Shown here: in pieces, positions 1 to 64,000 of the stretch | Layout of the letters: the number at the start of each line of letters is the position of its first letter | How positions within the stretch are numbered: position 1 is the stretch's first letter | Origin: Bacillota bacterium | Lineage (GTDB): Bacteria > Bacillota > Sulfobacillia > DUMF01 | DNA length: 64,000 nucleotides | NCBI GenBank assembly: GCA_012840015.1 | Contig: DUMF01000029.1 | Location: 1-64,000, forward strand | Reading direction: 5' to 3' | Translations under genes and position numbers: made by a program | The notes under the pieces: model-generated | The model's database searches: none | Seen by the model: the letters and a program-made list of their open reading frames with translations, nothing else | What the model was told of the DNA's origin: nothing

Positions 1-239
1 CCTTGTTTTTCACCAAAGCCTAGAATAAAGTCCCCGCACCGTTTCTATCTACTTCGCTCTCTCACCAACTAAAACTTCACCAAATGTGTTTACTCCACCT
101 GTATCACATGTATCTGAACTTGCTCATAACGCGTTTGGCGTTAGAGCCTCTCAAGCGAAGACAGCCCTCCTGACTGGTTTAGTCCCACCTCGGTAGCTGG
201 CATGTGTGCGTTTATCCTCGCGGCCATTTCATTGGCTAC

Positions 240-1080
240 TTCTATCGCTGGCTATTTACTCTGCTCGATGAGCCAGCTTCTCTTCGTATCATTTCCTCCA
301 GCACTTCCCCGTACTCTATCAGCCCGGCAAGTTTTCCTTCGAATCGTTTGGCCATTGTATGAATCATTGCGGCAAGTCCATTATTTCCCCAGCTTCTGCC
401 GCGCTTTAACCGTCTGGAAAACTTGTTTACGCTGGACTCGGCGGCACCGTTTGCTTTCAGCCTAACACTATAATCGATCATTGCTTCTGAGTTCTTCTCT
501 AATTCCTGCCTTAGATCCGGTAAAGCCCGCCTTGATTGAATATCCCAGGTGTACATTAGCTAAAGATCCTCAACACTTCTTCAGGACAGTTGCCTTCCGG
601 TGCTTTCATCGCGGCTTTGCAGGCTTCAGGTGCTTCCCTCAAACATGTTTTCAGTTCCCTGACCAAACGAAACCGGTCAAACTGGTAGGTGGCTTTCGGA
701 AAATGCTCAATCCCCATCCGGATCCAACCTGTACGATCGCCGTTTATCACCACACCGTGTCGCTGAGATCTATCCCACTGTAAAGCTGCGGGCTTGCGGG
801 CCTCTTTCTTGTTCTTGCCTCCATGTTGCCGTGCTACCCACATCCCATCTGCTTCAACAAACAGTACTTTCACCTTCGGCTCGCCGCGCGGGTACTATCG
901 CTCTCCTTCAGCTTCCGCTTGATTTTCTCACTTTACCTCAAGAACACACCGCCTGATGGATTCGTGACGAACATCTTCAGACTATCTATCTTGAGCACTT
1001 CGGTACGATGGCCCCTCCACCGCCTGTTACACAGCTACCTGCTTCAACCCCAGCGCTTTCAAAAATAGCAACTATTCCAG
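240..1080 (-). pseudogene. ISLre2-family (UPF0236) transposase relic
   Basis: Minus-strand reading frames broken by stops and shifts together resemble an ISLre2/UPF0236 transposase. The clearest pieces are LFVEADGMWVARQ (about 830-870), typical of this family, and downstream segments with GWIRMGIEHFPKATYQFD and NKFSRRLKRGRSWGNNGL, which match the family's C-terminal half. No frame spans the usual ~450 residues and no intact N-terminus is visible, so the element is dead. Terminal inverted repeats were not found. The first 240 bases of the window show no gene. Confidence 0.7.
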
Positions 1081-1289
1081 CTCCAAGAAGGATATCCGAA
1101 CGCTTCCGTTGAATCCTGACATCACGAGATGTGTTCTCTCCTCAAGGTTGTTTGCTCACTTTGGTAACCTTCGGAGAGCAACCGTGTCGTTCCTTCTTTT
1201 TATGGGCGCCGACCCGATTAACTTTACTCATACTTCGCGTCAGTTGGTCTAGTCAGCCGCAGGCACTTTGATCAGTCGATCCAGTCGGG

Positions 1290-1733
1290 ATGAACGCGGC
1301 CGGCTCGACAGTGGTTAGCCGTAGGTTACGCGGGGCGTATCATGCACTCCAGTGGACAAGCTGTAGACGAAAGGGAACGGGCAAGACGAATGATTCACTG
1401 AGTTCGTGGGCATGGACGTATCGGAAGGGAAAAGGCAGCTTGGTCGCTACCGCAACAGTCGCCCGAGAATTCCCCGGGCTTATACCTGAATTCGATATGG
1501 GGCATGCAAAAACTAGTTTTCCCCAACCTGTCTACGGGTAATACCGTCTCGGTATAGAATAAAAAGCGGGTATGCACCCTCGTATGACAGCGACGGTATA
1601 GCGCCATTGCCGTGCATCGAATAGCGTTGCCATGATCCGTCAACAAGTCCTGGGGTTCGGACCGGTTCGAATTAAACTACAATGCGGTCAAATATAGCGG
1701 GCGTACACGGGGAGCCTTGGATGGCAAGGGTTG
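1290..1733 (+). pseudogene. Possible IS110-like transposase C-terminal relic and spacer
   Basis: A short plus-strand frame at 1290-1541 contains a stretch of the form RKGKGSLVATATVAREFPGLI, reminiscent of the C-terminal region of some IS110 transposases (AVAREL-type motif). Nothing N-terminal to it is recognisable and the frame ends early. 1081-1290 and 1542-1733 show no supported gene. The assignment is weak; the region may simply be non-coding debris beside the ISLre2 relic. Confidence 0.3.
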
Positions 1734-2687
1734 ATGATCGAAGTGAAGAACCTCGAAAGATCGCAGCGGACCAAGAAGATCGTATCGTTCGTCATCCTGA
1801 CCTACGCCGTAAGCTGGGGGATGGCTGCTGTGTTTTTCGTGTTTGGGGGTAGGTGGACCAGCCTAAGCGGCACGCTGGTGGCGGTTGCGTATATGTTTGT
1901 ACCGATGACCGTTGCCATAATCGTTCAAAAGGGCATCTACAAAGAGCCGGTGAAGGGACCGCTTGGAATCTCCTTTAAGTTGAACCGGTGGTTTCTAGTA
2001 GCCTGGGTTCTACCTCCCATCATAGCTTTTGGGACTTTCGGGGTAAGTCTGCTATTGCCCGGGGTGTCCTATTCTCCCGGAATGGAAGGTATGTTCGAAA
2101 GGTTCCGAGCTACCCTAAAGCCGGAACAGCTGGAAGTGATGCGACAACAGATAGCTGCTTCCCCGGTCCACCCCATCTGGATTGCCTTGGTACAAGGTCT
2201 CATTGCCGGCATTACGATTAATGCTGTAGCTGCGTTCGGAGAGGAACTCGGCTGGAGGGGGTTTCTGCAGAGGGAACTCAGCCTTATGGGGCTAGGGTTC
2301 TGGCGGTCGTCAGCACTGATAGGAATCATCTGGGGTATTTGGCACGCACCTCTCATTCTTCAAGGGCATAACTATCCACAGCATCCAGTTGCAGGCGTAT
2401 TCATGATGACGATAGGGACCTTGCTCATGACGCCGATTCTTAGCTATGTCAGGTTGAGGGCGAAATCGGTAATCGCAGCAGCCGTTTTCCATGGGAGCTT
2501 TAACGCTACTTACGGCCTGGCGATCATGAACGTCAAGGGCGGCAACGATTTGCTCACCGGCACCCTGGGGTTAGCCGGCTTTATATCTCTTGCGGCCGTC
2601 AACCTGGCACTGTTACTATACGACCGCTTCTTTGCAAAAGAACGGGTGACTGCGTTAATACCCGCCAATGAGTCGGATGAAGCTTGA
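1734..2687 (+). CDS. CPBP family intramembrane glutamic endopeptidase (CAAX protease-like)
   Basis: Polytopic membrane protein of 317 residues, with the CPBP/Abi signature EELGWRGFLQ near residue 168 (paired catalytic Glu followed by Arg) and a second motif WHAPLI about 35 residues later that supplies a metal or catalytic His. Family members are membrane-embedded proteases related to CAAX prenyl endopeptidase Rce1; in bacteria they process small peptides or give bacteriocin self-immunity. About eight hydrophobic segments are visible. ATG 1734 is preferred over the TTG at 1731, with AAGGG just upstream. The gene stands alone between transposon and pseudogene debris, so its substrate cannot be inferred. 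It is intact, unlike its neighbours. Confidence 0.85.
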   Translation: MIEVKNLERSQRTKKIVSFVILTYAVSWGMAAVFFVFGGRWTSLSGTLVAVAYMFVPMTVAIIVQKGIYKEPVKGPLGISFKLNRWFLVAWVLPPIIAFGTFGVSLLLPGVSYSPGMEGMFERFRATLKPEQLEVMRQQIAASPVHPIWIALVQGLIAGITINAVAAFGEELGWRGFLQRELSLMGLGFWRSSALIGIIWGIWHAPLILQGHNYPQHPVAGVFMMTIGTLLMTPILSYVRLRAKSVIAAAVFHGSFNATYGLAIMNVKGGNDLLTGTLGLAGFISLAAVNLALLLYDRFFAKERVTALIPANESDEA

Positions 2688-2799
2688 GTTACGCTTTAAG
2701 CTCGTCCTTTGGTTATCTTTTATGTTGGAATACCCATTACAACCGTGATCCTGGGTATCAAGAATCTCCTGGGATAGGGATGTCACGAATGAGGCTATA

Positions 2800-3390
2800 G
2801 CCCCGCCCGCCGTGGAAAAATCAACCAAGCGAAGATACCACTGGTGGTTGTGACGCGGGCCATCGCCAAGGGGGATTATTACATTGCGTATGTCGGTTCA
2901 GATGACAAAGAGGTAGGTCGTGTGTCGTGTGGCTGCTAACTACATAGCCACCAGACTCAATGAAAAGGGCAAAGTGGTCGAGATAACTGGTCAACCGGGA
3001 ACAAGCACCGCGAACGATCGCAGTGAAGGTTTCAATATGGTCAATCGTTGCGAGGCAGACTGCCAACTACAAGCGTGGGCAAGCCATGTCCGTCATGGAG
3101 AATATCCTGCAGAGCAATCCCAAGACAGATACCGTTTTTGCTGCAAACGATGAGATGTGGGGGAGCATTGCAGGCAATCCGAGCAGCTGGCCGGAAGAAC
3201 ATCATTGTAGTAGGTTGTAACGCTCAAAGAGATGCTCTTGAAGCCATTCAAAAGGGACCATGGCTGGCAGCATTACCTTTCCGCCGGAGACTGCGAAAGA
3301 AGGCTTGAAGATCGGGTTGGCTTATCCGAAGGGGCAACCTTACCCCAAGCAACTGATGCTTCCTATCGAGTTAGTTACGAAGGCGAACGT
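2800..3390 (+). pseudogene. Sugar ABC transporter substrate-binding protein fragment (frameshifted)
   Basis: Three frames must be joined to read a periplasmic ribose-type binding protein: YYIAYVGSDDKEVGR, then KVVEITGQPGTSTANDRSEGFN, then MENILQSNPKTDTVFAANDEM, then NIIVVGCNAQRDALEAIQKG and KEGLKIGLAYPKGQPYP. These follow the order found in the family (ligand-binding Asp/Arg region, hinge, C-terminal lobe). The N-terminal third with the signal peptide is missing and there are at least three frameshifts. The 3' end runs directly into a dihydrolipoamide dehydrogenase fragment around 3385-3400. Confidence 0.75.
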
Positions 3391-3981
3391 GCCCCTGCCA
3401 CGCGTGAACTGGGACTTGACAATGTGGGCGTGAAGAATGAGCGCGGCTGGATAAAGGTTGACGATAGGATGCGGACCAACGACCCTGATGTATACGCGGT
3501 AGGCGACGTGACCGGCGGGCCACTGCTTGCACACGTGGCGTCAGCTGAAGGAGTGGTCGCGGCGGAGAATATCATGGGCTGTGATTCAAGAATTGATCTG
3601 GGCTTTGTACCGTCGTGCGTTTATACTTCCCCCGAACTAGCCTGGGTCGGCATGACGGAGCCAGAGGCCAAGCAGAGATTCGGAGAAGTGCGAGTGGGTA
3701 AGCTTCCCCTTGAGGCATCCGGAAAAGCCCTCGCCATGGGGAAAGCCAGAGGGTTTGTTAAGGTGTTGGGGGATGCCAAGTATGGACAAATACTCGGCGT
3801 CCATATGGTGGGAGCTAATGTGACCGAAATGATCGCGGGTGCCGTCACTGCGATGCGACTTGAAGCGACTACAGATTTCCTCGGAAGCATAATATTTCCG
3901 CACCCCACAATTAGCGAGGCTATTATGGAAGCAGCGAAACTCGCTGCCGGAACGTCTCCATACGTAAGGAGCTTGGCGTGA
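3390..3981 (+). pseudogene. lpdA: Dihydrolipoyl dehydrogenase C-terminal fragment
   Basis: From about 3390 one open frame encodes roughly 195 residues matching the C-terminal half of the E3 flavoprotein: NAD-domain end, the FAD-contact motif YAVGDVTGGPLLAHVASAEG, then the dimerisation domain with YTSPELAWVGMTE and the HPTISEAI motif that carries the catalytic His-Glu pair. The N-terminal FAD Rossmann fold and the redox-active CxxxxC disulfide are absent, so it cannot act as an E3. The open frame runs on upstream into the sugar-binding-protein fragment, which makes an apparent chimera that is best read as a deletion junction. It sits 54 bases upstream of the oxidoreductase start. Confidence 0.8.
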
Positions 3982-4035
3982 GATGATTCCGGGCGGGCAG
4001 CAGTTTTTGAGAACGCATTTCACGGGGGGTTGAAA

Positions 4036-5916
4036 ATGAACGCTGGTTACGGTTATACTGGAAAGATTCTTTTGGTCGACCTAAGCTCCGGTACGATTGC
4101 CTCGGAGACACATGATGACGTTTTTTACCGGACTTATTTGGGCGGGAAAGGACTGGTAGGTTACTACCTATTGAGGGAGGTACCCCCCCGAGTTGACCCG
4201 CTGGGGCCTAAAAACGTACTCGTTTTCGCAACTGGCGTGCTGGCGGGTACCAATATGCCCGGCTTTTCGCGAGTTGTGATCGGGGCGAAATCGCCTCTGA
4301 CAGACGGGTATGGAGAGAGCGAAGTCGGTGGGTCATGGGGTGCAGAGCTGAAGAGGGCCGGTTTTGACGCAATCGTCATTAAGGGGGCAAGCTCCAAACC
4401 TGTATATCTAGAAATCGTTGACGGCTCTGCCCGGTTGGTTGACGCGAGCGAACTGTGGGGACTCTCCACGAGCGATGCGGAAGCCGAGATTGCCCGGCGC
4501 GTTCCAAAGAAGCCTGCTGTGATGAGCATAGGCCCTGCGGGAGAACGGCTCGTGAAATTCGCCTGCATAATGCAGGGCGATAGGAATGCCGCCGGGCGCG
4601 GCGGTCTTGGTGCCGTCATGGGCTCTAAGAAATTGAAAGCTATAGCGGTATCTGGATCCACGAAAGTGAAAGTCAAAAACCCCGACGGCCTCTCTAAGGT
4701 GACTTCCTGGTTTGCCCAGAACTTCCTTAAGAACGCCCCATCGGTGGCGTTGCATGAAGGAGGCACCGCGGGACTGATACCGGGACTGCAGGCGGCGTCG
4801 ATGCTACCAACCAAGAACTTCTCCCGTGGGCGTTTCGACGGGTGGGAAGGACTGGCGAAGCTCGGCCAGAAGTGGCTATACGAAACCAAAGGCCGCGGTT
4901 GCTGGGCGTGTCCCATTAGGTGCAAGAGGACATTTGAGGTCAAGGACGGCTCGGTGAAAACGATCAACGGGATGGCAGCCTGCCCCGAGTATGAGACAGT
5001 GGCCTCTTTCGGATCAAATCTGTGCATCGACGACCCTTTGACCGTCTTGAAAGCAAACGTATACTGCAACGAGATGGGCCTGGACACAATTTCGGCGGGG
5101 GTTACGATTGCCTTTGCGATGGAGTGCGTTGAGAAGGGACTCATCGACGATGGGGACTTGAGACGGCTTGAGGTGAAATTCGGCAATGCTTCATGCGTAT
5201 TGCCACTGCTTGAGTTGATCACCGACCGCAAGGGCATCGGGGACCTGCTCGCGGAGGGTTCGATGAGGGCGGCTTCTAGAATTGGGATGGGTGCTGAGGT
5301 GTTTGCAATGCATGTCAAAGGCCAGGAGCTGCCCATGCACGATCCTCGGGGTAAGACCGGGGTGGGCATGGGGTATGCTCTTGCAGACTATGGCGCCGAT
5401 CACATGACCGCGGCCCACGACCCGCTGTTTGCAAAGGCTGGGAGCTACGGCCTGCAAACCTGTGCTCCACTCGGGCTGCTGGAGCCCGTGGATCCACTTA
5501 GCTTAAACGCAGATAAGGTACGCCTTTACCTATACCTGGAGATGTGGTGGGATGCATTGAAATGCCTGGGGGCCTGCTTCTTCTGCGTGGTTCCGAGGGG
5601 CTTGCTGCCTGTACCGATGGTGGTGGAAGCTGTAGCGGCTGGAACCGGTTGGGACGTCAGCCTGTGGGAAATCATGAAGGCGGGCGAACGGGCAGGGTGC
5701 ATGGCGAGGGCATTCAACACCCGCGAAGGATACGGCGCTGAAAGAGACCAGATCCCGGCGAGACTATTTGAGTCTAACGGCAACTATCCCGGCATCAGTA
5801 AGGAACGGTTTGACGCCGCTATACGGCAGTATTATAAAATGAGAGGGTGGGACCCCGTGAGCGGCGCCCCGTCGCGCGCCAAGCTGGACGAACTCGGTTT
5901 ATACTGGGTCTCTTGA
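4036..5916 (+). CDS. aor: Aldehyde:ferredoxin oxidoreductase (tungsten enzyme)
   Basis: This 626-residue protein is full length for the AOR family, which oxidises aldehydes to carboxylates with ferredoxin as acceptor, using a tungsten bis-pterin and one [4Fe-4S] cluster. The N-terminal domain begins GYTGKILLVDLSSG and carries the pterin-binding YLGGKGL and GESEVGGSWGAELK stretches. The cluster motif CxxCxxxC lies at C289, C292 and C296 (GCWACPIRC), and a later Cys-rich stretch (CLGACFFC, near residue 510) supplies the fourth ligand. ATG 4036 sits behind a G-rich ribosome site; TTG 4030 is an in-frame alternative. It is followed 32 bases later by a MoaD-like protein, as is common for this family. 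The physiological aldehyde cannot be told from sequence. Confidence 0.93.
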   Translation: MNAGYGYTGKILLVDLSSGTIASETHDDVFYRTYLGGKGLVGYYLLREVPPRVDPLGPKNVLVFATGVLAGTNMPGFSRVVIGAKSPLTDGYGESEVGGSWGAELKRAGFDAIVIKGASSKPVYLEIVDGSARLVDASELWGLSTSDAEAEIARRVPKKPAVMSIGPAGERLVKFACIMQGDRNAAGRGGLGAVMGSKKLKAIAVSGSTKVKVKNPDGLSKVTSWFAQNFLKNAPSVALHEGGTAGLIPGLQAASMLPTKNFSRGRFDGWEGLAKLGQKWLYETKGRGCWACPIRCKRTFEVKDGSVKTINGMAACPEYETVASFGSNLCIDDPLTVLKANVYCNEMGLDTISAGVTIAFAMECVEKGLIDDGDLRRLEVKFGNASCVLPLLELITDRKGIGDLLAEGSMRAASRIGMGAEVFAMHVKGQELPMHDPRGKTGVGMGYALADYGADHMTAAHDPLFAKAGSYGLQTCAPLGLLEPVDPLSLNADKVRLYLYLEMWWDALKCLGACFFCVVPRGLLPVPMVVEAVAAGTGWDVSLWEIMKAGERAGCMARAFNTREGYGAERDQIPARLFESNGNYPGISKERFDAAIRQYYKMRGWDPVSGAPSRAKLDELGLYWVS

Positions 5917-5948
5917 ACAGGGTTTTCAGGAGTCTGAAGGGAGAAGAA

Positions 5949-6179
5949 ATGAAAGCTATTGTTCGACTTATGGGCGGCCTTCACGCCCTTGAGCCTCATG
6001 GCAGAAATGAAGTCACGGTGACCGCGGAGGGGCTGACGATCCAGCGGGTGCTGGAGCGGTTGAGCTTGCCGGTAAACTATGTGTATTTGGTGTTAGTCAA
6101 CGGTGGCACTGCCGCCATCGAGCATGTGCTTCGCGATGGAGACACGGTGGAAGTCTACCCGCCGATCTGCGGTGGATGA
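5949..6179 (+). CDS. MoaD/ThiS-like ubiquitin-fold sulfur carrier
   Basis: A 76-residue protein with the beta-grasp fold pattern of MoaD/ThiS: an early strand (MKAIVRLMGG), a central VLERL helix, LVNGG, and a C-terminal DGDTVEVYPPICGG ending in the Gly-Gly needed for adenylation and thiocarboxylation. In the cell it would donate sulfur to molybdopterin/tungstopterin precursor. Its place directly after the tungsten oxidoreductase suggests a dedicated pterin-sulfur carrier for that enzyme. ATG 5949 follows GGGAGAAG; a longer frame starting inside the upstream gene lacks a ribosome site. No MoaE, MoeB or MoaA gene is in the window, so the partner enzymes must be elsewhere. Confidence 0.85.
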   Translation: MKAIVRLMGGLHALEPHGRNEVTVTAEGLTIQRVLERLSLPVNYVYLVLVNGGTAAIEHVLRDGDTVEVYPPICGG

Positions 6180-6974
6180 TCTTAACACGGATGCGTTCAC
6201 CTCGTCCATGCTAGGGGCTACCTTCCGAGCTTCCTGCAGGTGGGCAAGTTGAACTCATCGGGAGCGAGAAACGTTTCTACAAAGACGACTCTTTTTCTCC
6301 GGTTTCAGGTACTAACCTGTGGTGAGCACGTTCGTCCCGGCGGTGCAGGACCTTAGTAATACCAAGCAGTAGCTTCTCGATGGTGCGGAGTGTGGTGTCT
6401 GTCGTCCGCAGGTAGGTCTCGGCTGGACCCGACGGACATCCCAACCGCTGCTGGTAGTGGCCAGGAATGGGGCGGGATATCTATTCATCGTCGAGCCACC
6501 TGCCTAACTTGGCAAGGTTCTCCGGTAAGTCATTGGGGTCGCTTGAGCTGCTTCCCTCTTGCGAAGCCGTAACATGATGCCTCGCCTCTGCAGAGAATCG
6601 CCTGCTGCCGCCGAACCATGGCCGTCAATTGGATTCCTTTTTCGGCAGGTCTTGGTTTGTACTATAACCATTCACCCGTGTAACCGGAACCTTTAGCCTA
6701 TATGGTTTTCAAGGTACAAAGGGCCCTTCTTCAGCAGATACTTAAGTGAGCATCGCTGTGACGCCACCGGGATGAGGAGCTAACCTCACTGCAGCCTTTG
6801 TCTTGTAGACGAGTTTATTCTCCTGCTAAATGAGCCAATATTCTTGAACTAATATTCTTGAAGGAGAATGCAAGATTTTGCCTAATCTTTGTTTATAGGG
6901 ATTTGTTCAGACCGGTGTTTTCCAAGTACTGAACCATAAAAACGCTCGAAGTTTAAGAAAGGTTGGGGTGACTG
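6180..6974. other. 795-base gap with degenerate coding-like minus-strand stretches
   Basis: No intact gene is supported. On the minus strand, short stretches of about 25-40 residues between 6200 and 6650 have protein-like composition (for example one with AETYLRTTDTTLRTIEKLL) but are split by stops and frame changes, which suggests an eroded gene I cannot name. Near the right end lies a tandem 12-base repeat (see separate entry) and the ribosome site AAAGG of the following binding-protein gene. Confidence 0.4.
6837..6862 (+). promoter_or_regulatory. Tandem 12-bp direct repeat upstream of the amino acid ABC operon
   Basis: AATATTCTTGAA occurs at 6837-6848 and again at 6851-6862, a period of 14 bases. 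It lies 110-140 bases before the binding-protein start, where an operator or activator site would be expected. No regulator is known for it; the GntR gene at 10174 is the nearest candidate regulator, but a link is only inference. Confidence 0.4.
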
Positions 6975-7820
6975 ATGAAGAAGAGATGTATCTTTATGCT
7001 AATCGCGGTTTTGACATTGTCCCTGATCGTGGTGGGGTGTGCCCAAAAGGCTGAGGCTCCAAAGACTGAAGCTCCGGCTCAGAAGGCTCCCCAGAGTGCG
7101 GAAGGTGAGAAGGCTGCCCCCAAACGGAAGCTGATCGCTGTAGGCGAGGCAACATTCGCGCCGTTTGAGTTCGTAGATACCAACACGGGGAAGCCTACGG
7201 GGTTTGACGTGGAGCTAATCCAGGCGATAGCTGAAGCGTCCGGGTTTGAAGTAGAGTATAAGAACCTCGATTGGAACAGCCTCATACCCGCGCTGAAAAA
7301 CAAGGAGGCAGACCTGGTAGTATCGGGCATGACCATCACTGATGAACGGGCGCTTGAGGTGACCTTCTCAGATCCTTACTTTACTTCCGGACAGGCGTGG
7401 GCAGTGAAAGAAGGTTCGCCCATTAAGACGCTGAACGACCTGTCTGGTAAGAAGGTCGCTGTGCAGATTAACACTACAGGCGACTACGCCGCTCAGAAGA
7501 TTGACAAGAAGTTTAAGGACGAAAAGAAGCCCGGCCTGAACATCAAGCGACTCAAGAATGCAGCTGATGTTTTCAACGAGCTCAAAGCGGGCGGCGTAGA
7601 TTGCATTATTTCTGATTTGCCCGTAATTCGCGAATACCTCAAGAACCACCCCGAGGATAAACTCCTCATCCCAGAGCCTGCCTTTACCGTTGAGTACTAC
7701 GGGATTGCCATGCGTAAAGAGGATAAAGACATTCACGAGCTCATCAACAAGGGCTTGGCTAAGGTAAAGGCCAGTGGGAAATACGATAGTCTGTACGAGA
7801 AGTATTTTGGTAAGCAATGA
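6975..7820 (+). CDS. Polar amino acid ABC transporter substrate-binding lipoprotein
   Basis: Family 3 solute-binding protein (SBP_bac_3) of 281 residues. The signal peptide ends in lipobox VVGC with the lipidated Cys at 22, followed by a low-complexity Ala/Pro/Lys linker to about residue 50. The mature domain shows the classical FAPFEFVDTNTGKPTGFDVEL opening, DLVVSGMTITDERA and FSDPYF in order; these line the amino acid pocket. It captures the amino acid outside the membrane for the permease and ATPase encoded just downstream. ATG 6975 follows AAAGGTTGGGG. A strong hairpin separates it from the permease, so it may be made in excess over the membrane parts. The exact ligand (Gln, Arg, His, cystine) is not decidable. 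Confidence 0.92.
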   Translation: MKKRCIFMLIAVLTLSLIVVGCAQKAEAPKTEAPAQKAPQSAEGEKAAPKRKLIAVGEATFAPFEFVDTNTGKPTGFDVELIQAIAEASGFEVEYKNLDWNSLIPALKNKEADLVVSGMTITDERALEVTFSDPYFTSGQAWAVKEGSPIKTLNDLSGKKVAVQINTTGDYAAQKIDKKFKDEKKPGLNIKRLKNAADVFNELKAGGVDCIISDLPVIREYLKNHPEDKLLIPEPAFTVEYYGIAMRKEDKDIHELINKGLAKVKASGKYDSLYEKYFGKQ

Positions 7821-7893
7821 AACTTGCGAGGCACCGGTCAGTTTCAAGCATACCTGTGCAGCCGTATGAATCGGTAGTAGCGCTTGGAGCGAC

Positions 7894-7923
7894 AGCACCC
7901 GGGGATTCCCGCGCCCGGGTGCT
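7894..7923 (+). terminator. Intercistronic hairpin between binding protein and permease genes
   Basis: Perfect 10-bp inverted repeat AGCACCCGGG (7894-7903) and CCCGGGTGCT (7914-7923) with a 10-base loop. No U tract follows, so it is more likely a partial terminator or an mRNA-stabilising stem that keeps the upstream binding-protein message abundant, as known for other ABC operons. Confidence 0.6.
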
Positions 7924-7947
7924 TCGCCATCGGAACCATTGGGGGGT

Positions 7948-8625
7948 TTGGCTTTGGCCTTGGATTTGAACTTGGATGTTGCTCTAAAGTACCTGCCATT
8001 CCTTCTTACCGGCGTCAGCACTACATTCGAGTATACTGCACTGTCTTTCATCTTCGGCTGCATCTTGGGCCTTCTCATCGCCCTGGGCCGCATAAGCAAA
8101 AGCGCAGTATTCAGAACACCGTGCCTTGCATATATCGATTTCATTCGGGGCACTCCACTTCTGGCTCAGATCTACCTGATCCACTTTGGCTTTCCTCAGA
8201 TTTTCGGATACAAGCCGGTGGGATATATCGATGCCCTTGTGGCGCTTAGCCTGAACTCGGCGGCGTACATGGCCGAAATTTATCGTGCTGGCATAGAGTC
8301 TATAGACCGTGGGCAAATGGAAGCAGCTCGTTCTCTGGGTATGACGTACGGCCAGGCTATGAGGTATGTGATTTTGCCCCAAGCTTTTCGTCGAGTCATA
8401 CCTCCTATGGGAAACGAGTTCATCGCCTTACTTAAAGAATCATCTTTGGTGTCAGTGATCGGCATGGAGGACCTCATGATGAAATCGAACATGATGGCGG
8501 GCCGCAGTTTTCGTGCCTTTGAGGCCTATTTCACTTCGGCACTGATTTATTTGGCCTTGACCCTCACGTTTACGCGACTGCTGGGGAGGATCGAGAGGAG
8601 GATGAAAACCGATGGTCGAAGTTAG
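7948..8625 (+). CDS. Polar amino acid ABC transporter permease
   Basis: Inner-membrane permease of the HisM/GlnP type (about 225 residues). It has five or so membrane helices and the EAA loop ([22 protein letters not shown]) that contacts the ATPase. The segment [17 protein letters not shown] starts the conserved domain and [14 protein letters not shown] is the typical HisM signature. TTG 7948 is favoured because it follows a GGGGGG run; another TTG lies at 7939. A single permease gene is present, so the channel is probably a homodimer. It overlaps the ATPase gene by 14 bases. Confidence 0.9.
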
Positions 8626-9334
8626 AAACCTCCATAAGAAATTCGGTGAGTTACACGTTTTGAAAGGGCTGAACGTGGAGGTCAAGAAAGGCGAAGTGCT
8701 GGTTATCATAGGCCCTAGCGGTTCAGGTAAGAGCACGTTCTTGCGATGTCTGAACCATCTCGAGCTACCCACAGAGGGTGAAGTCATAATCGACGGAGTG
8801 AATCTTGAAGACAGGCGTACCAACATCAACCACGTCCGGCGGTGGGTGGGTATGGTATTTCAGCACTTCAACCTGTTCCCTCATCTTACGGCGCTTCAGA
8901 ATATCACTCTCGCGCCTACTAAAGTGCTCGGAATGGCGGAAGAAGATGCCAAGCGGGAGGGGATGGAACTCCTCCGCAAGGTAGGACTCCGGGATAAGGC
9001 TGACGCGTATCCGGAGCAGCTTTCAGGTGGGCAAAAGCAGCGCGTGGCGATAGCGAGGGCTCTCGCGATGAAACCTAAGCTCATGTTATTCGATGAGCCC
9101 ACGTCGGCGCTGGACCCGGAGATGATCGGCGAGGTGCTGGAAGTAATGCGGAACCTGGCTATGGAAGGGATGACCATGATCGTGGTCAGCCACGAGATGG
9201 GCTTCGCGAGAGAGGTAGCAGACCGGATTATGCTCCTGGCTGACGGCGTAATAGTGGAGGAGGGCAGCCCGAAGCAATTCTTTACTAACCCGCGCCAAGA
9301 AAGGACGAAGTTGTTCCTCAGTAAGATACTATAA
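8612..9334 (+). CDS. glnQ: Polar amino acid ABC transporter ATP-binding protein
   Basis: A 240-residue ATPase of the GlnQ/HisP family that powers the importer. Walker [10 protein letters not shown] is near residue 35, the ABC signature LSGGQKQR is near 135, Walker [15 protein letters not shown] follows, and the switch His is in VVSHEMGFA. Its ATG lies inside the end of the permease gene, which indicates translational coupling. The operon therefore has the order binding protein, permease, ATPase. GlnQ is used as a family name; the transported amino acid is unknown. Confidence 0.93.
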
Positions 9335-9399
9335 AGGCGAGGAGGAAGACCCTCGATCTGAACGACGGCTCCGTGCCCCCATCACCGGGAGGGTTGGAT

Positions 9400-9789
9400 A
9401 TGAAAATCGGTTATCGCACCCCGTCCATCAAAAAGCGGATAGCTGCAAGGACATCTGTCAAACGAGCCATACGGTCCAAAATCCGGGCGCCACGGGGCAT
9501 GGGCTGGCTTACAAATCCCAAGAAGGCCGCGTATAACCGGATCTACAACAGGACTACTAAGAAGGCTTGCTACATAGCCACCGCTGTTTACGGAGATGTA
9601 GACGCGTGGCAAGTGGTGCGGTTGAGGCACTTCAGGGACGATGTGCTCCTGAAGTCATGGTGGGGAAGTGTTCTCGTGCTGGCCTATTACGCAGTTTCAC
9701 CCGGGCTGGCTAGGTTCTTCGGGAAAGCCAGCCTTCTCAACCGCTTAACCCGGCGGATTCTGGATTGGATCATAAACCACCTCCGTTGA
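9400..9789 (+). CDS. CFI-box-CTERM domain protein
   Basis: A 129-residue protein. The first half is very basic (many Lys/Arg, possibly nucleic-acid or membrane binding). The second half carries the CFI-box type motif CYIATAVYGDVDAWQV followed by LRHFRDDVLLKSWWG and a C-terminal amphipathic region, the pattern known from the short C-terminal CFI-box domain found in many bacteria on otherwise unrelated proteins. Function of that domain is unknown; a role in processing or membrane placement has been guessed from its placement. ATG 9400 follows GGGAGGG with good spacing, and is better than the GTG at 9373. It lies 65 bases after the ABC operon and could be co-transcribed. Confidence 0.7.
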   Translation: MKIGYRTPSIKKRIAARTSVKRAIRSKIRAPRGMGWLTNPKKAAYNRIYNRTTKKACYIATAVYGDVDAWQVVRLRHFRDDVLLKSWWGSVLVLAYYAVSPGLARFFGKASLLNRLTRRILDWIINHLR

Positions 9790-9882
9790 ACCATCGCCAG
9801 CCGTAAGGACGGGAGTACCGTACTCATCCCGAAGCCCCGGCTGCAGGGGGCTGCCAGCCTTTTCGAGCTGAGTTAGAACATA

Positions 9883-9911
9883 TTGCCTCTTAGTGCTACT
9901 TCGAGTATAAT
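9883..9911 (+). promoter_or_regulatory. Sigma-A promoter of a short transcript
   Basis: TTGCCT at 9883-9888 and TATAAT at 9906-9911 are separated by exactly 17 bases. The start of transcription would fall near 9918. Downstream lie a 30-codon frame with its own ribosome site and a hairpin at 10110-10136, so the whole unit is about 220 nt. Confidence 0.65.
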
Positions 9912-9982
9912 ACAAGTACAAATGTATACACGTATCCCGCATTAGAAATTTCGCTTGGACCGGTGGCGGCGCTCGGGAGGCG

Positions 9983-10075
9983 ATGGCCGTGCAGGGCGTG
10001 TACGATAAGTATCTTGAGACCATGGAGGAATTCATCCTTGAACTCTACGGTAAATGCCTGCCTTTAGAGGACTGA
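9983..10075 (+). CDS. Candidate 30-residue peptide in a short stand-alone transcript
   Basis: ATG 9983 is preceded by CGGGAGG at good distance and opens a 30-codon frame (it begins MAVQGVYDKYLETMEEF and ends CLPLED) with acidic, amphipathic-helix character and one Cys. It sits between a sound promoter at 9883-9911 and a hairpin at 10110-10136, so it is likely transcribed as its own unit. No family is recognised. It could instead be a small regulatory RNA in which the frame is incidental. The next gene downstream is a GntR regulator on the same strand. Confidence 0.45.
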   Translation: MAVQGVYDKYLETMEEFILELYGKCLPLED

Positions 10076-10109
10076 TTCTGAGCTCGCTCGAATTGTCAGA
10101 TATCCTACG

Positions 10110-10140
10110 AAGCCCTAGAATGTATAGGGGCTTTTTCTTT
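10110..10140 (+). terminator. Rho-independent terminator of the short transcript
   Basis: AAGCCCTA (10110-10117) pairs with TAGGGGCTT (10125-10133), with one bulged G, and runs into a T-rich tail (TTTTTCTTTT) to 10140. It lies 35 bases after the 30-codon frame and ahead of the GntR gene. Confidence 0.7.
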
Positions 10141-10173
10141 TGTGGGGTAACCTGGTGGGCGGGAGGGATTTAA

Positions 10174-10848
10174 ATGCGGCCTAAGAGTGATGAATACGAT
10201 GCCGACTTGTATTCTCTCCGCGGCAAGATATTCCGGCAGATCCGGCAAGACATAATCTCTGGCAAATACAAGTCTGGAGACACCCTCGTGGAGACGAAAT
10301 TGGCGGAAGAGTTCGGAGTGAGCAGGACACCGATCAGGGAAGCGATTCGGCAGCTAGAACGGGACGGTTTGGTTCAGTATGTGCCTAACAAAGGTGCGGT
10401 GGTAGAGAGCATCACGCCTCAGGATGTAGGAGACATTTATATGGTTCGAAGGATGATAGAAGGTCTGAGCGCGAGATGGGCGGCAGAAAGGATTTCCGAC
10501 GAAATGCTCGATGATCTTAAGGAGTTGGTCGAGCTGATGGAGTTCTATACGGAACGAGGGGACGTGGAACAAATCACCAAGTTGGATACGATGTTCCACC
10601 AGAAGATCCTGGAGGCGAGCAACAGCAGACCTTTGCAAAGAATGCTCAGCACTTTCATAGACTACGTGCAGCTGGCGAGGTCGGAGTCTTTGCGGGTGCC
10701 GGGGCGGTTGCAGAAGACGATGCAGGAACACCGAAGAGTGTACGAGGCAATCGCTAAGCGGGACCCCATGGAGGCGGAAAAGGCACTTACGGACCACATA
10801 TGCCGGGCGGAAAAGAACCTGACGGATCATATGTCTAAACGGAAGTAG
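10174..10848 (+). CDS. GntR family transcriptional regulator, FadR/FCD subfamily
   Basis: A 224-residue regulator. The N-terminal winged helix-turn-helix (about residues 12-80) shows the GntR pattern LAEEFGVSRTPIREAIRQLERDGLV. The C-terminal FCD domain (about 90-215) has an all-helical fold that binds a metal and a small organic acid; its ligands can be read as Asp and His in KLDTMFHQ, His in EHRRVYEAI and His in LTDHICRAE. It binds DNA as a dimer and usually controls transport or breakdown of acids, sugars or amino acids. Followed 18 bases later by an MBL hydrolase, likely the same transcript. The target is unknown; the amino acid ABC operon upstream is a possibility. Confidence 0.9.
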   Translation: MRPKSDEYDADLYSLRGKIFRQIRQDIISGKYKSGDTLVETKLAEEFGVSRTPIREAIRQLERDGLVQYVPNKGAVVESITPQDVGDIYMVRRMIEGLSARWAAERISDEMLDDLKELVELMEFYTERGDVEQITKLDTMFHQKILEASNSRPLQRMLSTFIDYVQLARSESLRVPGRLQKTMQEHRRVYEAIAKRDPMEAEKALTDHICRAEKNLTDHMSKRK

Positions 10849-10866
10849 GACTTGGGGGGAGCAGAT

Positions 10867-11604
10867 GTGAGGCTGATCGTACTGGGCAAGTACTCACCGT
10901 TCCCGCCAGCGAACGGCGCGTGCCCCGGCTATCTGTTGGAGGAAGCCGGGGACTACTTGTTAATCGATTGTGGGTCTGGCGTAGTTCGTGCACTCCAGCA
11001 GAAGATGCCTTTTGCAGCGCTGCATACCGTGTTACTGTCTCACCTTCACGGTGACCACTGCTCCGACATGTCGGTGCTCAAGTACGCCGCGGAGGCCGGC
11101 AAACGCGAGCGGTGTTTGCCGGCGCACGTCAGGGTCTTTTCCCCGGATGAGCCGGCAGCGGAGTTCTCGCGATTGAGTTATAAGAACGTGGTTGAGGCGT
11201 TTGCTGTGGCGGATGGGACGTGTGTGGATATCGGAGCTTTCCACGTTGAATTCTTCGGAGTGGACCATGCCATGCCGTGTGTGGCGATGAGGATCACAGC
11301 TGGCGGGAAATCATTCTGTTATTCCGGAGACACCGGGCGCTGCCGTGGCCTACTCGAGGCTGCAAGCGGGGTGGACCTGATGCTTTGCGAAGCTAGCCTG
11401 CTAGAGCGAGATAAGTCCTATGCCGCCAGCGGGCATCTCACGGCTGGTGAAGCTGGGGCCATCGCGAGAGAGGCGGGAGTACGGGCACTCGTGATAACTC
11501 ACTTGTGGCCATACTATTCTGAAGAAGCGTTGCGCGCAGAATGCGAGGCCAGATTCTTGGGGCCGGTGAATGTTGCACAGGAAGGCAAAGAATACGTGCT
11601 ATAA
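10867..11604 (+). CDS. MBL-fold metallo-hydrolase (YhfI/RNase Z-like)
   Basis: A 245-residue single-domain metallo-beta-lactamase fold protein. The metal motif HxHxDH is at H59, H61, D63 and H64 (HLHGDHCSD). Further ligands are the His of FGVDHAMP, the Asp of CYSGDTGR and the final His of ITHLWPYY. The layout resembles the YhfI/ribonuclease Z-like branch without the RNase Z exosite arm, so it is likely a hydrolase of phosphodiester or similar bonds, substrate unknown. GTG 10867 follows GGGGGGAG; the TTG at 10852 has no ribosome site. It lies between the GntR gene and bipA and is probably co-transcribed with both. Confidence 0.85.
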   Translation: MRLIVLGKYSPFPPANGACPGYLLEEAGDYLLIDCGSGVVRALQQKMPFAALHTVLLSHLHGDHCSDMSVLKYAAEAGKRERCLPAHVRVFSPDEPAAEFSRLSYKNVVEAFAVADGTCVDIGAFHVEFFGVDHAMPCVAMRITAGGKSFCYSGDTGRCRGLLEAASGVDLMLCEASLLERDKSYAASGHLTAGEAGAIAREAGVRALVITHLWPYYSEEALRAECEARFLGPVNVAQEGKEYVL

Positions 11605-11633
11605 TCAGAGTTCGGAGGTTTTCAGAGGTGACA

Positions 11634-13487
11634 ATGGATCAGGTCAAAGTTTTCGGCCCGGAGTCAATAAGGAATATAGCTATAATCGCTCACGTGGATC
11701 ATGGCAAGACTACTCTGGTTGACGCCATGCTGAAACAAAGTGGCATATTCAGAGAAAACCAGCAAGTGGGCGAACGAATCATGGACTGCAATGATATTGA
11801 ACGGGAGCGGGGCATAACCATTCTCTCAAAAAACACTGCCATCGTGTATAAGGGTTGCAAGATCAATATCGTAGATACCCCCGGTCACGCGGATTTCAGC
11901 GGGGAAGTGGAACGCGTGTTGGGAATGGTGGATGGGGCGCTGCTCGTGGTGGATGCGTTCGAGGGGCCTATGCCTCAGACGCGTTTCGTGCTTTCCAAGG
12001 CGCTCGCCCAGCGCTTGAAGCCGATACTGGTGGTCAACAAAATAGATAGGCCTGGTGCTCGGCCCAAAGAAGTCGTGGACCAAGTGCTCGATCTTTTCAT
12101 AGCACTCGGTGCGAACGAAGAGCAGATCGATTTCCCTGTCATATATACCGATGCGCGAGCAGGGAAAGCCGGCTTCGAGCCTAACTCAGTTGGAGACAAC
12201 ATCTACCCTCTGCTTGACACGATACTCACCCAGATACCGCACCCGAGTGGTGACCCTGCGGAGTCACTGCAGTTTCAGGTGAGCACGCTAGACTACGATG
12301 AGTACGTTGGCCGGATCGTCATCGGTCGGATCACACGGGGAACCTTGCACAAGGGTGATAAGGTGGGCCTTTGTAGCTCTTCGGGAGAAGTCCGCCCAAT
12401 CGAAGTAACCATGCTTTACAGCTTTAGCGCGCTCAAACGAGTACCTGTAGAAATGGCCCTGGCAGGGGACATCGTGGCAGTAGCAGGTGCCGATCAGGTG
12501 AACATCGGTGATACCTTCTGCGATATCGAACATCCCGAGCCGTTGCCGCCCATAGTAGTAGAGGAGCCCACGATCACGATGAGGTTCAGCGTCAACGACA
12601 GTCCCTTCGCAGGGCGGGAGGGGAAGTATGTGACCTCGCGCCACCTGCGAGAGAGATTGTTTAGGGAGGCTCAGACCGACGTGGGTTTGAGGGTGGAGGA
12701 AACTGACACACCCGAAACTTTCCAGGTGAGTGGGCGTGGGGAACTGCACCTTTCGATCCTGATTGAGAAGATGAGGAGAGAAGGTTATGAGCTCGCGGTA
12801 TCTAAGCCCAAAGTTATAATGAAACGCATCAATGGGCAACTGCAGGAACCGATCGAGCTCTTGGTCATTGATACCCCGGAAATGTATATGGGCGCGGTGA
12901 TGGAGAGTCTCGGCCCGAGAAAAGGTGAGCTGCGCAAGCTGGAGCCTTCTGGAGATGGCCGGGTAAGGCTGGAGGTGTTGATCCCCTCTCGAGGGCTGAT
13001 GGGCTTCAGACAACAGTTCCTCACAGTTACCAAAGGGAACGGCATCATGTATCACCGCTTCGAGCGGTACGGCGAGTACAAAGGCGAGATACCGCCTAGG
13101 CAAACGGGGTCACTCGTGGCCTGGGAGACAGGGACGACTACGTCATACGCCTTGGACAATGCGCAGGAAAGAGGCTCTCTCTTCGTAGGGCCCGGCGAGT
13201 GGGTATACGAGGGGCAAATCGTTGGCGAAAGTCCGAAAGGCAAGGACATAGACATAAACGTCTGTAAGAAAAAGCACGTCACCAATATGAGATCGAGCAC
13301 TGCAGAGGAAGGGATTAGACTCACTCCTCCCGTCAGGCTGACTTTGGAGCAAGCGTTGGATTGGATCGCCGACGACGAATTGGTCGAGGTCACCCCCAAG
13401 AGTATCAGGTTGCGAAAGCAAGTGCTGGATAGAGGGGAAAGATATCGATTGCGTAGGCCGAGTGCGGAGGAAAGTGAGTCCGCATGA
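11634..13487 (+). CDS. typA: Translational GTPase BipA/TypA
   Basis: A 617-residue ribosome-associated GTPase of the EF-G family that helps 50S assembly and stress adaptation. Order: G domain with IAHVDHGKTTLVD (G1), GITILSKNT (switch I, G2), DTPGHADF (G3) and VVNKIDRP (G4); domain II; domains III and V; then the BipA-specific C-terminal domain (ERGSLFVGPGEWVYEGQIVGE). Length fits the family (about 600-615). ATG 11634 follows GGAGGTTTTCAGAGG; the longer frame would begin inside the upstream gene. Its stop overlaps the start of the GRLGG-repeat gene by four bases (ATGA), so the two are probably translated together. Confidence 0.96.
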   Translation: MDQVKVFGPESIRNIAIIAHVDHGKTTLVDAMLKQSGIFRENQQVGERIMDCNDIERERGITILSKNTAIVYKGCKINIVDTPGHADFSGEVERVLGMVDGALLVVDAFEGPMPQTRFVLSKALAQRLKPILVVNKIDRPGARPKEVVDQVLDLFIALGANEEQIDFPVIYTDARAGKAGFEPNSVGDNIYPLLDTILTQIPHPSGDPAESLQFQVSTLDYDEYVGRIVIGRITRGTLHKGDKVGLCSSSGEVRPIEVTMLYSFSALKRVPVEMALAGDIVAVAGADQVNIGDTFCDIEHPEPLPPIVVEEPTITMRFSVNDSPFAGREGKYVTSRHLRERLFREAQTDVGLRVEETDTPETFQVSGRGELHLSILIEKMRREGYELAVSKPKVIMKRINGQLQEPIELLVIDTPEMYMGAVMESLGPRKGELRKLEPSGDGRVRLEVLIPSRGLMGFRQQFLTVTKGNGIMYHRFERYGEYKGEIPPRQTGSLVAWETGTTTSYALDNAQERGSLFVGPGEWVYEGQIVGESPKGKDIDINVCKKKHVTNMRSSTAEEGIRLTPPVRLTLEQALDWIADDELVEVTPKSIRLRKQVLDRGERYRLRRPSAEESESA

Positions 13488-14023
13488 GCCAGACCAGAAT
13501 TGATGGACGATTGGGCGGCCATGTGGATGGAATGGACATTCATTGTGTATATACAGGCGATGAGATCTCGGGCAGGCTGGGAGGGGTACTGGTAGGATGT
13601 GATGTGGACCTCGCCTACGATTCTGCTGCCGGAACGGTGCATGGAAGGTTTGGGGGCGTCTTGATTGGGCGAAGCCTCCAGCTTTCGATTCAAGGCAACG
13701 TTGCCCATGGCCGCTTTGGGGGGCTCGTCGACGGTATGGACGTATCGCTGGGGTTGAGCCAGCTTGAGCCCGGCGGGGCAACGAGGATAAGCGGAAGGTG
13801 CGGCGGGCGAGTCATGGGTTTCGATTGTGAGCTGCGCCTCGATCCCACCGGGGGCTTACTCAATGGCAGGCTGGGAGGCTCTGTAATAGGTAAAGACGTG
13901 GAATTGCAGGTGGGCGAGACGCCTCCGCTCATTGCGGCGGCGCTTGCCGTGTGTGCATACGCGTACTACTTATTTCTTCACCGGAACTCAGGCAGTCATG
14001 GGGGCGGAGGTTCGCGGCGATAG
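13484..14023 (+). CDS. GRLGG-repeat protein with C-terminal membrane segment (unclassified)
   Basis: A 179-residue protein built from six copies of a short unit, consensus GR(L/F)GGxxxGxDV, starting at residues 8, 30, 54, 76, 104 and 128 (spacing 22-28). The units alternate with short hydrophobic stretches of the type VELQV, which suggests a beta-hairpin or beta-solenoid. After about residue 150 a hydrophobic segment (LIAAALAVCAYAYYLFL) could anchor it, followed by a Gly/Ser/Arg tail. There is no signal peptide. Start overlaps the bipA stop by four bases, so expression is tied to bipA. The last 95 bases overlap the convergent GH18 gene. I do not recognise the family; function is unknown. Confidence 0.75.
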   Translation: MSQTRIDGRLGGHVDGMDIHCVYTGDEISGRLGGVLVGCDVDLAYDSAAGTVHGRFGGVLIGRSLQLSIQGNVAHGRFGGLVDGMDVSLGLSQLEPGGATRISGRCGGRVMGFDCELRLDPTGGLLNGRLGGSVIGKDVELQVGETPPLIAAALAVCAYAYYLFLHRNSGSHGGGGSRR

Positions 14024-15632
14024 CCTCCCAAATCGCAGGCTTTTCGAACCCGCGCCGCCACGAAGCGATGCCTGCCAGCCCGTACTTGGAAGCGAGTGAG
14101 GCCCTGGCGGATACCGTTTCCTCGTCTTCTATCCACACTTTCCACTCTATGCCGTCCCGAACCCATCGTGCTACCTTTTGCCCCGTAGAATCGTCTATGG
14201 TCACCTCGGCCTTTTGCTGCCTGACGAAATGCTCTACTTGTTCCATTGACGCTGCGCTGGATGTGGCAATCGAAAGCGCGGATTCCGTGACTGGCTGCTT
14301 CCAGATCCGGGTATAAAACGGGATGCCGAGTATGAGCTTCTCAGGCGGCAATTCTTCTAGTAACTGCTGTATCCCTCGCTCCACCCATGGAAGCCCGGCG
14401 TTGGGACCAGGGATGGGGCTGCTGGCAGGGGTCTGGTCATATGCCATCAAGATGAGGTAATCAGCTGCTTCCGCCAGTCGCTTTCTGTCGTAACAAAGGG
14501 ACCAGTTCTTGCTCGAGCTTTTCACTGTTACGTCAACGGAAATAACCAAGCCTTGTTCCCTGGCCAGTGGGACGAGTTCTCTCACTAGTTGCACCAGCAG
14601 GTCTCTGTCCTCGTAGGGTACGTTTTCGAAGTCAAGGTTGATCCCGTCCAGCCTCATGGCGTTCGTCCATGCGAGCAGCTGCCTGATGAAGTTTTCTCGG
14701 TTGAGGGCCGAATTCAGAAACTCATGCGTAAGCTCAGGATTAAAACCGTTGGAAACGAGCGGCCATAGCTTGATCCCATGGGTGTGAGCCCAGCTGACGT
14801 ACGTCGGGTCCACGTTTGCCTGGATGTTGCCGGACGGATCCTGCAGCGTAAACCAGGTGGGTGAAATCACGTTCAACCCCCTGGGAAGCCGCTCCAGAAT
14901 GGGAGTGGGATTGTGGCCCCAGACGTACTCCCATGTCATATTGATCGGCCTGGCAGTGCGCCCGCGTGCGGTGCGCTGCTCGGGGGCTCGGGCGGGTGAA
15001 GTGTGGATGTCGGAAAGCGTTGAAAATGGCACGTACCCCACGATGCCATCGCTCGTCTGTACCCGGGCCCACGCCCCATCGCTTGACCTCACGATCAGCT
15101 TTTCGCCGGGCCTCAAGGTCATTATTGGCCACGAAAATATGCCAGGACCTCTCTTGAGCGTGGCGTTCCGGGACAGTATCGCGAAAGTATGACCGATGTT
15201 CGTGCGGTTGACCACCAAGATGTTAGTACGATCTTTGTAGCTGCAATCCAGGCTGCAAAGGCTTTCGATGATTTCCAGAGGGACATAGGGCTCGCCATCG
15301 ATGATTCGTGCCGGCTGGCTCAGCTGGAACGGCCTGAGGTTCATGAAGGACGTCAAAGCGTCGCTTGGCATTCTCAGCACCTTGTCTTCAGTGGTGATAA
15401 TGACAGACTGGGATGCTTGGTCCCAGACGATAGATGGATCGATGTGTCTCCGTATCAACGAGAACGGCAACGACCAGTTGCCGGAGGCAGAGCGGTAAGG
15501 AATCCCCTCCACGAATTCCCCTTCGAAGAGCACTGCGGGGAAGGACGAGCGCACAGGCAACGCCGAGATTCCTGCGACGGGAAGCGACACCAACAGGCAG
15601 ATCGAGACCAGAATTCTCCTTAACATCGCCAT
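13929..15632 (-). CDS. Glycoside hydrolase family 18 protein with stalk-like N-terminal domain and SH3 domain
   Basis: A 567-residue secreted protein. Signal peptide (MLRRILVSICLLVSLPVAG), then a copper-amine-oxidase N-terminal-like domain (about 30-140) common in Firmicute envelope proteins, an SH3-type domain (about 145-210, LRPGEKLIVRSSDGAWARV), then a GH18 barrel (about 230-545). The barrel carries LDGINLDFENV near residue 326-336, where the final Asp and Glu are the catalytic acid residues. Relatives include spore YaaH/SafA-linked cortex or chitin-type glycosidases. A role in spore or vegetative wall remodelling is likely. It runs convergently into the GRLGG-repeat gene. An unusual low-complexity Ser/Arg/Gln tail follows the barrel and lies mostly in the overlap. 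Confidence 0.88.
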   Translation of the reverse strand: MAMLRRILVSICLLVSLPVAGISALPVRSSFPAVLFEGEFVEGIPYRSASGNWSLPFSLIRRHIDPSIVWDQASQSVIITTEDKVLRMPSDALTSFMNLRPFQLSQPARIIDGEPYVPLEIIESLCSLDCSYKDRTNILVVNRTNIGHTFAILSRNATLKRGPGIFSWPIMTLRPGEKLIVRSSDGAWARVQTSDGIVGYVPFSTLSDIHTSPARAPEQRTARGRTARPINMTWEYVWGHNPTPILERLPRGLNVISPTWFTLQDPSGNIQANVDPTYVSWAHTHGIKLWPLVSNGFNPELTHEFLNSALNRENFIRQLLAWTNAMRLDGINLDFENVPYEDRDLLVQLVRELVPLAREQGLVISVDVTVKSSSKNWSLCYDRKRLAEAADYLILMAYDQTPASSPIPGPNAGLPWVERGIQQLLEELPPEKLILGIPFYTRIWKQPVTESALSIATSSAASMEQVEHFVRQQKAEVTIDDSTGQKVARWVRDGIEWKVWIEDEETVSARASLASKYGLAGIASWRRGFEKPAIWEAIAANLRPHDCLSSGEEISSTRMHTRQAPPQ

Positions 15633-15750
15633 TTATGTCAATTGTTCGATCAGGCTTGCGTGAACCCTTCGCATGCTAATGTTAAAATAACATTTCAGGA
15701 AGCCGTTCCTGGGAATTGAAATATTGGCCATTGTTTCGGAGGGATCTTGT

Positions 15751-16020
15751 TTGCCGACTTACGACTACCATTGTGATACATGCGGTGACTTCGAAGTGTT
15801 TCAGAATATCAAGGATGAGCCTTTACGGGAGTGCCCAAAGTGCGGGAACCCTGTGCGTAAACTCGTCAGCAAAAATGTGAATGTCATTTACAAGGCACCC
15901 GGTTTCTATGTTTCCGACCACCGGAGCAAAGAGTATAAGGAGAAGGCGAAAGAGGACAAAGAAGGCTCTTCGACAACTAGCAGCAAGCCGTCATGCTCGT
16001 GCACTGCGGCAGCCTCTTGA
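15751..16020 (+). CDS. FmdB family zinc-ribbon protein
   Basis: An 89-residue protein with the FmdB zinc ribbon: PTYDYHCDTCGDFEVFQ, then RECPKCGNPVRKL, giving two CxxC pairs about 20 residues apart. The C-terminal half is Lys/Ser-rich and ends in a Cys-containing tail (SCSCTAAAS). The family is named for a regulator-like protein beside formamidase genes but is mostly uncharacterised; nucleic-acid or protein binding is presumed. TTG 15751 follows CGGAGGGA, which gives the typical family start right before the Pro-Thr-Tyr; the longer start at 15724 is unlikely. Confidence 0.85.
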   Translation: MPTYDYHCDTCGDFEVFQNIKDEPLRECPKCGNPVRKLVSKNVNVIYKAPGFYVSDHRSKEYKEKAKEDKEGSSTTSSKPSCSCTAAAS

Positions 16021-16071
16021 GCGCATACCGTTCCCGGGAACGGCTACCGCACTGTGAAAGGGGGAGTGCTG

Positions 16072-16563
16072 ATGTCAGAAGTGACCATGAGTGTGGTACA
16101 TATCGAAAACCCCAACGAGTTGAATTTCATCCTCGGCCAATCTCACTTCATCAAAACAGTGGAAGACCTGCACGAGGCACTGGCCGGGTCCAGCCCGTCT
16201 TTAAAGTTTGGACTGGCGTTTTGCGAAGCATCCGGGCCTTGCCTCATCAGGAAGAGCGGGAACGACAATGAGTTGATCGAGTTGGCAGTAGCCAACGCCA
16301 TGAAGATAGGTGCCGGACATTCTTTCATCGTTTTCCTCAAAAACGGCTACCCGGTGAACGTGCTGAACGCTATCAAAGCGGTGCCCGAGGTTTGTAGGAT
16401 TTACTGCGCTACGGCCAACCCGGTGCAGGTAATCGTTGCCCAAACAGAACTTGGTAGAGCCATACTGGGAGTTGTGGATGGAATGGCGCCAAAGGGTATC
16501 GAAACGGAGGAAGATGTGAAGACTCGCAAGCAACTTCTACGCACCATCGGCTACAAACTCTAG
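16072..16563 (+). CDS. Adenosine-specific kinase (DUF355 family)
   Basis: A 163-residue protein matching the adenosine-specific kinase family first described from archaea and thermophilic bacteria. It shows the internal stretches [57 protein letters not shown] and [10 protein letters not shown] that mark the family in order. It is proposed to phosphorylate adenosine to AMP, or to bind adenosine nucleotides. ATG 16072 follows AAAGGGGG; the GTG at 16054 would add six residues. The gene stands 51 bases after the FmdB gene and ends in a strong bidirectional terminator. Confidence 0.85.
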
Positions 16564-16580
16564 CGTGATGGGCACAGATG

Positions 16581-16625
16581 AGCAAGGTGGTCTCGCGCTG
16601 CTGGGGTGACTGAGACCACCTTGCT
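16581..16625. terminator. Bidirectional hairpin terminator between convergent genes
   Basis: A perfect 14-bp stem, AGCAAGGTGGTCTC (16581-16594) with GAGACCACCTTGCT (16612-16625), and a 17-base loop, placed exactly between the ends of the adenosine-specific kinase gene and ypeB. There is no long U tract on either side. Confidence 0.75.
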
Positions 16626-16631
16626 TGGAGC

Positions 16632-18023
16632 TCACAGTGTCAGGGTTCCTTCGTCTGTGTCGAGCAGTTTCATTATCATTTCCTCGCGGCCGTCCTCCGC
16701 GTTTACGTAAACGAGGAATCTGTCCCCCGAAGCTGGCGACCTACCCAGGATCTCATAGGTCAGCACCTCATTGTACGACGGCGTCGGGATCAAGGCCAGG
16801 CGGACTCTTTCCGGCTGGATCCTGCTTGAAACCTTGGCCTTGGCTTGGTCGGGTGTAAGCTTCGGCTTGGGGAGTGTTCTCGGGCTGTGCGACATGACGT
16901 AGTTGAGCGCATCGAAAGAGAGTATCTCGCCATTGTCTAGAGCCACACGAGTTTTTATCATATCGGGGTAGATCAGCGCGCCGCCGGACTGGCTCACAAA
17001 GGAGACGAGTACCGTATTATCCTCGCGCACGAAACCGGTGGGGACCATGTCGGTGAATCCTTTACGGCGCAGGAAGTCGGCGCCTTTGGATGTTGCGTCA
17101 GCTATAGATAGCGATGCCTGCGCAGGGAAACGCGGTTTAAGGGTGAGTACGACCTGCCCTCCTGCTTTGGAAACGTCCACGTGCACCGGCTCTCCGCCCT
17201 CCATTTCCACTATAGACACCTTGTACGTAGGCAGATTGCCTGCTGACCTGGGGTCCACTCTCACGTCTTTGAGTTCTGCCCTGTTTTTCTCGAGGAATCT
17301 GAGAGCGATATCTATTGCTTGATCTGAGTTAATCTGGGCTGCTCCCTCGAGCATTTTTGGCTTGCGCTTTATGACGTGGTCTGAGAATGGGCCGTCATAG
17401 GTCAAAGTGGGTATTTCGTTTTGAAGGCGTTCGTCGATTTTGGCGAAACCATCCGAGAACCCGGCCGCTTGGGCCGCTGCGGTCGCTGCACCGCCGCCTC
17501 GAGGTGTGGTCGGCTGGACGAGGGGAATGTTGCCTTTCCCCCATTTGTCGCGCAGCTCATGAAACGAAGAGCTCAATTGCTTTACGTGCTGCGTCAGCTC
17601 GCTGAGCTTCTGTAATTCAGACGAACTCAAAGGTTCGCCCGTGGCTTGCTTCTTGGCGAGCGAATATGAGTAGTCGGCCACTTGAGAGAAGAAGGTAAAC
17701 GTTCTGCTCAGGTTTAACCCGGCGAGAGGCAGCTGACCGAGGTTTTCAACCACGGCGTCTGCTTCGTTCCAGGCAGCGGTGAGGAGGAATATCGACTGAG
17801 GTGTGCTTGACGCTACCGTGGCCTTTGAGAGGTGGACCTGGAGGTTGTCGGTGTGTTTTGCCATGTCGTAAAGTGCTCTTTGGTGCATTCCTTGAAGCGC
17901 TGCTTGGGTGGCAGCGAGGGACGCGCGCTGTGATTGTAGTCGTATGGCAGCAGCGAAGAGGACCAGAACGCCGATTATTATTCCGATAGCAGTTGCAAAC
18001 TTAATGCGTTTTCCTCCGTTCAT
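16632..18023 (-). CDS. ypeB: Germination protein YpeB
   Basis: A 463-residue spore protein needed for stable incorporation of the cortex-lytic enzyme SleB and for holding it inactive until germination. An N-terminal membrane segment (FATAIGIIIGVLVLFAAAI) is followed by a helical region to about residue 200, then three PepSY-type domains (for example AINSDQAIDIALRFLEKNRAEL and LTPDQAKAKVSSRIQPERVRLAL). ATG at 18023 overlaps the sleB stop by four bases (ATGA), which fixes the start; the longer frame from 18050 is not needed. The gene follows sleB in the usual order. Confidence 0.93.
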   Translation of the reverse strand: MNGGKRIKFATAIGIIIGVLVLFAAAIRLQSQRASLAATQAALQGMHQRALYDMAKHTDNLQVHLSKATVASSTPQSIFLLTAAWNEADAVVENLGQLPLAGLNLSRTFTFFSQVADYSYSLAKKQATGEPLSSSELQKLSELTQHVKQLSSSFHELRDKWGKGNIPLVQPTTPRGGGAATAAAQAAGFSDGFAKIDERLQNEIPTLTYDGPFSDHVIKRKPKMLEGAAQINSDQAIDIALRFLEKNRAELKDVRVDPRSAGNLPTYKVSIVEMEGGEPVHVDVSKAGGQVVLTLKPRFPAQASLSIADATSKGADFLRRKGFTDMVPTGFVREDNTVLVSFVSQSGGALIYPDMIKTRVALDNGEILSFDALNYVMSHSPRTLPKPKLTPDQAKAKVSSRIQPERVRLALIPTPSYNEVLTYEILGRSPASGDRFLVYVNAEDGREEMIMKLLDTDEGTLTL

Positions 18024-18457
18024 ATCCCGAATACGTGCCTCCCTATCCACAGGGTGATAGTTCTAGTCCAGATCCAAGGGTTGACGGGCAAATAGGGATT
18101 CCAAAAGTATAGCGCTCCATATGTAGGGTCAACCCCGTTTAGGGCTTCCCTGGCTGCGCTGTACTGCGTCTGCGTAGGAGGAGCTGCCCATATCTGCCCG
18201 TTGGCCACCGATTCGAATGCTCCTGGTTGGAATATCACTCCAGGTATGGTGTTCGGGAAGCTGGGGCTTTGTACACGATTCATGATGACTGCCCCGACCG
18301 CTACTTGTCCGAGGTATGGCTCTCCCCTGGCTTCCCCTGAAATCAACCTCGCGAGCAGGTCTTCGTCGCCGCCCAAATACTGCGGCGCTGCTATGGTATG
18401 CCCACAAACGGTGATCCCTGCTAGGAGAACCATGACCAGTAAGGTAAGTCTTCTCAA
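18020..18457 (-). CDS. sleB: Spore cortex-lytic enzyme, SleB/CwlJ-type hydrolase
   Basis: A 145-residue protein with a signal peptide (MRRLTLLVMVLLAGITVCGHTIAA) and a hydrolase_2 domain. The catalytic Glu lies in ISGEARGEPYLGQVAVGAVIMNRV, and the domain ends YFWNPYLP. It is a lytic transglycosylase that cuts muramic-lactam cortex during germination. Typical SleB is about 300 residues with an N-terminal peptidoglycan-binding domain; here that domain is missing and only signal plus catalytic domain remain. The pairing with ypeB argues for SleB rather than CwlJ, which lacks a signal peptide. RBS and promoter lie in the 100 bases shared with the divergent imuB-like gene. Confidence 0.88.
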   Translation of the reverse strand: MRRLTLLVMVLLAGITVCGHTIAAPQYLGGDEDLLARLISGEARGEPYLGQVAVGAVIMNRVQSPSFPNTIPGVIFQPGAFESVANGQIWAAPPTQTQYSAAREALNGVDPTYGALYFWNPYLPVNPWIWTRTITLWIGRHVFGI

Positions 18458-18505
18458 ACTAGATCACCTCAATTGTCTAGTATTGCCAGTTTATTTTTGG
18501 GTATG

Positions 18506-18534
18506 TTGATTTTGCTTTCCCGGGAGTGTATCAT
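18506..18534 (+). promoter_or_regulatory. Sigma-A promoter of the mutagenesis cassette
   Basis: TTGATT at 18506-18511 and TATCAT at 18529-18534 with a 17-base spacer. Transcription would begin near 18541, immediately before the LexA box, so repressor binding would block initiation. Confidence 0.6.
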
Positions 18535-18545
18535 GTTTAATGCAT

Positions 18546-18559
18546 AGAACATATGTTCG
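18546..18559 (+). promoter_or_regulatory. LexA (DinR) SOS box
   Basis: AGAACATATGTTCG matches the Bacillus-type SOS consensus CGAACRNRYGTTYG in its core; GAAC-ATAT-GTTC is a perfect palindrome. It overlaps the expected transcription start and ends four bases before the first possible start codon of the imuB-like gene, so the whole imuB/DUF6504/dnaE2 operon should be induced by DNA damage. Confidence 0.85.
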
Positions 18560-18562
18560 GAT

Positions 18563-19720
18563 GTGTATAGTATGATAGCCTGGGTGAAAACGATTGGGCT
18601 CCTTACGAGATCGCAACGCTCCGTAGTCGTAGTCGATGGGAGTACTACGGTAGATGTGTCTATAAGAGCTTACTTGAACGGTGTTCGGGAAGGTATGGAT
18701 GTGATGGAAGCTCGATTGGTGGATAATTCCCTGGAAGTAGTCAGGTATTGCGATGAAAACTTCGAGGAAGAAAGAGAACGTTTACTGGAACTATGCGCTA
18801 GCATCGCACCCAAGGTCAGGATATTAGACCCTACATGCGTGCTGATCGACTTGGGGAATTGTGCTTTTGCAGAGGATTCTTTCGAATGCTTAGGTGAAAT
18901 CGCCCATACGGTGGTCGTTGGGATTGGGGGCAATGAACTGGTCGCCAGGATAGCAGGGGCGATGCTAAATCGGCGGTGTTCGAAGGCGGGCAAAACGGGA
19001 GTATTCGTTGAGATCGTCCCGCAACATGGCACGGCTGAATTCATGGAGGACCTGCCAGTTACGGAGTTGTGGCCTCTCGACGAAGAGACCATATCCAGAT
19101 TAATGCAGCTCGGGCTTCACAAAATCGGGCAAGTGCGGCGGATTTCAGCTAAAGAACTCATAACAATTTTTGGGGAGAAAGGCAAGTTCATATGGGAAGT
19201 GGCATGGGGCAGGTACAGTTCAGGCAATTTCATCGCAACGCTTCCGGAGCTTCGATTTGATATGGGGTTTGATGCAGAAGTAGACGACTATATTAGGCTA
19301 CGGCATGGTTTAGCTGAAATCGCTGAAAAAGCAAAAAATGAGCTGATTAGGCTCAGATCAGATTTCAAGAAGGTAGAATTGTCGCTGCTATTGGTTTCCG
19401 GGCGCACCATCACATGTTCGAAGCGGTTCAGGTCAGCGAGGAGTAGCGATAGCATCGGCTCCATCCTCGACTTGATGGTGATGGGTTTAAAGCCACCCTG
19501 TGGCGTGTCCCGGATGAGCGTGAGGATATCAGGACTGGTAAGCGTGGTGCCCGAGCAACTCATGTTGTTCCAGAGCGAGGCGCCCAAAATTGTAGAGCGG
19601 ACAGGGCGTGAGGTCAGGATATCCACTGCTGGGCAACTCGTGAGCAGGCGAGAACTGGTACTGCGGTACTGGGACCCGATTCGTCAGGCTGGTTCTTTGG
19701 GCCGGGTGGGTACGCCATGA
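18563..19720 (+). CDS. imuB: ImuB-like inactive Y-family DNA polymerase
   Basis: A 385-residue Y-family-like protein. The finger/palm and thumb regions can be followed (WPLDEETISRLMQLGLHKIGQVRRIS resembles the helix-hairpin-helix thumb; a little-finger domain follows). The catalytic acidic motif that reads SIDE in active DinB is LIDLG here (about residues 94-98), so the essential Glu is gone, as in ImuB proteins that act as sliding-clamp-bound adaptors for DnaE2. A possible beta-clamp motif is QLMLF (near residue 330). GTG 18563 or ATG 18572 could start it; neither has a clear ribosome site. It is followed by DUF6504 and dnaE2 with overlaps of 4 and 8 bases. No ImuA homologue is next to it. 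Confidence 0.8.
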   Translation: MYSMIAWVKTIGLLTRSQRSVVVVDGSTTVDVSIRAYLNGVREGMDVMEARLVDNSLEVVRYCDENFEEERERLLELCASIAPKVRILDPTCVLIDLGNCAFAEDSFECLGEIAHTVVVGIGGNELVARIAGAMLNRRCSKAGKTGVFVEIVPQHGTAEFMEDLPVTELWPLDEETISRLMQLGLHKIGQVRRISAKELITIFGEKGKFIWEVAWGRYSSGNFIATLPELRFDMGFDAEVDDYIRLRHGLAEIAEKAKNELIRLRSDFKKVELSLLLVSGRTITCSKRFRSARSSDSIGSILDLMVMGLKPPCGVSRMSVRISGLVSVVPEQLMLFQSEAPKIVERTGREVRISTAGQLVSRRELVLRYWDPIRQAGSLGRVGTP

Positions 19721-19971
19721 GCCTTCCAAAAGATGTTCCCATACGTGTTATGGCTTTGAACTACGATGGATCCCTTAAGCTACGGGCGTTTTCATGTGGA
19801 GGAAGATGGTATAGGGTCACACGGGTGCTCGAAGAATGGTTCGATACGGGCGAATGGTGGAAAGGAGAAAGCGAAAAAAGGTTTTATAGGGTTGAAGCGG
19901 CCTTGAGCTTATTTGAGGTCTACTACGAACCCCAATCGAAGACCTGGAGGCTTTATAAGGTTTATGACTGA
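19717..19971 (+). CDS. DUF6504 family small protein of the mutasome cassette
   Basis: An 84-residue protein, rich in aromatic residues (RWYRVTRVLEEWFDTGEWW), of the kind often encoded between or fused to ImuB-like and DnaE-type polymerases. It starts four bases inside the end of the imuB-like gene (ATGA) and ends eight bases inside the dnaE2 start, so it belongs to the same SOS-induced unit. Its job is unknown; a small beta-rich adaptor is the best guess. Confidence 0.75.
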   Translation: MSLPKDVPIRVMALNYDGSLKLRAFSCGGRWYRVTRVLEEWFDTGEWWKGESEKRFYRVEAALSLFEVYYEPQSKTWRLYKVYD

Positions 19972-22900
19972 AATTCGTCGTTTCGGACACTTACACGTTC
20001 ACTCTCCGTTTTCTTTTCTCGACGGAGCGACGAGGATTGGCGAGTTAGCCAGCATCGCGGCCAGTATGGGTATAGCCGCCCTGGGCCTGACGGATCACGA
20101 TAACTTGAGCGGGGCGGTTAAGTTTAAAGAAGCCCTGAACGAGGTGGGGGTGAAGCCCATTATAGGTGCTGAGCTCACGATGGAAGGCGGCCATCATCTC
20201 GTTTTGCTGTGCGAACACCGTAAAGGGTATGCCAACTTGTGCAAGATAATGACGAGGGCGCACTTGGAAAACGAACGGCTCAAACCATGTGCGAGATTTC
20301 GGGCTATCGTAGAAAACAGCGAAGGTTTGATCCTTTTATCGGGATGTAGGCGTGGAGAGATCGCTGAGGCGTTGCTGAGCAGAAATTGGAAGCGTGCTCG
20401 AGATATCGCTTCTATGTATAAGCGGGCGTTCCCCGGGCGTTTTTTCCTGGAACTGAGCGAGTGGCTGCTCCCCGGCAGCAGGACGCTTAACGGGTTATTG
20501 TGGCAGCTCGGAGAGGAGCTCGGTATTCCAGTAGTGGCCACGAACGATGTGCACTATGGCAACAAGGAGGACTTCAAAGTCCACGACATTCTTACGTGTA
20601 TCAGGACTGATACGAGACTTGAGGACGTTGCCCCCGAACGCCCGTTAAATGCAGAAAACTACCTCAAATCTCCCGGGCAAATGGAACGGCTATTAGCCGA
20701 AAGTCTGGGGAGAGCCGCTTGCGAACGAATAATGGCTAACACCTGGTCGCTGGTTGAAAGGTGTTCGGAAGATGTACTCCCATCCGCACTCTCATTTCCC
20801 GCCTTCGAGACGGGATCTAGCGAGAGCTCTGAAAGTATGCTTAGAAGGTTGACGTACGATGGTGCCGTGTCGCGCTATGGGAAGATATCTTCGACGGTGA
20901 AAGCCCGGATCGACCATGAACTGGAGATCATCTCTAAGTTGGGTTATGCGGATTATTTCCTGACGGTCTGGGATCTGGTGAAGTTTGCCCAATCGAGCGG
21001 GATAAGGTATGCAGGTAGAGGTTCGGCCGCAGATTCTGCAGTGGCATACTGTATCGGTATCACCGAAGTGGATTCCATAGCTAGAGGGCTGCTCTTCGAA
21101 CGCTTCTTGAGTCTTGAACGGGCTCAAAAGCCGGACATAGATATAGACTTCGATGCCAGGTTCAGGGACAAGATTTTCGAGTATGTCCGTCGGAAGTATG
21201 GCGACGAAAGAGTGGGCTGGGTTTGCACGTATAACACCTTTCAGGTTAGATCTGCGGTGAGAGAGATTGGCAAGGCCATCGGCTTTCAGGAGGAAGAGCT
21301 GGACAATCTAGCGAAATGCCTACCTCACATACCGGCTGATTGCCTGGAGGAAGCCATTACGAAGTTCCCCGAACTGAGGGCATTACGCTTACCTATGGAT
21401 AAGTTCAAGCTGCTTTTCGAAATGTGCGGTAGATTGGCCGGATTCCCCAGGTTTCTCGGTACCCATCTGGGAGGTATAGTGTTGAGCGGTTCTCCCTTGA
21501 CCGATATAACTCCTCTACAAATGGCAGCAAAAGGGGTAAAAATAGCGCAATTCGATAAGGACGATGTCGAGGCGCTGGGGCTGATAAAGATTGACCTGCT
21601 TTCTCTCAAAATGTTATCTGCGATCGAGGACGCGGTGCGTGCTGGAGGCATAGATTACGATGCCATACCGCTGAATGATGAAACCACTTTTAAGATGATT
21701 CGTGAAGGAGAAACAGTAGGGGTATTCCAACTGGAGAGTCCGGCGCAAAGGGCTTTGCAACGCAGGCTAAATGCTGACCACTTCGAGGATATCGTAGCAA
21801 GCGTGGCGCTGATCAGGCCCGGACCGGTCAAGGGTAATATGGTGGATCCGTTCGTGGCAAGGAGGAATGGCAGAGAGCCTGTAACGGTACTGGATCCGAG
21901 ACTGGAAAACATCCTGGAGAAGACGTATGGCGTCGTGCTGTTCCAGGAGCAGGTGATAGAGATAGCGACAGTTATAGGCGGTTTCACTCCGGGCGAAGCG
22001 GATAAGCTCAGGCGAGTGATGACTCACGGCCGGTCGCGAGAAGAGATGGATAAAATAGGGGAAATATTCATATCGAAGGCTATCCGTAACGGGACATCGC
22101 CGGAAGTGGCAAAGAAGATCTTCGAATGTATCAAGGAGTATGCCAGCTATGGTTTTTGCGAGGCACATGCCGCCGCCTTTGCTACCACTGCCATTAAGAG
22201 CGCCTATCTAGCCAATCATTACCCAGCTCAGTATTATGCGGCTTTGCTTTCGAACCAGCCCATGGGGTACTACCCACCTTCCGTGCTCGTGCTCGAGGCT
22301 AAAAGGCGCGGCATTCAAGTCCTGCCCCCATGTGTGAATAGAAGCGGTTTGAGTTTTTCCGTTGAGGGGGTCCAGATCAGGAGCTCTCTTATGGTTAGAG
22401 ACATGGATAAAGCGATTGCTCAGCGGATTCTACAGGAACGTTCGAAGAGGCCATTCAGTTCGTTTGAAGATTTTCTCCACAGAGTGAAGCCTCCGCGGGA
22501 TGCCGTCCTCAGTTTGATTTGTGCCGGGACTTTCGATCAATGGAATACAAACAGGCGCGCACTCCTCTGGAAAGCGTGTGGAGGTGAGGGAAAAGATATC
22601 GAAGAATTCAGCCTGGGCGAAAAGCTAGCCTATGAATATCGCTCATTAGGGTTCACTATCAGCGGGCATCCCATGATGTTGTGGAGAGAGAAACTGAATC
22701 GGAGTGGAGTACGCAATTCTTCCGAACTGGGCTATTTGGCTCCTGGAGCAGCCGTTACGGTGGCAGGGTTTCCTGTAAGGCCGCACAGACCTCCCACGAA
22801 GAGCGGGAGGATTACCACCTTCATGTCGCTCGAGGATGAATTCGGCTTGGTAGATGTCACGATCTTCGAAGATGTCTATCAAAAATATGGATGCTTCATA

Positions 22901-23023
22901 TTCGGCAAATGCCTTTCCCCCCTCTGGGTTTCGGGCATTTTGTCAAAGAGAGGCAAAAGCCCCGGCTTAATTGCCAAGCACTTGGGCCCTTTGCCGAGTT
23001 ATCACCCCGCGCGGGTGTTCTAA
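19964..23023 (+). CDS. dnaE2: Error-prone DNA polymerase III alpha subunit (DnaE2 type)
   Basis: A 1019-residue C-family polymerase. N-terminal PHP domain (residues 1 to about 200, HLHVHSPFSFLDGATR and GLTDHDNLSG), palm with the metal-binding PDIDIDFD near residue 390 and further KIDLLSLKML, fingers, HhH region, and a C-terminal OB fold (GRITTFMSLEDEFGLVDVTIF). Length and lack of an editing exonuclease fit DnaE2/ImuC. It would perform translesion synthesis with the ImuB-like adaptor under LexA control. ATG 19964 overlaps the DUF6504 stop. It could in principle be a replicative DnaE, but the operon and the SOS box argue for the mutagenic role. Confidence 0.9.
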   Translation: MTEIRRFGHLHVHSPFSFLDGATRIGELASIAASMGIAALGLTDHDNLSGAVKFKEALNEVGVKPIIGAELTMEGGHHLVLLCEHRKGYANLCKIMTRAHLENERLKPCARFRAIVENSEGLILLSGCRRGEIAEALLSRNWKRARDIASMYKRAFPGRFFLELSEWLLPGSRTLNGLLWQLGEELGIPVVATNDVHYGNKEDFKVHDILTCIRTDTRLEDVAPERPLNAENYLKSPGQMERLLAESLGRAACERIMANTWSLVERCSEDVLPSALSFPAFETGSSESSESMLRRLTYDGAVSRYGKISSTVKARIDHELEIISKLGYADYFLTVWDLVKFAQSSGIRYAGRGSAADSAVAYCIGITEVDSIARGLLFERFLSLERAQKPDIDIDFDARFRDKIFEYVRRKYGDERVGWVCTYNTFQVRSAVREIGKAIGFQEEELDNLAKCLPHIPADCLEEAITKFPELRALRLPMDKFKLLFEMCGRLAGFPRFLGTHLGGIVLSGSPLTDITPLQMAAKGVKIAQFDKDDVEALGLIKIDLLSLKMLSAIEDAVRAGGIDYDAIPLNDETTFKMIREGETVGVFQLESPAQRALQRRLNADHFEDIVASVALIRPGPVKGNMVDPFVARRNGREPVTVLDPRLENILEKTYGVVLFQEQVIEIATVIGGFTPGEADKLRRVMTHGRSREEMDKIGEIFISKAIRNGTSPEVAKKIFECIKEYASYGFCEAHAAAFATTAIKSAYLANHYPAQYYAALLSNQPMGYYPPSVLVLEAKRRGIQVLPPCVNRSGLSFSVEGVQIRSSLMVRDMDKAIAQRILQERSKRPFSSFEDFLHRVKPPRDAVLSLICAGTFDQWNTNRRALLWKACGGEGKDIEEFSLGEKLAYEYRSLGFTISGHPMMLWREKLNRSGVRNSSELGYLAPGAAVTVAGFPVRPHRPPTKSGRITTFMSLEDEFGLVDVTIFEDVYQKYGCFIFGKCLSPLWVSGILSKRGKSPGLIAKHLGPLPSYHPARVF

Positions 23024-23189
23024 TCCAGCCTCCGCAACCGGGCAGAGCGAAGGCCGTAGGAAACCGCGCCGATGAGCAGAAAGCACGAAGGGTGTCGGAG
23101 GCCACGCAATGTAGTTTTGGGCGGAGACTGCGCTTAGACCGACCTGAGGGGAGCGACATCGTACATCAGTAGCATCGACCGGCCCTTTA

Positions 23190-23712
23190 GCGTCCTCAGC
23201 CGCTTCTCGCATGCTGATAGACGAAGAAATATGGAATGATCAGCCTGGCCATGGCGAGTTCAGGCCAGTCAAGGCGACTTACATCCATCGCACTTCCGGT
23301 GGAACATTTTTTAGGGATATATTCGAGGAAAATGAACAAGAACATTACCGGGGTTACTGAAAAAGCGATGCGAGTGCTTATGGGAGCATAGTACAGGGGG
23401 GACGTGAGGGAGCTGGAGAATGTTCATCGCCGTGGCTTTCAAGGGAACAGCTGGTGGAGAAATCGACTTGCCGGAGTTACCGGAAGACCCGATGGAGAGT
23501 GCACTCGGCTCGCGTTCTGTAGGCGGAGATGGGGGAGTCACCAAGCTCGATTTCAGAACAGCGATAATCCGAAGGACGTGGAACCGAGAGCTATCCCGGA
23601 AGCGCTCAGGCAAACCGGAGTGGTGAAGTCGGCTGCCAGGAGGCTGCGCATCAGCGAGAGGTGCTTGAGGAGTAAACTAAAGGAGTATTTAACCGCAGGG
23701 GTGATCCGATGA
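23190..23712 (+). pseudogene. Sigma-54 activator relic (C-terminal part)
   Basis: Joined plus-strand frames resemble the end of an NtrC-type activator: HFLGIYSRKMNKNITGVTEKAM (end of the AAA+ domain), VRELENV (the normally WPGNVRELENV box, here preceded by a stop in place of the Trp), and a Fis-type helix-turn-helix EALRQTGVVKSAARRLRISE. At least one internal stop and a frame change are present and the ATPase core is missing. 23024-23190 shows no gene. The fragment ends on the start of the AtpZ gene. Confidence 0.7.
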
Positions 23713-23906
23713 AATATGTAGCGGCAATAACGCAAATCGGGCTCGCTTTCGTAGTCAACGTGCTTGTGTTCATCGGGATAGGTCTTTTTCTCGACTCGAG
23801 GCTCAACCTTGGGGGGGTAGGTAAAATAACCGGAGTGATAGTGGGTCTAGCTTCGGGGTTCTATAACTCCTACCAGGTCTTGAAGAGAATTGCTTCCAGG
23901 TTATGA
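23709..23906 (+). CDS. atpZ: AtpZ/AtpI-like ATP synthase accessory membrane protein
   Basis: A 65-residue protein with two membrane helices (LAFVVNVLVFIGIGLFLDSRL and KITGVIVGLASGFYNSYQVL), matching the small AtpI/AtpZ (ATPase_gene1) family, usually encoded before F1Fo ATP synthase and involved in c-ring assembly or Mg/Ca transport. The Gly-rich GIGLFLDSRL stretch is typical. No ATP synthase genes are near, so it is displaced. Its 3' end overlaps the promoter of the FMN riboswitch. Confidence 0.75.
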   Translation: MKYVAAITQIGLAFVVNVLVFIGIGLFLDSRLNLGGVGKITGVIVGLASGFYNSYQVLKRIASRL

Positions 23907-23918
23907 AGCTGCTATAAT
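23890..23918 (+). promoter_or_regulatory. Sigma-A promoter of the FMN riboswitch transcript
   Basis: TTGCTT (23890-23895) and TATAAT (23913-23918) with a 17-base spacer. Transcription would start near 23925, just before the aptamer. Confidence 0.6.
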
Positions 23919-23932
23919 TTAATCAATCAAAT

Positions 23933-24060
23933 AGCCTTCGGGGGTACGGTGTATCCGGACCGGTGGTGATGCTCGCGGGAGCGAGACGAGCCCATCAGCC
24001 CCAGCAGTTGAATCGGTGGGAATCCGATGCCGGCAGTGACAGTCTGAGTGGGAGAAGGCT
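23933..24060 (+). ncRNA. FMN riboswitch (RFN element) aptamer
   Basis: The aptamer closes with a perfect 7-bp P1, AGCCTTC (23933-23939) and GAAGGCT (24054-24060). Inside are the conserved RFN blocks in order: TTCGGGGGTACGGTG, GACCGGTGGTGATG, GAGCCCATCAGCCCC, GGTGGGAATCCGATGCC, GGCAGTGACAGTCTGAGTGG and GAGAAGG. FMN binding would normally shut off riboflavin synthesis or uptake genes. Here the next 40 bases hold a hairpin and the gene beyond is rsmD on the opposite strand; the first same-strand gene is an ECF transporter S component at 24734. Confidence 0.92.
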
Positions 24061-24067
24061 AAAGGCT

Positions 24068-24106
24068 AGAGGAACATCATGCCCCGATTATTCGGGGCAT
24101 TTCCTC
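24068..24106 (+). terminator. Expression-platform hairpin of the FMN riboswitch
   Basis: ATGCCCCG (24079-24086) pairs with CGGGGCAT (24093-24100) around a 6-base loop; the flanks AGAGGAA (24068-24074) and TTCCTCT (24101-24107) extend the stem past a small asymmetric loop. The T-run is poor, so it is either a weak terminator or a hairpin that hides the AGAGG sequence. It abuts the 3' end of rsmD. Confidence 0.65.
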
Positions 24107-24661
24107 TTAAGCGGGGGAAACTAAGTACAGGGAGATGCAGTTCGTACCGTAGGTGTAAGTCCTGTGCAGGTGTAGAATTCCTGCACGTTCTGGGACAGAT
24201 TCTCGCTTATCGTGCTGGAATACCACTACACCTTCGGGATGAATCAGACCGAGGCTTGAGATCGCAAGCAGTGTCGGCTCACCGAGATCCTTGAAGTACG
24301 GTGGGGCCACGACGATCAGATCGAACTGCGATCCCTTAAGCGTGTGGAGGATCCCCGGTATCGTGCCAGGAACGAGCCTCGCCTTCTGAGCAAAGCCGGT
24401 AGCTTGTAGATTGTGCCGCATGGTGGCGATTGCCTGAGGGCTGGAGTCGACGGCTACAGCAAACTCCGCACCGCGACTCAGCGCTTCGATGGCGTAACTG
24501 CCGGTCCCTGCGAACAGATCGAGCACGCGCGAACCTGGGAGCCGCTCCTGCACAATGTTAAACACTGCGGCCCTAACCCTGGCTAAGGGAGGCCTGGTGC
24601 CGCTCCCGGGGACGCTGCGGAGCAGCCGACCTTTCGCTGACCCACCAATCACTCTGAGCAT
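24107..24661 (-). CDS. rsmD: 16S rRNA (guanine966-N2)-methyltransferase RsmD-like
   Basis: A 184-residue SAM-dependent methyltransferase. It has the family opening MLRVIGGSAKGRLL, the SAM motif RVLDLFAGTGSYAIEALSRGA, and motif IV FDLIVVAPPYF near residues 116-119. Most RsmD proteins have DPPY at motif IV; here the Asp is Ala, confirmed from the codon GCC. APPY variants may exist in some thermophile homologues, so activity is uncertain. ATG 24661 follows GGGAGG at 7 bases, better than the upstream ATG at 24700. The gene lies antisense to the FMN riboswitch read-through transcript and diverges from the ECF gene. Confidence 0.88.
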   Translation of the reverse strand: MLRVIGGSAKGRLLRSVPGSGTRPPLARVRAAVFNIVQERLPGSRVLDLFAGTGSYAIEALSRGAEFAVAVDSSPQAIATMRHNLQATGFAQKARLVPGTIPGILHTLKGSQFDLIVVAPPYFKDLGEPTLLAISSLGLIHPEGVVVFQHDKRESVPERAGILHLHRTYTYGTNCISLYLVSPA

Positions 24662-24733
24662 GTGCTTACCTCCCGGGCTACTTGAGATATCATACATCAT
24701 CGCAGGGGCGCGATAAAACCCGGAGGTGCTGGA

Positions 24734-25213
24734 ATGAAACAGTTCAGCAGTACCAGATTTATTGCTCTTTCGGCTATGTTTTCTGCGCTGGTTTTCGTTC
24801 TTACAGCTTTCGCTAGAGTTCCTGCGCTAGGTGGAAAACTCTATTTTCATCTGGGTGGTATAGCTATCTACTGTTCTGCCGTGCTCTTTGGCCCAGCTGT
24901 CGGCGGGACCGCCGGTGCTGTTGGATCTGCGCTTGCTGACCTGATGCTGGGTGTTCCGGTCTGGGCCCCGATCAGCTTTATGGTCCATGGGGCGGAGGGC
25001 CTCTTAGTGGGCAGGCTGTCCAATGGGGAGGCCCGTATCGGCGCGATGGCTGCTGGAGCTGCGGTAATGGTTTGCGGCTATGGCGTTACAGCGTGGATGC
25101 TGTATGGGGTCGCTGCAGTGCCCATCGAACTGGTCGGAGACGTGCTACAGGGGGCATTGGGCATTGCTGGGGCATATGCGGTTTTGCGGGGATTAAGAAA
25201 CGCTAAGAGGTGA
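24734..25213 (+). CDS. ECF transporter S component (vitamin substrate-binding subunit)
   Basis: A 159-residue membrane protein with about five or six helices (FIALSAMFSALVFVLTAF, LGGIAIYCSAVLFGPAVGG, AVGSALADLMLG and others), the pattern of energy-coupling-factor S components that bind a vitamin in the membrane and join a shared EcfT-EcfA module. The vitamin is not set by sequence alone. An FMN riboswitch points at it from 670 bases upstream, so a flavin (RibU-like role) is an attractive guess. ATG 24734 follows GGAGGTG. Seven bases separate it from the next gene. Confidence 0.8.
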   Translation: MKQFSSTRFIALSAMFSALVFVLTAFARVPALGGKLYFHLGGIAIYCSAVLFGPAVGGTAGAVGSALADLMLGVPVWAPISFMVHGAEGLLVGRLSNGEARIGAMAAGAAVMVCGYGVTAWMLYGVAAVPIELVGDVLQGALGIAGAYAVLRGLRNAKR

Positions 25214-25219
25214 GTTCAT

Positions 25220-26209
25220 TTGAGGGCCGGCAAATTACCCGTGGATCTCCTGGAACGGTGCGTGCTATCGCATACAGGTGTGCATAGGCCCGAGGTAATT
25301 CTACCTCCTGCGATAGGCGAAGACTGTACAGCTCTCTCTGTAGGGGGTGACCTTTTGGTGGTATCCTCCGATCCCATAACGGGAGCGTCAAGCGAGATCG
25401 GGTGGTACGCCGTGCACGTCGGCTGTAACGACCTGGCTGCAGATGGGGCCACCCCCATAGGCGTGATGTTGACAATACTAGCCCCTGAGGGAGCTTCGGA
25501 CGAGTCTTGCCTTGGCCAAATCCGAGATCTCATGGCGAGCGCGGGTCTGGCTGCGTCGCAGTTGGGCATTTCTATCATCGGCGGCCACACTGAGGTCACC
25601 TCGGCGGTGACCAGACTCGTAGTGTGTGTCACGGCTATCGGAAGGGTACAGCCGGGGAAATTGGTTACGGTGAGAAACGCTAGGCCAGGTCTCCTTCTAA
25701 TTGTGACGAAGACGGTCGGGTTGGAAGGAGCTTCGATCCTGGCGAGGGAGAAGCGTGCCATGCTTGAGAAGGCTATTCCCCGGGAAATATTGGAACGCGC
25801 GGCAGGGTTTGTGGGGCAGATTAGCGTCGTGAAGGATGGATTAGTTGCGGCGGCAGGAGGTGCCGTAGCCATGCACGATATCACAGAAGGTGGGTTGCTG
25901 GGTGCGGTGTGGGAGCTCTGTCGGGCATCTGGCTGTGGGGCGGTCATTCATCGCAGTGCCGTCCCCATTGAGTACGAGACCGTGTCCATCTGTACCGCAC
26001 TGGGACTCGACCCGCTGAGGTTGATTTCGAGTGGTTCTATGCTAATAGCCGCTTCCAAAGAGTCCCGGGTCTCCGAAGAACTGGAGAAGGCCGGGGTCAG
26101 AGCTACTGTGATCGGTGAAACTACTTCGGGAGGAATCTACATCGAAGATGGTGGGATTTTGCAGGAGATCCTCCCGCCGGAAAGCGATGAGTTATGGAAG
26201 GCCATCTAA
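25220..26209 (+). CDS. AIR synthase-related protein (PurM/HypE/ThiL superfamily)
   Basis: A 329-residue protein of the PurM superfamily. The N-terminal domain has ATP-binding features (PPAIGEDCTALSVGGDLLVVSSDPI, then VHVGCNDLAADGATPIGVMLTIL) and the C-terminal domain has a Gly-rich stretch (AMHDITEGGLLGAVWEL). The layout is closest to the AIR-synthase-related/HypE-like branch. Family enzymes phosphorylate or activate a carbonyl or amide with ATP; the substrate is unknown. It begins with TTG 25220, seven bases after the ECF gene, so it may act in the metabolism of the same vitamin (ThiL acts on thiamine phosphate), but that is inference. Confidence 0.75.
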   Translation: MRAGKLPVDLLERCVLSHTGVHRPEVILPPAIGEDCTALSVGGDLLVVSSDPITGASSEIGWYAVHVGCNDLAADGATPIGVMLTILAPEGASDESCLGQIRDLMASAGLAASQLGISIIGGHTEVTSAVTRLVVCVTAIGRVQPGKLVTVRNARPGLLLIVTKTVGLEGASILAREKRAMLEKAIPREILERAAGFVGQISVVKDGLVAAAGGAVAMHDITEGGLLGAVWELCRASGCGAVIHRSAVPIEYETVSICTALGLDPLRLISSGSMLIAASKESRVSEELEKAGVRATVIGETTSGGIYIEDGGILQEILPPESDELWKAI

Positions 26210-26216
26210 AGGGAAC

Positions 26217-26259
26217 GAAGCCGCCTTTTCCCAATCAAGATGGGGTGCAAGGCGGCTTC
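26217..26259. terminator. Convergent hairpin terminator
   Basis: A perfect 11-bp stem, GAAGCCGCCTT (26217-26227) and AAGGCGGCTTC (26249-26259), sits between the AIR-synthase-like gene and the SPOCS protein gene, which end toward each other. Confidence 0.75.
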
Positions 26260-26262
26260 AGT

Positions 26263-27852
26263 TTAACCTAGCGGCAAGCAGTTCTGCTCGACGAACTGGC
26301 TGGCTACCCAACCTTCCCTTCCGTCAGGCAACCTGATCTTGAACCACCCGGGTTGACTGCCGATGATCGAAACTGTCCGACCCCTCTCCAGGACCGCAAT
26401 TGGGGAGAACTCGGTGCTTGGGGTAGGCCGCACGTTCAAGAAATCTGCGATCACCCTTCCGGTGCAGGGCGCGACGCCTTCGATGGAGACGTCCACCACC
26501 AGTTCAATTTGCTTAGTTCTCAACACGCGGGCAGTGATCATCAGCACCATTTGTACCGCGATAGGATCGCCGACGCCCACATCGTAGCTAACGTGCTCGA
26601 TGGATACTTCCACTAGCGCTGCCATATCCGGCTGGGCTCCGGGTACTTCCACGAAATCGCTGAAGTTGATTACGTGGTGAACCACATGCACGGTCTGATA
26701 GGGTGTGACACCCTCGTACATGGTTTGAAGGTTTATCTGGCCTTCAATGATGATCTTGTTCGGTACCACGATCGTCCTGGTGACGGTCACCGTGGCTTGA
26801 TGGCCGAGTACGGCGGCTACCTTGGGTTTAATATCCGGGATATCAAGGACCGAACGCACGATCGATTGCCGCCTGCCTTCTCCAAGCACCTCTTGAATTC
26901 TGACGAGCTCCTTGGAGACGTGGAGACCTGCTACTCCCGTGACGTCGGTGACTACCTGCAGCGACCGTATCCTGACCACCTTGACGGTAATCTTGAGGAT
27001 AATCCTTGCCGTGACCGAACGGCCGTCGGGGAATACATCGAAACCGACGAATTCCACGGTTACGGTCGGGTACACGGACATCTCTGGCTGTGCGCCAGGC
27101 ACCTCGACGAACTGTTCGAAAGGTATTTCGTGGTGCATGACGTGAACAGTCTGGTAAGGAGTCCTGCCTTCATAGATAGTCCGAAGCCGTATGACGCCTC
27201 TCAGAATGACTTTGTTCGGAATGACTACAGTTCCCGTGAGTTCGAGCTCTTCCGCATGGTCGATGACCGACACCACATCGGGTTTCTCGGGTGGTACACT
27301 GAGCGTGCTTTGTACAATTACCTGACTCGACGCTTCTCCCAGAACATCTTCCGCGCGGAGAATCTCCTTAATCACCTTCAGACCGGGTATGCCACTGACA
27401 TCCACGACTACCCTAATCTGAACGGGCCTGACCACTTTCACAGTCAACCGCAAAATGATAGTTACCCGTGCCCTATCTCCACCAGGCGGGACTTCGAACC
27501 CCACGTGCTCGATGGCGACGGTTGGAAGCGCTATCATTTCCGGCTGTGCACCCGGGATCTCAACGAACCCAGTGAACGGCACCTGATGATGCATCACGTG
27601 TACAGTCTGGTATGGAGTGGCACCTTCATAGATGGTAGTAAGCTCCACAACTCCATCTACAATCACCTTATTGGGCACAATGCTTATCCTGGTGGTACGG
27701 ATATTGGCAACGTGGTCAATCACGCTGACTACGGGGGGCTTGGGGGCCGGCACGACTAGGTCAGAGGTGACGGCGACTTGAGTGCTGCCTTCCCCTATGA
27801 CCTCTTCCAGGCGAAGTAGTTCTTTGGAAACATGAAGACCGGTATCTGCCAC
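26263..27852 (-). CDS. Triple SPOCS-domain (DUF3794) protein with C-terminal SH3 domain
   Basis: A 529-residue protein made of three closely similar SPOCS/DUF3794 repeats (about residues 4-155, 156-310 and 311-462) and a bacterial SH3 domain (about 465-529; IADFLNVRPTPSTEFSPIAVL). Every repeat carries the same core, VPNK(V/I)I then TPYQTVHV(M/V)HH then PGAQP(E/D)M. SPOCS domains occur in the SipL and SafA-type proteins that build the spore coat on SpoIVA; SipL ends in LysM, here an SH3 takes that place. A coat or cortex scaffold role is likely. GTG 27852 follows AAAGGAGGG. There is no signal peptide, as expected for a mother-cell protein. Confidence 0.82.
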   Translation of the reverse strand: MADTGLHVSKELLRLEEVIGEGSTQVAVTSDLVVPAPKPPVVSVIDHVANIRTTRISIVPNKVIVDGVVELTTIYEGATPYQTVHVMHHQVPFTGFVEIPGAQPEMIALPTVAIEHVGFEVPPGGDRARVTIILRLTVKVVRPVQIRVVVDVSGIPGLKVIKEILRAEDVLGEASSQVIVQSTLSVPPEKPDVVSVIDHAEELELTGTVVIPNKVILRGVIRLRTIYEGRTPYQTVHVMHHEIPFEQFVEVPGAQPEMSVYPTVTVEFVGFDVFPDGRSVTARIILKITVKVVRIRSLQVVTDVTGVAGLHVSKELVRIQEVLGEGRRQSIVRSVLDIPDIKPKVAAVLGHQATVTVTRTIVVPNKIIIEGQINLQTMYEGVTPYQTVHVVHHVINFSDFVEVPGAQPDMAALVEVSIEHVSYDVGVGDPIAVQMVLMITARVLRTKQIELVVDVSIEGVAPCTGRVIADFLNVRPTPSTEFSPIAVLERGRTVSIIGSQPGWFKIRLPDGREGWVASQFVEQNCLPLG

Positions 27853-27885
27853 AATAACCCTCCTTTCTCGCCTTGGAGTTCTACA

Positions 27886-28917
27886 CTAATATATTCGACG
27901 GGTTTTAGCCATGCCACTTGCGCGTATCACCTCCACCACTTGATCCACCCTTGACTCCCACGAATTTGCCCTGGCGAACGCAATCCGCTGTTCCATTCCG
28001 TCTTTCGGATTTCGGAGCGCATGACGGACGAGCTCGATAAACCCTGGCGCATCTTCTGCGACAAAGACCAGATGGCTTAGAATGAGCACTTCGGGTATCG
28101 GCGTGGCAATCACCGGCTTTCCGGTTGCCAGGTAATCGTAAAGTTTGATGGGGTTGGATGCTATTGAGGTCGGGGTCATGGCGAACGGCAGTATGCAGGC
28201 ATTGAACCGGGCGACATACTCAGGGAGTACTTGATATGGCTTGCGACCAACCGAGATGATTGGCGCCTCCCTAGGGAGAGGGGCTCCAAATGGCGGTCCC
28301 ACGAGTACGACCTTCCAGCCGCCGTGGAGACCTTCTTCCGCGAGAGCTGTAAGCAGCTTTACGTCGATCCAGGGTCCGAGCGCCCCGAGAAAGCCCACCA
28401 CTGGACCGTCAACTGCCGCAAGCTCTTTCGGCACCGGCATTAGCGCTTTAGTCACCTGGTTGAATAGCGCGAAGTCTGCACCGTTCCGAATCAGGGTGAC
28501 GGGTTTCCCGTAAGACACATATCTTTCGTATAGAGGCTGCGAAGAAGTTACGATGGCATCACACAGTTCCACCATGGCGTCAACGTATTTGCGCCACTCG
28601 GGGAAGTCGTCGACGGCATCATAGATGACGATGGGTTTTTGACCGGAGGCCGAGCATAGCCGCCCAATGAGTTCGCAGTGACCAGGCCACGATACCCAAA
28701 AGACAGTATCTTGGTCTATTGATTCAGCTTGAATGTATTTCTGGAAATCGTGGATTATGGTGAGACGCTGGGATAACTTCTCAGGGGGGAGCCACGGCCT
28801 TTGCGTGGCGTTACAGTAAAACACGTCCAGGCCCCGTTCTGCGAGGCGCCTGCAAATTTGTTGGGGCCTTTGTACCATCCAGTCCCAGTCGATCGTAGGC
28901 GGATAAATGATTTTCAT
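27886..28917 (-). CDS. Glycosyltransferase family 4-like (GT-B)
   Basis: A 343-residue GT-B glycosyltransferase. The N-terminal half starts MKIIYPPTIDWDWMVQRPQQICRRLA and continues with YDAVDDFPEW and LIRNGADFALF. The C-terminal half has GFLGALGPWIDVKLL and the nucleotide-sugar motif ASNPIKLYDYLATGKPVIATPIPE, where the Glu/Lys-containing segment contacts the donor. It probably modifies a spore or envelope glycan or protein. The 110-residue upstream extension of the frame lies in the divergent gene and is not coding; ATG 28917 is used. No clear ribosome site is seen. It is divergent from a second glycosyltransferase with only 30 bases between them. Confidence 0.85.
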   Translation of the reverse strand: MKIIYPPTIDWDWMVQRPQQICRRLAERGLDVFYCNATQRPWLPPEKLSQRLTIIHDFQKYIQAESIDQDTVFWVSWPGHCELIGRLCSASGQKPIVIYDAVDDFPEWRKYVDAMVELCDAIVTSSQPLYERYVSYGKPVTLIRNGADFALFNQVTKALMPVPKELAAVDGPVVGFLGALGPWIDVKLLTALAEEGLHGGWKVVLVGPPFGAPLPREAPIISVGRKPYQVLPEYVARFNACILPFAMTPTSIASNPIKLYDYLATGKPVIATPIPEVLILSHLVFVAEDAPGFIELVRHALRNPKDGMEQRIAFARANSWESRVDQVVEVIRASGMAKTRRIY

Positions 28918-28947
28918 ACTACATAAGTATGAATGAAGGGCATGAGT

Positions 28948-29742
28948 ATGTACGGCCATGAAATCGTAGCGGTGGTACCATGCCACAACGAAGCGAAGTC
29001 TATCGGGATCGTAATCGCCAATTGCCTGAAGGCGGGGTGCGATCGGGTCCTGGTGGTGGCGAATGGCTGCGTGGACGACAGCGCGGCAGTAGCCAGAAGG
29101 GCGAGCTCGTACGTAGATGTGGTGGAGATAACTCAGCCGCTGGGGATGGATGTGCCGAGGGCTATTGGGGGAAAAGAGGCCATCTCCCATGGCGCATACG
29201 CCGTGTTGTTCGTAGACGGCGATATGAGTGGCGACATCGCCTGGCACTTACGGTCTCTTGTGGATTGCGTTGAAGCGGGCACGGATATCGCCTTAAGCGA
29301 TTGCTTTCGACAGGGGATACCTGGCTTCGGAATGGCAGGTAAGGTGGCTGCAGCGAGGCTAGGGCTCAATCGCTTGCTCGGCCTCATTGACTCCATTGGA
29401 GCGGCCAGCCCTTCCCACGGCCCCAGCTGCTATTCGTGTGCCGCCTTAAAACGGCTTGAACGCGAAAGCCCGGGGCTCCGGTGTCTGGCGGTTCCCCCCG
29501 TATCAGTGGCCCTGGCGAAAAAGCTGGGGCTGAGGATAGCGGTTGGTTCGACCATAAGCCATGACGCTCTGGGATCCCCGTACAAGTCCGGACAGCACTG
29601 TAACAGGTTAGCTGATACGATCATAGGTGACTGTATAGAAGCAGAGTGTGTTTACCTAGGCTTGCCGGTTACCAGGATTAGAGACGGCCACCTGTACGAC
29701 GGCTATAACTCAGAGAGGCGCTTCGATTTAATCCCCATCTAA
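28948..29742 (+). CDS. Glycosyltransferase family 2
   Basis: A 264-residue GT-A enzyme. It opens with EIVAVVPCHNEAKSIGIVI, has VLVVANGCVDDSAAVAR and the metal/nucleotide motif VLFVDGDMSGDIAWHL (DxD-type DGD), followed by a C-terminal acceptor region. It would add a sugar to a lipid, protein or polysaccharide. ATG 28948 follows AAGGG at a fair distance; ATG at 28933 or 28942 are alternatives. It is divergent from the GT-B gene and close to the SPOCS gene, which suggests a spore-surface or mother-cell glycosylation set. Confidence 0.82.
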   Translation: MYGHEIVAVVPCHNEAKSIGIVIANCLKAGCDRVLVVANGCVDDSAAVARRASSYVDVVEITQPLGMDVPRAIGGKEAISHGAYAVLFVDGDMSGDIAWHLRSLVDCVEAGTDIALSDCFRQGIPGFGMAGKVAAARLGLNRLLGLIDSIGAASPSHGPSCYSCAALKRLERESPGLRCLAVPPVSVALAKKLGLRIAVGSTISHDALGSPYKSGQHCNRLADTIIGDCIEAECVYLGLPVTRIRDGHLYDGYNSERRFDLIPI

Positions 29743-29946
29743 GTCGGTCAATTTTCGAGGGTTCATCGGGGTAGGTGGCTTCTTGGGCTCGATTTCGCCA
29801 GCGATTTCTGCCAGGTATCTTCCTCTCGACCTTTGCTCGTCGGGAGTCACCCACTGAAACAGCACTGGCACCGTAGCCGTATAGGGTTCACCCGATGGCT
29901 CTCTTTCGGGGAATATCAGCTCGCGGTCATTTTTATCTTTGTTCAT
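29728..29946 (-). CDS. Small hypothetical protein
   Basis: A 72-residue polar protein (MNKDKNDRELIFPEREPSGEPY at its start; Pro-rich C-terminus with KKPPTPMNPRKLTD). I do not recognise a family. Its start at ATG 29946 lies about 14 bases after a GGGGG run, a weak ribosome site; the ATG at 29955 is an alternative. It overlaps the end of the GT2 gene by 15 bases and lies downstream (in its own direction) of a 12-bp hairpin at 29995-30036. It could be real or spurious. Confidence 0.45.
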   Translation of the reverse strand: MNKDKNDRELIFPEREPSGEPYTATVPVLFQWVTPDEQRSRGRYLAEIAGEIEPKKPPTPMNPRKLTDLDGD

Positions 29947-29994
29947 AACTTGCACCCCCGGTTAAGTCTGCCCACAGGGTGATAACTACAAAAG

Positions 29995-30036
29995 CGAAAA
30001 AAGAGGAGCAACTGGCAAGCTGCACCTCTTTTTTCG
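29995..30036. terminator. Bidirectional terminator hairpin
   Basis: CGAAAAAAGAGG (29995-30006) pairs perfectly with CCTCTTTTTTCG (30025-30036). Because the stem holds six A and six T, it can terminate on both strands. A group II intron relic begins immediately after it. Confidence 0.75.
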
Positions 30037-30714
30037 TGTTCGCTAAGCATGTCTGCTGAGCCGATGGGTCGAAATAAACGCTGTCACCTGACCAGCGGGA
30101 AGACAATCCGCAGGCGAGCGCGCTGCCGGTAACGGCGGGGTCTGAAGGAAGCCGAAGGAAGAGCATGGAACGTAGCGCAAGCGAACCGAGGTTGGCTCTC
30201 CGGGCGGGTAACCTTGCGTGAAGTGGGAAAGCCCGAAAGCTGGATAACATGGGGAGTTAGGATGGACAGGTTCGTGTTCATGCGGACAGGCTTAACTCAG
30301 GCTTAACTAAGGAAGCGCTGTATCATCCAAGTAAACTTGGTAAGCTCAAACACACCAAGCGAGTTCATCATTAGAAGTGCCCTGGCGAAGAAACTGAAAA
30401 GGCAGCATCCAGGAGGTGCTGAACCAAAGGAGCCGAAAGCTTCTGTGGCTGCGAAGAGACGAACCGCGAATCGAACGAGCATGGGAGAAGATAACGGAGC
30501 CCAAAATGCCAGGGAGAACGAGGCATCCGGGGTGACGAGCCGGCTGAAGCCTTGGCCTGCTCAGCAGATTATGAAGCTGAGTGCAGCAGATTACCTTAGA
30601 GCTAAAGACGCTGCACGAACTCCAAGAAGGAACTGCGCCAGTATTAGGCGCGTACGCACGGTTCTGTGAGAGGGGCAGCGCTGGAACTGATCTCCTGGCG
30701 CTGCCCAACTCGAT
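30037..30714 (+). mobile_element. Group II intron relic without a maturase gene
   Basis: The left part carries domain I-like blocks (GCAAGCGAACCGAGG, CCTTGCGTGAAGTGGGAAAG, CCCGAAAGCTGGATAAC) typical of bacterial group II introns. The right part has a domain V-like hairpin (GAAC at 30630-30633 pairing with GGTTC at 30660-30664), then TGTGAGAGGGG and a domain VI-like stem (GGGCAGCGC with GCGCTGCCC), ending CCCAACTCGAT, close to the usual CTACTCGAY 3' end. No reverse transcriptase is present. The intron follows a terminator hairpin directly, as group IIC introns do. A plus-strand frame at 30337-30669 is not convincing as a gene. Confidence 0.72.
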
Positions 30715-30730
30715 GCCGATACTGAACTGA

Positions 30731-30907
30731 TTACTTCTTTTCTCCCTCAATGGCAGACATTGGGCAAATCTCTGCACACGTACCGCAGTCAGTGCATTTT
30801 TCGGGGTCTATAACATAAATAGGATCCCCCTCTGAGATAGCTCCTGCTGGGCATTCAGCTGCGCAAGCACCACAGGCGGCGCATGCATCTGTGATTTTGT
30901 GTGGCAT
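30731..30907 (-). CDS. 2[4Fe-4S] ferredoxin
   Basis: A 58-residue clostridial-type ferredoxin. It starts MPHKITDACAACGACAAECP and has a second cluster motif CTDCGTCAEICP, giving two CxxCxxCxxxCP sets that bind two [4Fe-4S] clusters at low potential. It would serve as the electron acceptor for anaerobic enzymes such as the aldehyde oxidoreductase in this window. ATG 30907 is the natural start, with a purine-rich AGGAGG tract upstream on the minus strand. Length fits the small clostridial class (55-60). A NifU-like gene lies 44 bases upstream on the same strand and may share its transcript. Confidence 0.95.
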   Translation of the reverse strand: MPHKITDACAACGACAAECPAGAISEGDPIYVIDPEKCTDCGTCAEICPMSAIEGEKK

Positions 30908-30950
30908 CGCTCTTCCTCCTCTTTTTCTTCTGAGTTTTGTCTAATTTCCT

Positions 30951-31169
30951 CTATACCGAGACTACTTGCTTTATCTCGGGTATTTCTTCCTTCAGCAGCC
31001 TTTCAATACCGTTTTTGAGGGTCATCAGTGCAAAAGGACAACCGCCACAAGCACCAGTGAGCCTCAATTTCACGACGCCATCCTTGTACTCGACAAGCGT
31101 AACATCTCCACCATCAGCCTTTAGTTGGGGCCTGATCTTGTCTAGCACGGCGTTGATTTTTTCCTCCAT
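30951..31169 (-). CDS. NifU C-terminal domain (Nfu-type) iron-sulfur scaffold
   Basis: A 72-residue protein consisting only of the NifU-like scaffold domain: INAVLDKIRPQLKADGGDVTLVEY and then LTGACGGCPFALMTLKNGIE, whose CxxC pair holds an iron-sulfur cluster for transfer to client proteins. It lies directly before the ferredoxin gene, a sensible client. The longer frame from 31214 adds an unlikely leader; ATG 31169 is chosen, after AAAAGGGGGCGGC on the minus strand. Confidence 0.9.
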   Translation of the reverse strand: MEEKINAVLDKIRPQLKADGGDVTLVEYKDGVVKLRLTGACGGCPFALMTLKNGIERLLKEEIPEIKQVVSV

Positions 31170-31264
31170 ACAGCCGCCCCCTTTTTGCATACGAACGTCC
31201 GTAAACCAAATCAATGATATACTGCTGGATACTAAACTTCAATTTCGCGTTCATAATAATTCTC

Positions 31265-33034
31265 ATGAAGTTACGCTACTTACTCTCTGCGCTTGGCCTG
31301 ATCTTAATTCTCTGTGTGATGCCCGCAAGTGGCAAACGTGCCTTTAGAGGGCGTGCGGAGGGGTATCGCGAGAGAGTGGTTGCGGTCATCTCCGGTTTGC
31401 CGGACCCTGTGCTCCAGGCTACGAAGGAACTAGGTTTTGATTCTCATAGTCTTACATGGGAAGAACTGCTTTCGATACCCCATCGCGAGCTGATCAATCA
31501 GTTTAGCGCGATTATTTGTGAAGATTACGAAATACCGCACGAGCGAGCGGTCTCAGTGCTGAAAAACTACGTGGGACGTCTCGGAGGGTTGCTCCTCGTC
31601 TATAAGAGCGAAATCGGGGCAGTCTCGAAACCTGCAGAAGAGCTTTTGGATATTTGCGGCTTAGAATTGCGAGAGATAAGCCCAGGGGTTGTTCTGCAGC
31701 CCGGCCCCTGGGTAGTGCCGGAAGACTCTCCGTTAAGGAGCTACTTCGATGACGGCGTCTTCTACGAAAATGAGATAGGTATTTTTGGTTGCCCGCCACT
31801 TGTGGACGACTATCGGCCAGTAGTACCTCGGGGTTGCACTGTACTTGCCTGGAGCCGGGGTATTCCTCGTATCACCAGCCTGGCCTATCCTTCAGGCGGC
31901 ATAGCTCTCTATGCGAACAGTGCTTTCCGCCTGAACTTAATTGCGGGCAATCACGTGCTGGTGAAGCCAGTAATCAGATACGCTCTTTCTGAATGTGCTC
32001 GGCTACCACGTTTAGTGCCTGCTCCTGACGGGGTGTCTGGTCTCGTGCTGAATATGCATGTTTGCTCGAGTGCATATTTCCCGGATCTTCGCAGGCTGCT
32101 GTTTCATAGAGCGTTCGATACCGATCTTCCGATGAGCATTCACGTTACTGCTGGCCCAGACCTCAACTACCCCGGAGACGGGCTAGGTGTCGACATCGCT
32201 AATGCTTTTAAGGGCAGAGGGCTGATTTTAGCTCTCTCTCGTTTCGGCACCCTGGGGGCGCACGGCGGGTGGATTCACAATTACTGGGCGTACAATTTTA
32301 ATGTCCTGCCTTTATCAATTAAACGTGCCTACCTCGCTATGAACATCGAGTCCCTGGCCAAGCTTTCTCACAAACCGGTGAAAGAATATAGCGCTCCCGG
32401 GGGCGTTCACGATTGCGCTTTGGATGACTTTCTTGCCTCCAAAGGGGTTCGTGCAACGATTTACCCGTTCGCCATGCATTCTGCTCCGACCCAACGGCGA
32501 GAAGGGCTGTGGCACTTCGGCTATACGGGTACGCGATACGGATTATGTTTCGAGAATATGATTGGAAGTGGTTGCTCTGATCAGGACATACGTCGCAGCC
32601 TTGACGCTCTTCTGAGATCTATTGTCCGTTTACGTGAAATACGGCTAGTATACTTTCACCCTCGGTCACTAGCAGAAAAACCACAGCTATGGCGAGAGTT
32701 TCGAGACAAGCTCGAGCGGCTCAGGAGCGAAGGGCAACTTCAAGTAGCCACCGCAGCGAGCTTCGCTGAATGGTTGGATCGCTTCAAGGCGGTAGGTTTC
32801 CACTGCTTTAGCAATCCACACGGTACGTGTGTGGAGATCGAGAGCAAGCATTCTCTCAAATCAGTGACTGTGGAAATCCCTGATCCTAATCACCAATTAG
32901 CAATCCCACTAATTATCCCTGAAGGGGTATCCATTTACCGCGTAGATGATTGTATTCAAATCAGAGTGGACGACGACTGCAATTCACTTTATGTGATGCT
33001 TAGGCGGAAGGTTAACAGGGAGAGCCAGGCATAA
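31265..33034 (+). CDS. Exported protein of unknown function heading the germination operon
   Basis: A 589-residue protein with a signal peptide (MKLRYLLSALGLILILCVMPASG). The first ~250 residues look like a flavodoxin/glutamine-amidotransferase-like fold (VVAVISGLPDPVLQATKELGF, then FSAIICEDYEIP and LGGLLLVYKSEIG), as in beta-galactosidase trimerisation-type domains. A middle region (about 270-510) has strand/helix order loosely like polysaccharide deacetylases (LNMHVCSSAYFPDL, then MSIHVTAG) but without a clear Asp-His-His metal triad. A short beta-rich C-terminal domain follows. It ends 22 bases before gerA, so it is probably part of that operon. I do not recognise a named family; a spore-envelope role is inference. 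Confidence 0.7.
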   Translation: MKLRYLLSALGLILILCVMPASGKRAFRGRAEGYRERVVAVISGLPDPVLQATKELGFDSHSLTWEELLSIPHRELINQFSAIICEDYEIPHERAVSVLKNYVGRLGGLLLVYKSEIGAVSKPAEELLDICGLELREISPGVVLQPGPWVVPEDSPLRSYFDDGVFYENEIGIFGCPPLVDDYRPVVPRGCTVLAWSRGIPRITSLAYPSGGIALYANSAFRLNLIAGNHVLVKPVIRYALSECARLPRLVPAPDGVSGLVLNMHVCSSAYFPDLRRLLFHRAFDTDLPMSIHVTAGPDLNYPGDGLGVDIANAFKGRGLILALSRFGTLGAHGGWIHNYWAYNFNVLPLSIKRAYLAMNIESLAKLSHKPVKEYSAPGGVHDCALDDFLASKGVRATIYPFAMHSAPTQRREGLWHFGYTGTRYGLCFENMIGSGCSDQDIRRSLDALLRSIVRLREIRLVYFHPRSLAEKPQLWREFRDKLERLRSEGQLQVATAASFAEWLDRFKAVGFHCFSNPHGTCVEIESKHSLKSVTVEIPDPNHQLAIPLIIPEGVSIYRVDDCIQIRVDDDCNSLYVMLRRKVNRESQA

Positions 33035-33056
33035 TTGGACCAAATTGGCAAATGAT

Positions 33057-34733
33057 ATGCAGAAGAAGCGACGTTCCGGAGAGGATGGCAAAATGGTTGG
33101 CTTAGGTAAGGCGATCAAGCGGCTACTGCGTCGAGGCGTGAAAGATGGCCAGAGCGATAATCCCATTAAGAAGTTCAGGGGTACTATCCTTTCTAGTTCA
33201 TCCGTGGATGTGCCTTTGAGCAGCGACCTGGAAACTAACCTCCAGCGGCTCAAGTCGATCTTTGACAAGTGTAGTGATGTGGTTTTCCGAGAGTTCGTCT
33301 TCGCCCAGAATGAGCAGGTCAAGCTGGCGCTGATCTACATAGACGGCATGGTCGATAAAGTGCAGGTCAGTGACCAGATCATGCGGGCGCTCGCTCTCGA
33401 AGTAGCGATGGCCACAGGCGGTCAAAAGATAACAAAGGCCCACGCCCTTGAATTCATCAGAGAACGGGGCCTGTGTATAAACCAGATCAGTGAGACTGGT
33501 AAGACTCAAGATGTTATCCACGCTATCCTCTCCGGAGATACCGTCTTGCTGGTAGACGGGCACACAACCGCTATTATCAACGGGGTGAGAGGTTGGGAAG
33601 CACGCGCTATCACCGAGTCCCAGGCCGAGTCCACAGTGCGCGGCCCCCGGGAGTCGTTCGTCGAAACTTTACGGGTCAATACTTCTCTCATAAGGCGGAA
33701 AATAAAGAGCCCTGCCCTGAAGATTGAGACCCTAAGGTTAGGTGAGGTCACGGATACTGATGTGGCTATTGCCTATGTCGAAAGCATCGCCAATGAGAAG
33801 GTCGTAGCGGAGGTCAAGACCCGACTTAAAAAAATCCGGGTTGACGGTATCTTGGAAAGTGGCTATATCGAGGAGCTCATAGAGGACAACCCATGGAGCT
33901 TTTTCCCGACCGTCAACGCCACTGAGAGGCCAGACCGGGTGGCGGGGATGCTGCTCGAGGGCAGGGTCGCGATCCTTGTGGACGGAACCCCCTTTGTCAT
34001 GACGGTACCCAGCCTGTTTGTAGAGTATCTTCAATCTCCGGAGGATTACTACGAGCGGTTCTTATTTGTCTCGGCTGTACGGTTAATCAGGCTCCTTTCC
34101 CTAGTATTGTCACTCGTACTGCCAGGACTGTACATTGCGATAGTCAGTTTCCACCACGAGCTGCTGCCCACTGCGTTACTCCTTAGCGTTGCAGCCCAAC
34201 GGGAGGGAGTTCCCTATCCAGTCTTGGTGGAAATGTTGGTTATGGAAGTGCTCTTTGAAGTCTTGAGGGAGGCCGGGCTCCGACTCCCGCGACCCCTTGG
34301 ACAGGCAATAAGCATCGTGGGTGCTCTGGTAATCGGAGAGGCCGCCGTGCGGGCTGGGCTGGTCGCTGCTGCCACCGTCATCGTGGTAGCGCTTACCGGT
34401 ATTGGATCTTTCGTCCTTTCCTACCGGGTCAGCATTGCCTTCCGGTTGTTGAGATTCGTCTTAATACTCCTATCCGCAGCGCTGGGCCTCATGGGGCTGA
34501 CGAGCGGGATGGCTGTCATTATGATCCACCTGTGCACGCTTCGTTCTTTCGGGATTCCCTACTTGTCCCCAATGATCCCACTAACCACCACGGACCTAAA
34601 GGACGTGGTAGTCCGGGCGCCTTGGTGGGCCATGTTCACCCGTCCAAGGCTGATCGCAGGGCGGCGACAGACTAGATTGGAGCCCGGATTGAAGCCAGCC
34701 TCCCCGGAAGCCCGACCGAAGGTTGAGGGATAA
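33057..34733 (+). CDS. gerA: Spore germination receptor subunit A (GerA/GerBA family)
   Basis: A protein of about 558 residues (GerA family, about 480-550 usual) in the inner spore membrane that with B and C subunits senses germinants. The N-terminal soluble domain has DCS-type blocks (FREFVFAQNEQVKLALIYIDGMVD and VLLVDGHTTAIING, then PRESFVETLRVNTSLIRRKIKSP and FPTVNATERPDRVAGMLLEGRVAIL). It is followed by about five helices, with the conserved PSLFVEYLQSPEDYYERF at the first helix. Start is uncertain: ATG 33057 is used; the TTG at 33045 or the ATG at 33093 (after GGAGAGG) are possible. gerB follows after a few bases. Confidence 0.92.
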   Translation: MQKKRRSGEDGKMVGLGKAIKRLLRRGVKDGQSDNPIKKFRGTILSSSSVDVPLSSDLETNLQRLKSIFDKCSDVVFREFVFAQNEQVKLALIYIDGMVDKVQVSDQIMRALALEVAMATGGQKITKAHALEFIRERGLCINQISETGKTQDVIHAILSGDTVLLVDGHTTAIINGVRGWEARAITESQAESTVRGPRESFVETLRVNTSLIRRKIKSPALKIETLRLGEVTDTDVAIAYVESIANEKVVAEVKTRLKKIRVDGILESGYIEELIEDNPWSFFPTVNATERPDRVAGMLLEGRVAILVDGTPFVMTVPSLFVEYLQSPEDYYERFLFVSAVRLIRLLSLVLSLVLPGLYIAIVSFHHELLPTALLLSVAAQREGVPYPVLVEMLVMEVLFEVLREAGLRLPRPLGQAISIVGALVIGEAAVRAGLVAAATVIVVALTGIGSFVLSYRVSIAFRLLRFVLILLSAALGLMGLTSGMAVIMIHLCTLRSFGIPYLSPMIPLTTTDLKDVVVRAPWWAMFTRPRLIAGRRQTRLEPGLKPASPEARPKVEG

Positions 34734-34738
34734 GTGGC

Positions 34739-35836
34739 ATGCCGGAGAAGGGGAAGATAGACACCAAACAAGCGATTATGTTATCGATATGTCTAATCCT
34801 GCCTACTGCAATGCTCTCCGTACCTGCCGTTATCATTAGACATGCTAGACAGGACGCCTGGATTTCTCTCATTCTTTCTATCTTTATTGGGCTTCTGGTC
34901 GCCCGGCTGATAGTGAGCCTCAGCTTTCGCTTCCCTGATAAAACCTTGTTTCAGTACTCGGAGGAAATTCTCGGCAGAGTGCCGGGAAAGATCGTTGGCC
35001 TTCTCTATCTCTGGTGGGTTCTACACTCAAATGCCATTGCAATCGATGAATTCGCATCCCTACCCTGTGTTGCCCTGATGCCGGACACCCCCTTCGTAGC
35101 TTTCTTCATCATAGCGATCGTTGTGGCGGGCTACGCCGTCCGAAACGGGCTCGAGGTCTTGAGCCGGTATATCGAGTTGATTACGCCTATCGGCCTTGGG
35201 CTAATGGTCTCCTTATTCTGTCTGCTCACGACAAAGGTGAAATTTGAGAGGCTGTTGCCGGTTTTTGATAAGGGCCTAGTCTCAATCGTAAAAGGTGCGG
35301 CTATGCCGTCAGGCTGGATGGGGGAGATCGTGCTCTTTTCAATGTTCATTCCTTACCTGAATAAGCCAAGGGAAGCCTGCAGGGTTGCAGTGCTATCTAT
35401 TCTGATAATCGGCATCTTTATGGTATCAGTAACAGTCGGGATCCTCCTTGTGTTTGGACCTGACGTTTCGTCCAGCTGGATCTTCCCCGTTTTTATGGCA
35501 ATCCGAGCCATTAGCATCGCCAATTTCTTGGAGCGTGTGGAATCTGTGGTCATCGGAATATGGGTATTCATGGGCTTCGCGAAAATCGGGGTGTTGTACT
35601 ACGCCGCGGTTTTGGGTAGCGCCCAGTGGTTGGGGCTCAAAGACTATCGTCCCCTGGTGGCACCGGTTGGGATAGTTCTCCTAGGCCTCGCGTTCCTTTG
35701 CCCCAATATCATAGACCTGCTCGACTTTCTGGCGAGGGCTTTCCCGCCCTATGCTCTTATCGTTTTCGAGCTGGGAATTCCTCTAATACTGCTCGGTGCA
35801 TCGCTTATCAGGGGTAGAAGAGGGGAGAGCAGTTGA
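34739..35836 (+). CDS. gerB: Spore germination receptor subunit B (GerB family permease)
   Basis: A 365-residue integral membrane protein with ten predicted helices of the GerB branch of the amino acid/polyamine/organocation superfamily. It starts KIDTKQAIMLSICLILPTAML and shows the family's SFRFPDKTLFQYSEEILGR region and WMGEIVLFSMFIPYL. It is the likely germinant (amino acid or sugar) binding subunit of the receptor. ATG 34739 comes five bases after the gerA stop, and the stop overlaps the gerC start. Confidence 0.92.
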   Translation: MPEKGKIDTKQAIMLSICLILPTAMLSVPAVIIRHARQDAWISLILSIFIGLLVARLIVSLSFRFPDKTLFQYSEEILGRVPGKIVGLLYLWWVLHSNAIAIDEFASLPCVALMPDTPFVAFFIIAIVVAGYAVRNGLEVLSRYIELITPIGLGLMVSLFCLLTTKVKFERLLPVFDKGLVSIVKGAAMPSGWMGEIVLFSMFIPYLNKPREACRVAVLSILIIGIFMVSVTVGILLVFGPDVSSSWIFPVFMAIRAISIANFLERVESVVIGIWVFMGFAKIGVLYYAAVLGSAQWLGLKDYRPLVAPVGIVLLGLAFLCPNIIDLLDFLARAFPPYALIVFELGIPLILLGASLIRGRRGESS

Positions 35837-37026
35837 TTAAAAAGACTGCTGTGGTTCTAATGCTCGCGGTTCTCAGTAGCCTCCTGGGAGGCTGTTGGAG
35901 CCGTAAGGAGATCTCTGAGTTAGCGATCGTGCTGGGGGTTGGTGTTGACCTCCTGCCAAACGATCAGATCCGGCTATCAGTACAGATCGCCCAGCCCGGC
36001 GCCTTTTACGGTGGTGGTGGAGCTAGGGGAGGAGGGATGCAAACAGCTAGCTGGGCGGTTTCCGCGGAAGGCAAAACTATCGATGAGGCTGCGAGGTACC
36101 TAGCTATGAGAGTTCCCCGGGAAATCTACTGGGGCCATTCCATGATACTGGTAATCGGAGAAAAAATGGCGAGAGAGGGGATAGGGCTAATAGGAGATTT
36201 CTTCAACCGTGAAAAAGAACCCAGGGAAACCATGTGGCTTCTGGTAGCTGAGGGAGAGGCACGGGACGTTCTGGAGTGTGGTTCGATCCTGGAGAAAACA
36301 TCAGCACAGGCTGCTGCATTCTTGACGAGGATGAAGACCGGCTTCGCTGTTGAGCTCAGGGAGTTTGCCGAAATGCTGGCCAGCAAGGGGGTACAGCCGG
36401 TTGCCACCCGAGTCATTGTGAAAGAACAGGGAGCCGTTCCTTGTGCAGCGCAGGAGGGGGTGGCAACGGCTTACAGACAGGTAGAGGTGTCAGGTCTGGC
36501 GATATTCAAGGAGGACAGGCTGGTCGGGTGGCTTGACGACTACGAAACAAGGGGGTTCCTCTGGCTAAAGGGGGAGACTTTCAAAGGTATAATCACTGTG
36601 CCCAGCCCGGGGGATGCGTATAAGGCAGTGTCCCTCCGGCTTAGGCAGGCGCAGACGAAGGTCGTCCCAGAATATGACGGGGAGCGCATCCGGTTTTCCG
36701 TAAAGATCAGGACCGAGGCGGACATGGTGGAACAACAGAGCTTCGAGGACCTGGCCAAACCCGAGAAGATCAAAGCCCTGGAGAGCCTAATGGCGGAAGA
36801 GATAAGGGCAATGGCTACCACTGCGCTGGAGAAAGTCCAGAGAGGGTATGGCGTGGATATCTTTGGCTTTGGCGACGCTTTCCACAGAAAGTATAAGGAA
36901 GACTGGCGAAGGCTGAAGGACCGGTGGGATGAGGAGTTCATCCGTGCGGAGGTCAGCGTCACAGTGGAAGCCCATATACGCGAGATCGGGATGTTAACAA
37001 GACCGGCTTTTTCGCCGGAAGAATAG
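35833..37026 (+). CDS. gerC: Spore germination receptor subunit C (Ger(x)C lipoprotein)
   Basis: A 397-residue lipoprotein. The signal peptide ends LLGGCWSRKEISELAI, with the lipidated Cys near residue 21 followed by the family's W(S/D)RKEI opening. The body shows three alpha/beta domains typical of GerBC (VLGVGVDLLPNDQIRLSVQIAQP, then GHSMILVIGEKMAREG and a C-terminal region with FGDAFHRKYKEDWRRLKDRWDEEF). It anchors to the outer face of the inner spore membrane and completes the A-B-C receptor. TTG 35833 overlaps the gerB stop by four bases (TTGA). Confidence 0.92.
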   Translation: MIKKTAVVLMLAVLSSLLGGCWSRKEISELAIVLGVGVDLLPNDQIRLSVQIAQPGAFYGGGGARGGGMQTASWAVSAEGKTIDEAARYLAMRVPREIYWGHSMILVIGEKMAREGIGLIGDFFNREKEPRETMWLLVAEGEARDVLECGSILEKTSAQAAAFLTRMKTGFAVELREFAEMLASKGVQPVATRVIVKEQGAVPCAAQEGVATAYRQVEVSGLAIFKEDRLVGWLDDYETRGFLWLKGETFKGIITVPSPGDAYKAVSLRLRQAQTKVVPEYDGERIRFSVKIRTEADMVEQQSFEDLAKPEKIKALESLMAEEIRAMATTALEKVQRGYGVDIFGFGDAFHRKYKEDWRRLKDRWDEEFIRAEVSVTVEAHIREIGMLTRPAFSPEE

Positions 37027-37087
37027 TTTTTTCAACAGCAAGATTTGTAAGGCGAGCAGGGCGTTAGGGCGCGGCCTTTGTTTTCGT

Positions 37088-37327
37088 ATGCAAAAGAGGA
37101 GGTTGAGAACCGTGGTAGCCTTGCTTATCTTAGCGTTCATCGCCATCACCCTGTTCGAGGTGCCAAGCCTCATTAAGAAGAAAATGTGGGGGGAACTGGC
37201 GGCCTTTTCGGTATATCTCTTGATCGGCATGGCCCTCACCATCCCACAGGCACTGGGGATAAGACTGCCGAACCCCACCAAGACCATCGAGGCGCTGTTT
37301 AGGCCCCTGGCAGAACTGCTGAAATAG
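37088..37327 (+). CDS. Small membrane protein of the germination operon
   Basis: A 79-residue protein with two hydrophobic helices (TVVALLILAFIAITLF and AFSVYLLIGMALTIPQALGI) joined by a Lys-rich loop (IKKKMWGE). It has no named family that I can assign. Such small two-helix proteins often follow gerABC genes in clostridia and could be the receptor D-type subunit that tunes the complex. ATG 37088 begins 61 bases after gerC; a weak hairpin (AGCTCC/GGGGCT, 37326-37341) follows and may end the operon. Confidence 0.7.
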   Translation: MQKRRLRTVVALLILAFIAITLFEVPSLIKKKMWGELAAFSVYLLIGMALTIPQALGIRLPNPTKTIEALFRPLAELLK

Positions 37328-37900
37328 CTCCCGCCGGGGCTGTTTCCCGAATGATAAAGGTGGGGGAAAAGGTAAGGTGTCGTGTCAGCTGGGATCTTCC
37401 TCCTGACGCGTAAGCTTAAGCAATTGCTTGTGGAAGAGACCATACGACCCATGGGGGAGAGGGAAGGTGCTTGCGTTTTATCATAGCTGCCCAAAGAAAA
37501 GAGGCTGAGGGCGATCGATGGTTAGGCAAGGCATACGAGAGCGAGGCAGGGAAGAGGATAGGTGAGAAGTAAGGCCTGGAAGGGCTAGGGGCCAGGTCAA
37601 ACGGTGAATTAAGTCGGTATGTGAATAAGGCGCCAAACGCGCAGGCAGAGACGATATGCAGGGCGGCTGGGAAACGCATCGTTACCGGCACCGAAATGGT
37701 CTTTTGCAAATAGGGCGTGGGTGAATCTCGCCTTACGGCAGCTTGTACATGCTTTGCCGACAGTAATGCCAGTCTAAATGAAGGAACAGACTGCGGGGTT
37801 TACCTACTAAACGTTGACACAGACCCAACCAGCACACTCACTTTACGCTTTCAACTGACATATGCTATAATCACTATCGCCGATGAACGGTCGGCGATAC
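37328..37900. other. Gap between germination operon and tRNA array
   Basis: No gene is supported in about 570 bases. A 97-codon minus-strand frame (37416-37709) looks protein-like in part but lacks a ribosome site or recognisable motif. The right end holds the likely tRNA-operon promoter: TATAAT at 37866-37871 with TTTACG 18 bases upstream (37842-37847); a TTGACA at 37814-37819 has no partner at the right distance. Confidence 0.4.
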
Positions 37901-37975
37901 GGGCGAATAGCTCAGCGGAAGAGCACCTGCCTTACACGCAGGGGGTCACAGGTTCGAGCCCTGTTTCGCCCACCA
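37901..37975 (+). tRNA. tRNA-Val (anticodon TAC)
   Basis: 75 bases including encoded CCA. Acceptor GGGCGAA pairs with TTCGCCC; anticodon loop CTTACAC reads TAC; T-arm has GGTTCGAGCC. First of six tRNAs in a tight array. Confidence 0.95.
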
Positions 37976-37988
37976 TTTGATGAGGCGC

Positions 37989-38065
37989 GGAGGCGTGGTG
38001 TAGCGGTTTAGCATACATGCCTGTCACGCATGAGATCGCGGGTTCGAATCCCGTCGCCTCCGCCA
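37989..38065 (+). tRNA. tRNA-Asp (anticodon GTC)
   Basis: 77 bases with encoded CCA. Acceptor GGAGGCG pairs with CGCCTCC; the anticodon stem CATGC/GCATG frames loop CTGTCAC, anticodon GTC. Confidence 0.95.
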
Positions 38066-38135
38066 TGAGTTCGTGTGGTAGTTAAGGTTTTGTGTTGTAA
38101 ATCGTAAAGCTGAGTTTAGTTGCGAAAATTGGCTT

Positions 38136-38211
<76 letters not shown>

Positions 38212-38218
38212 TGTTCGA

Positions 38219-38293
38219 GCGGAAGTGGCTCAGTGGTGGAGCATCGCCTTGCCAAGGCGAGGGTCGCGGGTTCGAATCCCGTCTTCCGCTCCA
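38219..38293 (+). tRNA. tRNA-Gly (anticodon GCC)
   Basis: 75 bases with encoded CCA. Acceptor GCGGAAG pairs with CTTCCGC; anticodon stem TCGCC/GGCGA, loop TTGCCAA, anticodon GCC. Confidence 0.95.
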
Positions 38294-38309
38294 TATATTA
38301 CGAGAGTTC

Positions 38310-38383
38310 GGCGACATAGCCAAGCGGTAAGGCAGGGGTCTGCAAAACCCCGATCCCCGGTTCGAATCCGGGTGTCGCCTCCA
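38310..38383 (+). tRNA. tRNA-Cys (anticodon GCA)
   Basis: 74 bases with encoded CCA. Acceptor GGCGACA pairs with TGTCGCC; anticodon stem GGGGT/ACCCC, loop CTGCAAA, anticodon GCA. Confidence 0.95.
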
Positions 38384-38386
38384 AGA

Positions 38387-38463
38387 GGGCGGTTAGCTCA
38401 GATGGTTAGAGCGCATGCTTGACATGCATGAGGCCAGAGGTTCGATTCCTCTACCGCCCACCA
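38387..38463 (+). tRNA. tRNA-Val (anticodon GAC)
   Basis: 77 bases with encoded CCA. Acceptor GGGCGGT pairs with ACCGCCC; anticodon stem CATGC/GCATG, loop TTGACAT, anticodon GAC. Its 3' half (38426-38462) recurs in degraded form at 48453-48489, which suggests it was an integration target. Confidence 0.95.
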
Positions 38464-38601
38464 TTAAGGCTGCAGCTCAGAGGCCAAAAGGCAAACGCTC
38501 CCAGCGGGAAGAACTAACAATTTCGGGGAAAGGCGTTGGCAGAAGGGGGTTGCGGATTACATACGGTCAACAACAGGGACAGCCGAGGCCTTATAGCCAA
38601 C

Positions 38602-38645
38602 TTGTAACGAAAATGTTACAAATGAACCCCGGGTTCTCCGGGGTT
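38602..38645 (+). terminator. Inverted repeat and terminator hairpin after the tRNA array
   Basis: First a perfect 7-bp inverted repeat TTGTAAC (38602-38608) / GTTACAA (38615-38621); then a terminator-like stem AACCCCGG (38625-38632) / CCGGGGTT (38638-38645) with a 5-base loop and a short T-rich tail. The second likely ends the tRNA transcript today. Confidence 0.65.
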
Positions 38646-38673
38646 TGTCTGTTTGATATGGGCGAGCGCTTGT

Positions 38674-38916
38674 CTACTGCGAAGGGTCCATTTCGGGTTG
38701 CTGTGTCACCGGCTGGAAGACAACCACCTGCGACTGCAGCCAGTTAACAAGCCATTTCCTGGGTATTCTCAGGGACTTAACTGTGCGAACAGACGGCCAA
38801 GTCCAGTTCTTAACCAGGTAATATGCTTTGGCCCTGCTTATGCCGCAGTACTGCGCGGCTTCTTCTACTTTCAGTAAGAGTTTATCGAGATCGATAATTG
38901 CCGGTCCAAATGTCAT
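38674..38916 (-). CDS. Excisionase-like helix-turn-helix DNA-binding protein
   Basis: About 80 residues with a MerR/excisionase-type (HTH_17) domain: LLLKVEEAAQYCGISRAKAYYLVKNWTWPSVRTVKSLRIPRKWLVNWLQSQ. Such domains occur in Xis proteins and in small plasmid or island regulators that bend DNA at attachment sites. The frame extends upstream to 39102; ATG 38916 is chosen because the domain begins there, though GGAGGG is too close to it, and ATG 39009 is an alternative. It sits next to a tRNA-Val that shows signs of having been an integration site. No integrase is present in the window. Confidence 0.6.
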   Translation of the reverse strand: MTFGPAIIDLDKLLLKVEEAAQYCGISRAKAYYLVKNWTWPSVRTVKSLRIPRKWLVNWLQSQVVVFQPVTQQPEMDPSQ

Positions 38917-39108
38917 CCCTCCATTTCCAGAGTTCAGAACATCCTGAACAACAGCAGTATCCTGTTTGCCCGCCTCCACTCTCTTGAAGTGAACGGCTTT
39001 GTGAAACATCCCTTGACCGCATAGCCTAGGGATGCTGTAGATGTGCTTGTTGAGCACAAGCAGCCTTGAACAGGCACGGCAGCGGCTGGGCGCTGGCCAC
39101 AAGGCAGC

Positions 39109-39509
39109 TTACGCCTTCTTCAGCATAGCCAGAAACAGCCTTCCCGTGCCGGCCTGCGGGTCGTATACCACGTCCTCTGGCAAGAGGTTCTTGGGTACTT
39201 GGCTGCTCACATACCGGTGCGCCTCTTTCCTCGTGATGGCGTGGAGCACCCAGCGGTCGAGGCCGTTTACGGGGTCGAGTTCGCCGGGCCAGTCCCAGGG
39301 ATCCCGGCGCAAAAGGTCGGGGTCGAACGCGTGGTGGAGGTCGCGCATCCTGTCGAGTTTTCTCAGCACGTTCATGCCGCCGACATTGCCGGATCCCACT
39401 GATCTGGGTCTTTCTTCCCCATAAATCGGGACAAAAGGTACGCGGACGGCAGCGATCCCAGCAGGTAGCTGACACCTAAACCCAGTAACATGCGGCCGGG
39501 TATCTTCAT
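39109..39509 (-). pseudogene. PlsY-like acyltransferase N-terminal fragment joined to unknown sequence
   Basis: From ATG 39509 a 45-codon frame reads a PlsY-like first helix (LGVSYLLGSLPSAYLLSRFMG), then must shift frame near 39410 to continue SVGSGNVGGMNVLRKL, the PlsY glycerol-3-phosphate acyltransferase signature GSGNxGxxNVLR. After that the sequence no longer resembles PlsY (it ends DPQAGTGRLFLAMLKKA) and I cannot name it. The ATG overlaps the stop of the RND-TolC gene (ATGA), so the piece was once translated behind it. PlsY needs about 200 residues; this one is broken. Confidence 0.55.
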
Positions 39510-42500
39510 CTAGACATAGCTTCTCCTGTTGTCGACGAGTTTGCAGGTAACGAGAAGCCGTTGCCTTGCACATACGAATACTTGAGCTTCGAAGCGTACC
39601 AGGAGTAAAGGGCGCGCTCCTTTTCGAAACGTGCTCTGGCCGCTGCGTACTCTGCAGCTTTTACTTCCAGAGGTGAGGCTGCGCCATGGGCTAACTTTAC
39701 TCTGGCCGCTCTCAGGGCTTCTTCGGCCTCGAATACCCCTTGAAGGGCGCAATCATACCTTGCCTGTGCTGTCAGCAGTTCTTCGTAGGCAGCATAAACT
39801 TCGTGCATTACCTTGAACTCCGCAGCTTTCACTTCCCAGTCTGCAGCAGTGGAGGCCAGACTTGAATAGTTCTGCAAGAAGCTTGCGACTAGGTCCGGGG
39901 GCAGGCTTGCCAAGATCGAAGAATTGCCCTCGAGGGGGTTTGCCTCTGAACCTTGTGACTGCCGGGCTGCAAACACCTCGTACCGGTTGGCCTTGGCGGT
40001 GCTCGCAGCTTCGGCGAGCTGATCTGCAGAAAGGCCCACCCGTTCGAAGTGGATTGACTCCTCTTCAATCTGGAGGGAAGTGTCAGGAGGTGTGCCCAGC
40101 AGTTCAGCCATGACGAGTTTTGCGCTGCGCAATGCCGATTCGGCCCGGGCCAGGGCCTCCTGGGCTTGGACCAGCTGCAGTTGGGCTGAATACACGTCTT
40201 TCTGGGTGGCCGCGCCCACGCTTGCCATGGTGGAAGTGGCCGAGAACTGCCGCTCGGCCAGTTCGACGCCAAGCTTGGCCAGCTCCGCTGCGGATTGCGC
40301 CTGGAGGCACCCCAGGTATGCCTGCTTCGCACCGAAAGAGATTGATTCGCGGATTGCTTGGAGCCACTTGTCAGCCAGATTCCTGGTTCTTTCCGCAGCC
40401 TCGGCCAAGGCTAGGAGCTGCCCGCGGGCGGCGTCATCTTGACACTGCTCAAGCGCGTTGTCAAGGAAGTTGAGGTAAGCCTCGGCAGCATCCTTCTTAT
40501 ACTTGGCTGCGGAGATCGACGGGTTGTGAGCCAAGGCGTAGTTGACAGCCTCGTCCATCGTGGAAAAGTGGAGCGACATGGACGCCCGCGCAGTTTGCGG
40601 GCGGGAGAACACCAGCGTAACCGCAAGGAAGATTGCAGTTGCCCCCGCCACTCCTTTGAGCTTGGGAGAGCTGCGCCTTAGCGTGAGGGTTCGCGTGAAG
40701 TCGTCCAGAATCAGGTAGAACACTGGCACCACCACCAGCGTGAGTATGGTAGATAACGTCAAACCGCCGATTAGCGTAACGGCAATTGGCACCCTTATCT
40801 CATGGCCCCTACCGGCAGGTATGGCCATCGGGATTAGTCCAAGCACAGTTGTGGTGGTTGTCATGAGTACCGGGCGCAGCCTGGTTGCTGCTGCGGTGAC
40901 GAGCGCGTTTTCCCGGGCCATGCCTTCCCTTCGGAGTTGCATCGTGTAGTCGAGCAGGACTATTCCGTTGTTTACAACCACCCCCGCAAGGGTGATGATC
41001 CCGATCATGGAGGGGATGGAAAGGCTGATCCGCGTAAGAGCAAGCGCAATGAACACCCCGGAGATTGCAAAAGGCACAGTGAGCATTATTACCAGGGGCA
41101 TAGTTAAGCTTTCAAACTGTGCTGCCATTACCATGTACACCAGCACCACTGCCAGCACCATTGCCTTGGACAGTTCCTTGAATGACTCTACCATCATGGA
41201 GGTTGCGCCGCTGACCTCCACGGAGTAACCCTGAGGGAGCTTCATTGACGTGATTGCCTCCTTGACGTCCCTTGAAACGTCACCCAGCGTTCTGCCGTAG
41301 ATCTCCGCTGTGACGCTTACTGTCCTTACCTGGTTTTCCCTTTCAATACTGAGTGGACCAACTCCGTGCTCCAGGGTTGCCAGGGCGCGCAGGGGTACAG
41401 GGGAATCCGATGTGGGTACCACAAGGGGCAGGTATTCCAGGTCGTGGGGATTGAGGCAGTACTCCTGTGGAAAACGTACCCTGACATCCAGCTCCTTGCC
41501 TCCCACTCGGTAACGCGTGGCCACATCCCCCTCTAGCGCTGCCTTGATCGCTGTGCCTACTTGGGCTGAACTGAGCCCAAACGCAGCTGCACGCCGCCGG
41601 TCCACCCTTACCCTGAGTTCGGGTGTGCCTTCGCCGACACTGGTAGTGATCTCCCTGGTACCTGGCACCTTGGAAATGCGTGAAGCGGCATCGCGGGAAA
41701 GTTCGGCAAGCACGCTGGTATCGTCGCCTTTGAATTGTAGCGAAATTGGCTTTCCAAACACGTACTCAGATCCCGCAATTCCACCTTTCATATTGACGCT
41801 TATCGTGGCGCCCGGAATTCTTGAGGCGCGCTGGCGGAGTTGTTCTACAAGGTGCTGCGTGGAAGTAGTTGCGCCTTCTTTGAGCCGGACAGTGAGGCTT
41901 CCCATGTTGGTGCTGGACCTAGAGGAAAGCCTGCCAGAAGTGGCAGCTCCTCCCTCAACTGCGAGGACCATATCTATGTCGGCTCTACTTAACAACTCGC
42001 TTTCCAACTCCCGGACCACCGAGGCAGTACGTTCAAGAGAGGCACCTTCAGGTAACCTGATATCAACGCCTACCAGCCTTTGGTCAATTTGGGGCAGGAA
42101 CTCGAAACCAACCAGGGACAGGGAGAGGACTCCCGCTGACATGAGCGCAATTGCAGCGAGAATGGTGAGGACGCGTTTCGAGATGGCAGCCTGCAGCAAC
42201 AAGCGGTAGCGTTCCTCGAGGGCGCTGAGCCAGGCACGTACCTTCTGGGCTGCGGGCCTTTCTGATGGCCGGAGGTCGAGCCTCGCCGAGCCAAGAGGGA
42301 TGACAGTCATTGCTCCTGCCAAGGACATTGCCAGGGCAAAGGATACTGTGAGGCCAAGCTCTCTGAAGAGCTCTGCAGCAAAACCCTTTATGAAAAGGAT
42401 GGGGAGGAACACTACCACTGTGGTGAGGGTCGAGCCCAGAACTGCGGAGCCCACTTCTCTGGACCCGTCTAGGGCGGCCCTGCCCATGGGCTTGCCCATC

Positions 42501-43750
42501 AGCTGGTGCCTGAAAACGCTTTCGAGCACCACGATGGAGTTGTCCACCAACATTCCGACGCCCAGCGCAAGTCCGCCGATGGAGAGCAGATTCATTGTTA
42601 TCCCTGAAGCGTACATGAAAAAGAAAGTGGCGACGATGGACACTGGCATGGACACCGCAATGATTAGGGTGCTCGTGAGTGACTGCAGGAACAAAAGCAA
42701 CACGAGGGCTGCCAGGAGGCCACCCTGCCAAGCTGTGTTGAAGGTCTCGGTCACTGCGGATTCTATGAACCTTGCCTGGTCTTCAAGTACGACCAGCTTG
42801 ATCCCTGCGGGAAGCTGAGAGCTAAGCTGGTCAAGGGCGCGTCTCACTTGCCTGGTGACCTGCACGGTGTTTGCTCCCGTTTGCTTCTGGACGGAAAGCA
42901 CAACGCTGGGCTGGCCGTCGATCCTCACCAGCTGGTCGGGCTGCTTGTATCCTCGCCTTATTTGAGCGATGTCCCTCAAGAACACCGCTCCCCCTGATTG
43001 GCCACTAGCCCTGGTGGGCAGGATGATGGCGCCGATGTCTTCCACCGTCTGGAACTCGGCAACGCTCCTCACGTAGGCTTTCTTGGAAGCCAGTTCCACA
43101 CTGCCCCCTGCAATGTTTAGGTTCTCGAAGCGAAGGGTTTGGGATACCTGTGAGAGGGAGATGCCGTAACCAGTCAGGCGCGCTGGATCTACCACAACCT
43201 CTACTTCTTCCTTCACGCCGCCCTCTACGTTGACCATGGCCACTCCGTCTACCCTCTCTAGAGCTGGTTGAACGACATCTTTTGCTAGCCTGGTCAGCTC
43301 CAGAAGGTCGTGAGAGCCTGCAAACCCCACTCTCATGACTGGCATAAGGGATGGATCTGCTTTTATGATCAGGGGCTTGTCTGCCTCGGAAGGGAGGAAG
43401 GGAACCACAAGGTCGACCTTGTCCCGGGTATCCCGGAGTGCGGACTCCATGTTGGTTCCCCAGGTAAACTCTGCAACAACAATTGAGGACCCTTCAGCGC
43501 TCACCGATCTGACCCTTGTGACATTGGCTACTGCGCTGACTGCCTGCTCGATTGGCCTGGTCACCATCGTTTCTACTTCGGGGGCACCTGCGCCGCTGTA
43601 CGACGTTGAAACAACCACCATGGGGATTTCGAGCTTGGGGAGGAGGTCTACCGGTATCATTGTCACAGATACGCCGCCCAGTAGCACCACAAAGCAGAGG
43701 AGCACAACCGTGGCAATTGGACGCTTTACTGCAAGCTCAGCTAGAGCCAT
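39506..43750 (-). CDS. RND efflux permease fused to a TolC-like domain
   Basis: A 1414-residue single chain. Residues 1 to about 1040 are a complete RND (AcrB/MdtB-type) inner-membrane pump: first helix RPIATVVLLCFVVLLGGVSV, GLALGVGMLVDNSIVVLE with the proton-relay Asp in TM4, and IITLAGVVVNNGIVLLDY in the second half. A hydrophobic segment like a second signal sequence (AGATAIFLAVTLVFSRPQTARAS) follows at about 1040-1057, then about 355 residues of TolC-family helices (MDEAVNYALAHNPSISAAKYK; QLQLVQAQEALARAESALRSAKLVMAELLG split by short loops). TolC is usually 430-470 residues; the short length and continuous helices suggest the barrel strands are missing. ATG 43750 follows GAGGAGG. It overlaps the adaptor gene by 14 bases. 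Confidence 0.88.
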   Translation of the reverse strand: MALAELAVKRPIATVVLLCFVVLLGGVSVTMIPVDLLPKLEIPMVVVSTSYSGAGAPEVETMVTRPIEQAVSAVANVTRVRSVSAEGSSIVVAEFTWGTNMESALRDTRDKVDLVVPFLPSEADKPLIIKADPSLMPVMRVGFAGSHDLLELTRLAKDVVQPALERVDGVAMVNVEGGVKEEVEVVVDPARLTGYGISLSQVSQTLRFENLNIAGGSVELASKKAYVRSVAEFQTVEDIGAIILPTRASGQSGGAVFLRDIAQIRRGYKQPDQLVRIDGQPSVVLSVQKQTGANTVQVTRQVRRALDQLSSQLPAGIKLVVLEDQARFIESAVTETFNTAWQGGLLAALVLLLFLQSLTSTLIIAVSMPVSIVATFFFMYASGITMNLLSIGGLALGVGMLVDNSIVVLESVFRHQLMGKPMGRAALDGSREVGSAVLGSTLTTVVVFLPILFIKGFAAELFRELGLTVSFALAMSLAGAMTVIPLGSARLDLRPSERPAAQKVRAWLSALEERYRLLLQAAISKRVLTILAAIALMSAGVLSLSLVGFEFLPQIDQRLVGVDIRLPEGASLERTASVVRELESELLSRADIDMVLAVEGGAATSGRLSSRSSTNMGSLTVRLKEGATTSTQHLVEQLRQRASRIPGATISVNMKGGIAGSEYVFGKPISLQFKGDDTSVLAELSRDAASRISKVPGTREITTSVGEGTPELRVRVDRRRAAAFGLSSAQVGTAIKAALEGDVATRYRVGGKELDVRVRFPQEYCLNPHDLEYLPLVVPTSDSPVPLRALATLEHGVGPLSIERENQVRTVSVTAEIYGRTLGDVSRDVKEAITSMKLPQGYSVEVSGATSMMVESFKELSKAMVLAVVLVYMVMAAQFESLTMPLVIMLTVPFAISGVFIALALTRISLSIPSMIGIITLAGVVVNNGIVLLDYTMQLRREGMARENALVTAAATRLRPVLMTTTTTVLGLIPMAIPAGRGHEIRVPIAVTLIGGLTLSTILTLVVVPVFYLILDDFTRTLTLRRSSPKLKGVAGATAIFLAVTLVFSRPQTARASMSLHFSTMDEAVNYALAHNPSISAAKYKKDAAEAYLNFLDNALEQCQDDAARGQLLALAEAAERTRNLADKWLQAIRESISFGAKQAYLGCLQAQSAAELAKLGVELAERQFSATSTMASVGAATQKDVYSAQLQLVQAQEALARAESALRSAKLVMAELLGTPPDTSLQIEEESIHFERVGLSADQLAEAASTAKANRYEVFAARQSQGSEANPLEGNSSILASLPPDLVASFLQNYSSLASTAADWEVKAAEFKVMHEVYAAYEELLTAQARYDCALQGVFEAEEALRAARVKLAHGAASPLEVKAAEYAAARARFEKERALYSWYASKLKYSYVQGNGFSLPANSSTTGEAMSR

Positions 43751-45032
43751 TTGCCTGGTCCTCCTCAATCAGCTCCACAGGCGTGCCGTCTTCCAGGGAG
43801 TTATGACCGGACACCACTAACAGCTCCCGTTCTGCGATCCCAGTGACCACCGCCTGCTTTCCATCAGAAAGCAGTACCGATACACTTTTCTTCCGGGCAA
43901 TTCCCTCCTCCACGGTGAACGCGGTTGCGCGGGAAGGGTCTTGCTGGCTGTAAGCAAGCGCTTCTTCGGGGACGGTTACGCCGCTCTTCATGGCCTCCAC
44001 CAACCAGGCCTCAGCGAACATCCCAGGACGAAGTAGCCTTTGTTCGTTGGGCACCTCGACTCGCACCCTGAACAGTCTGGACTGGGTGCTGGCAGCAGGG
44101 CTTACCCACTTGATCTTGCCTTCTGCACAGTCAATACGGGCCGCTTCCACCTTTAGTTCAACCGGGTCTCCTTGCTTAATCGCTGTAGCAAGGTTTTCCG
44201 GCACGTTGAGGTCCAGGAACAGCGGGTCGGTGCAGGCTACCACCGCCACGGGGGTACCTGCAGCAATCAATTCTCCGGGCTCTCCGCGGGTTTCAAGCAC
44301 GCTCCCGGATACCGGGGATTTCACTTGCGCGTTGGAAAGGGCAATGGAGGCCAGGTCCCGTGCAGCCTCGGCCTGTTTGACCTGAGCCCGGGCTGCGTCG
44401 AGCGTTTCCTGGGAGGCGCCCGCCTTTGCCTGGGCAAGGTGCTGGTATGCCTGCTGGAACTGGGCTTCTGCTACCTTCATCTGGGTTTCGGCTTGCTCAA
44501 GCTGCTGGCGGGAAGCCACCTCTGCGTCGAAAAGTGCCTTTGTGCGGTAGTACGCGGAACGTGCTGCACTCAGCGTTGCATCTGCCTGGGCTACTGCTGC
44601 TTCGAGCTGGGCAAGCTCTTCAGCAGAAGGTCCTTTCTGCGCACGGGCCAAGTTTGCCTGGGCTGCCTGCAAGGCTGCTTCGGCCTGACGAAGTTGTGCT
44701 TCAAGCTCCCTCGTTTCGAGGGTTGCGATCAGGCTCCCCTTATTGACTTGGGAACCCACTTCGACGAAAACCCGGTCCAGCCTGCCGGCTATTTTGGGGC
44801 CCACGGCAACTGTTTGGGACGGGGTGAGTACGCCAAACAGCCTGGCTTTCTTCTGCACGGTGCCGTTTTTTGCTCGCACGCATTTCACCGGCACTGCTTT
44901 GGGTGGGCTGGAGCTCTGTGGCTGTTGGTTGCCCGAGGTCAGCGCTTCCCTACTGAAGAGCCACAGGCAAGCTGCAACTGCACACGCTATGGCTGCCGTA
45001 ACCGTCCAGTGACGTCTGAGCTTAACATTCAA
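43737..45032 (-). CDS. RND efflux periplasmic adaptor (membrane fusion protein)
   Basis: A 431-residue HlyD/AcrA-type adaptor. N-terminal membrane anchor (VTAAIACAVAACLWLFSREAL), then the first lipoyl half (KARLFGVLTPSQTVAVGPKIAGRLDRVFVEVGSQVNKG), a long Ala/Gln-rich coiled coil (about residues 110-230), the second lipoyl half (ARDLASIALSNAQVKSPVSGSVLETRGEPGELIAAG), a beta-barrel and a membrane-proximal domain. It links the RND pump to its exit channel; here that channel seems to be fused to the pump itself. The stop lies 14 bases inside the pump gene. Confidence 0.92.
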   Translation of the reverse strand: MNVKLRRHWTVTAAIACAVAACLWLFSREALTSGNQQPQSSSPPKAVPVKCVRAKNGTVQKKARLFGVLTPSQTVAVGPKIAGRLDRVFVEVGSQVNKGSLIATLETRELEAQLRQAEAALQAAQANLARAQKGPSAEELAQLEAAVAQADATLSAARSAYYRTKALFDAEVASRQQLEQAETQMKVAEAQFQQAYQHLAQAKAGASQETLDAARAQVKQAEAARDLASIALSNAQVKSPVSGSVLETRGEPGELIAAGTPVAVVACTDPLFLDLNVPENLATAIKQGDPVELKVEAARIDCAEGKIKWVSPAASTQSRLFRVRVEVPNEQRLLRPGMFAEAWLVEAMKSGVTVPEEALAYSQQDPSRATAFTVEEGIARKKSVSVLLSDGKQAVVTGIAERELLVVSGHNSLEDGTPVELIEEDQANGSS

Positions 45033-45264
45033 TGCCCATCACCGCGATTAGGCTGAGAATTGTGCGAGGGAGATTGACATCCACTAGTATACATCAGCGG
45101 GGGAGCAACGGAACATTTGCTCCCTGCGGCAGCTTACTGCTCCTCCTTGCGGTCGGCTTGGATCTTTGCCTGGACGATCCAGCCCCCTCTGTAGCGATTG
45201 CCCTTTTTCCTTCCTTCACCACCTTTCTCACCATGTTGCCCCCGATACCAGGAGGGATTCTCTA

Positions 45265-45860
45265 CTTACGGTAAAACGCTTAACCGGAAGATTTAAGCCA
45301 TCTAAGAAAAGATACATGCGTTGTCCTTAATGGGCTACTCCGGCCACTTAAGCATTTCTTGGGTTAACTCCTTGTTAATCTTAAAGATGGTGCCGGCGGA
45401 ATAGCCTTTGCCAGCAGTTCGCTGGTGATCTTTTTCATTTTCCTGCTGCTGATTCCCCCAATGAAAAGGTCGATGATCTGCTTGTCGATTCTCTCCTCTC
45501 TCCGCTTATAGTGAGGAAGAACCTTTGATTCAAATTCACCGCTGCGGTCCCCTTGACACCTGAATGTCTTCGATCATGCCAAAGCGAATGAGGAGATCCC
45601 GTTCGTAATATCCGCTGCGGTTGTTACCTCTTTTGCCGTTTCCCCTCTGGTACTGCTCATACCCCAGAAATTCGGTCAGTTCTTGCTTTATCGCTTCTTC
45701 AAGGGCATGACTTGACAGACTGCCTGACATAGAGAGCCAGATCATTGATGAAAATCTCCTGCCCCCACTTCTCTTTGACCTCGACATCCTGCAGCTCTTC
45801 TGGTAGCCTGATTTTGAAAGGTGTATCCTCTTTTTGGTTATTATGGAAATACCCGTCTAT
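45265..45860 (-). pseudogene. IS256-family transposase relic (N-terminal third)
   Basis: A minus-strand series of frames matches the start of an IS256/mutator-type transposase: LGYEQYQRGNGKRGNNRSGYYERD, then IRFGMIEDIQVSRGP, KVLPHYKRREERIDKQIIDLF, GYSAGTIFKINKELTQEM, and a final YLFLDGLNLPVKRF, which contains the first catalytic Asp. Several frameshifts break it and the other catalytic residues are missing. Neighbouring 45033-45264 and 45861-46211 hold no supported gene; a 7-bp hairpin GGGAGCA/TGCTCCC lies at 45101-45124. Confidence 0.75.
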
Positions 45861-46211
45861 TTGAGGGTACGCCCTTTTTTATGCTTCTCCCTTTTTATTC
45901 ACAATTGAGTTTTGAGTTTGCGCTACCGGTCATGCGGTGGCTTCCGTTGTGATGATGTTGCGTCAGGGCACTCTATCTTCCCTTGGGGTGGGTATTGCAC
46001 CTTGCATACTCTGCTGTTCTGGGCACACTGGTGGTTTGTGCGGGAAACCTCGTAGGTTGAACCTTCCACGGTTCCGTTAACCTGATAACCTCCCTCCTTA
46101 CAGGCCGCTTGGGTGCCCCCGGATATATCTCATCCTCGCGTTGAAAGTACTTGTAGAGTCAGCGTGTTTGCGCTAAGTTGATGAGGGGCTGCCTGGCTTC
46201 GGTACAGCCCT

Positions 46212-46664
46212 GTGGTACAGGTGATCAAGCCTTACCCCGACGCGTGGTATTGCTCGAAAGTGTGTGGAAGCCGATGTTGTAAAGTTGCGGACGTCTGGAC
46301 TCTTCAGGGCGAAGAACTGAGCTATGAGTTCTGGAAAGCAAACTATCCTAGGCTGGGCAAGAGCACCTGTGGCTGCCTCGACGAAAACGGCCTATGTATT
46401 GTTCATGATGCCCACAGGCCGTTGATTTGTCGCATTTTCCCCTATTTCAGGTTTGAGGACGCCGTTCTGGCCAGCTTGAGCTGCAAATATGTGAGCGAAG
46501 TAATCTTGCCCAGCATCAATAGCCATATCATTCGTGACTCCCTTTTCAGGGAGGTCCTAGAATACATCGACTGCGAGTGCTCCGGAGACCGGGTGCGCCA
46601 GATCGAGCAGAGGCTGAGGGAGTGCAAGGGGTTGTTCCTGCTCATCAGGGGAAACCGCGACTGA
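46212..46664 (+). CDS. YkgJ-family cysteine cluster protein
   Basis: A 150-residue protein of the YkgJ/UPF0153 family, thought to bind zinc or an iron-sulfur cluster through a Cys pattern: YCSKVCGSRCCKVADV near the N-terminus, then STCGCLDENGLCIVHDAHRPLICRIFPY, where the RPLICRIFPY box is diagnostic. Its role is unknown; relatives are small soluble metal-binding proteins. GTG 46212 is used; no strong ribosome site is visible. It lies tail to tail with the decayed pdxT gene. Confidence 0.82.
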   Translation: MVQVIKPYPDAWYCSKVCGSRCCKVADVWTLQGEELSYEFWKANYPRLGKSTCGCLDENGLCIVHDAHRPLICRIFPYFRFEDAVLASLSCKYVSEVILPSINSHIIRDSLFREVLEYIDCECSGDRVRQIEQRLRECKGLFLLIRGNRD

Positions 46665-46679
46665 TTCGCCCTGAAGCGT

Positions 46680-47233
46680 TGAGTGGAAATAGCGGTGTAA
46701 TCTAAGGTCGTCAGTAAGCTCAGGATGGAGCCCTGCAGCGAGGACTCGGCTCTCGCGTACCAGCGCAACCCTGCCATCGTAGCGGCACAGCACCTCCCAC
46801 GAAGGTGCAACTTCCGTCACGAAGGAGCCCTGGTAAACATTCCTGCAAATGGCACATCACCGAGCGCAGGGATCGCAAGTGAGCATTAGAAGCTGTTCCT
46901 TTGCCTTCCGAAACCGTTTCGACACACACGCATGTTCATGAGCCCAGGCCTGGGTTGCGCACTGCCTTCGATCTCCGTGGCAGGCAGCACCATACCTGCA
47001 TAAGTGCCGAAAACTCCCAATCCCAGCGCAACATGTTCGCGCACCGCTTCCAGCAATCTACTGTCTGCCATGAGCCTGCCTATTGAAATACCCTCTCCAC
47101 CTGGTATTACAAGCCCGTGAAGACCAACAGGCTGCTTCGGCTGCTTCACCCTTTCTACAGTACATCCACAAGCTTCCAGGGCCACGATGTGCTCCCTTAG
47201 TGCCCCCTGTAGGTCCAATGCGCCGATTCTCAT
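46680..47233 (-). pseudogene. pdxT: Decayed PdxT (pyridoxal phosphate synthase glutaminase)
   Basis: The frame at 46886-47233 reads an almost normal PdxT N-terminal half (IGALDLQGALREHIVALEACG, GLVIPGGEGISIGRLM), but the catalytic elbow GTCAGM is GTYAGM: codon TAT at 47000-47002 replaces Cys with Tyr at residue 78. After FGRQRNSF the frame breaks; a shifted frame continues with APSWEVLCRYDGRVALVRESR and LHPELTDDLRLHRYF (catalytic His-Glu region). With the nucleophile lost and frameshifts present, the glutaminase cannot work. Its partner pdxS, just upstream on the same strand, is decayed too. Confidence 0.85.
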
Positions 47234-47249
47234 TTCTCAACCTTCCTCA

Positions 47250-48095
47250 CAAGCCTCTTTTCTGCATCCGCTCTTCTTTGCGGATGGCGGAGATCTCCAC
47301 TCCTGGCATGGCGCTTCCAAGATTCCTGGAAACGGAAGCGAGTACCTCCGGCGAGCTGTGGTACGCAGTGCGCTTTACATAGCTTGGCCATCACGGAGGG
47401 TTCTCCAGTTTGAAATTCCCAGAACCTACGAACATTCCATCACAACCCAGCTGCATCACCGCTGCATCGGCATGTGTGGCAATGCCTTCGGCTTCGAAGT
47501 TGAACCACTGGCAACCAGCCTAGACATTTCACTTCAAGGGGCAGATGGTAGGGAGCTCCCATCTCCTTAGCCAGGGCGACCAGCTCATCGTCAGGAGTAC
47601 TGAACACTCTGCGTAGCTCCGCACTGATGATCCTCATGTCTCACGCTGCCTCAATGCCTTTGGTACGCATCATCGCTGCACTTTCTGCTATCCGAGGTAG
47701 TGCTTCCCCAGGGTTCCTGGCACCGCACACGAACTGCACCTCGACGGCACGTTTATCTATGTGACAGCTATCATCAGCAGGAGTAAGCACTTCACTTTCG
47801 TCGGTGCGATCCACACCCAGTTCATGCAGGAGCTGCGCCTCTACGAAATGCCCGATCCTCACCTTTGCCATGACCGGATGGTTGCAGTATCCACGATGCT
47901 CAGGATCACTTCTGGGTCCGCCATGCTGGCCACTCCGCCACTGGTACGGATGTCTGCAGGCACCTTCTCCAGGGCCTTCACCGCTACTGCACCCGCATCC
48001 TCGGCGATTCTGGCCTGTTCTGGAGCATGTACCGTCTTCAACTTTACCCCTCCCGTCCTCAGGTTCTCTGGAAGCAAGGGATAAATATGATCAGG
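47250..48095 (-). pseudogene. pdxS: Decayed PdxS (pyridoxal 5'-phosphate synthase lyase subunit)
   Basis: Four or more frames must be joined: [22 protein letters not shown] with [19 protein letters not shown], then [21 protein letters not shown] and [57 protein letters not shown], and near 47270-47330 a stretch resembling the C-terminal GLGEAMPGIEIS. These follow the PdxS order closely, so the gene was complete. Frameshifts after each segment and altered loops mean no functional lyase is made. It precedes pdxT in the normal order. Pyridoxal phosphate must come from elsewhere in the genome or from outside. Confidence 0.85.
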
Positions 48096-48120
48096 CTCCG
48101 GAGAGGCCTCTCCGGAGCCT
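48093..48120. repeat. Perfect 28-bp palindrome
   Basis: AGGCTCCGGAGAGG (48093-48106) is followed immediately by its exact reverse complement (48107-48120). It lies just upstream of the decayed pdxS start. It could be a hairpin terminator for a transcript from the right or a relic regulatory site. Confidence 0.7.
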
Positions 48121-48452
48121 GTGGGAAAAGTAACTGCACAACGGCGGTAACCATCGCCAGCATGTACCCAGTCTACCTCATATACACTTTTCGCTTTCTC
48201 CCATTCAGACTTTAGTGTCGGTGCCGGATTATCGCTGGCTCAACCGCTTAGCTGACGGGCTTGTCTTCTTCCGTTTGTCTTAGGAAGAAGCCTTACCGCC
48301 AGTCAGGAATTGAAGGGCTGTGCCCTTCTCACCTTGCCCCGAAGGCTTCCAAGTCCATTGTGCCCCAGTATTCTGCGGTGTTCATCGTACTGCAACCCAG
48401 AGATAATTCGCCATAACTCTATGGCACGAAATGGAGGGACGAAATCCGGGAA

Positions 48453-48489
48453 GCATGAAGTCAGAGGTTTTACTCTTCTACCGCCCGCA
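48453..48489 (+). repeat. Degenerate tRNA-Val 3' half (putative attachment-site copy)
   Basis: An ungapped alignment with tRNA-Val(GAC) bases 38426-38462 gives 29 identities in 37, including CAGAGGTT and TCTACCGCCC, on the same strand. Six of the first seven differences are transitions, consistent with decay. The 5' half of a tRNA is not found upstream, so this is a 3' fragment, as left by integration of an element into a tRNA 3' end. Around it, 48121-48452 and 48490-48568 show no supported gene. Confidence 0.7.
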
Positions 48490-48568
48490 GCGGAACCCCA
48501 AAAACTAAGAACTTCAAGTTGGTTTTATCAAGAAAGGAAAAAACAAGTAGAAGCTCCCCTAATAGTGA

Positions 48569-48609
48569 AAAAGGCGGTGAGCGGAAAAGGAGCGGGCACC
48601 GCTTTTTTG
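48569..48609 (+). terminator. Rho-independent terminator
   Basis: AAGGCGGTG (48571-48579) pairs with CACCGCTTT (48597-48605) and runs into TTTTTTG. It lies 80 bases after the tRNA fragment and before the lytS gene, so it may be the original end of the tRNA operon. Confidence 0.7.
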
Positions 48610-48800
48610 TTTACGGTTACTAAGTGGGAATCCGTCTTATCGCTACTCGGCCATCGTGGGGGCGGGAGCGTCATGGGAAACCGCTAATGCATTGCCCAGC
48701 CTGCCTTGGAAACCTCATAGACGTGTAATCGGGAAGAGGAATAGGACATCGCAAAGAGAAATACTCCACGGCGATTCGTCTCCGGAGGGGGATGGCATGA

Positions 48801-50525
48801 ATGGTTCCGAGACTATTTGTCATGCTCATTCAGGAGATGTCCGTAATAGCGGTTCTTGCCTTCCTCATGGGGAGGACGGTTGCCTTCAAGAACGCCCTTA
48901 ATAGGCAGTTGACCTTCAAGGATAAAACGGTCCTCGTGTTGTTTTTCGGGATCCTCTCCATCGTCGGCACGTACACCGGAATTCCCGTCCATGGCGCGAT
49001 TGCCAATACCAGGGCCATCGGAGCGATATCCGCGGGCTTGTTGGGCGGGCCATTGGTAGGTTTTCTCGCGGGGCTAATCGGAGGAGTTCACCGATACTTC
49101 ATCGGGGGCTTTACAGCCTTCGCTTGCGGCCTTTCTACGACGGTCGAGGGGCTGATGGGCGGGTTAGCATACCTGTCTCTCAAGAACGAAGAGGTAGACG
49201 GAAAAGTGGGCTTCATTTGGGGGTTGGCCGGAGAGATAACTCAAATGGTTATCATTTCGATCTTTGCCAAGCCCTTCAGCGAAGCTCTGGAGCTTATCAA
49301 GATTATAATGGTCCCTATGGTTACAGTAAACGCAGTTGGCGTTGGGGTCTTCCTTGCGATACTGCAGTCTACTCGAGCCGATCGAGAGAGAATAGAAGCG
49401 ATACAGGCTCAAAAAGCGCTGAAAATCGCCGCAAAAACGCTGCCTTATCTGAGGACCGGATTGAATGCTGAGTCGGCGCGGCGGGTAGCGGCCATCATCA
49501 AAGAGGTCTCGGGCGTAGCTGCCGTATCGTTAACGGATACCGAGAGGATTCTAGCATTCGTGGGTGCAGGAGCTGACCATCATTTGGCTGGGGAACCCCT
49601 GCTGACGAAGGGTACAAAGGTGGCCCTTTTAGAAGGCTCCCTACGAGTACTCGAGGGAAGGGACATGATAGGCTGCCCCAACACAGATTGTCCGTTGAGC
49701 AGCGGGGTAGTCGTTCCACTCATTATTGGAGGAGAGGTCGTGGGAACGGTCAAGCTCTACCAGGATGGCAAAAAACGCGTTACGCCTGTAATGGTGGAGC
49801 TGGGCAGGGGTATCGGGCAACTGCTGGCTACGCAACTCGAAATCGCACGGTGGCAAGCCAGGGCAGCTCTAGTCACACAAGCAGAACTCAAAGCTCTCCA
49901 AGCTCAAATCAACCCTCATTTTCTTTTCAACGCCTTGAATACAGTAGTGTCGTTCTGCCGCTCCGACCCAGCCAAGGCCCGGGATCTACTCATTCAGCTT
50001 TCGGAGTTTTTTAGGCGGAATCTACGCCAGTCAGATCAGTTGGTTACAATCGAAGACGAGATAGAGCACGTGAATTCTTACTTGGCTATACAGCTTGCAA
50101 GGTACGGAGAACGGTTAAAGGTAGAGATGAATGTAGACGATGAGGTTAAAAAGGCGCTGCTACCTCCCCTTACTCTACAGCCAATCGTGGAAAACAGTAT
50201 AAAACATGGGATAGGAGAACTCCCGCAGGGCGGAACAGTAAGAATATCTGCTCAAATGGATGGAGGGGGTACCATAAAAGTGGAAGTTACCGACGACGGC
50301 GTGGGGATTCCGGCCGATCGGCTAGCGTGTTTGCTTTCCGGGGCTGACATCCATAGCAGTTGTGGTACTGGCATAGGGCTGCGAAACGTCCGCGATAGGC
50401 TGAAAAACGTGTTCGGAGAAGCCTGCAACTTCAATATCCTGAGCGAACCAGGGCGGGGTACCACGGTGACGTTCAGGATTCCTGGAAGGGGGGGTGCTTT
50501 TGATAGGGGTGCTAATCGCCGATGA
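48801..50525 (+). CDS. lytS: LytS-type sensor histidine kinase
   Basis: A 574-residue membrane kinase. It has a 5TM-LYT domain (about residues 1-195; GTYTGIPVHGAIANTRAIGAISAGLLGGP), a GAF-like segment (about 215-345), a His_kinase region with QINPHFLFNALNTVVSFCR, where the phosphoacceptor His lies in the PHFLFN motif, and an ATPase domain (PLTLQPIVENSIKHGI; VTDDGVGIP). Kinases of this type sense pyruvate or peptide/wall state and phosphorylate a LytTR regulator. ATG 48801 follows GGAGGGGG. The adjacent gene encodes that regulator, and a CstA-type carrier faces the pair. Confidence 0.9.
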   Translation: MVPRLFVMLIQEMSVIAVLAFLMGRTVAFKNALNRQLTFKDKTVLVLFFGILSIVGTYTGIPVHGAIANTRAIGAISAGLLGGPLVGFLAGLIGGVHRYFIGGFTAFACGLSTTVEGLMGGLAYLSLKNEEVDGKVGFIWGLAGEITQMVIISIFAKPFSEALELIKIIMVPMVTVNAVGVGVFLAILQSTRADRERIEAIQAQKALKIAAKTLPYLRTGLNAESARRVAAIIKEVSGVAAVSLTDTERILAFVGAGADHHLAGEPLLTKGTKVALLEGSLRVLEGRDMIGCPNTDCPLSSGVVVPLIIGGEVVGTVKLYQDGKKRVTPVMVELGRGIGQLLATQLEIARWQARAALVTQAELKALQAQINPHFLFNALNTVVSFCRSDPAKARDLLIQLSEFFRRNLRQSDQLVTIEDEIEHVNSYLAIQLARYGERLKVEMNVDDEVKKALLPPLTLQPIVENSIKHGIGELPQGGTVRISAQMDGGGTIKVEVTDDGVGIPADRLACLLSGADIHSSCGTGIGLRNVRDRLKNVFGEACNFNILSEPGRGTTVTFRIPGRGGAFDRGANRR

Positions 50526-51255
50526 CGAGAAGCCTGCTCGAGACGAGCTCAGATTCTTGTTAGAATCAGTACCTGATGTAACGGTAGTGGCGGAAGCGGC
50601 AAACGGCGACGAAGCGCTACGGCTCATAGCCGAACACAAGCCGGATGTAGTATTTTTGGACGTCGAAATGCCTGGGAAAAACGGTCTAGAGGTTGCGGCA
50701 GAATTGAAAGGCCAATCGGGGGGCCCCAAAGTCATATTTGCAACCGCTTACGAAGAATACGCTGTACGGGCGTTCGAGGTTGCCGCGGTGGACTATATCC
50801 TCAAGCCCTTTGACGGGAAACGAGTAGCGGAAGCTGTGGAGAAGTTGTCTCAAAGCCTGGATAGCTGCGCTCGCTTTGCAGAACGCATAGACAGGTTGTT
50901 CGAGGAGATATCGGAAAAGTTTCGTACTAAGAAGATACCTGCTGAAAAGAATGGGTGCACGGTTTTACTCGATTCCTCCGAACTCATATACGTTTCATCC
51001 ATTCATGGTAAAGTGATGTTGAAGACCTTTGACAAGGAATACGGCTGCAGGCTGTCCTTGCTCGAGATCGAGTCCAGGTTAGGCTCTGGGTTCCTGAGGG
51101 TACATCGGAGCTTCATTGTAAACCTGGACAAGATTTCCGAAATCATACCATGGTTTTCAGGCACGTATAACATCGTGGTTAAGGACAGAGAGAGAAGCAG
51201 GATACCCGTCTCCAGGTCACAGGTCAGACAGCTCAAGCATGTTCTCGGCATATAG
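50494..51255 (+). CDS. lytT: LytT/LytR response regulator (LytTR DNA-binding domain)
   Basis: A 253-residue regulator. The receiver domain (about 1-120) has ADDEKPARDEL, the phospho-acceptor in VFLDVEMPGKNGLE, and KPFDGK. The LytTR DNA-binding domain (about 145-250) shows the signature LIYVSSIHGKVMLKTFDKEY and FLRVHRSFIVNLDKISEI. It would bind paired direct repeats upstream of target genes. GTG 50494 overlaps the lytS end by 32 bases; TTG 50500 behind GGAAGGGGGGG is an equally good start. Confidence 0.9.
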   Translation: MLLIGVLIADDEKPARDELRFLLESVPDVTVVAEAANGDEALRLIAEHKPDVVFLDVEMPGKNGLEVAAELKGQSGGPKVIFATAYEEYAVRAFEVAAVDYILKPFDGKRVAEAVEKLSQSLDSCARFAERIDRLFEEISEKFRTKKIPAEKNGCTVLLDSSELIYVSSIHGKVMLKTFDKEYGCRLSLLEIESRLGSGFLRVHRSFIVNLDKISEIIPWFSGTYNIVVKDRERSRIPVSRSQVRQLKHVLGI

Positions 51256-51322
51256 CTTTCCTATGGCTGGCGGGGGCCGGCAGAGGCCTGGATAGCCGCT
51301 GTCGGCCCGCAGGGCTCATTTG

Positions 51323-52933
51323 TTAACAAACAGACTTGGGTTTGAAAAGCACTCTGCCGGCTTCGATGATAAGGAATATGGCCAGTATCACCAGTGCAAC
51401 TGCTGTTAAGCCAAGGAGGTAGTTTGGCTTTGCGGCTATCAGGTTAGCTTTAGCTTGCAACACCAGACCAGCCAAGGTGGCACAGAACATGAACACCATT
51501 GGTATCACGGTGGGCTTGTTTGAGCTTCCAAGCGTGAGTAGCCAGACAGATACGGCGAGCAGGCTTAGCCCTGCCAGAAGCTGATTAGATGCACCGAATA
51601 TGGGCCAGATTTTCTGCCATTGACCAGATAGGGCCAGGGCGCCGGCGAAAGCTACCGTAACAATCGTGGCGATGTACCGGTTGGCCAGGGCGGGTACCCT
51701 ATCAGTAAAAAACTCTTCAAAGGCGTAACGTCCGAGGCGGGTGGCGGTGTCGAGAGAAGTAAGACAGAAGGCGTTCAACGCAAGCGCCCCGAACGTCGTC
51801 CCAAAGGTGACGGGTATTCCGAGGTAACTCATGAAATGGCCAATACCGGCAGCATAAAGACCTGAAGGACCACCCATCTTCTGCAGTGTTTCAGCATAGC
51901 CTTGTGTGGTGAGTATACCCACGGTGGCGAGCGCCAGCAATGCCACCAATCCTTCTACTAACATGGCGCCATATCCGATAAATTTGGTATCGCGTTCGTT
52001 ATCCACTTGCTTCGATGATGTCCCTGATGAAACAAGAGAGTGGAACCCCGAGACGGCCCCGCAGGCTACGGTGATGAACAACATCGGGAAAAGGTAGCCG
52101 CCTGCCTTGGTATAAAAGGAAGTAAACGCAGGGAGCTGAATAGGCGGACGCCCGATGATGAGCCCCAGAGCGCCAGCGATTACAGTAGCGTAAAGCAGGA
52201 AGGAGTTGAGATAATCGCGTGGCTGAAGCAGGATCCACACAGGTAAAACCGATGCTACGAAAATGTAAACCATAATGATTAGGATCCATCCTGTGGAACT
52301 CAGGACGAGAGGAAACTCGATGCCGAGCCATACGCAGAGGAAAAGCAGGATCACTCCGATTACGGTGGCCTGACGAAGGGGTACGGCATAGCGATAGACG
52401 GCTAGACCGAAACCGACTGCGAGAACCATGAAGAGCAATGAGGTAGTGGCTACAGCGGGTACAGCCACGAATGTCTGCATGACGAGAATTGAGAATACCG
52501 CTACAACGAGAACTAAGGCCAGCCAGCTGAATAAGAGGAACAACACTTGACCTCGCTTGCCTACATTCTTGAGGACTATTTGCCCAATGCTCTTCCCTTC
52601 GTGCCGGACTGAGGCAAGCAGTGAGCCGAAATCATGCACTCCACCTACGAAGATGGATCCGAGGACGATCCATAGTGCCACCGGTAACCAACCGAAGACT
52701 GCTGCGGATATCGGCCCAACGATAGGCCCGGCTCCAGCAATGGAAGCGAAATGGTGGCCGAACAGTACAGGGGCTTTAGCAGGTACATAATCGATTCCAT
52801 CTTCCAAGGCGTGTGCGGGAGTAGGGTTGTCCGGGTTGACCTTAAAGATCTGCTTTTCTAGAAAGACGCCGTAATACCGGTAAGCGATGAAGAAAAGTAT
52901 TGCCCCTAAGACGATGAGCCAAGCTGCTGACAA
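51323..52933 (-). CDS. cstA: Carbon starvation protein CstA-type transporter
   Basis: A 536-residue polytopic carrier of the CstA/BtsT family that takes up pyruvate or peptides. It opens with AAWLIVLGAILFFIAYRYYG and contains the signatures DGIDYVPAKAPVLFGHHFASIAGAGPIVGP and GSIFVGGVHDFGSLLASVRHEG; about fourteen or more helices follow. TTG 52933 follows AAAGGAGGG at 7 bases, which fixes the start; the longer frame to 53140 overlaps the upstream gene. The gene points toward lytS-lytT, which suggests the LytST pair controls it, as the Bts system does in enterobacteria. Confidence 0.92.
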   Translation of the reverse strand: MSAAWLIVLGAILFFIAYRYYGVFLEKQIFKVNPDNPTPAHALEDGIDYVPAKAPVLFGHHFASIAGAGPIVGPISAAVFGWLPVALWIVLGSIFVGGVHDFGSLLASVRHEGKSIGQIVLKNVGKRGQVLFLLFSWLALVLVVAVFSILVMQTFVAVPAVATTSLLFMVLAVGFGLAVYRYAVPLRQATVIGVILLFLCVWLGIEFPLVLSSTGWILIIMVYIFVASVLPVWILLQPRDYLNSFLLYATVIAGALGLIIGRPPIQLPAFTSFYTKAGGYLFPMLFITVACGAVSGFHSLVSSGTSSKQVDNERDTKFIGYGAMLVEGLVALLALATVGILTTQGYAETLQKMGGPSGLYAAGIGHFMSYLGIPVTFGTTFGALALNAFCLTSLDTATRLGRYAFEEFFTDRVPALANRYIATIVTVAFAGALALSGQWQKIWPIFGASNQLLAGLSLLAVSVWLLTLGSSNKPTVIPMVFMFCATLAGLVLQAKANLIAAKPNYLLGLTAVALVILAIFLIIEAGRVLFKPKSVC

Positions 52934-52988
52934 TGTGTTTCCCTCCTTTGTGAAACGGTCTGTCATCGCAGGATGGAAGCTTCGAGGC

Positions 52989-53498
52989 TCACCTCCAATC
53001 CAAAGCCAAATGCGACATCCGAAACGCGTTGCCGATCTTGTTCGTGACCACTTCCTTACTGCCCAAGTCAACCAGCAGCATACCAAGGTGCACATAGCCC
53101 TTAAGACCAAAGGCGAAAGCCCTCGACCATCTGGTCGCACGAACCGTAGGTGGCACTTCCGGGTAAACCTTATTCCCGCATACCATCACACCGTTGATGA
53201 TGGTACAGAGCTTATCCAGTGATGGATTTGCAAGCTTGAAAGCCACCGACTGAATGTACTCTGAGAACTCCTTGACATGGTAGGACGTGACTGGCTCTCG
53301 GAAAACCTGGATCAGGGATATACAGCATGTATCGAAGCCATACAGGGGCAACTCTTTTAGCAAGAAATACTTCTCTGTTCTCCTAATGGACGTGGCAAGC
53401 ATGTCTATCGTCTTTCCTCCTAATACCACGTCACGCTGGACATCGTAGGATGGCTCGTACTTACGTGCCAGTTCATCTAGGTACTCCTCGATGGTCAC
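52989..53498 (-). CDS. Hypothetical protein upstream of cstA
   Basis: A 169-residue soluble protein with no named family that I can place (MTIEEYLDELARKYEPSYDV; RRTEKYFLLKELPLYGFDT; then LDKLCTIINGVMVCGNKVYP and RAFAFGLKGYVHLGMLLVD). It has mixed alpha/beta character and several Cys, and no signal peptide. GTG 53498 follows TGGAGGAAG, so the gene is probably real. It lies 55 bases before cstA and may be co-transcribed with it. A link to pyruvate or peptide uptake is only inference. Confidence 0.6.
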   Translation of the reverse strand: MTIEEYLDELARKYEPSYDVQRDVVLGGKTIDMLATSIRRTEKYFLLKELPLYGFDTCCISLIQVFREPVTSYHVKEFSEYIQSVAFKLANPSLDKLCTIINGVMVCGNKVYPEVPPTVRATRWSRAFAFGLKGYVHLGMLLVDLGSKEVVTNKIGNAFRMSHLALDWR

Positions 53499-53813
53499 GG
53501 GGTTGCTTCCTCCACCCCAGAATTCTAGTTCCTTTACCGTTCTAAGTAGAAGTGAAAAGACTCAACCGGTAGTTTTTTTGTACTGAATGGACGATTTAGA
53601 GCCAGTTTCTGCATTCTCTAGTCGAAAGTTACGGGAATAAGCGAGAACCGACTGAAACACGCTAGTGATGGCAGCTACAGATTGAAGTCTCTTCCCTACA
53701 TAAAGTGGGGAAGTAGGGTGCCTGAAGAGCAAAGCTGAAAAGCATAGCTCGTACATGGAACACCAACGGCTTCAATCCGGTAGCTGCCTTCGAATCAGAT
53801 GGGGGTGACGCTT
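53499..53813. other. Divergent intergenic region
   Basis: This region between the divergent hypothetical gene and spoIID-like gene holds no supported gene. It should contain promoters for both; none is clear. A short minus-strand frame at 53562-53756 has no ribosome site or motif. Confidence 0.4.
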
Positions 53814-54773
53814 ATGAAGAAGGCGGTCCTTGAGTGGTTTACGGCATTGCTGCTGGTGACGACAGTATGCCAGGCAGGTTGTTCTTTATTGAGGCGTGAG
53901 AGCCAGAAGCCACCTACCCCAGAAAAGACGGCCGGCACAGAACCAACCATAACGCTGCATTTAGACGCGAAAGGGGAGACCAGGCAACTGAAACTCGAGG
54001 ACTATGTCCAGGGAGTGGTAGCGGCCGAGATGGAGCCGTCCTGGCCGCTCGAGGCGTTGAAGAGTCAGGCTATAGTTGCACGCACGTTTACCCTTCAAAA
54101 GATAGAGGAAGGGCGAGCGAAGGAACTACATGGCACGGACGCTTGTGACAACAAGGACCACTTTCAAGCATACGATGCCTCGCGGATTAGCGACGCCGTC
54201 AAACGAGCTGTCCAAGAAACTAGGGGCCTGGTTCTCACGTACAACGGTAAGCCAATAAGGGCGTTCTTTCACTCTAATTCCGGTGGTAAGACTGCCACTG
54301 CGGAAGAAGGCCTGAACTTCACTAAAGAACCCACTCCGTATTTGGCAGTAGTGGACGATCCGTTCAGTTTGAAGACGGCTCCTGCAAAGGAAAAATCGTG
54401 GTCTGCCAGTTTTACAAGCAGTGAGGTTAAGTCGGCTTTATCGAAGCTGGGCAAAAGTTTGTCAGGGGTCGTGAATTCTTTTCAAATAGGCAAACGAGGT
54501 CCGTCTGGCAGAGCAATGACTTTCTCAATCAACGGTATCGAGGTACCGGCTGCAGATCTCAGGCTTTCAATAGGGCCAGATAGGTTAAAGTCCACCTTCG
54601 TGGACACAGTCAACATGGCGGGAGGAAAGGTGACAATCACAGGTAAAGGCTGGGGGCACGGAGTAGGTTTGTCTCAGTGGGGCGCAATGGCTATGGCGAG
54701 TGAAGGGAAGAAATGCGATGAAATCATTAAGTATTACTATCCGAAAGCTACCTTGACCAAGATGTGGCAATAA
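53814..54773 (+). CDS. SpoIID/LytB-domain lipoprotein
   Basis: A 319-residue protein with a lipobox (CQAGC near residue 23) after a short signal, then a SpoIID/LytB domain: LEDYVQGVVAAEMEPSWPLEALKSQAIVART, then DNKDHFQAYDASRISD and the ending GKGWGHGVGLSQWGAMAMA. SpoIID is a lytic transglycosylase of the engulfment complex (with SpoIIP and SpoIIM) and its catalytic Glu lies in the AAEMEPSWP stretch. Lipid anchoring here replaces the usual membrane helix, so this could be the engulfment enzyme or a vegetative LytB. ATG 53814 follows GGGGGTG. Confidence 0.85.
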   Translation: MKKAVLEWFTALLLVTTVCQAGCSLLRRESQKPPTPEKTAGTEPTITLHLDAKGETRQLKLEDYVQGVVAAEMEPSWPLEALKSQAIVARTFTLQKIEEGRAKELHGTDACDNKDHFQAYDASRISDAVKRAVQETRGLVLTYNGKPIRAFFHSNSGGKTATAEEGLNFTKEPTPYLAVVDDPFSLKTAPAKEKSWSASFTSSEVKSALSKLGKSLSGVVNSFQIGKRGPSGRAMTFSINGIEVPAADLRLSIGPDRLKSTFVDTVNMAGGKVTITGKGWGHGVGLSQWGAMAMASEGKKCDEIIKYYYPKATLTKMWQ

Positions 54774-54849
54774 GATCGCATGCGTCTGCATGCGAGGTTT
54801 GGGGATGAATATAATGGTAAGGCACAGTCAGAACAGGAGCTGATCCGGC

Positions 54850-55710
54850 ATGCAGGAAGTCGCAATAGGGACAGCTCGCAGGCTAGATGCTATAAAGCAA
54901 AGGCTCGACTATGAGTTCGAATTCCTGAAGGAAGAAGGTATAAACATCAAGACAAGAGAGATTAACCGAGGAAATCTTAAGTTCCTCGGTTGTTCACTAC
55001 AAAGGGCGGGCAGGGATCGCTTCTCTCCTGAGGATGCCACTGCCATAATGAAGCAGTTTATAGCGAATGCGCTTTCTGACGTCATAGTAAACGACCTGGA
55101 AAGAGGCATAGTCCGAACGATAATAAGGAACGATCACGCTTATCTCACCAAAGAAGACCAGGAGAAACTGTACGACCAAGTTATGAAGATTATGAATGGG
55201 GAGGTTGAAGGGCGAAAAGACTTGTTCTTCAAAATGTACCGCAAAAACAAGATACTCGGCAAAATCCTCGAATATCTCGAGTCAAATAGAGAGCTGGTAC
55301 TGGAAGGTTTCGTGAGATTCCGCTTAAAAGACTATAAAGAGGAACTTGAAGAAACGGTTGACCGGGTCGCAGAGGATTTCCTGATAGAACGGGAGTACAG
55401 TGAATTCGTCAAACTTCTAAAGTATTACGTAGAACTTCAACCTCCTGTCATAGATGAAATACATGTGCTACCGGAAAGCGGTGGGAAGTACGCTTTGGTG
55501 GACTGTAATGGAATGCCCATTCACAGCATCCCCAATGACGTAACTATTACCGGACCTGACGGAGAGCTCGAATACGGGGACCTTCTGATAAGCGCTCTGG
55601 TTACCCTTGCACCTCGAACGGTGATCGTTCACACGCAACCCGAGAAACTAGAGGAAGCGACTCTTAACATCCTGACAGAGGTATTTGCTGAACGGCTCAG
55701 ATTCATATAG
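54850..55710 (+). CDS. ytxC: Putative sporulation protein YtxC
   Basis: A 286-residue protein matching YtxC, a conserved but uncharacterised sporulation protein of Bacillota. It has a helical N-terminal half (RRLDAIKQRLDYEFEFLKEEGINIK) and a conserved stretch RFRLKDYKEELEETVDRVAEDFLIEREYSEFVKLLKYYVELQPP. In many clostridia it lies near thrS, and here thrS is 5 kb downstream. ATG 54850 is the chosen start, after AGGAG. A -10-like TATAAT lies at 54810-54815. Confidence 0.88.
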   Translation: MQEVAIGTARRLDAIKQRLDYEFEFLKEEGINIKTREINRGNLKFLGCSLQRAGRDRFSPEDATAIMKQFIANALSDVIVNDLERGIVRTIIRNDHAYLTKEDQEKLYDQVMKIMNGEVEGRKDLFFKMYRKNKILGKILEYLESNRELVLEGFVRFRLKDYKEELEETVDRVAEDFLIEREYSEFVKLLKYYVELQPPVIDEIHVLPESGGKYALVDCNGMPIHSIPNDVTITGPDGELEYGDLLISALVTLAPRTVIVHTQPEKLEEATLNILTEVFAERLRFI

Positions 55711-55719
55711 CCTGCGAGG

Positions 55720-55752
55720 ATGGCCGACCTAGCAGATTTGGTCGGCCGTCAT
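55720..55752. terminator. Convergent terminator
   Basis: GGCCGACC (55722-55729) pairs with GGTCGGCC (55740-55747), extended by AT/AT flanks. It lies between ytxC and the convergent DMT gene. Confidence 0.65.
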
Positions 55753-56636
55753 TTGTCCATCTCCCCTTTGGACTGGGCTTCAGTCACGGGCATACTTGCC
55801 AGGCACACACCCGCCATAATGAGCACTCCTCCCACAGCTTGAGGCAAGGTTATTCTTTCTCCAACCAGGGCTGCCGCCAAAACAGCTACCAGCGTCGTGA
55901 GGTTGGTGATGATGCCTGCTTCGGCTGCACTGACCGTCTTAAGGCCATAGTTCCATAATGAATAAGCAGCCCCGGAAGCCACGGCTCCGAGATAGGCTAT
56001 CGCTAACCAGGTTTTGATAGGGGGGATATGAAAGCCTTGAATCGCTGCCTCAAGAATCGAAGCAGGTAGTAGAAATAGAAACCCAAAACCCATGTTCGAC
56101 GCGGTAAGGAGCGACTGAGGTACACGGCCTGCGAGAGCTTTTGATTTGACTGTATAGACGGCCCAGCAGATAGCAGCCGAAAGTACGAGGACATCTCCCA
56201 CAAAAGAAGAAGCACTGGTCTTTCCTTTATTGCCGAGTACCACTAATGCTGTACCAGAAATAGAAGCGAGGACGCCTAGCATTCGTGACGCGAATAGAGG
56301 CTCTCGTAAGACCACAGCCGAAATGGCAAGAGTGAAAGCGGGTATGCTGCCGAGTATTAGGCCAGCACTGGCTGCAGAAGTATAACGGAGGCCAAGGTTC
56401 TGCAGCCCGACGAACAGAGACACGCCCAAAAAGCCAGCCATGGCTAATTGCCTAAGCTGAGCGCGGTACTCCGTGAAGCCATTTATATTGGCAGGCATCA
56501 ACAGGATCGTCGCGAGTCCGAACCGGAGCGCTGCAAGACAAAATGGGCCTAGTTCGTCAAGTACGCTTTTGGTTATTACGAATGTAGATCCCCAGATGAA
56601 CACGGCAGCTATCATTGCGAGTCTACCTAGAAACAC
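55749..56636 (-). CDS. EamA/DMT superfamily transporter
   Basis: A 295-residue protein with ten hydrophobic helices in two EamA halves; the first half opens AAVFIWGSTFVITKSVLDELGP and the second shows ALVVLGNKGKTSASSFVGDVLVLSAAICWAVYTV. The family exports amino acids or other small metabolites, or imports nucleotide sugars; substrate is unknown. It is a stand-alone gene between ytxC and infC and faces the infC promoter region. Confidence 0.85.
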   Translation of the reverse strand: MFLGRLAMIAAVFIWGSTFVITKSVLDELGPFCLAALRFGLATILLMPANINGFTEYRAQLRQLAMAGFLGVSLFVGLQNLGLRYTSAASAGLILGSIPAFTLAISAVVLREPLFASRMLGVLASISGTALVVLGNKGKTSASSFVGDVLVLSAAICWAVYTVKSKALAGRVPQSLLTASNMGFGFLFLLPASILEAAIQGFHIPPIKTWLAIAYLGAVASGAAYSLWNYGLKTVSAAEAGIITNLTTLVAVLAAALVGERITLPQAVGGVLIMAGVCLASMPVTEAQSKGEMDK

Positions 56637-56697
56637 TGAGGCTTCCCTTCCTTTATCACTTACTTATTCAAGAACGCTATTGGCACTCCTCTTTTTA

Positions 56698-56726
56698 TTG
56701 ACCGTACCTTGGTGCTATGCTATACT
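56698..56726 (+). promoter_or_regulatory. Sigma-A promoter of infC operon
   Basis: TTGACC (56698-56703) and TATACT (56721-56726) with a 17-base spacer. Transcription would begin near 56733, which leaves a 120-nt leader before infC. Confidence 0.75.
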
Positions 56727-56732
56727 GACACC

Positions 56733-56845
56733 GGTTGTCAAGACCCTGTGAAGTAGAAGCTCCCGCTTCTCACCTTATGCCGCAACATGCTGGTTCAAGG
56801 TAGGGGTACTGGCGGGAAGCGTTTCCCGCTTTATTTTTTAGTTGG
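56733..56845 (+). ncRNA. L20-type ribosomal protein leader with transcription attenuator
   Basis: A hairpin GCGGGAA (56812-56818) / TTCCCGC (56823-56829) with T-tract TTTATTTTTT ends just before the infC ribosome site. The same GCGGGA strand can instead pair with TCCCGC at 56761-56766, so the leader can switch between terminator and antiterminator, as in the L20 leader of other Bacillota, where free ribosomal protein L20 promotes termination. Confidence 0.7.
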
Positions 56846-56858
56846 AGGTGCTGGTGTC

Positions 56859-57422
56859 ATCATCAAAGACCTACGGGTTAACCAGGCGATAAAAGCGAGA
56901 GAGGTCCGGTTAGTTTCTCCTGAGGGAGAACAGCTGGGTATTGTGAGTCTTAAAGACGCTCTGAAAGCTGCAGCGGATAGGGGCCTGGATTTAGTCGAGG
57001 TGGCACCGACCGCCAAGCCACCGGTTTGCCGCATCATGGACTTCGGAAAGTACAAATACGAGCAGGCGAAGAAAGACAGGGAAGCCAAGAAGAAGCAGAA
57101 GATATCCGAGTTGAAGGAGATTAAGGTTAGACCCACGATAGACGATCACGATTTCGACGTGAAGCTTCGAAGTGTGAGAAGATTCCTGGCTGACGGGGAT
57201 AGAGTAAGGATCGTGGTGATGTTTAGGGGGAGAGAGATAGTACATCTCGATATAGGTAAGGCGATTCTGGAGAGGTTTGCCAAAGGAGTAGCGGATTCGG
57301 CGGTTGTCGAGAAGGTGCCTAAGGTCGAAGGGAAGAACATGACCATGACTCTCGCGCCGAAGTTACAACCAGTACCTCAGAAGGAGAAGAGGAGTGAGGC
57401 CAGTGGCGAAGTACAAGCTTAA
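56859..57422 (+). CDS. infC: Translation initiation factor IF-3
   Basis: A 187-residue IF-3 of normal length. It opens KDLRVNQAIKAREVRLVSPEGEQLGIV and has the central helix Lys/Glu/Arg-rich linker (KKDREAKKKQKISELKEIKVRP) and a C-terminal domain with FRGREIVHLDIGKAILERF. No ATG, GTG or TTG lies at a suitable distance from GGAGGTG (56844-56850); AUC 56859 (or 56862) does, and infC is known to start with rare codons (AUU/AUC) that allow autoregulation. The longer frame from 56787 covers the leader terminator and is not coding. rpmI overlaps its end. Confidence 0.92.
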   Translation: MIKDLRVNQAIKAREVRLVSPEGEQLGIVSLKDALKAAADRGLDLVEVAPTAKPPVCRIMDFGKYKYEQAKKDREAKKKQKISELKEIKVRPTIDDHDFDVKLRSVRRFLADGDRVRIVVMFRGREIVHLDIGKAILERFAKGVADSAVVEKVPKVEGKNMTMTLAPKLQPVPQKEKRSEASGEVQA

Positions 57423-57606
57423 GAGCCACCGTGGTTTGGCGAAGCGGATCAAGTATAGCGCGACGGGAAAGGTAATTAGAAGAAAAGCTGGCAAGACCCA
57501 CAAGCTTGAGGTGAAATCGGGTAAAAGGCGCAGGAACCTAAGAAAAGCCACGGTTGCCAATAGAGCGGACACTCGGAAATGTAAACTGCTGGTACCCGTA
57601 AGGTGA
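57403..57606 (+). CDS. rpmI: 50S ribosomal protein L35
   Basis: A 67-residue, highly basic L35 ([23 protein letters not shown] and [23 protein letters not shown] are diagnostic). GTG 57403 overlaps the infC end by 20 bases, with GGAGAAGAGGAG upstream. It follows the universal order infC-rpmI-rplT. Confidence 0.95.
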
Positions 57607-57619
57607 GGAGGAGATTGAA

Positions 57620-57982
57620 GTGCCACGTGTGAAAACCGGGGTGACGAACAGGAAGCGTCACCGTAAGATACTTAAGCTGGCTAAGGGATACTATGGTAGG
57701 AAATCTAAGGTGTTTAGGGCCGCCAATGAAACCTTGCTTAAAGCCCTTTTTTATGCGAGGCGGGATAGGCGCCAGCGCAAGAGGGAGTTCAGGCGCCTCT
57801 GGATCGCACGTATCAATGCGGCTGCTCGCAAGGAAGGCCTGTCGTACTCGAGGCTGATCGACGGGCTTAGAAAGGCTGGCGTTGCTATAAACAGAAAGAT
57901 TTTGGCCGATTTGGCTATAAACGATGAAAAGGTTTTCGGCCAACTCGTCAAGGTTGCCAAGGAAAGTGCTTCAACACAGTGA
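57620..57982 (+). CDS. rplT: 50S ribosomal protein L20
   Basis: A 120-residue L20, all-helical and basic ([54 protein letters not shown]). It binds 23S rRNA early in assembly and likely represses its own operon through the leader upstream of infC. GTG 57620 follows GTGAGGAGGAG. A hairpin AAAGAGTTGTG (58033-58043) / CACAACTCTTT (58052-58062) lies between it and ktrB and may attenuate. Confidence 0.96.
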
Positions 57983-58032
57983 GCTTGCAGCTGCTGTTTG
58001 GAAGTGTTTTAGGAAAGAATAGCTCGTTAGGG

Positions 58033-58062
58033 AAAGAGTTGTGGCTGGAGTCACAACTCTTT
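58033..58062 (+). terminator. Hairpin between rplT and ktrB
   Basis: A perfect 11-bp stem, AAAGAGTTGTG (58033-58043) and CACAACTCTTT (58052-58062), with an 8-base loop. The following TTT is short, so it may only partly terminate and separate expression of the ribosomal and potassium genes. Confidence 0.6.
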
Positions 58063-58079
58063 AAGTTGAGGGGATTAAT

Positions 58080-59420
58080 ATGTCGGTCATTCACCTGACG
58101 TCGGCAGTTAAGCTACCACCAGCGAAGTTCCTCACTCTGAGCTTCGCTCTACTCATTGCGGTGGGATCAATATTATTATGGATGCCGTGGTCAAGTGCTT
58201 CTCGCACGACCAGCTATATCGATGCTTTGTTCACTGCGACATCAGCCGTTTGCGTCACTGGTCTAATAACGCTTAACACCGCTACACACTGGAGCTTCGT
58301 TGGAAAAGCGATAATCCTTCTTTTGATTCAGGCTGGCGGATTGGGTGTAATGACGGTGGCCACTTTGTTTGCTTTTGTGATGGGTAAACGGATCGGGCTG
58401 AAACAGAGGATACTTATTCAAGAAGCTCTCGGCCAACTGACTCTATCAGGCGTGGTCCGTTTGACACGGCATATCCTTCTCGTGACTGCGATCATCGAGG
58501 GTTTTGGGGCGTTTCTATTGACACTGCGTTTCTTAGCTCAGATGCCTCCTCTCCAGGCATTGTGGTATGGCGTTTTCCATGCCGTTTCTGCGTTCTGCAA
58601 TGCCGGCTTTGACATTTTCGGCGATAGCTTGGTGCGATTTGTGACGGACCCGCTGGTGAATTTCGTGGTGACGGGCCTGATCATCACCGGTGGAATTGGC
58701 TTCACGGTAATCGCGGAATTATACCAGTACTTTACGTCAAAAGAAAGGCTTTCGCTCCATTCGAAGCTGGTGCTGAAGGTGACTGTATTCCTGATTCTAT
58801 CGGGGACGATACTAGTGTGGCTGCTTGAACGTACCAACCAGGATACCATCGCAGGTCTCGGAATCCCGGGCCAGCTGCTCGCCTCCTATTTTCAGTCAGT
58901 GACTGCTAGGACTGCTGGCTTCAACACTATAGACATCAGCGCCATCCGTCCTGCGACTGCACTAATACTGATATGCCTGATGTTCATAGGTGCCTCACCA
59001 GGTGGGACGGGAGGCGGGATAAAGACTTCCACAGCCGCCGTAATTGTGGCCGCAGTGTATGCCATGGCTGCAGGTAAAAGCGAGGTCGAGATATCTGAAC
59101 GCCGGATACCTACGGGAATAGTTCTGAAAGCGATGGGTATTGCTACCATTTCCGCATGCCTGGTAACTTCGGTGGCAATTGGGCTGTCGGTGTTCCAGCG
59201 TGCCCAGACCTTGCCGATTGTGTTCGAGACTGTCTCGGCTTTTGGCACCGTTGGCCTTTCTATGGGCATAACGTCAGAGCTTACTGCTCTTGGAAAACTG
59301 CTCATCATTCTCACCATGTTTGCAGGCAGGGTGGGACCGTTGACTTTAGCAATGGCCATCGTAGCCGACACGAACCACACGACGGTAAAGCACCCTGAAG
59401 AGAAGGTAATAGTGGGTTGA
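58080..59420 (+). CDS. ktrB: Ktr potassium uptake system subunit KtrB (TrkH family)
   Basis: A 446-residue channel-like protein with four membrane-pore-membrane repeats. The selectivity-loop Gly are in ATSAVCVTGLITLN, SAFCNAGFDIFG, ARTAGFNTIDI and SAFGTVGLSMG. It conducts potassium with sodium or proton coupling when bound to the KtrA ring. ATG 58080 comes a few bases after AGGGG. ktrA follows with an overlap. Confidence 0.93.
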   Translation: MSVIHLTSAVKLPPAKFLTLSFALLIAVGSILLWMPWSSASRTTSYIDALFTATSAVCVTGLITLNTATHWSFVGKAIILLLIQAGGLGVMTVATLFAFVMGKRIGLKQRILIQEALGQLTLSGVVRLTRHILLVTAIIEGFGAFLLTLRFLAQMPPLQALWYGVFHAVSAFCNAGFDIFGDSLVRFVTDPLVNFVVTGLIITGGIGFTVIAELYQYFTSKERLSLHSKLVLKVTVFLILSGTILVWLLERTNQDTIAGLGIPGQLLASYFQSVTARTAGFNTIDISAIRPATALILICLMFIGASPGGTGGGIKTSTAAVIVAAVYAMAAGKSEVEISERRIPTGIVLKAMGIATISACLVTSVAIGLSVFQRAQTLPIVFETVSAFGTVGLSMGITSELTALGKLLIILTMFAGRVGPLTLAMAIVADTNHTTVKHPEEKVIVG

Positions 59421-59437
59421 GAGCTGGAGGTGCTAGT

Positions 59438-60091
59438 GTGAAGGAGTTCGCTGTGATCGGTCTTGGGAGATTCGGGCAGAGCGTGGCGGTCGGCCTCGCC
59501 TCCTTGGGCGAAAGCGTCTTGGGAATAGACCTTGATGAGGCGCGAGTGAATGAGGTCTCTCATCAGCTCACCAAAGTGGTGCAGGCAGATGCCACCGATG
59601 AGGAAGTGCTTAGGTCGTTGGGGCTTAGGAACTTCGATGTGGTGGTAGTGGCAGTAGGCTCCCTCGAAGCTAGCATTCTCATAACCCTGGGTCTCAAGGA
59701 AATGGGCGTGAAATACGTCATAGCTAAGGCTTCTAGTGACGCGCACGCTAAGGTACTCACCAAGATCGGTGCCGACCGCATAGTCTTACCCGAGAAAGAA
59801 ATGGGCACTAGGGTGGCTTACAACCTCTCTTCGAGCAACATCCTGGATGTCATAGAACTCTCACCGGAGTATTCCGTAATAGAGGTTTCGGCGGACGGCG
59901 AGTTAGTTGGGCGGACGCTGAGAACGCTCGACCTTCGGAACAAATACGGGGTAAACGTGCTTGCCATAAAACGGGGTGCCAGCGTGAACCTTTCGCCTAG
60001 AGCTGAGGATCGGATCGAGAAGGATGACGTGTTGGTACTGGTAGGGACGAATACCGGTTTAAAGAGGGTGCAAGAGCTAACTACGAAGTGA
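59438..60091 (+). CDS. ktrA: Ktr potassium uptake regulator KtrA (RCK protein)
   Basis: A 217-residue RCK protein. An N-terminal Rossmann fold (KEFAVIGLGRFGQSVAVGLASLG; the acidic VLGIDLDEARVN follows) binds ATP/ADP or NAD(H), and the C-terminal RCK_C domain (about 135-217; VIEVSADGELVGRTLRTLDL) often binds c-di-AMP. An octameric KtrA ring gates KtrB. GTG 59438 follows GGAGGTG and is 17 bases after the ktrB stop; the TTG at 59417 is unlikely. The stop overlaps the next gene's start (GTGA). Confidence 0.92.
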   Translation: MKEFAVIGLGRFGQSVAVGLASLGESVLGIDLDEARVNEVSHQLTKVVQADATDEEVLRSLGLRNFDVVVVAVGSLEASILITLGLKEMGVKYVIAKASSDAHAKVLTKIGADRIVLPEKEMGTRVAYNLSSSNILDVIELSPEYSVIEVSADGELVGRTLRTLDLRNKYGVNVLAIKRGASVNLSPRAEDRIEKDDVLVLVGTNTGLKRVQELTTK

Positions 60092-60882
60092 AAAAGATCT
60101 CTAGCCTCTCTAATACAGTAGTCAAGAGGACCGGAAAGCTGTTCAACGATAGCGATTATCGCCGGAAATCGGGATTGGCGGTGGTTGAAGGCTTTCGTCT
60201 AGTAAAAGATGCTATGAGTGCCGGTGCGGAGATCCAGTGGGTATTCCTTTCAGAGGAACTGGCTGGGGAAAAAATGGAGGAGCTTGGGTTGTCCGAGATC
60301 GGCGATACCTACGTAGCTGCGCCTGCCGTCTTGAAAAAGCTGAGCAGCACGGCGACTCCGCAGGGCATAGTGGCAGTTGTGCACGTGGAGAGGCGAGAAC
60401 TGGGGACTATTGCTGCTAAACGTCTAATCGTGTTGGATGGAGTTGGGGAACCTGGCAATGCTGGTACCCTGATAAGAGGCGCCGCTGCCTTCGGTTTCGC
60501 CGTAGCGGTGATGCCAGGTAGCGTGGACATTTTCAGCCCCAAAGTGCTTCGGGCCAGTATGGGGGGCGTGTTTCGCACCCCTGTGTTTTTTTGTAATAGC
60601 CTGGATGAACTGATAGGCTTCTCTCGTAGCGAAGGGCTTCCCATATGGGTTGCCGACAACAGGGGTGGAGTGCCAGTAAACGAGGCTCGAATTGATGATA
60701 ATATTATTGTAGTCTTGGGAAACGAAGCACACGGCCCCCTTTCATTTGCTAATAGGGAAATACCAGGCGTGGAGCGGATCACGATACCGATGGAGGAAGG
60801 CGTGGAGTCGCTGAACGTAGCGATGGCTGGGACAATCATCATGTACGAATCATTCCGTAGGAGACGGACTTGGAGGTGTTAG
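60088..60882 (+). CDS. TrmH-family rRNA methyltransferase
   Basis: A 264-residue SpoU-type methyltransferase with the trefoil-knot motifs: motif 1 LDGVGEPGNAGTLIRGAAAFG, motif 2 VVLGNEAHGPLS and motif 3 ITIPMEEGVESLNVAMAGTIIMYE. The N-terminal ~110 residues are the substrate-recognition domain (LFNDSDYRRKSGLAVVEGFRLV). It 2'-O-methylates a ribose in rRNA (RlmB-like) or tRNA; the precise nucleotide is not decidable. GTG 60088 overlaps the ktrA stop by four bases; thrS follows two bases later. Confidence 0.9.
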   Translation: MKKISSLSNTVVKRTGKLFNDSDYRRKSGLAVVEGFRLVKDAMSAGAEIQWVFLSEELAGEKMEELGLSEIGDTYVAAPAVLKKLSSTATPQGIVAVVHVERRELGTIAAKRLIVLDGVGEPGNAGTLIRGAAAFGFAVAVMPGSVDIFSPKVLRASMGGVFRTPVFFCNSLDELIGFSRSEGLPIWVADNRGGVPVNEARIDDNIIVVLGNEAHGPLSFANREIPGVERITIPMEEGVESLNVAMAGTIIMYESFRRRRTWRC

Positions 60883-60883
60883 C

Positions 60884-62776
60884 GTGGGTGATTGTCAGAC
60901 TGTCCTCGAACTACTGAAACATACGGACCACGAGACTCAGAAGCGTGCGTTAGTCGCGAAAGTGGATGGAAAGCTTGTGGACCTCAAGGGCTGTGTTCCA
61001 GAGGGCGCACCCGTTCAATTCTTGACTTTTGATGATCCAGAGGGCCGGGCGGTCTACCGTCACACCGCCGCGCACGTTTTAGCCCAAGCGGTAAAAAGGA
61101 TTTACCCAGAGGCCAAGCTGGGCATCGGGCCGGCGATCGAAGATGGCTTCTATTACGACTTTAAGGTAGACAAGCCATTCTCTCCCGAAGATCTTGCCGC
61201 CATTGAGGAGGAAATGAAGAGGATCGTCAAAGAGGACCTCCCGATCGAAAGGATGGAAGTATCGAGAGAGGAAGCCAGACGGATTTTCAGCCAGCGCGGT
61301 GAACCGTTCAAGCTCGAGCTGATATCCGAGCTTCCCGAAGGCGAACCAATTTCGTGCTACAAGCAGGGGGAGTACGTGGATCTGTGCGTCGGCCCTCACC
61401 TACCTTCCACCTCCAGACTGAAAGCGTTCAAGCTGCTTAGCGTGGCGGGGGCTTACTGGCGTGGCGATGAGAAGAACGAAATGCTTCAACGGATATACGG
61501 CACCGCGTTTGAGACACAGACGCAGCTGGACGGGTACCTTTTCAAACTGGAAGAAGCAAAGCGCCGGGATCACAGGAGGCTGGGTAGGGAACTGGATCTT
61601 TTCAGCATGCATGAAGAAGGCGGGCCAGGTCTCGTATACTGGCATCCCAATGGTGGCTTGATCCGGCAGCTTATTGAAGACTTTTGGCGGGCGGAACATA
61701 GAAAGCGCGGATATGATATAGTTTTCAGTCCACACATCGCCAAGTTGGACCTGTGGAAGACCAGCGGCCATTGGGACTGGTATAAGGAAAACATGTATTC
61801 GCCCATGAAAATCGATGAAGTGGACTACCTGCTAAAGCCCATGAACTGCCCATTCCACATCCTAATGTACAAGACGCAGACCAGGAGTTACCGCGACTTG
61901 CCCATGCGATGGGCTGAGCTCGGTACTGTGTACCGCTACGAAAGGTCGGGCGTGCTTCACGGCCTTCTGCGGGTTCGCGGGTTTACGCAGGATGATGCAC
62001 ACCTTTTCTGCAGACCTGATCAGCTGAAGGCGGAAATCGAGGGCGTACTGGACCTCGCAGACTATATGTTGAAGAGCTTTGGCTTTAAGGAATACACCCT
62101 CATGCTTTCAGTCAGGGATCCGATGAACAAGAAGAAGTATATCGGTAACGACCAGGTGTGGGAGATGGCTGAGAACGCCCTGAAGGAAGCACTCCAGGCG
62201 AAAGGTTTGCCCTACGTTGTGGGAGAAGGTGAAGCTAAGTTCTATGGCCCGGCGATTGACATAACCATCAAGGACGCTTTGGGCAGGGGTTGGCAAGGCC
62301 CAACCATACAGGTGGATTTTAACCTTCCGGAGAGGTTTGACCTGACGTACATGGGTGAAGACGGTCACCTGCATCGGCCGGTGATGATTCATCGAACTGT
62401 ACTTGGTTCCATGGAACGCTTCTTGGGCTGTTTGATCGAGCATTACGCGGGCGCCTTTCCAGTATGGTTATCTCCCGTGCAGGCGGTGGTGATACCCGTA
62501 GCCGATAGGCATTACGATTACGCGGAGGAACTCGGTGAAAGGCTCAAGTGTGCAGGCATCAGGGCTCAAGTGGATACCAGAAACGAAAAAGTGAGTTTCA
62601 AGATACGCGATGCTGAGGTCAAGAAGATCCCCTATATGTTGGTGGTAGGGGACAGAGAAATGAACTCCGGGAGCGCTGCAGTGCGCAAGAGAGCTGTGGG
62701 CGATACGGGGAGTAAGCCTACGGACGAGATCATCGGAGAAATCAAGCGCGAAGCGGCTCTACCGTCCTCGCATTGA
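60884..62776 (+). CDS. thrS: Threonyl-tRNA synthetase
   Basis: A 630-residue class II synthetase. Domains in order: a TGS domain (about 1-60), an editing domain with HTAAHVLAQAVKRIYPEAKLGIGPAIEDGFYYD and the GPHLPST segment, then the catalytic core with Zn-binding CPFH (LKPMNCPFHILMYK), FTQDDAHLFCRP and HRTVLGSMERF, and the anticodon-binding domain (LSPVQAVVIPVAD). It charges tRNA-Thr and edits mischarged Ser. GTG 60884 follows GGAGGTG. No T-box leader is present in the two-base gap, so it is expressed from the upstream infC/ktr transcript. Confidence 0.96.
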   Translation: MGDCQTVLELLKHTDHETQKRALVAKVDGKLVDLKGCVPEGAPVQFLTFDDPEGRAVYRHTAAHVLAQAVKRIYPEAKLGIGPAIEDGFYYDFKVDKPFSPEDLAAIEEEMKRIVKEDLPIERMEVSREEARRIFSQRGEPFKLELISELPEGEPISCYKQGEYVDLCVGPHLPSTSRLKAFKLLSVAGAYWRGDEKNEMLQRIYGTAFETQTQLDGYLFKLEEAKRRDHRRLGRELDLFSMHEEGGPGLVYWHPNGGLIRQLIEDFWRAEHRKRGYDIVFSPHIAKLDLWKTSGHWDWYKENMYSPMKIDEVDYLLKPMNCPFHILMYKTQTRSYRDLPMRWAELGTVYRYERSGVLHGLLRVRGFTQDDAHLFCRPDQLKAEIEGVLDLADYMLKSFGFKEYTLMLSVRDPMNKKKYIGNDQVWEMAENALKEALQAKGLPYVVGEGEAKFYGPAIDITIKDALGRGWQGPTIQVDFNLPERFDLTYMGEDGHLHRPVMIHRTVLGSMERFLGCLIEHYAGAFPVWLSPVQAVVIPVADRHYDYAEELGERLKCAGIRAQVDTRNEKVSFKIRDAEVKKIPYMLVVGDREMNSGSAAVRKRAVGDTGSKPTDEIIGEIKREAALPSSH

Positions 62777-62789
62777 GGCTCTGGGAAAG

Positions 62790-62841
62790 AAGAGGAGATA
62801 GCCCTTCCTGTGAAGACTGTGAAGAGCGATCTCCTCTTTTT
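62790..62841 (+). terminator. Terminator after thrS
   Basis: AAGAGGAGAT (62790-62799) pairs with ATCTCCTCTT (62829-62838), followed by TTT. It separates thrS from the convergent pheT gene. Confidence 0.75.
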
Positions 62842-62867
62842 GTCTGGTGAGCCTGCCGTGGCGGCCG

Positions 62868-64000
62868 TTAAGAGCGTAACGTGGCGCCAAAGCGTTCTAT
62901 AAGCTCTTTCCGCACTTGTTGGTGTACCGAGTCTACTTCACTATCTGTTAAGGTCCTATCTTCAGCCCTATAGGTTATTCTAACTGCTAGACTCCGTTTG
63001 CCTTCCGGTACCCAAGAGCCCTTAAACACGTCGAAAAGCTTTGCTTCCACGGCTAAGGGGCGGCCTGCTTCGAGGATTGCCTTAGCGATCTGCCCGAAGG
63101 GTACACTTTCCCCGACTACGAAAGCGATATCCCTTTCCACACACGGGTAACGCGGTATGGGCTGGCATGTGCGGTTCATCTTCCTGAGCTCGAGCAGAAG
63201 ATCGAGGTCAAGCTCTGCGACCAGGACACGGGAAGGCAGGTCCCAGGCGGATTGTATGTCAGGATGGAGCTCTCCTATCGAACCCAGCGTATGTGGGCCA
63301 GCAATCACGAGAGCTTGGCGGTATGGGTGGTACTGCGTCTCGTGTGACTGGACGAAACCAGCATCGATTCCCAATCTCGCCATCAATGCTTCTACTATGC
63401 CCTTCATCCAATAGAAGTCGACCTGGCGCCGCGGATTATCCCAGTGAACGGGGAACTGCTCCCCAGTGGCGCCGATCGAGAGCTTCAAGCGCTCATCAGG
63501 AAGCTCCTGGAGGGGAAGGGACTTGGCGAAGTAGGCTTTTCCTATTTCGAACAATTTCAATCTGTTCGAGCCATGAGCTATATTGTAAGCCATTACTTTG
63601 AGCATGCCTGGCAAAAGGCTTCGGGGAAGTAGACTCTGGTCTTCCACTATTGGATTTGCCAGACGAATACTGTGTGCGATTTCGGCTTCCAGCCCAGAAC
63701 GCTTGAGGTCTCCCGGGCCGATCAAGGAGGGGGTAATGATTTCCTGAAGCCCACATCCCATCATGAACTCTCTCACCTGGTCCACAGCGGTCTGCTCGGG
63801 TGTCTTGCCACCCGGCACTGTGCTGTCGCGTAGGGAGGTTGCAGGGATGTTTTCGAACCCGTAAGTCCTTGCCAGTTCTTCTACGAGGTCTATTTCCGAA
63901 TCTATATCCACTCGCCTTGCAGGTACAGTCACGGCGAGTGTGTCACCGTGATCACGAATTTCGAAGTCGAGACTCTGCAATAGCGAGATGGCCTCCGGCT
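62868..64000 (-). CDS. pheT: Phenylalanyl-tRNA synthetase beta subunit (partial, C-terminal part)
   Basis: About 377 residues are visible; the gene continues past the right edge (the frame is open through 64000). The B5/core region is seen (PARRVDIDSEIDLVEELARTYGFENIP), then the catalytic-like core (GLQEIITPSLIGP; RLANPIVEDQSLLPRSLLPGM; YHPYRQALVIAG) and the C-terminal FDX-ACB anticodon-binding domain (PIPRYPCVERDIAFVVGESVPFGQIAKAI, and VRITYRAEDRTLTDSEVD). It forms the (alpha-beta)2 enzyme with PheS, expected beyond the window. It ends convergently with thrS. Confidence 0.95.
   Translation of the reverse strand, partial: PEAISLLQSLDFEIRDHGDTLAVTVPARRVDIDSEIDLVEELARTYGFENIPATSLRDSTVPGGKTPEQTAVDQVREFMMGCGLQEIITPSLIGPGDLKRSGLEAEIAHSIRLANPIVEDQSLLPRSLLPGMLKVMAYNIAHGSNRLKLFEIGKAYFAKSLPLQELPDERLKLSIGATGEQFPVHWDNPRRQVDFYWMKGIVEALMARLGIDAGFVQSHETQYHPYRQALVIAGPHTLGSIGELHPDIQSAWDLPSRVLVAELDLDLLLELRKMNRTCQPIPRYPCVERDIAFVVGESVPFGQIAKAILEAGRPLAVEAKLFDVFKGSWVPEGKRSLAVRITYRAEDRTLTDSEVDSVHQQVRKELIERFGATLRS

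Follow-up and report, generated by a model that had tools for sequence, protein, structure and literature searches.

An RND permease joined in one frame to a TolC-like tube without barrel hairpins in a Bacillota bacterium that looks monoderm: a candidate polyprotein with an internal signal peptide

How can a TolC-like tube work, and what holds it, when it shares a reading frame with its RND permease in a cell that appears to have no outer membrane? The question is raised by a locus in a 64,000-nt stretch of contig DUMF01000029.1 (assembly GCA_012840015.1; hereafter the window) from a Bacillota bacterium. A frame at 39506-43768 on the minus strand is open for 1420 codons, counted from the first TTG; the ATG at 43750 is the natural start and gives an RND-TolC fusion gene (39506..43750, minus strand) of 1414 codons that contain no stop. 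A first-pass annotation of this DNA had described a 1414-residue protein made of a full RND permease, a second signal-like segment and about 355 residues of TolC-family helices, and each element is recovered here. The Pfam ACR_tran profile matches residues 4-1015 (40706..43741, minus strand) as a complete RND permease with an E value of 1e-252. A Sec-type signal-peptide-like segment with a basic stretch, a hydrophobic core and an AXA-type site occupies residues 1025-1056 (40583..40678, minus strand), and residues 1057-1414 (39509..40582, minus strand) form a TolC-like part of 358 aa with a helical model and TolC-family Foldseek matches.

Pfam OEP (PF02321) matches this C-terminal part twice, both times over the cut-off, at 40094..40405 (minus strand, profile positions 84-187) and 39572..39847 (minus strand, profile positions 93-184). 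The matches cover approximately positions 84-187 of the 187 in the profile, corresponding to the helical hairpin, and the barrel part that precedes it is missing. Judged by these profiles, the two OEP repeats with helical hairpins place the domain among the outer membrane factors. The domain is divergent, with an OEP score of 64 bits, and a sequence search of the PDB with the TolC part returned no match. The fusion is the sole OEP protein of its genome and also its only full-length RND permease of the HAE type (PF00873); the other ACR_tran match in the genome is partial and lies in a 426-aa frame that is probably SecD.

As the first-pass annotation had also noted, the adaptor gene overlaps the fusion. 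It lies upstream (43737..45032, minus strand), shares 14 bp with the fusion, and encodes a 431-aa protein of the periplasmic-adaptor type (HlyD/RND_mfp) scoring 203.6 bits for RND_mfp TIGR01730 against a cut-off of 94.9, as predicted for the co-encoded adaptor of a tripartite RND efflux system. The window contains spore-germination genes (GerA, Spore_permease); their operon at 33045-37026 on the plus strand, which also includes a following GerC-like gene, stands beside the pump locus.

Equivalents of AcrB D407, R971 and T978 are kept in the window permease, and the D408 and K940 positions are occupied by N. The K940 position is N in every Bacillota and Omnitrophota RND that we read across both sites, fused or unfused, and D408 is likewise N in these proteins except in G137, which has S. 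D407, R971 and T978 are unchanged in them, and the proton relay has thus changed at K940 and D408 as a pair.

The absence of barrel strands, suspected in the first-pass annotation, was examined by alignment with E. coli TolC (NC_000913.3) and by structure prediction of the TolC part as a single chain. The NP-to-AYF span, named for the motifs at its two ends, measures 69 residues in the window protein vs 99 in TolC, and the corresponding span of the second repeat 67 vs 112; the barrel hairpins of TolC fall inside these two shortened spans. AlphaFold2 models of the TolC-like parts of the window protein and of a second fusion from the same class (G012; see below) were built as single chains from shallow two-sequence alignments. 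The window model contains only helices, save two 4-residue strands, and is weak in the second repeat. Its helices 63-88 and 92-163 are joined by a three-residue turn (model residues 89-91; residues 1103-1105, 40436..40444, minus strand) where the first barrel hairpin interrupts the two helices in TolC. The G012 model (locus L064; pLDDT 77, pTM 0.69) displays both repeats clearly, with helices 34-58, 74-147 and 153-188 followed by 222-241, 249-314 and 320-356, and its strands are limited to two of 3 residues. In Foldseek searches of the PDB, the first 44 ranks are all TolC-family channels for both models, with TM-scores of up to 0.67 for G012 and 0.30-0.40 for the window; the low scores of the latter leave its global shape uncertain, but not its assignment to the TolC family. 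The models thus predict a TolC-family stave devoid of beta-barrel strands, in line with the shortened spans.

Loss of the barrel is matched by the envelope genes of the host. Omp85 gives no match in the source genome at E up to 1 and none in the 154 genomes of its class, this one included, at E up to 0.001; LptD_N is absent from all five class genomes tested, among them the source genome and G012. SLH domains, of the S-layer type, match 13 times in the source genome and are present in 112/154 class genomes, and OEP proteins occur in 32/154. By these markers the host looks monoderm, and neither it nor the other class genomes tested appear to carry the Omp85/BamA and LPS transport genes of a diderm envelope, which favours the earlier suggestion of a wall-crossing pump without an outer membrane. 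Assignment of the host class to Limnochordia was rejected, since Limnochordia are reported to be diderm (PMC11456536) and the class genomes lack Omp85. It is extremely improbable that the cell is a cryptic diderm with the tube as an ordinary outer-membrane factor: some relatives do stain Gram-negative and have layered walls, as in Symbiobacterium (PMC11448272), but the Omp85 and LptD_N counts and the missing barrel strands all speak against it. Symbiobacterium thermophilum, which stains Gram-negative, is reported to have no Lpx, Lpt or BamA genes (PMC11448272).

The first-pass annotation had raised diderm ancestry as another meaning of the fusion. Barrel loss does fit a diderm TolC as ancestor; being fused does not in itself mark ancestry, because barrel-less TolC-like proteins are spread across the host class, fused or unfused. 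In other members of the class the order is adaptor, RND and then a barrel-less TolC-like protein encoded by a gene of its own. This conserved order also bears on whether the TolC-like part forms a channel at all. It could instead serve exported substrates or S-layer proteins as an extracellular coiled-coil scaffold or as a folding aid, leaving the RND permease to work alone with the adaptor as proposed for Gram-positive adaptors, for whose hairpins foldase-like roles have been discussed (PMC4446572). The divergence of the window domain and the lack of an outer membrane to cross lend this idea some weight, but both repeats and the stave fold are kept and the adaptor-RND-TolC order is conserved, making it improbable.

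Could the open frame simply be an error? The locus shows some disorder. The start of a plsY-like gene (MKIPGRMLLGLGVSYLLGSLPSAYLL) at 39370-39507 (minus strand) overlaps the end of the fusion, then suffers a frameshift ahead of the RSVGSGNVGGMNVLRK motif and runs into unrelated sequence, representing either a decayed gene or an assembly indel; a Mutator/IS256-type transposase fragment lies upstream of the adaptor gene at 45536-45787 (minus strand). These features, and the reading of a single assembly of the source organism, are what one would cite for a decaying locus, or for a sequencing or assembly error that merged two genes. On the other side, codon-position GC is continuous across the permease/tube junction, 1414 codons pass without a stop, the G012 fusion shares layout and length, and fusions are conserved in another class. 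An artefact is therefore very improbable, and the sequencing error at 40.6 kb, which the first-pass annotation listed among the findings that would overturn its reading, is refuted by the recurrence of fusions elsewhere, at least some of them independent.

These further fusions came from the proposed search for RND-TolC fusions in Bacillota, which yielded G012 and eight carriers in a diderm class. In G012 (same class as the window; JAUYEF010000012.1, L045/L064), the adaptor gene overlaps a fusion of 1420 aa that is laid out like the one in the window. A contig scan with the two monoderm fusions returned the second fusion together with Omnitrophota and Gemmatimonadota RNDs, and nothing else. 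In the diderm Bacillota class, open frames of 1481-1509 aa holding a matched OMF part occur in 8/29 genomes (G533, G434, G215, G547, G496, G455, G515 and G364). The full RND-OMF frame was read in the first three, and two further genomes (G411 and G287) carry fusion pieces that end at contig ends. Barrel spans are full length in the fusions of G533, G434, G215 and G411 (93-96 and 124-129 residues), full OEP matches were confirmed in loci L075 and L106, and the adaptor gene lies just upstream of the fusion in the two loci read (L075 and L076). LptD_N is found in all eight carriers of full-length fusions and Omp85 in 9/9 genomes tested from family f67. A 1259-aa frame with a weak OEP match in G005 was rejected as a fusion; it looks like an FtsX-like permease with a coiled coil.

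The architecture extends beyond Bacillota and is already present in databases under an RND name, as WP_139926179.1 from Hymenobacter sp. DG01, a 1450-aa protein of the CusA/CzcA family with ACR_tran and OEP, attests. The other Bacteroidota metal pumps examined have a separate TolC gene. On several Bacteroidota plasmids (L140, L143 and L144), a CusA-type RND is annotated as two adjoining genes, with products of about 430-460 and 630-647 aa, so that a split permease lies beside a separate TolC. Among the best-scoring 5000 plasmid records, no full-length HAE-type fusion was found at 80% coverage.

A maximum-likelihood tree of RND parts that includes six Bacillota fusions, built without the Hymenobacter protein, rejects a single clade of all six (AU p = 1.7e-4) and does not reject a single clade of the window and G012 fusions (p = 0.16). 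One common origin for all Bacillota fusions is thereby rejected, and at least two fusion origins exist among the tested Bacillota permeases. The Hymenobacter metal pump is likely an additional independent fusion, because it belongs to a different RND subfamily (heavy-metal).

What the fusions nearly always share is the junction. Between the permease and OEP parts the window protein reads RRSSPKLKGVAGATAIFLAVTLVFSRPQTARA followed by S: the basic stretch RRSSPKLKG comes first, then a hydrophobic segment at residues 1031-1049 and an AXA-type site, with a candidate cut after TARA (between A1056 and S1057). Signal peptides were called by visual inspection and hydropathy, and the junctions of G496 and G364, being unparsed, were left out of the count. 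A-x-A is found in 8/11 junctions and V-x-A in 2/11, in each case a short way past the hydrophobic core, which a basic stretch precedes; G455 is ambiguous. On this reading of the motif, the window fusion, like nearly all the others, has a signal peptide inside the chain that ends in an AXA-type site, as anticipated for a signal-peptidase polyprotein. Three diderm fusions have no ATG, GTG or TTG between TM12 and the hydrophobic core, so translation of a secreted tube is not expected to start on its own there. In the window, a single in-frame GTG lies between permease and tube with AAAGGAG directly abutting, too close for normal Shine-Dalgarno spacing, and internal initiation there is unlikely.

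Would the two parts then stay joined? A tube with a barrel has to arrive at the outer membrane, and tip-to-tip models leave RND and OMF without contact (PMC4446572); about ten residues of tether are too few to span that gap. Together with the AXA-type site being kept, full-barrel fusions included, this makes two cleaved proteins the likelier working form. The barrelled fusions point to cleavage by signal peptidase I, a reading that homology would extend to the window protein. The single-chain pump proposed in the first-pass annotation is thus not supported as the working form, given the AXA-type internal signal peptide in nearly every fusion. For the window protein an uncut form nevertheless remains a live rival, since nothing else anchors the tube: a 13-helix permease would carry the C-terminal tube tethered to the plasma membrane, with the tether replacing an outer-membrane anchor. 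The single frame has no good internal start, the basic n-region and hydrophobic core could act as a 13th transmembrane helix, no outer membrane is there to hold the tube, and a kept tether could be an advantage in a monoderm, where just the adaptor, the wall or the S-layer holds a cut tube. Against this, the window and G012 fusions share the AXA-type site with the barrelled ones, and the same short tether falls short of a tube that, in the known assembly, sits atop RND and adaptor. It is therefore unlikely that a monoderm has a working single-chain RND-conduit pump, with the 13th helix anchoring a wall-crossing helical tube; if true, such a pump would need no outer membrane and its tube no barrel, a new envelope architecture for RND export.

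In the reading we favour, with a probability of about 0.58, a tripartite RND pump has become suited to a cell that lacks an outer membrane, and the fusion is its polyprotein, born from an operon. A single translation product would fix permease and tube at 1:1, in keeping with the 3:3 stoichiometry of RND pumps. The signal peptide within the chain would insert as a 13th helix and place the tube outside, where signal peptidase I could cut after TARA and free it, leaving equal amounts of the two trimeric partners. Three staves would assemble into an alpha-barrel of 12 helices, which would dock on the adaptor and guide substrates through the wall towards the S-layer, not an outer membrane.

Like AcrAB-TolC of E. 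coli, this system comprises an adaptor, an RND permease and a two-repeat TolC-family stave with a fold match to TolC (1ek9). It differs in that permease and tube share one frame, the barrel hairpins are gone, the genome has no Omp85 or LptD_N, and N replaces both D408 and K940 (TM4/TM10). TolC-like proteins of monoderm Firmicutes are known from operons with pump partners where BAM is absent; a C. difficile homologue has been modelled with an omission in its barrel, and a location in the S-layer has been hypothesised for such proteins (PMC8809574). The window protein resembles these in being a TolC-family protein in an operon with pump partners, in a genome without Omp85, but those proteins are separate and secreted, whereas here the tube continues the chain of the RND permease, with an internal signal peptide at the join. 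In monoderm Desulfotomaculum reducens, the TolC-family OEP protein Dred_3141 was found among surface proteins (PMC4137172). The diderm Bacillota fusions share the HAE-type RND, internal signal peptide and OMF with the window fusion; they differ by full-length barrel spans, LptD_N and Omp85, and a separate origin. WP_139926179.1 likewise joins ACR_tran to OEP through an internal signal peptide (there PARA before Q), but it is a heavy-metal RND of a diderm Bacteroidota with its adaptor gene downstream.

Our literature search for RND-TolC fusions found no paper, and none seems to have been described with a barrel-less tube in a monoderm setting. The novelty lies in three points: the fusion occurs where barrel and Omp85 are both missing, such fusions recur, and the internal signal peptide is retained. 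Recurrent fusions that nearly always keep an internal signal peptide suggest that a polyprotein may serve to supply the subunits in equal amounts, a simple and testable rule. With the barrel gone and the tube kept, one gene gives a handle on a TolC-like tube without an outer membrane, and how such a tube works and is held, a question arising from earlier work (PMC8809574), may be approached through the fusion gene.
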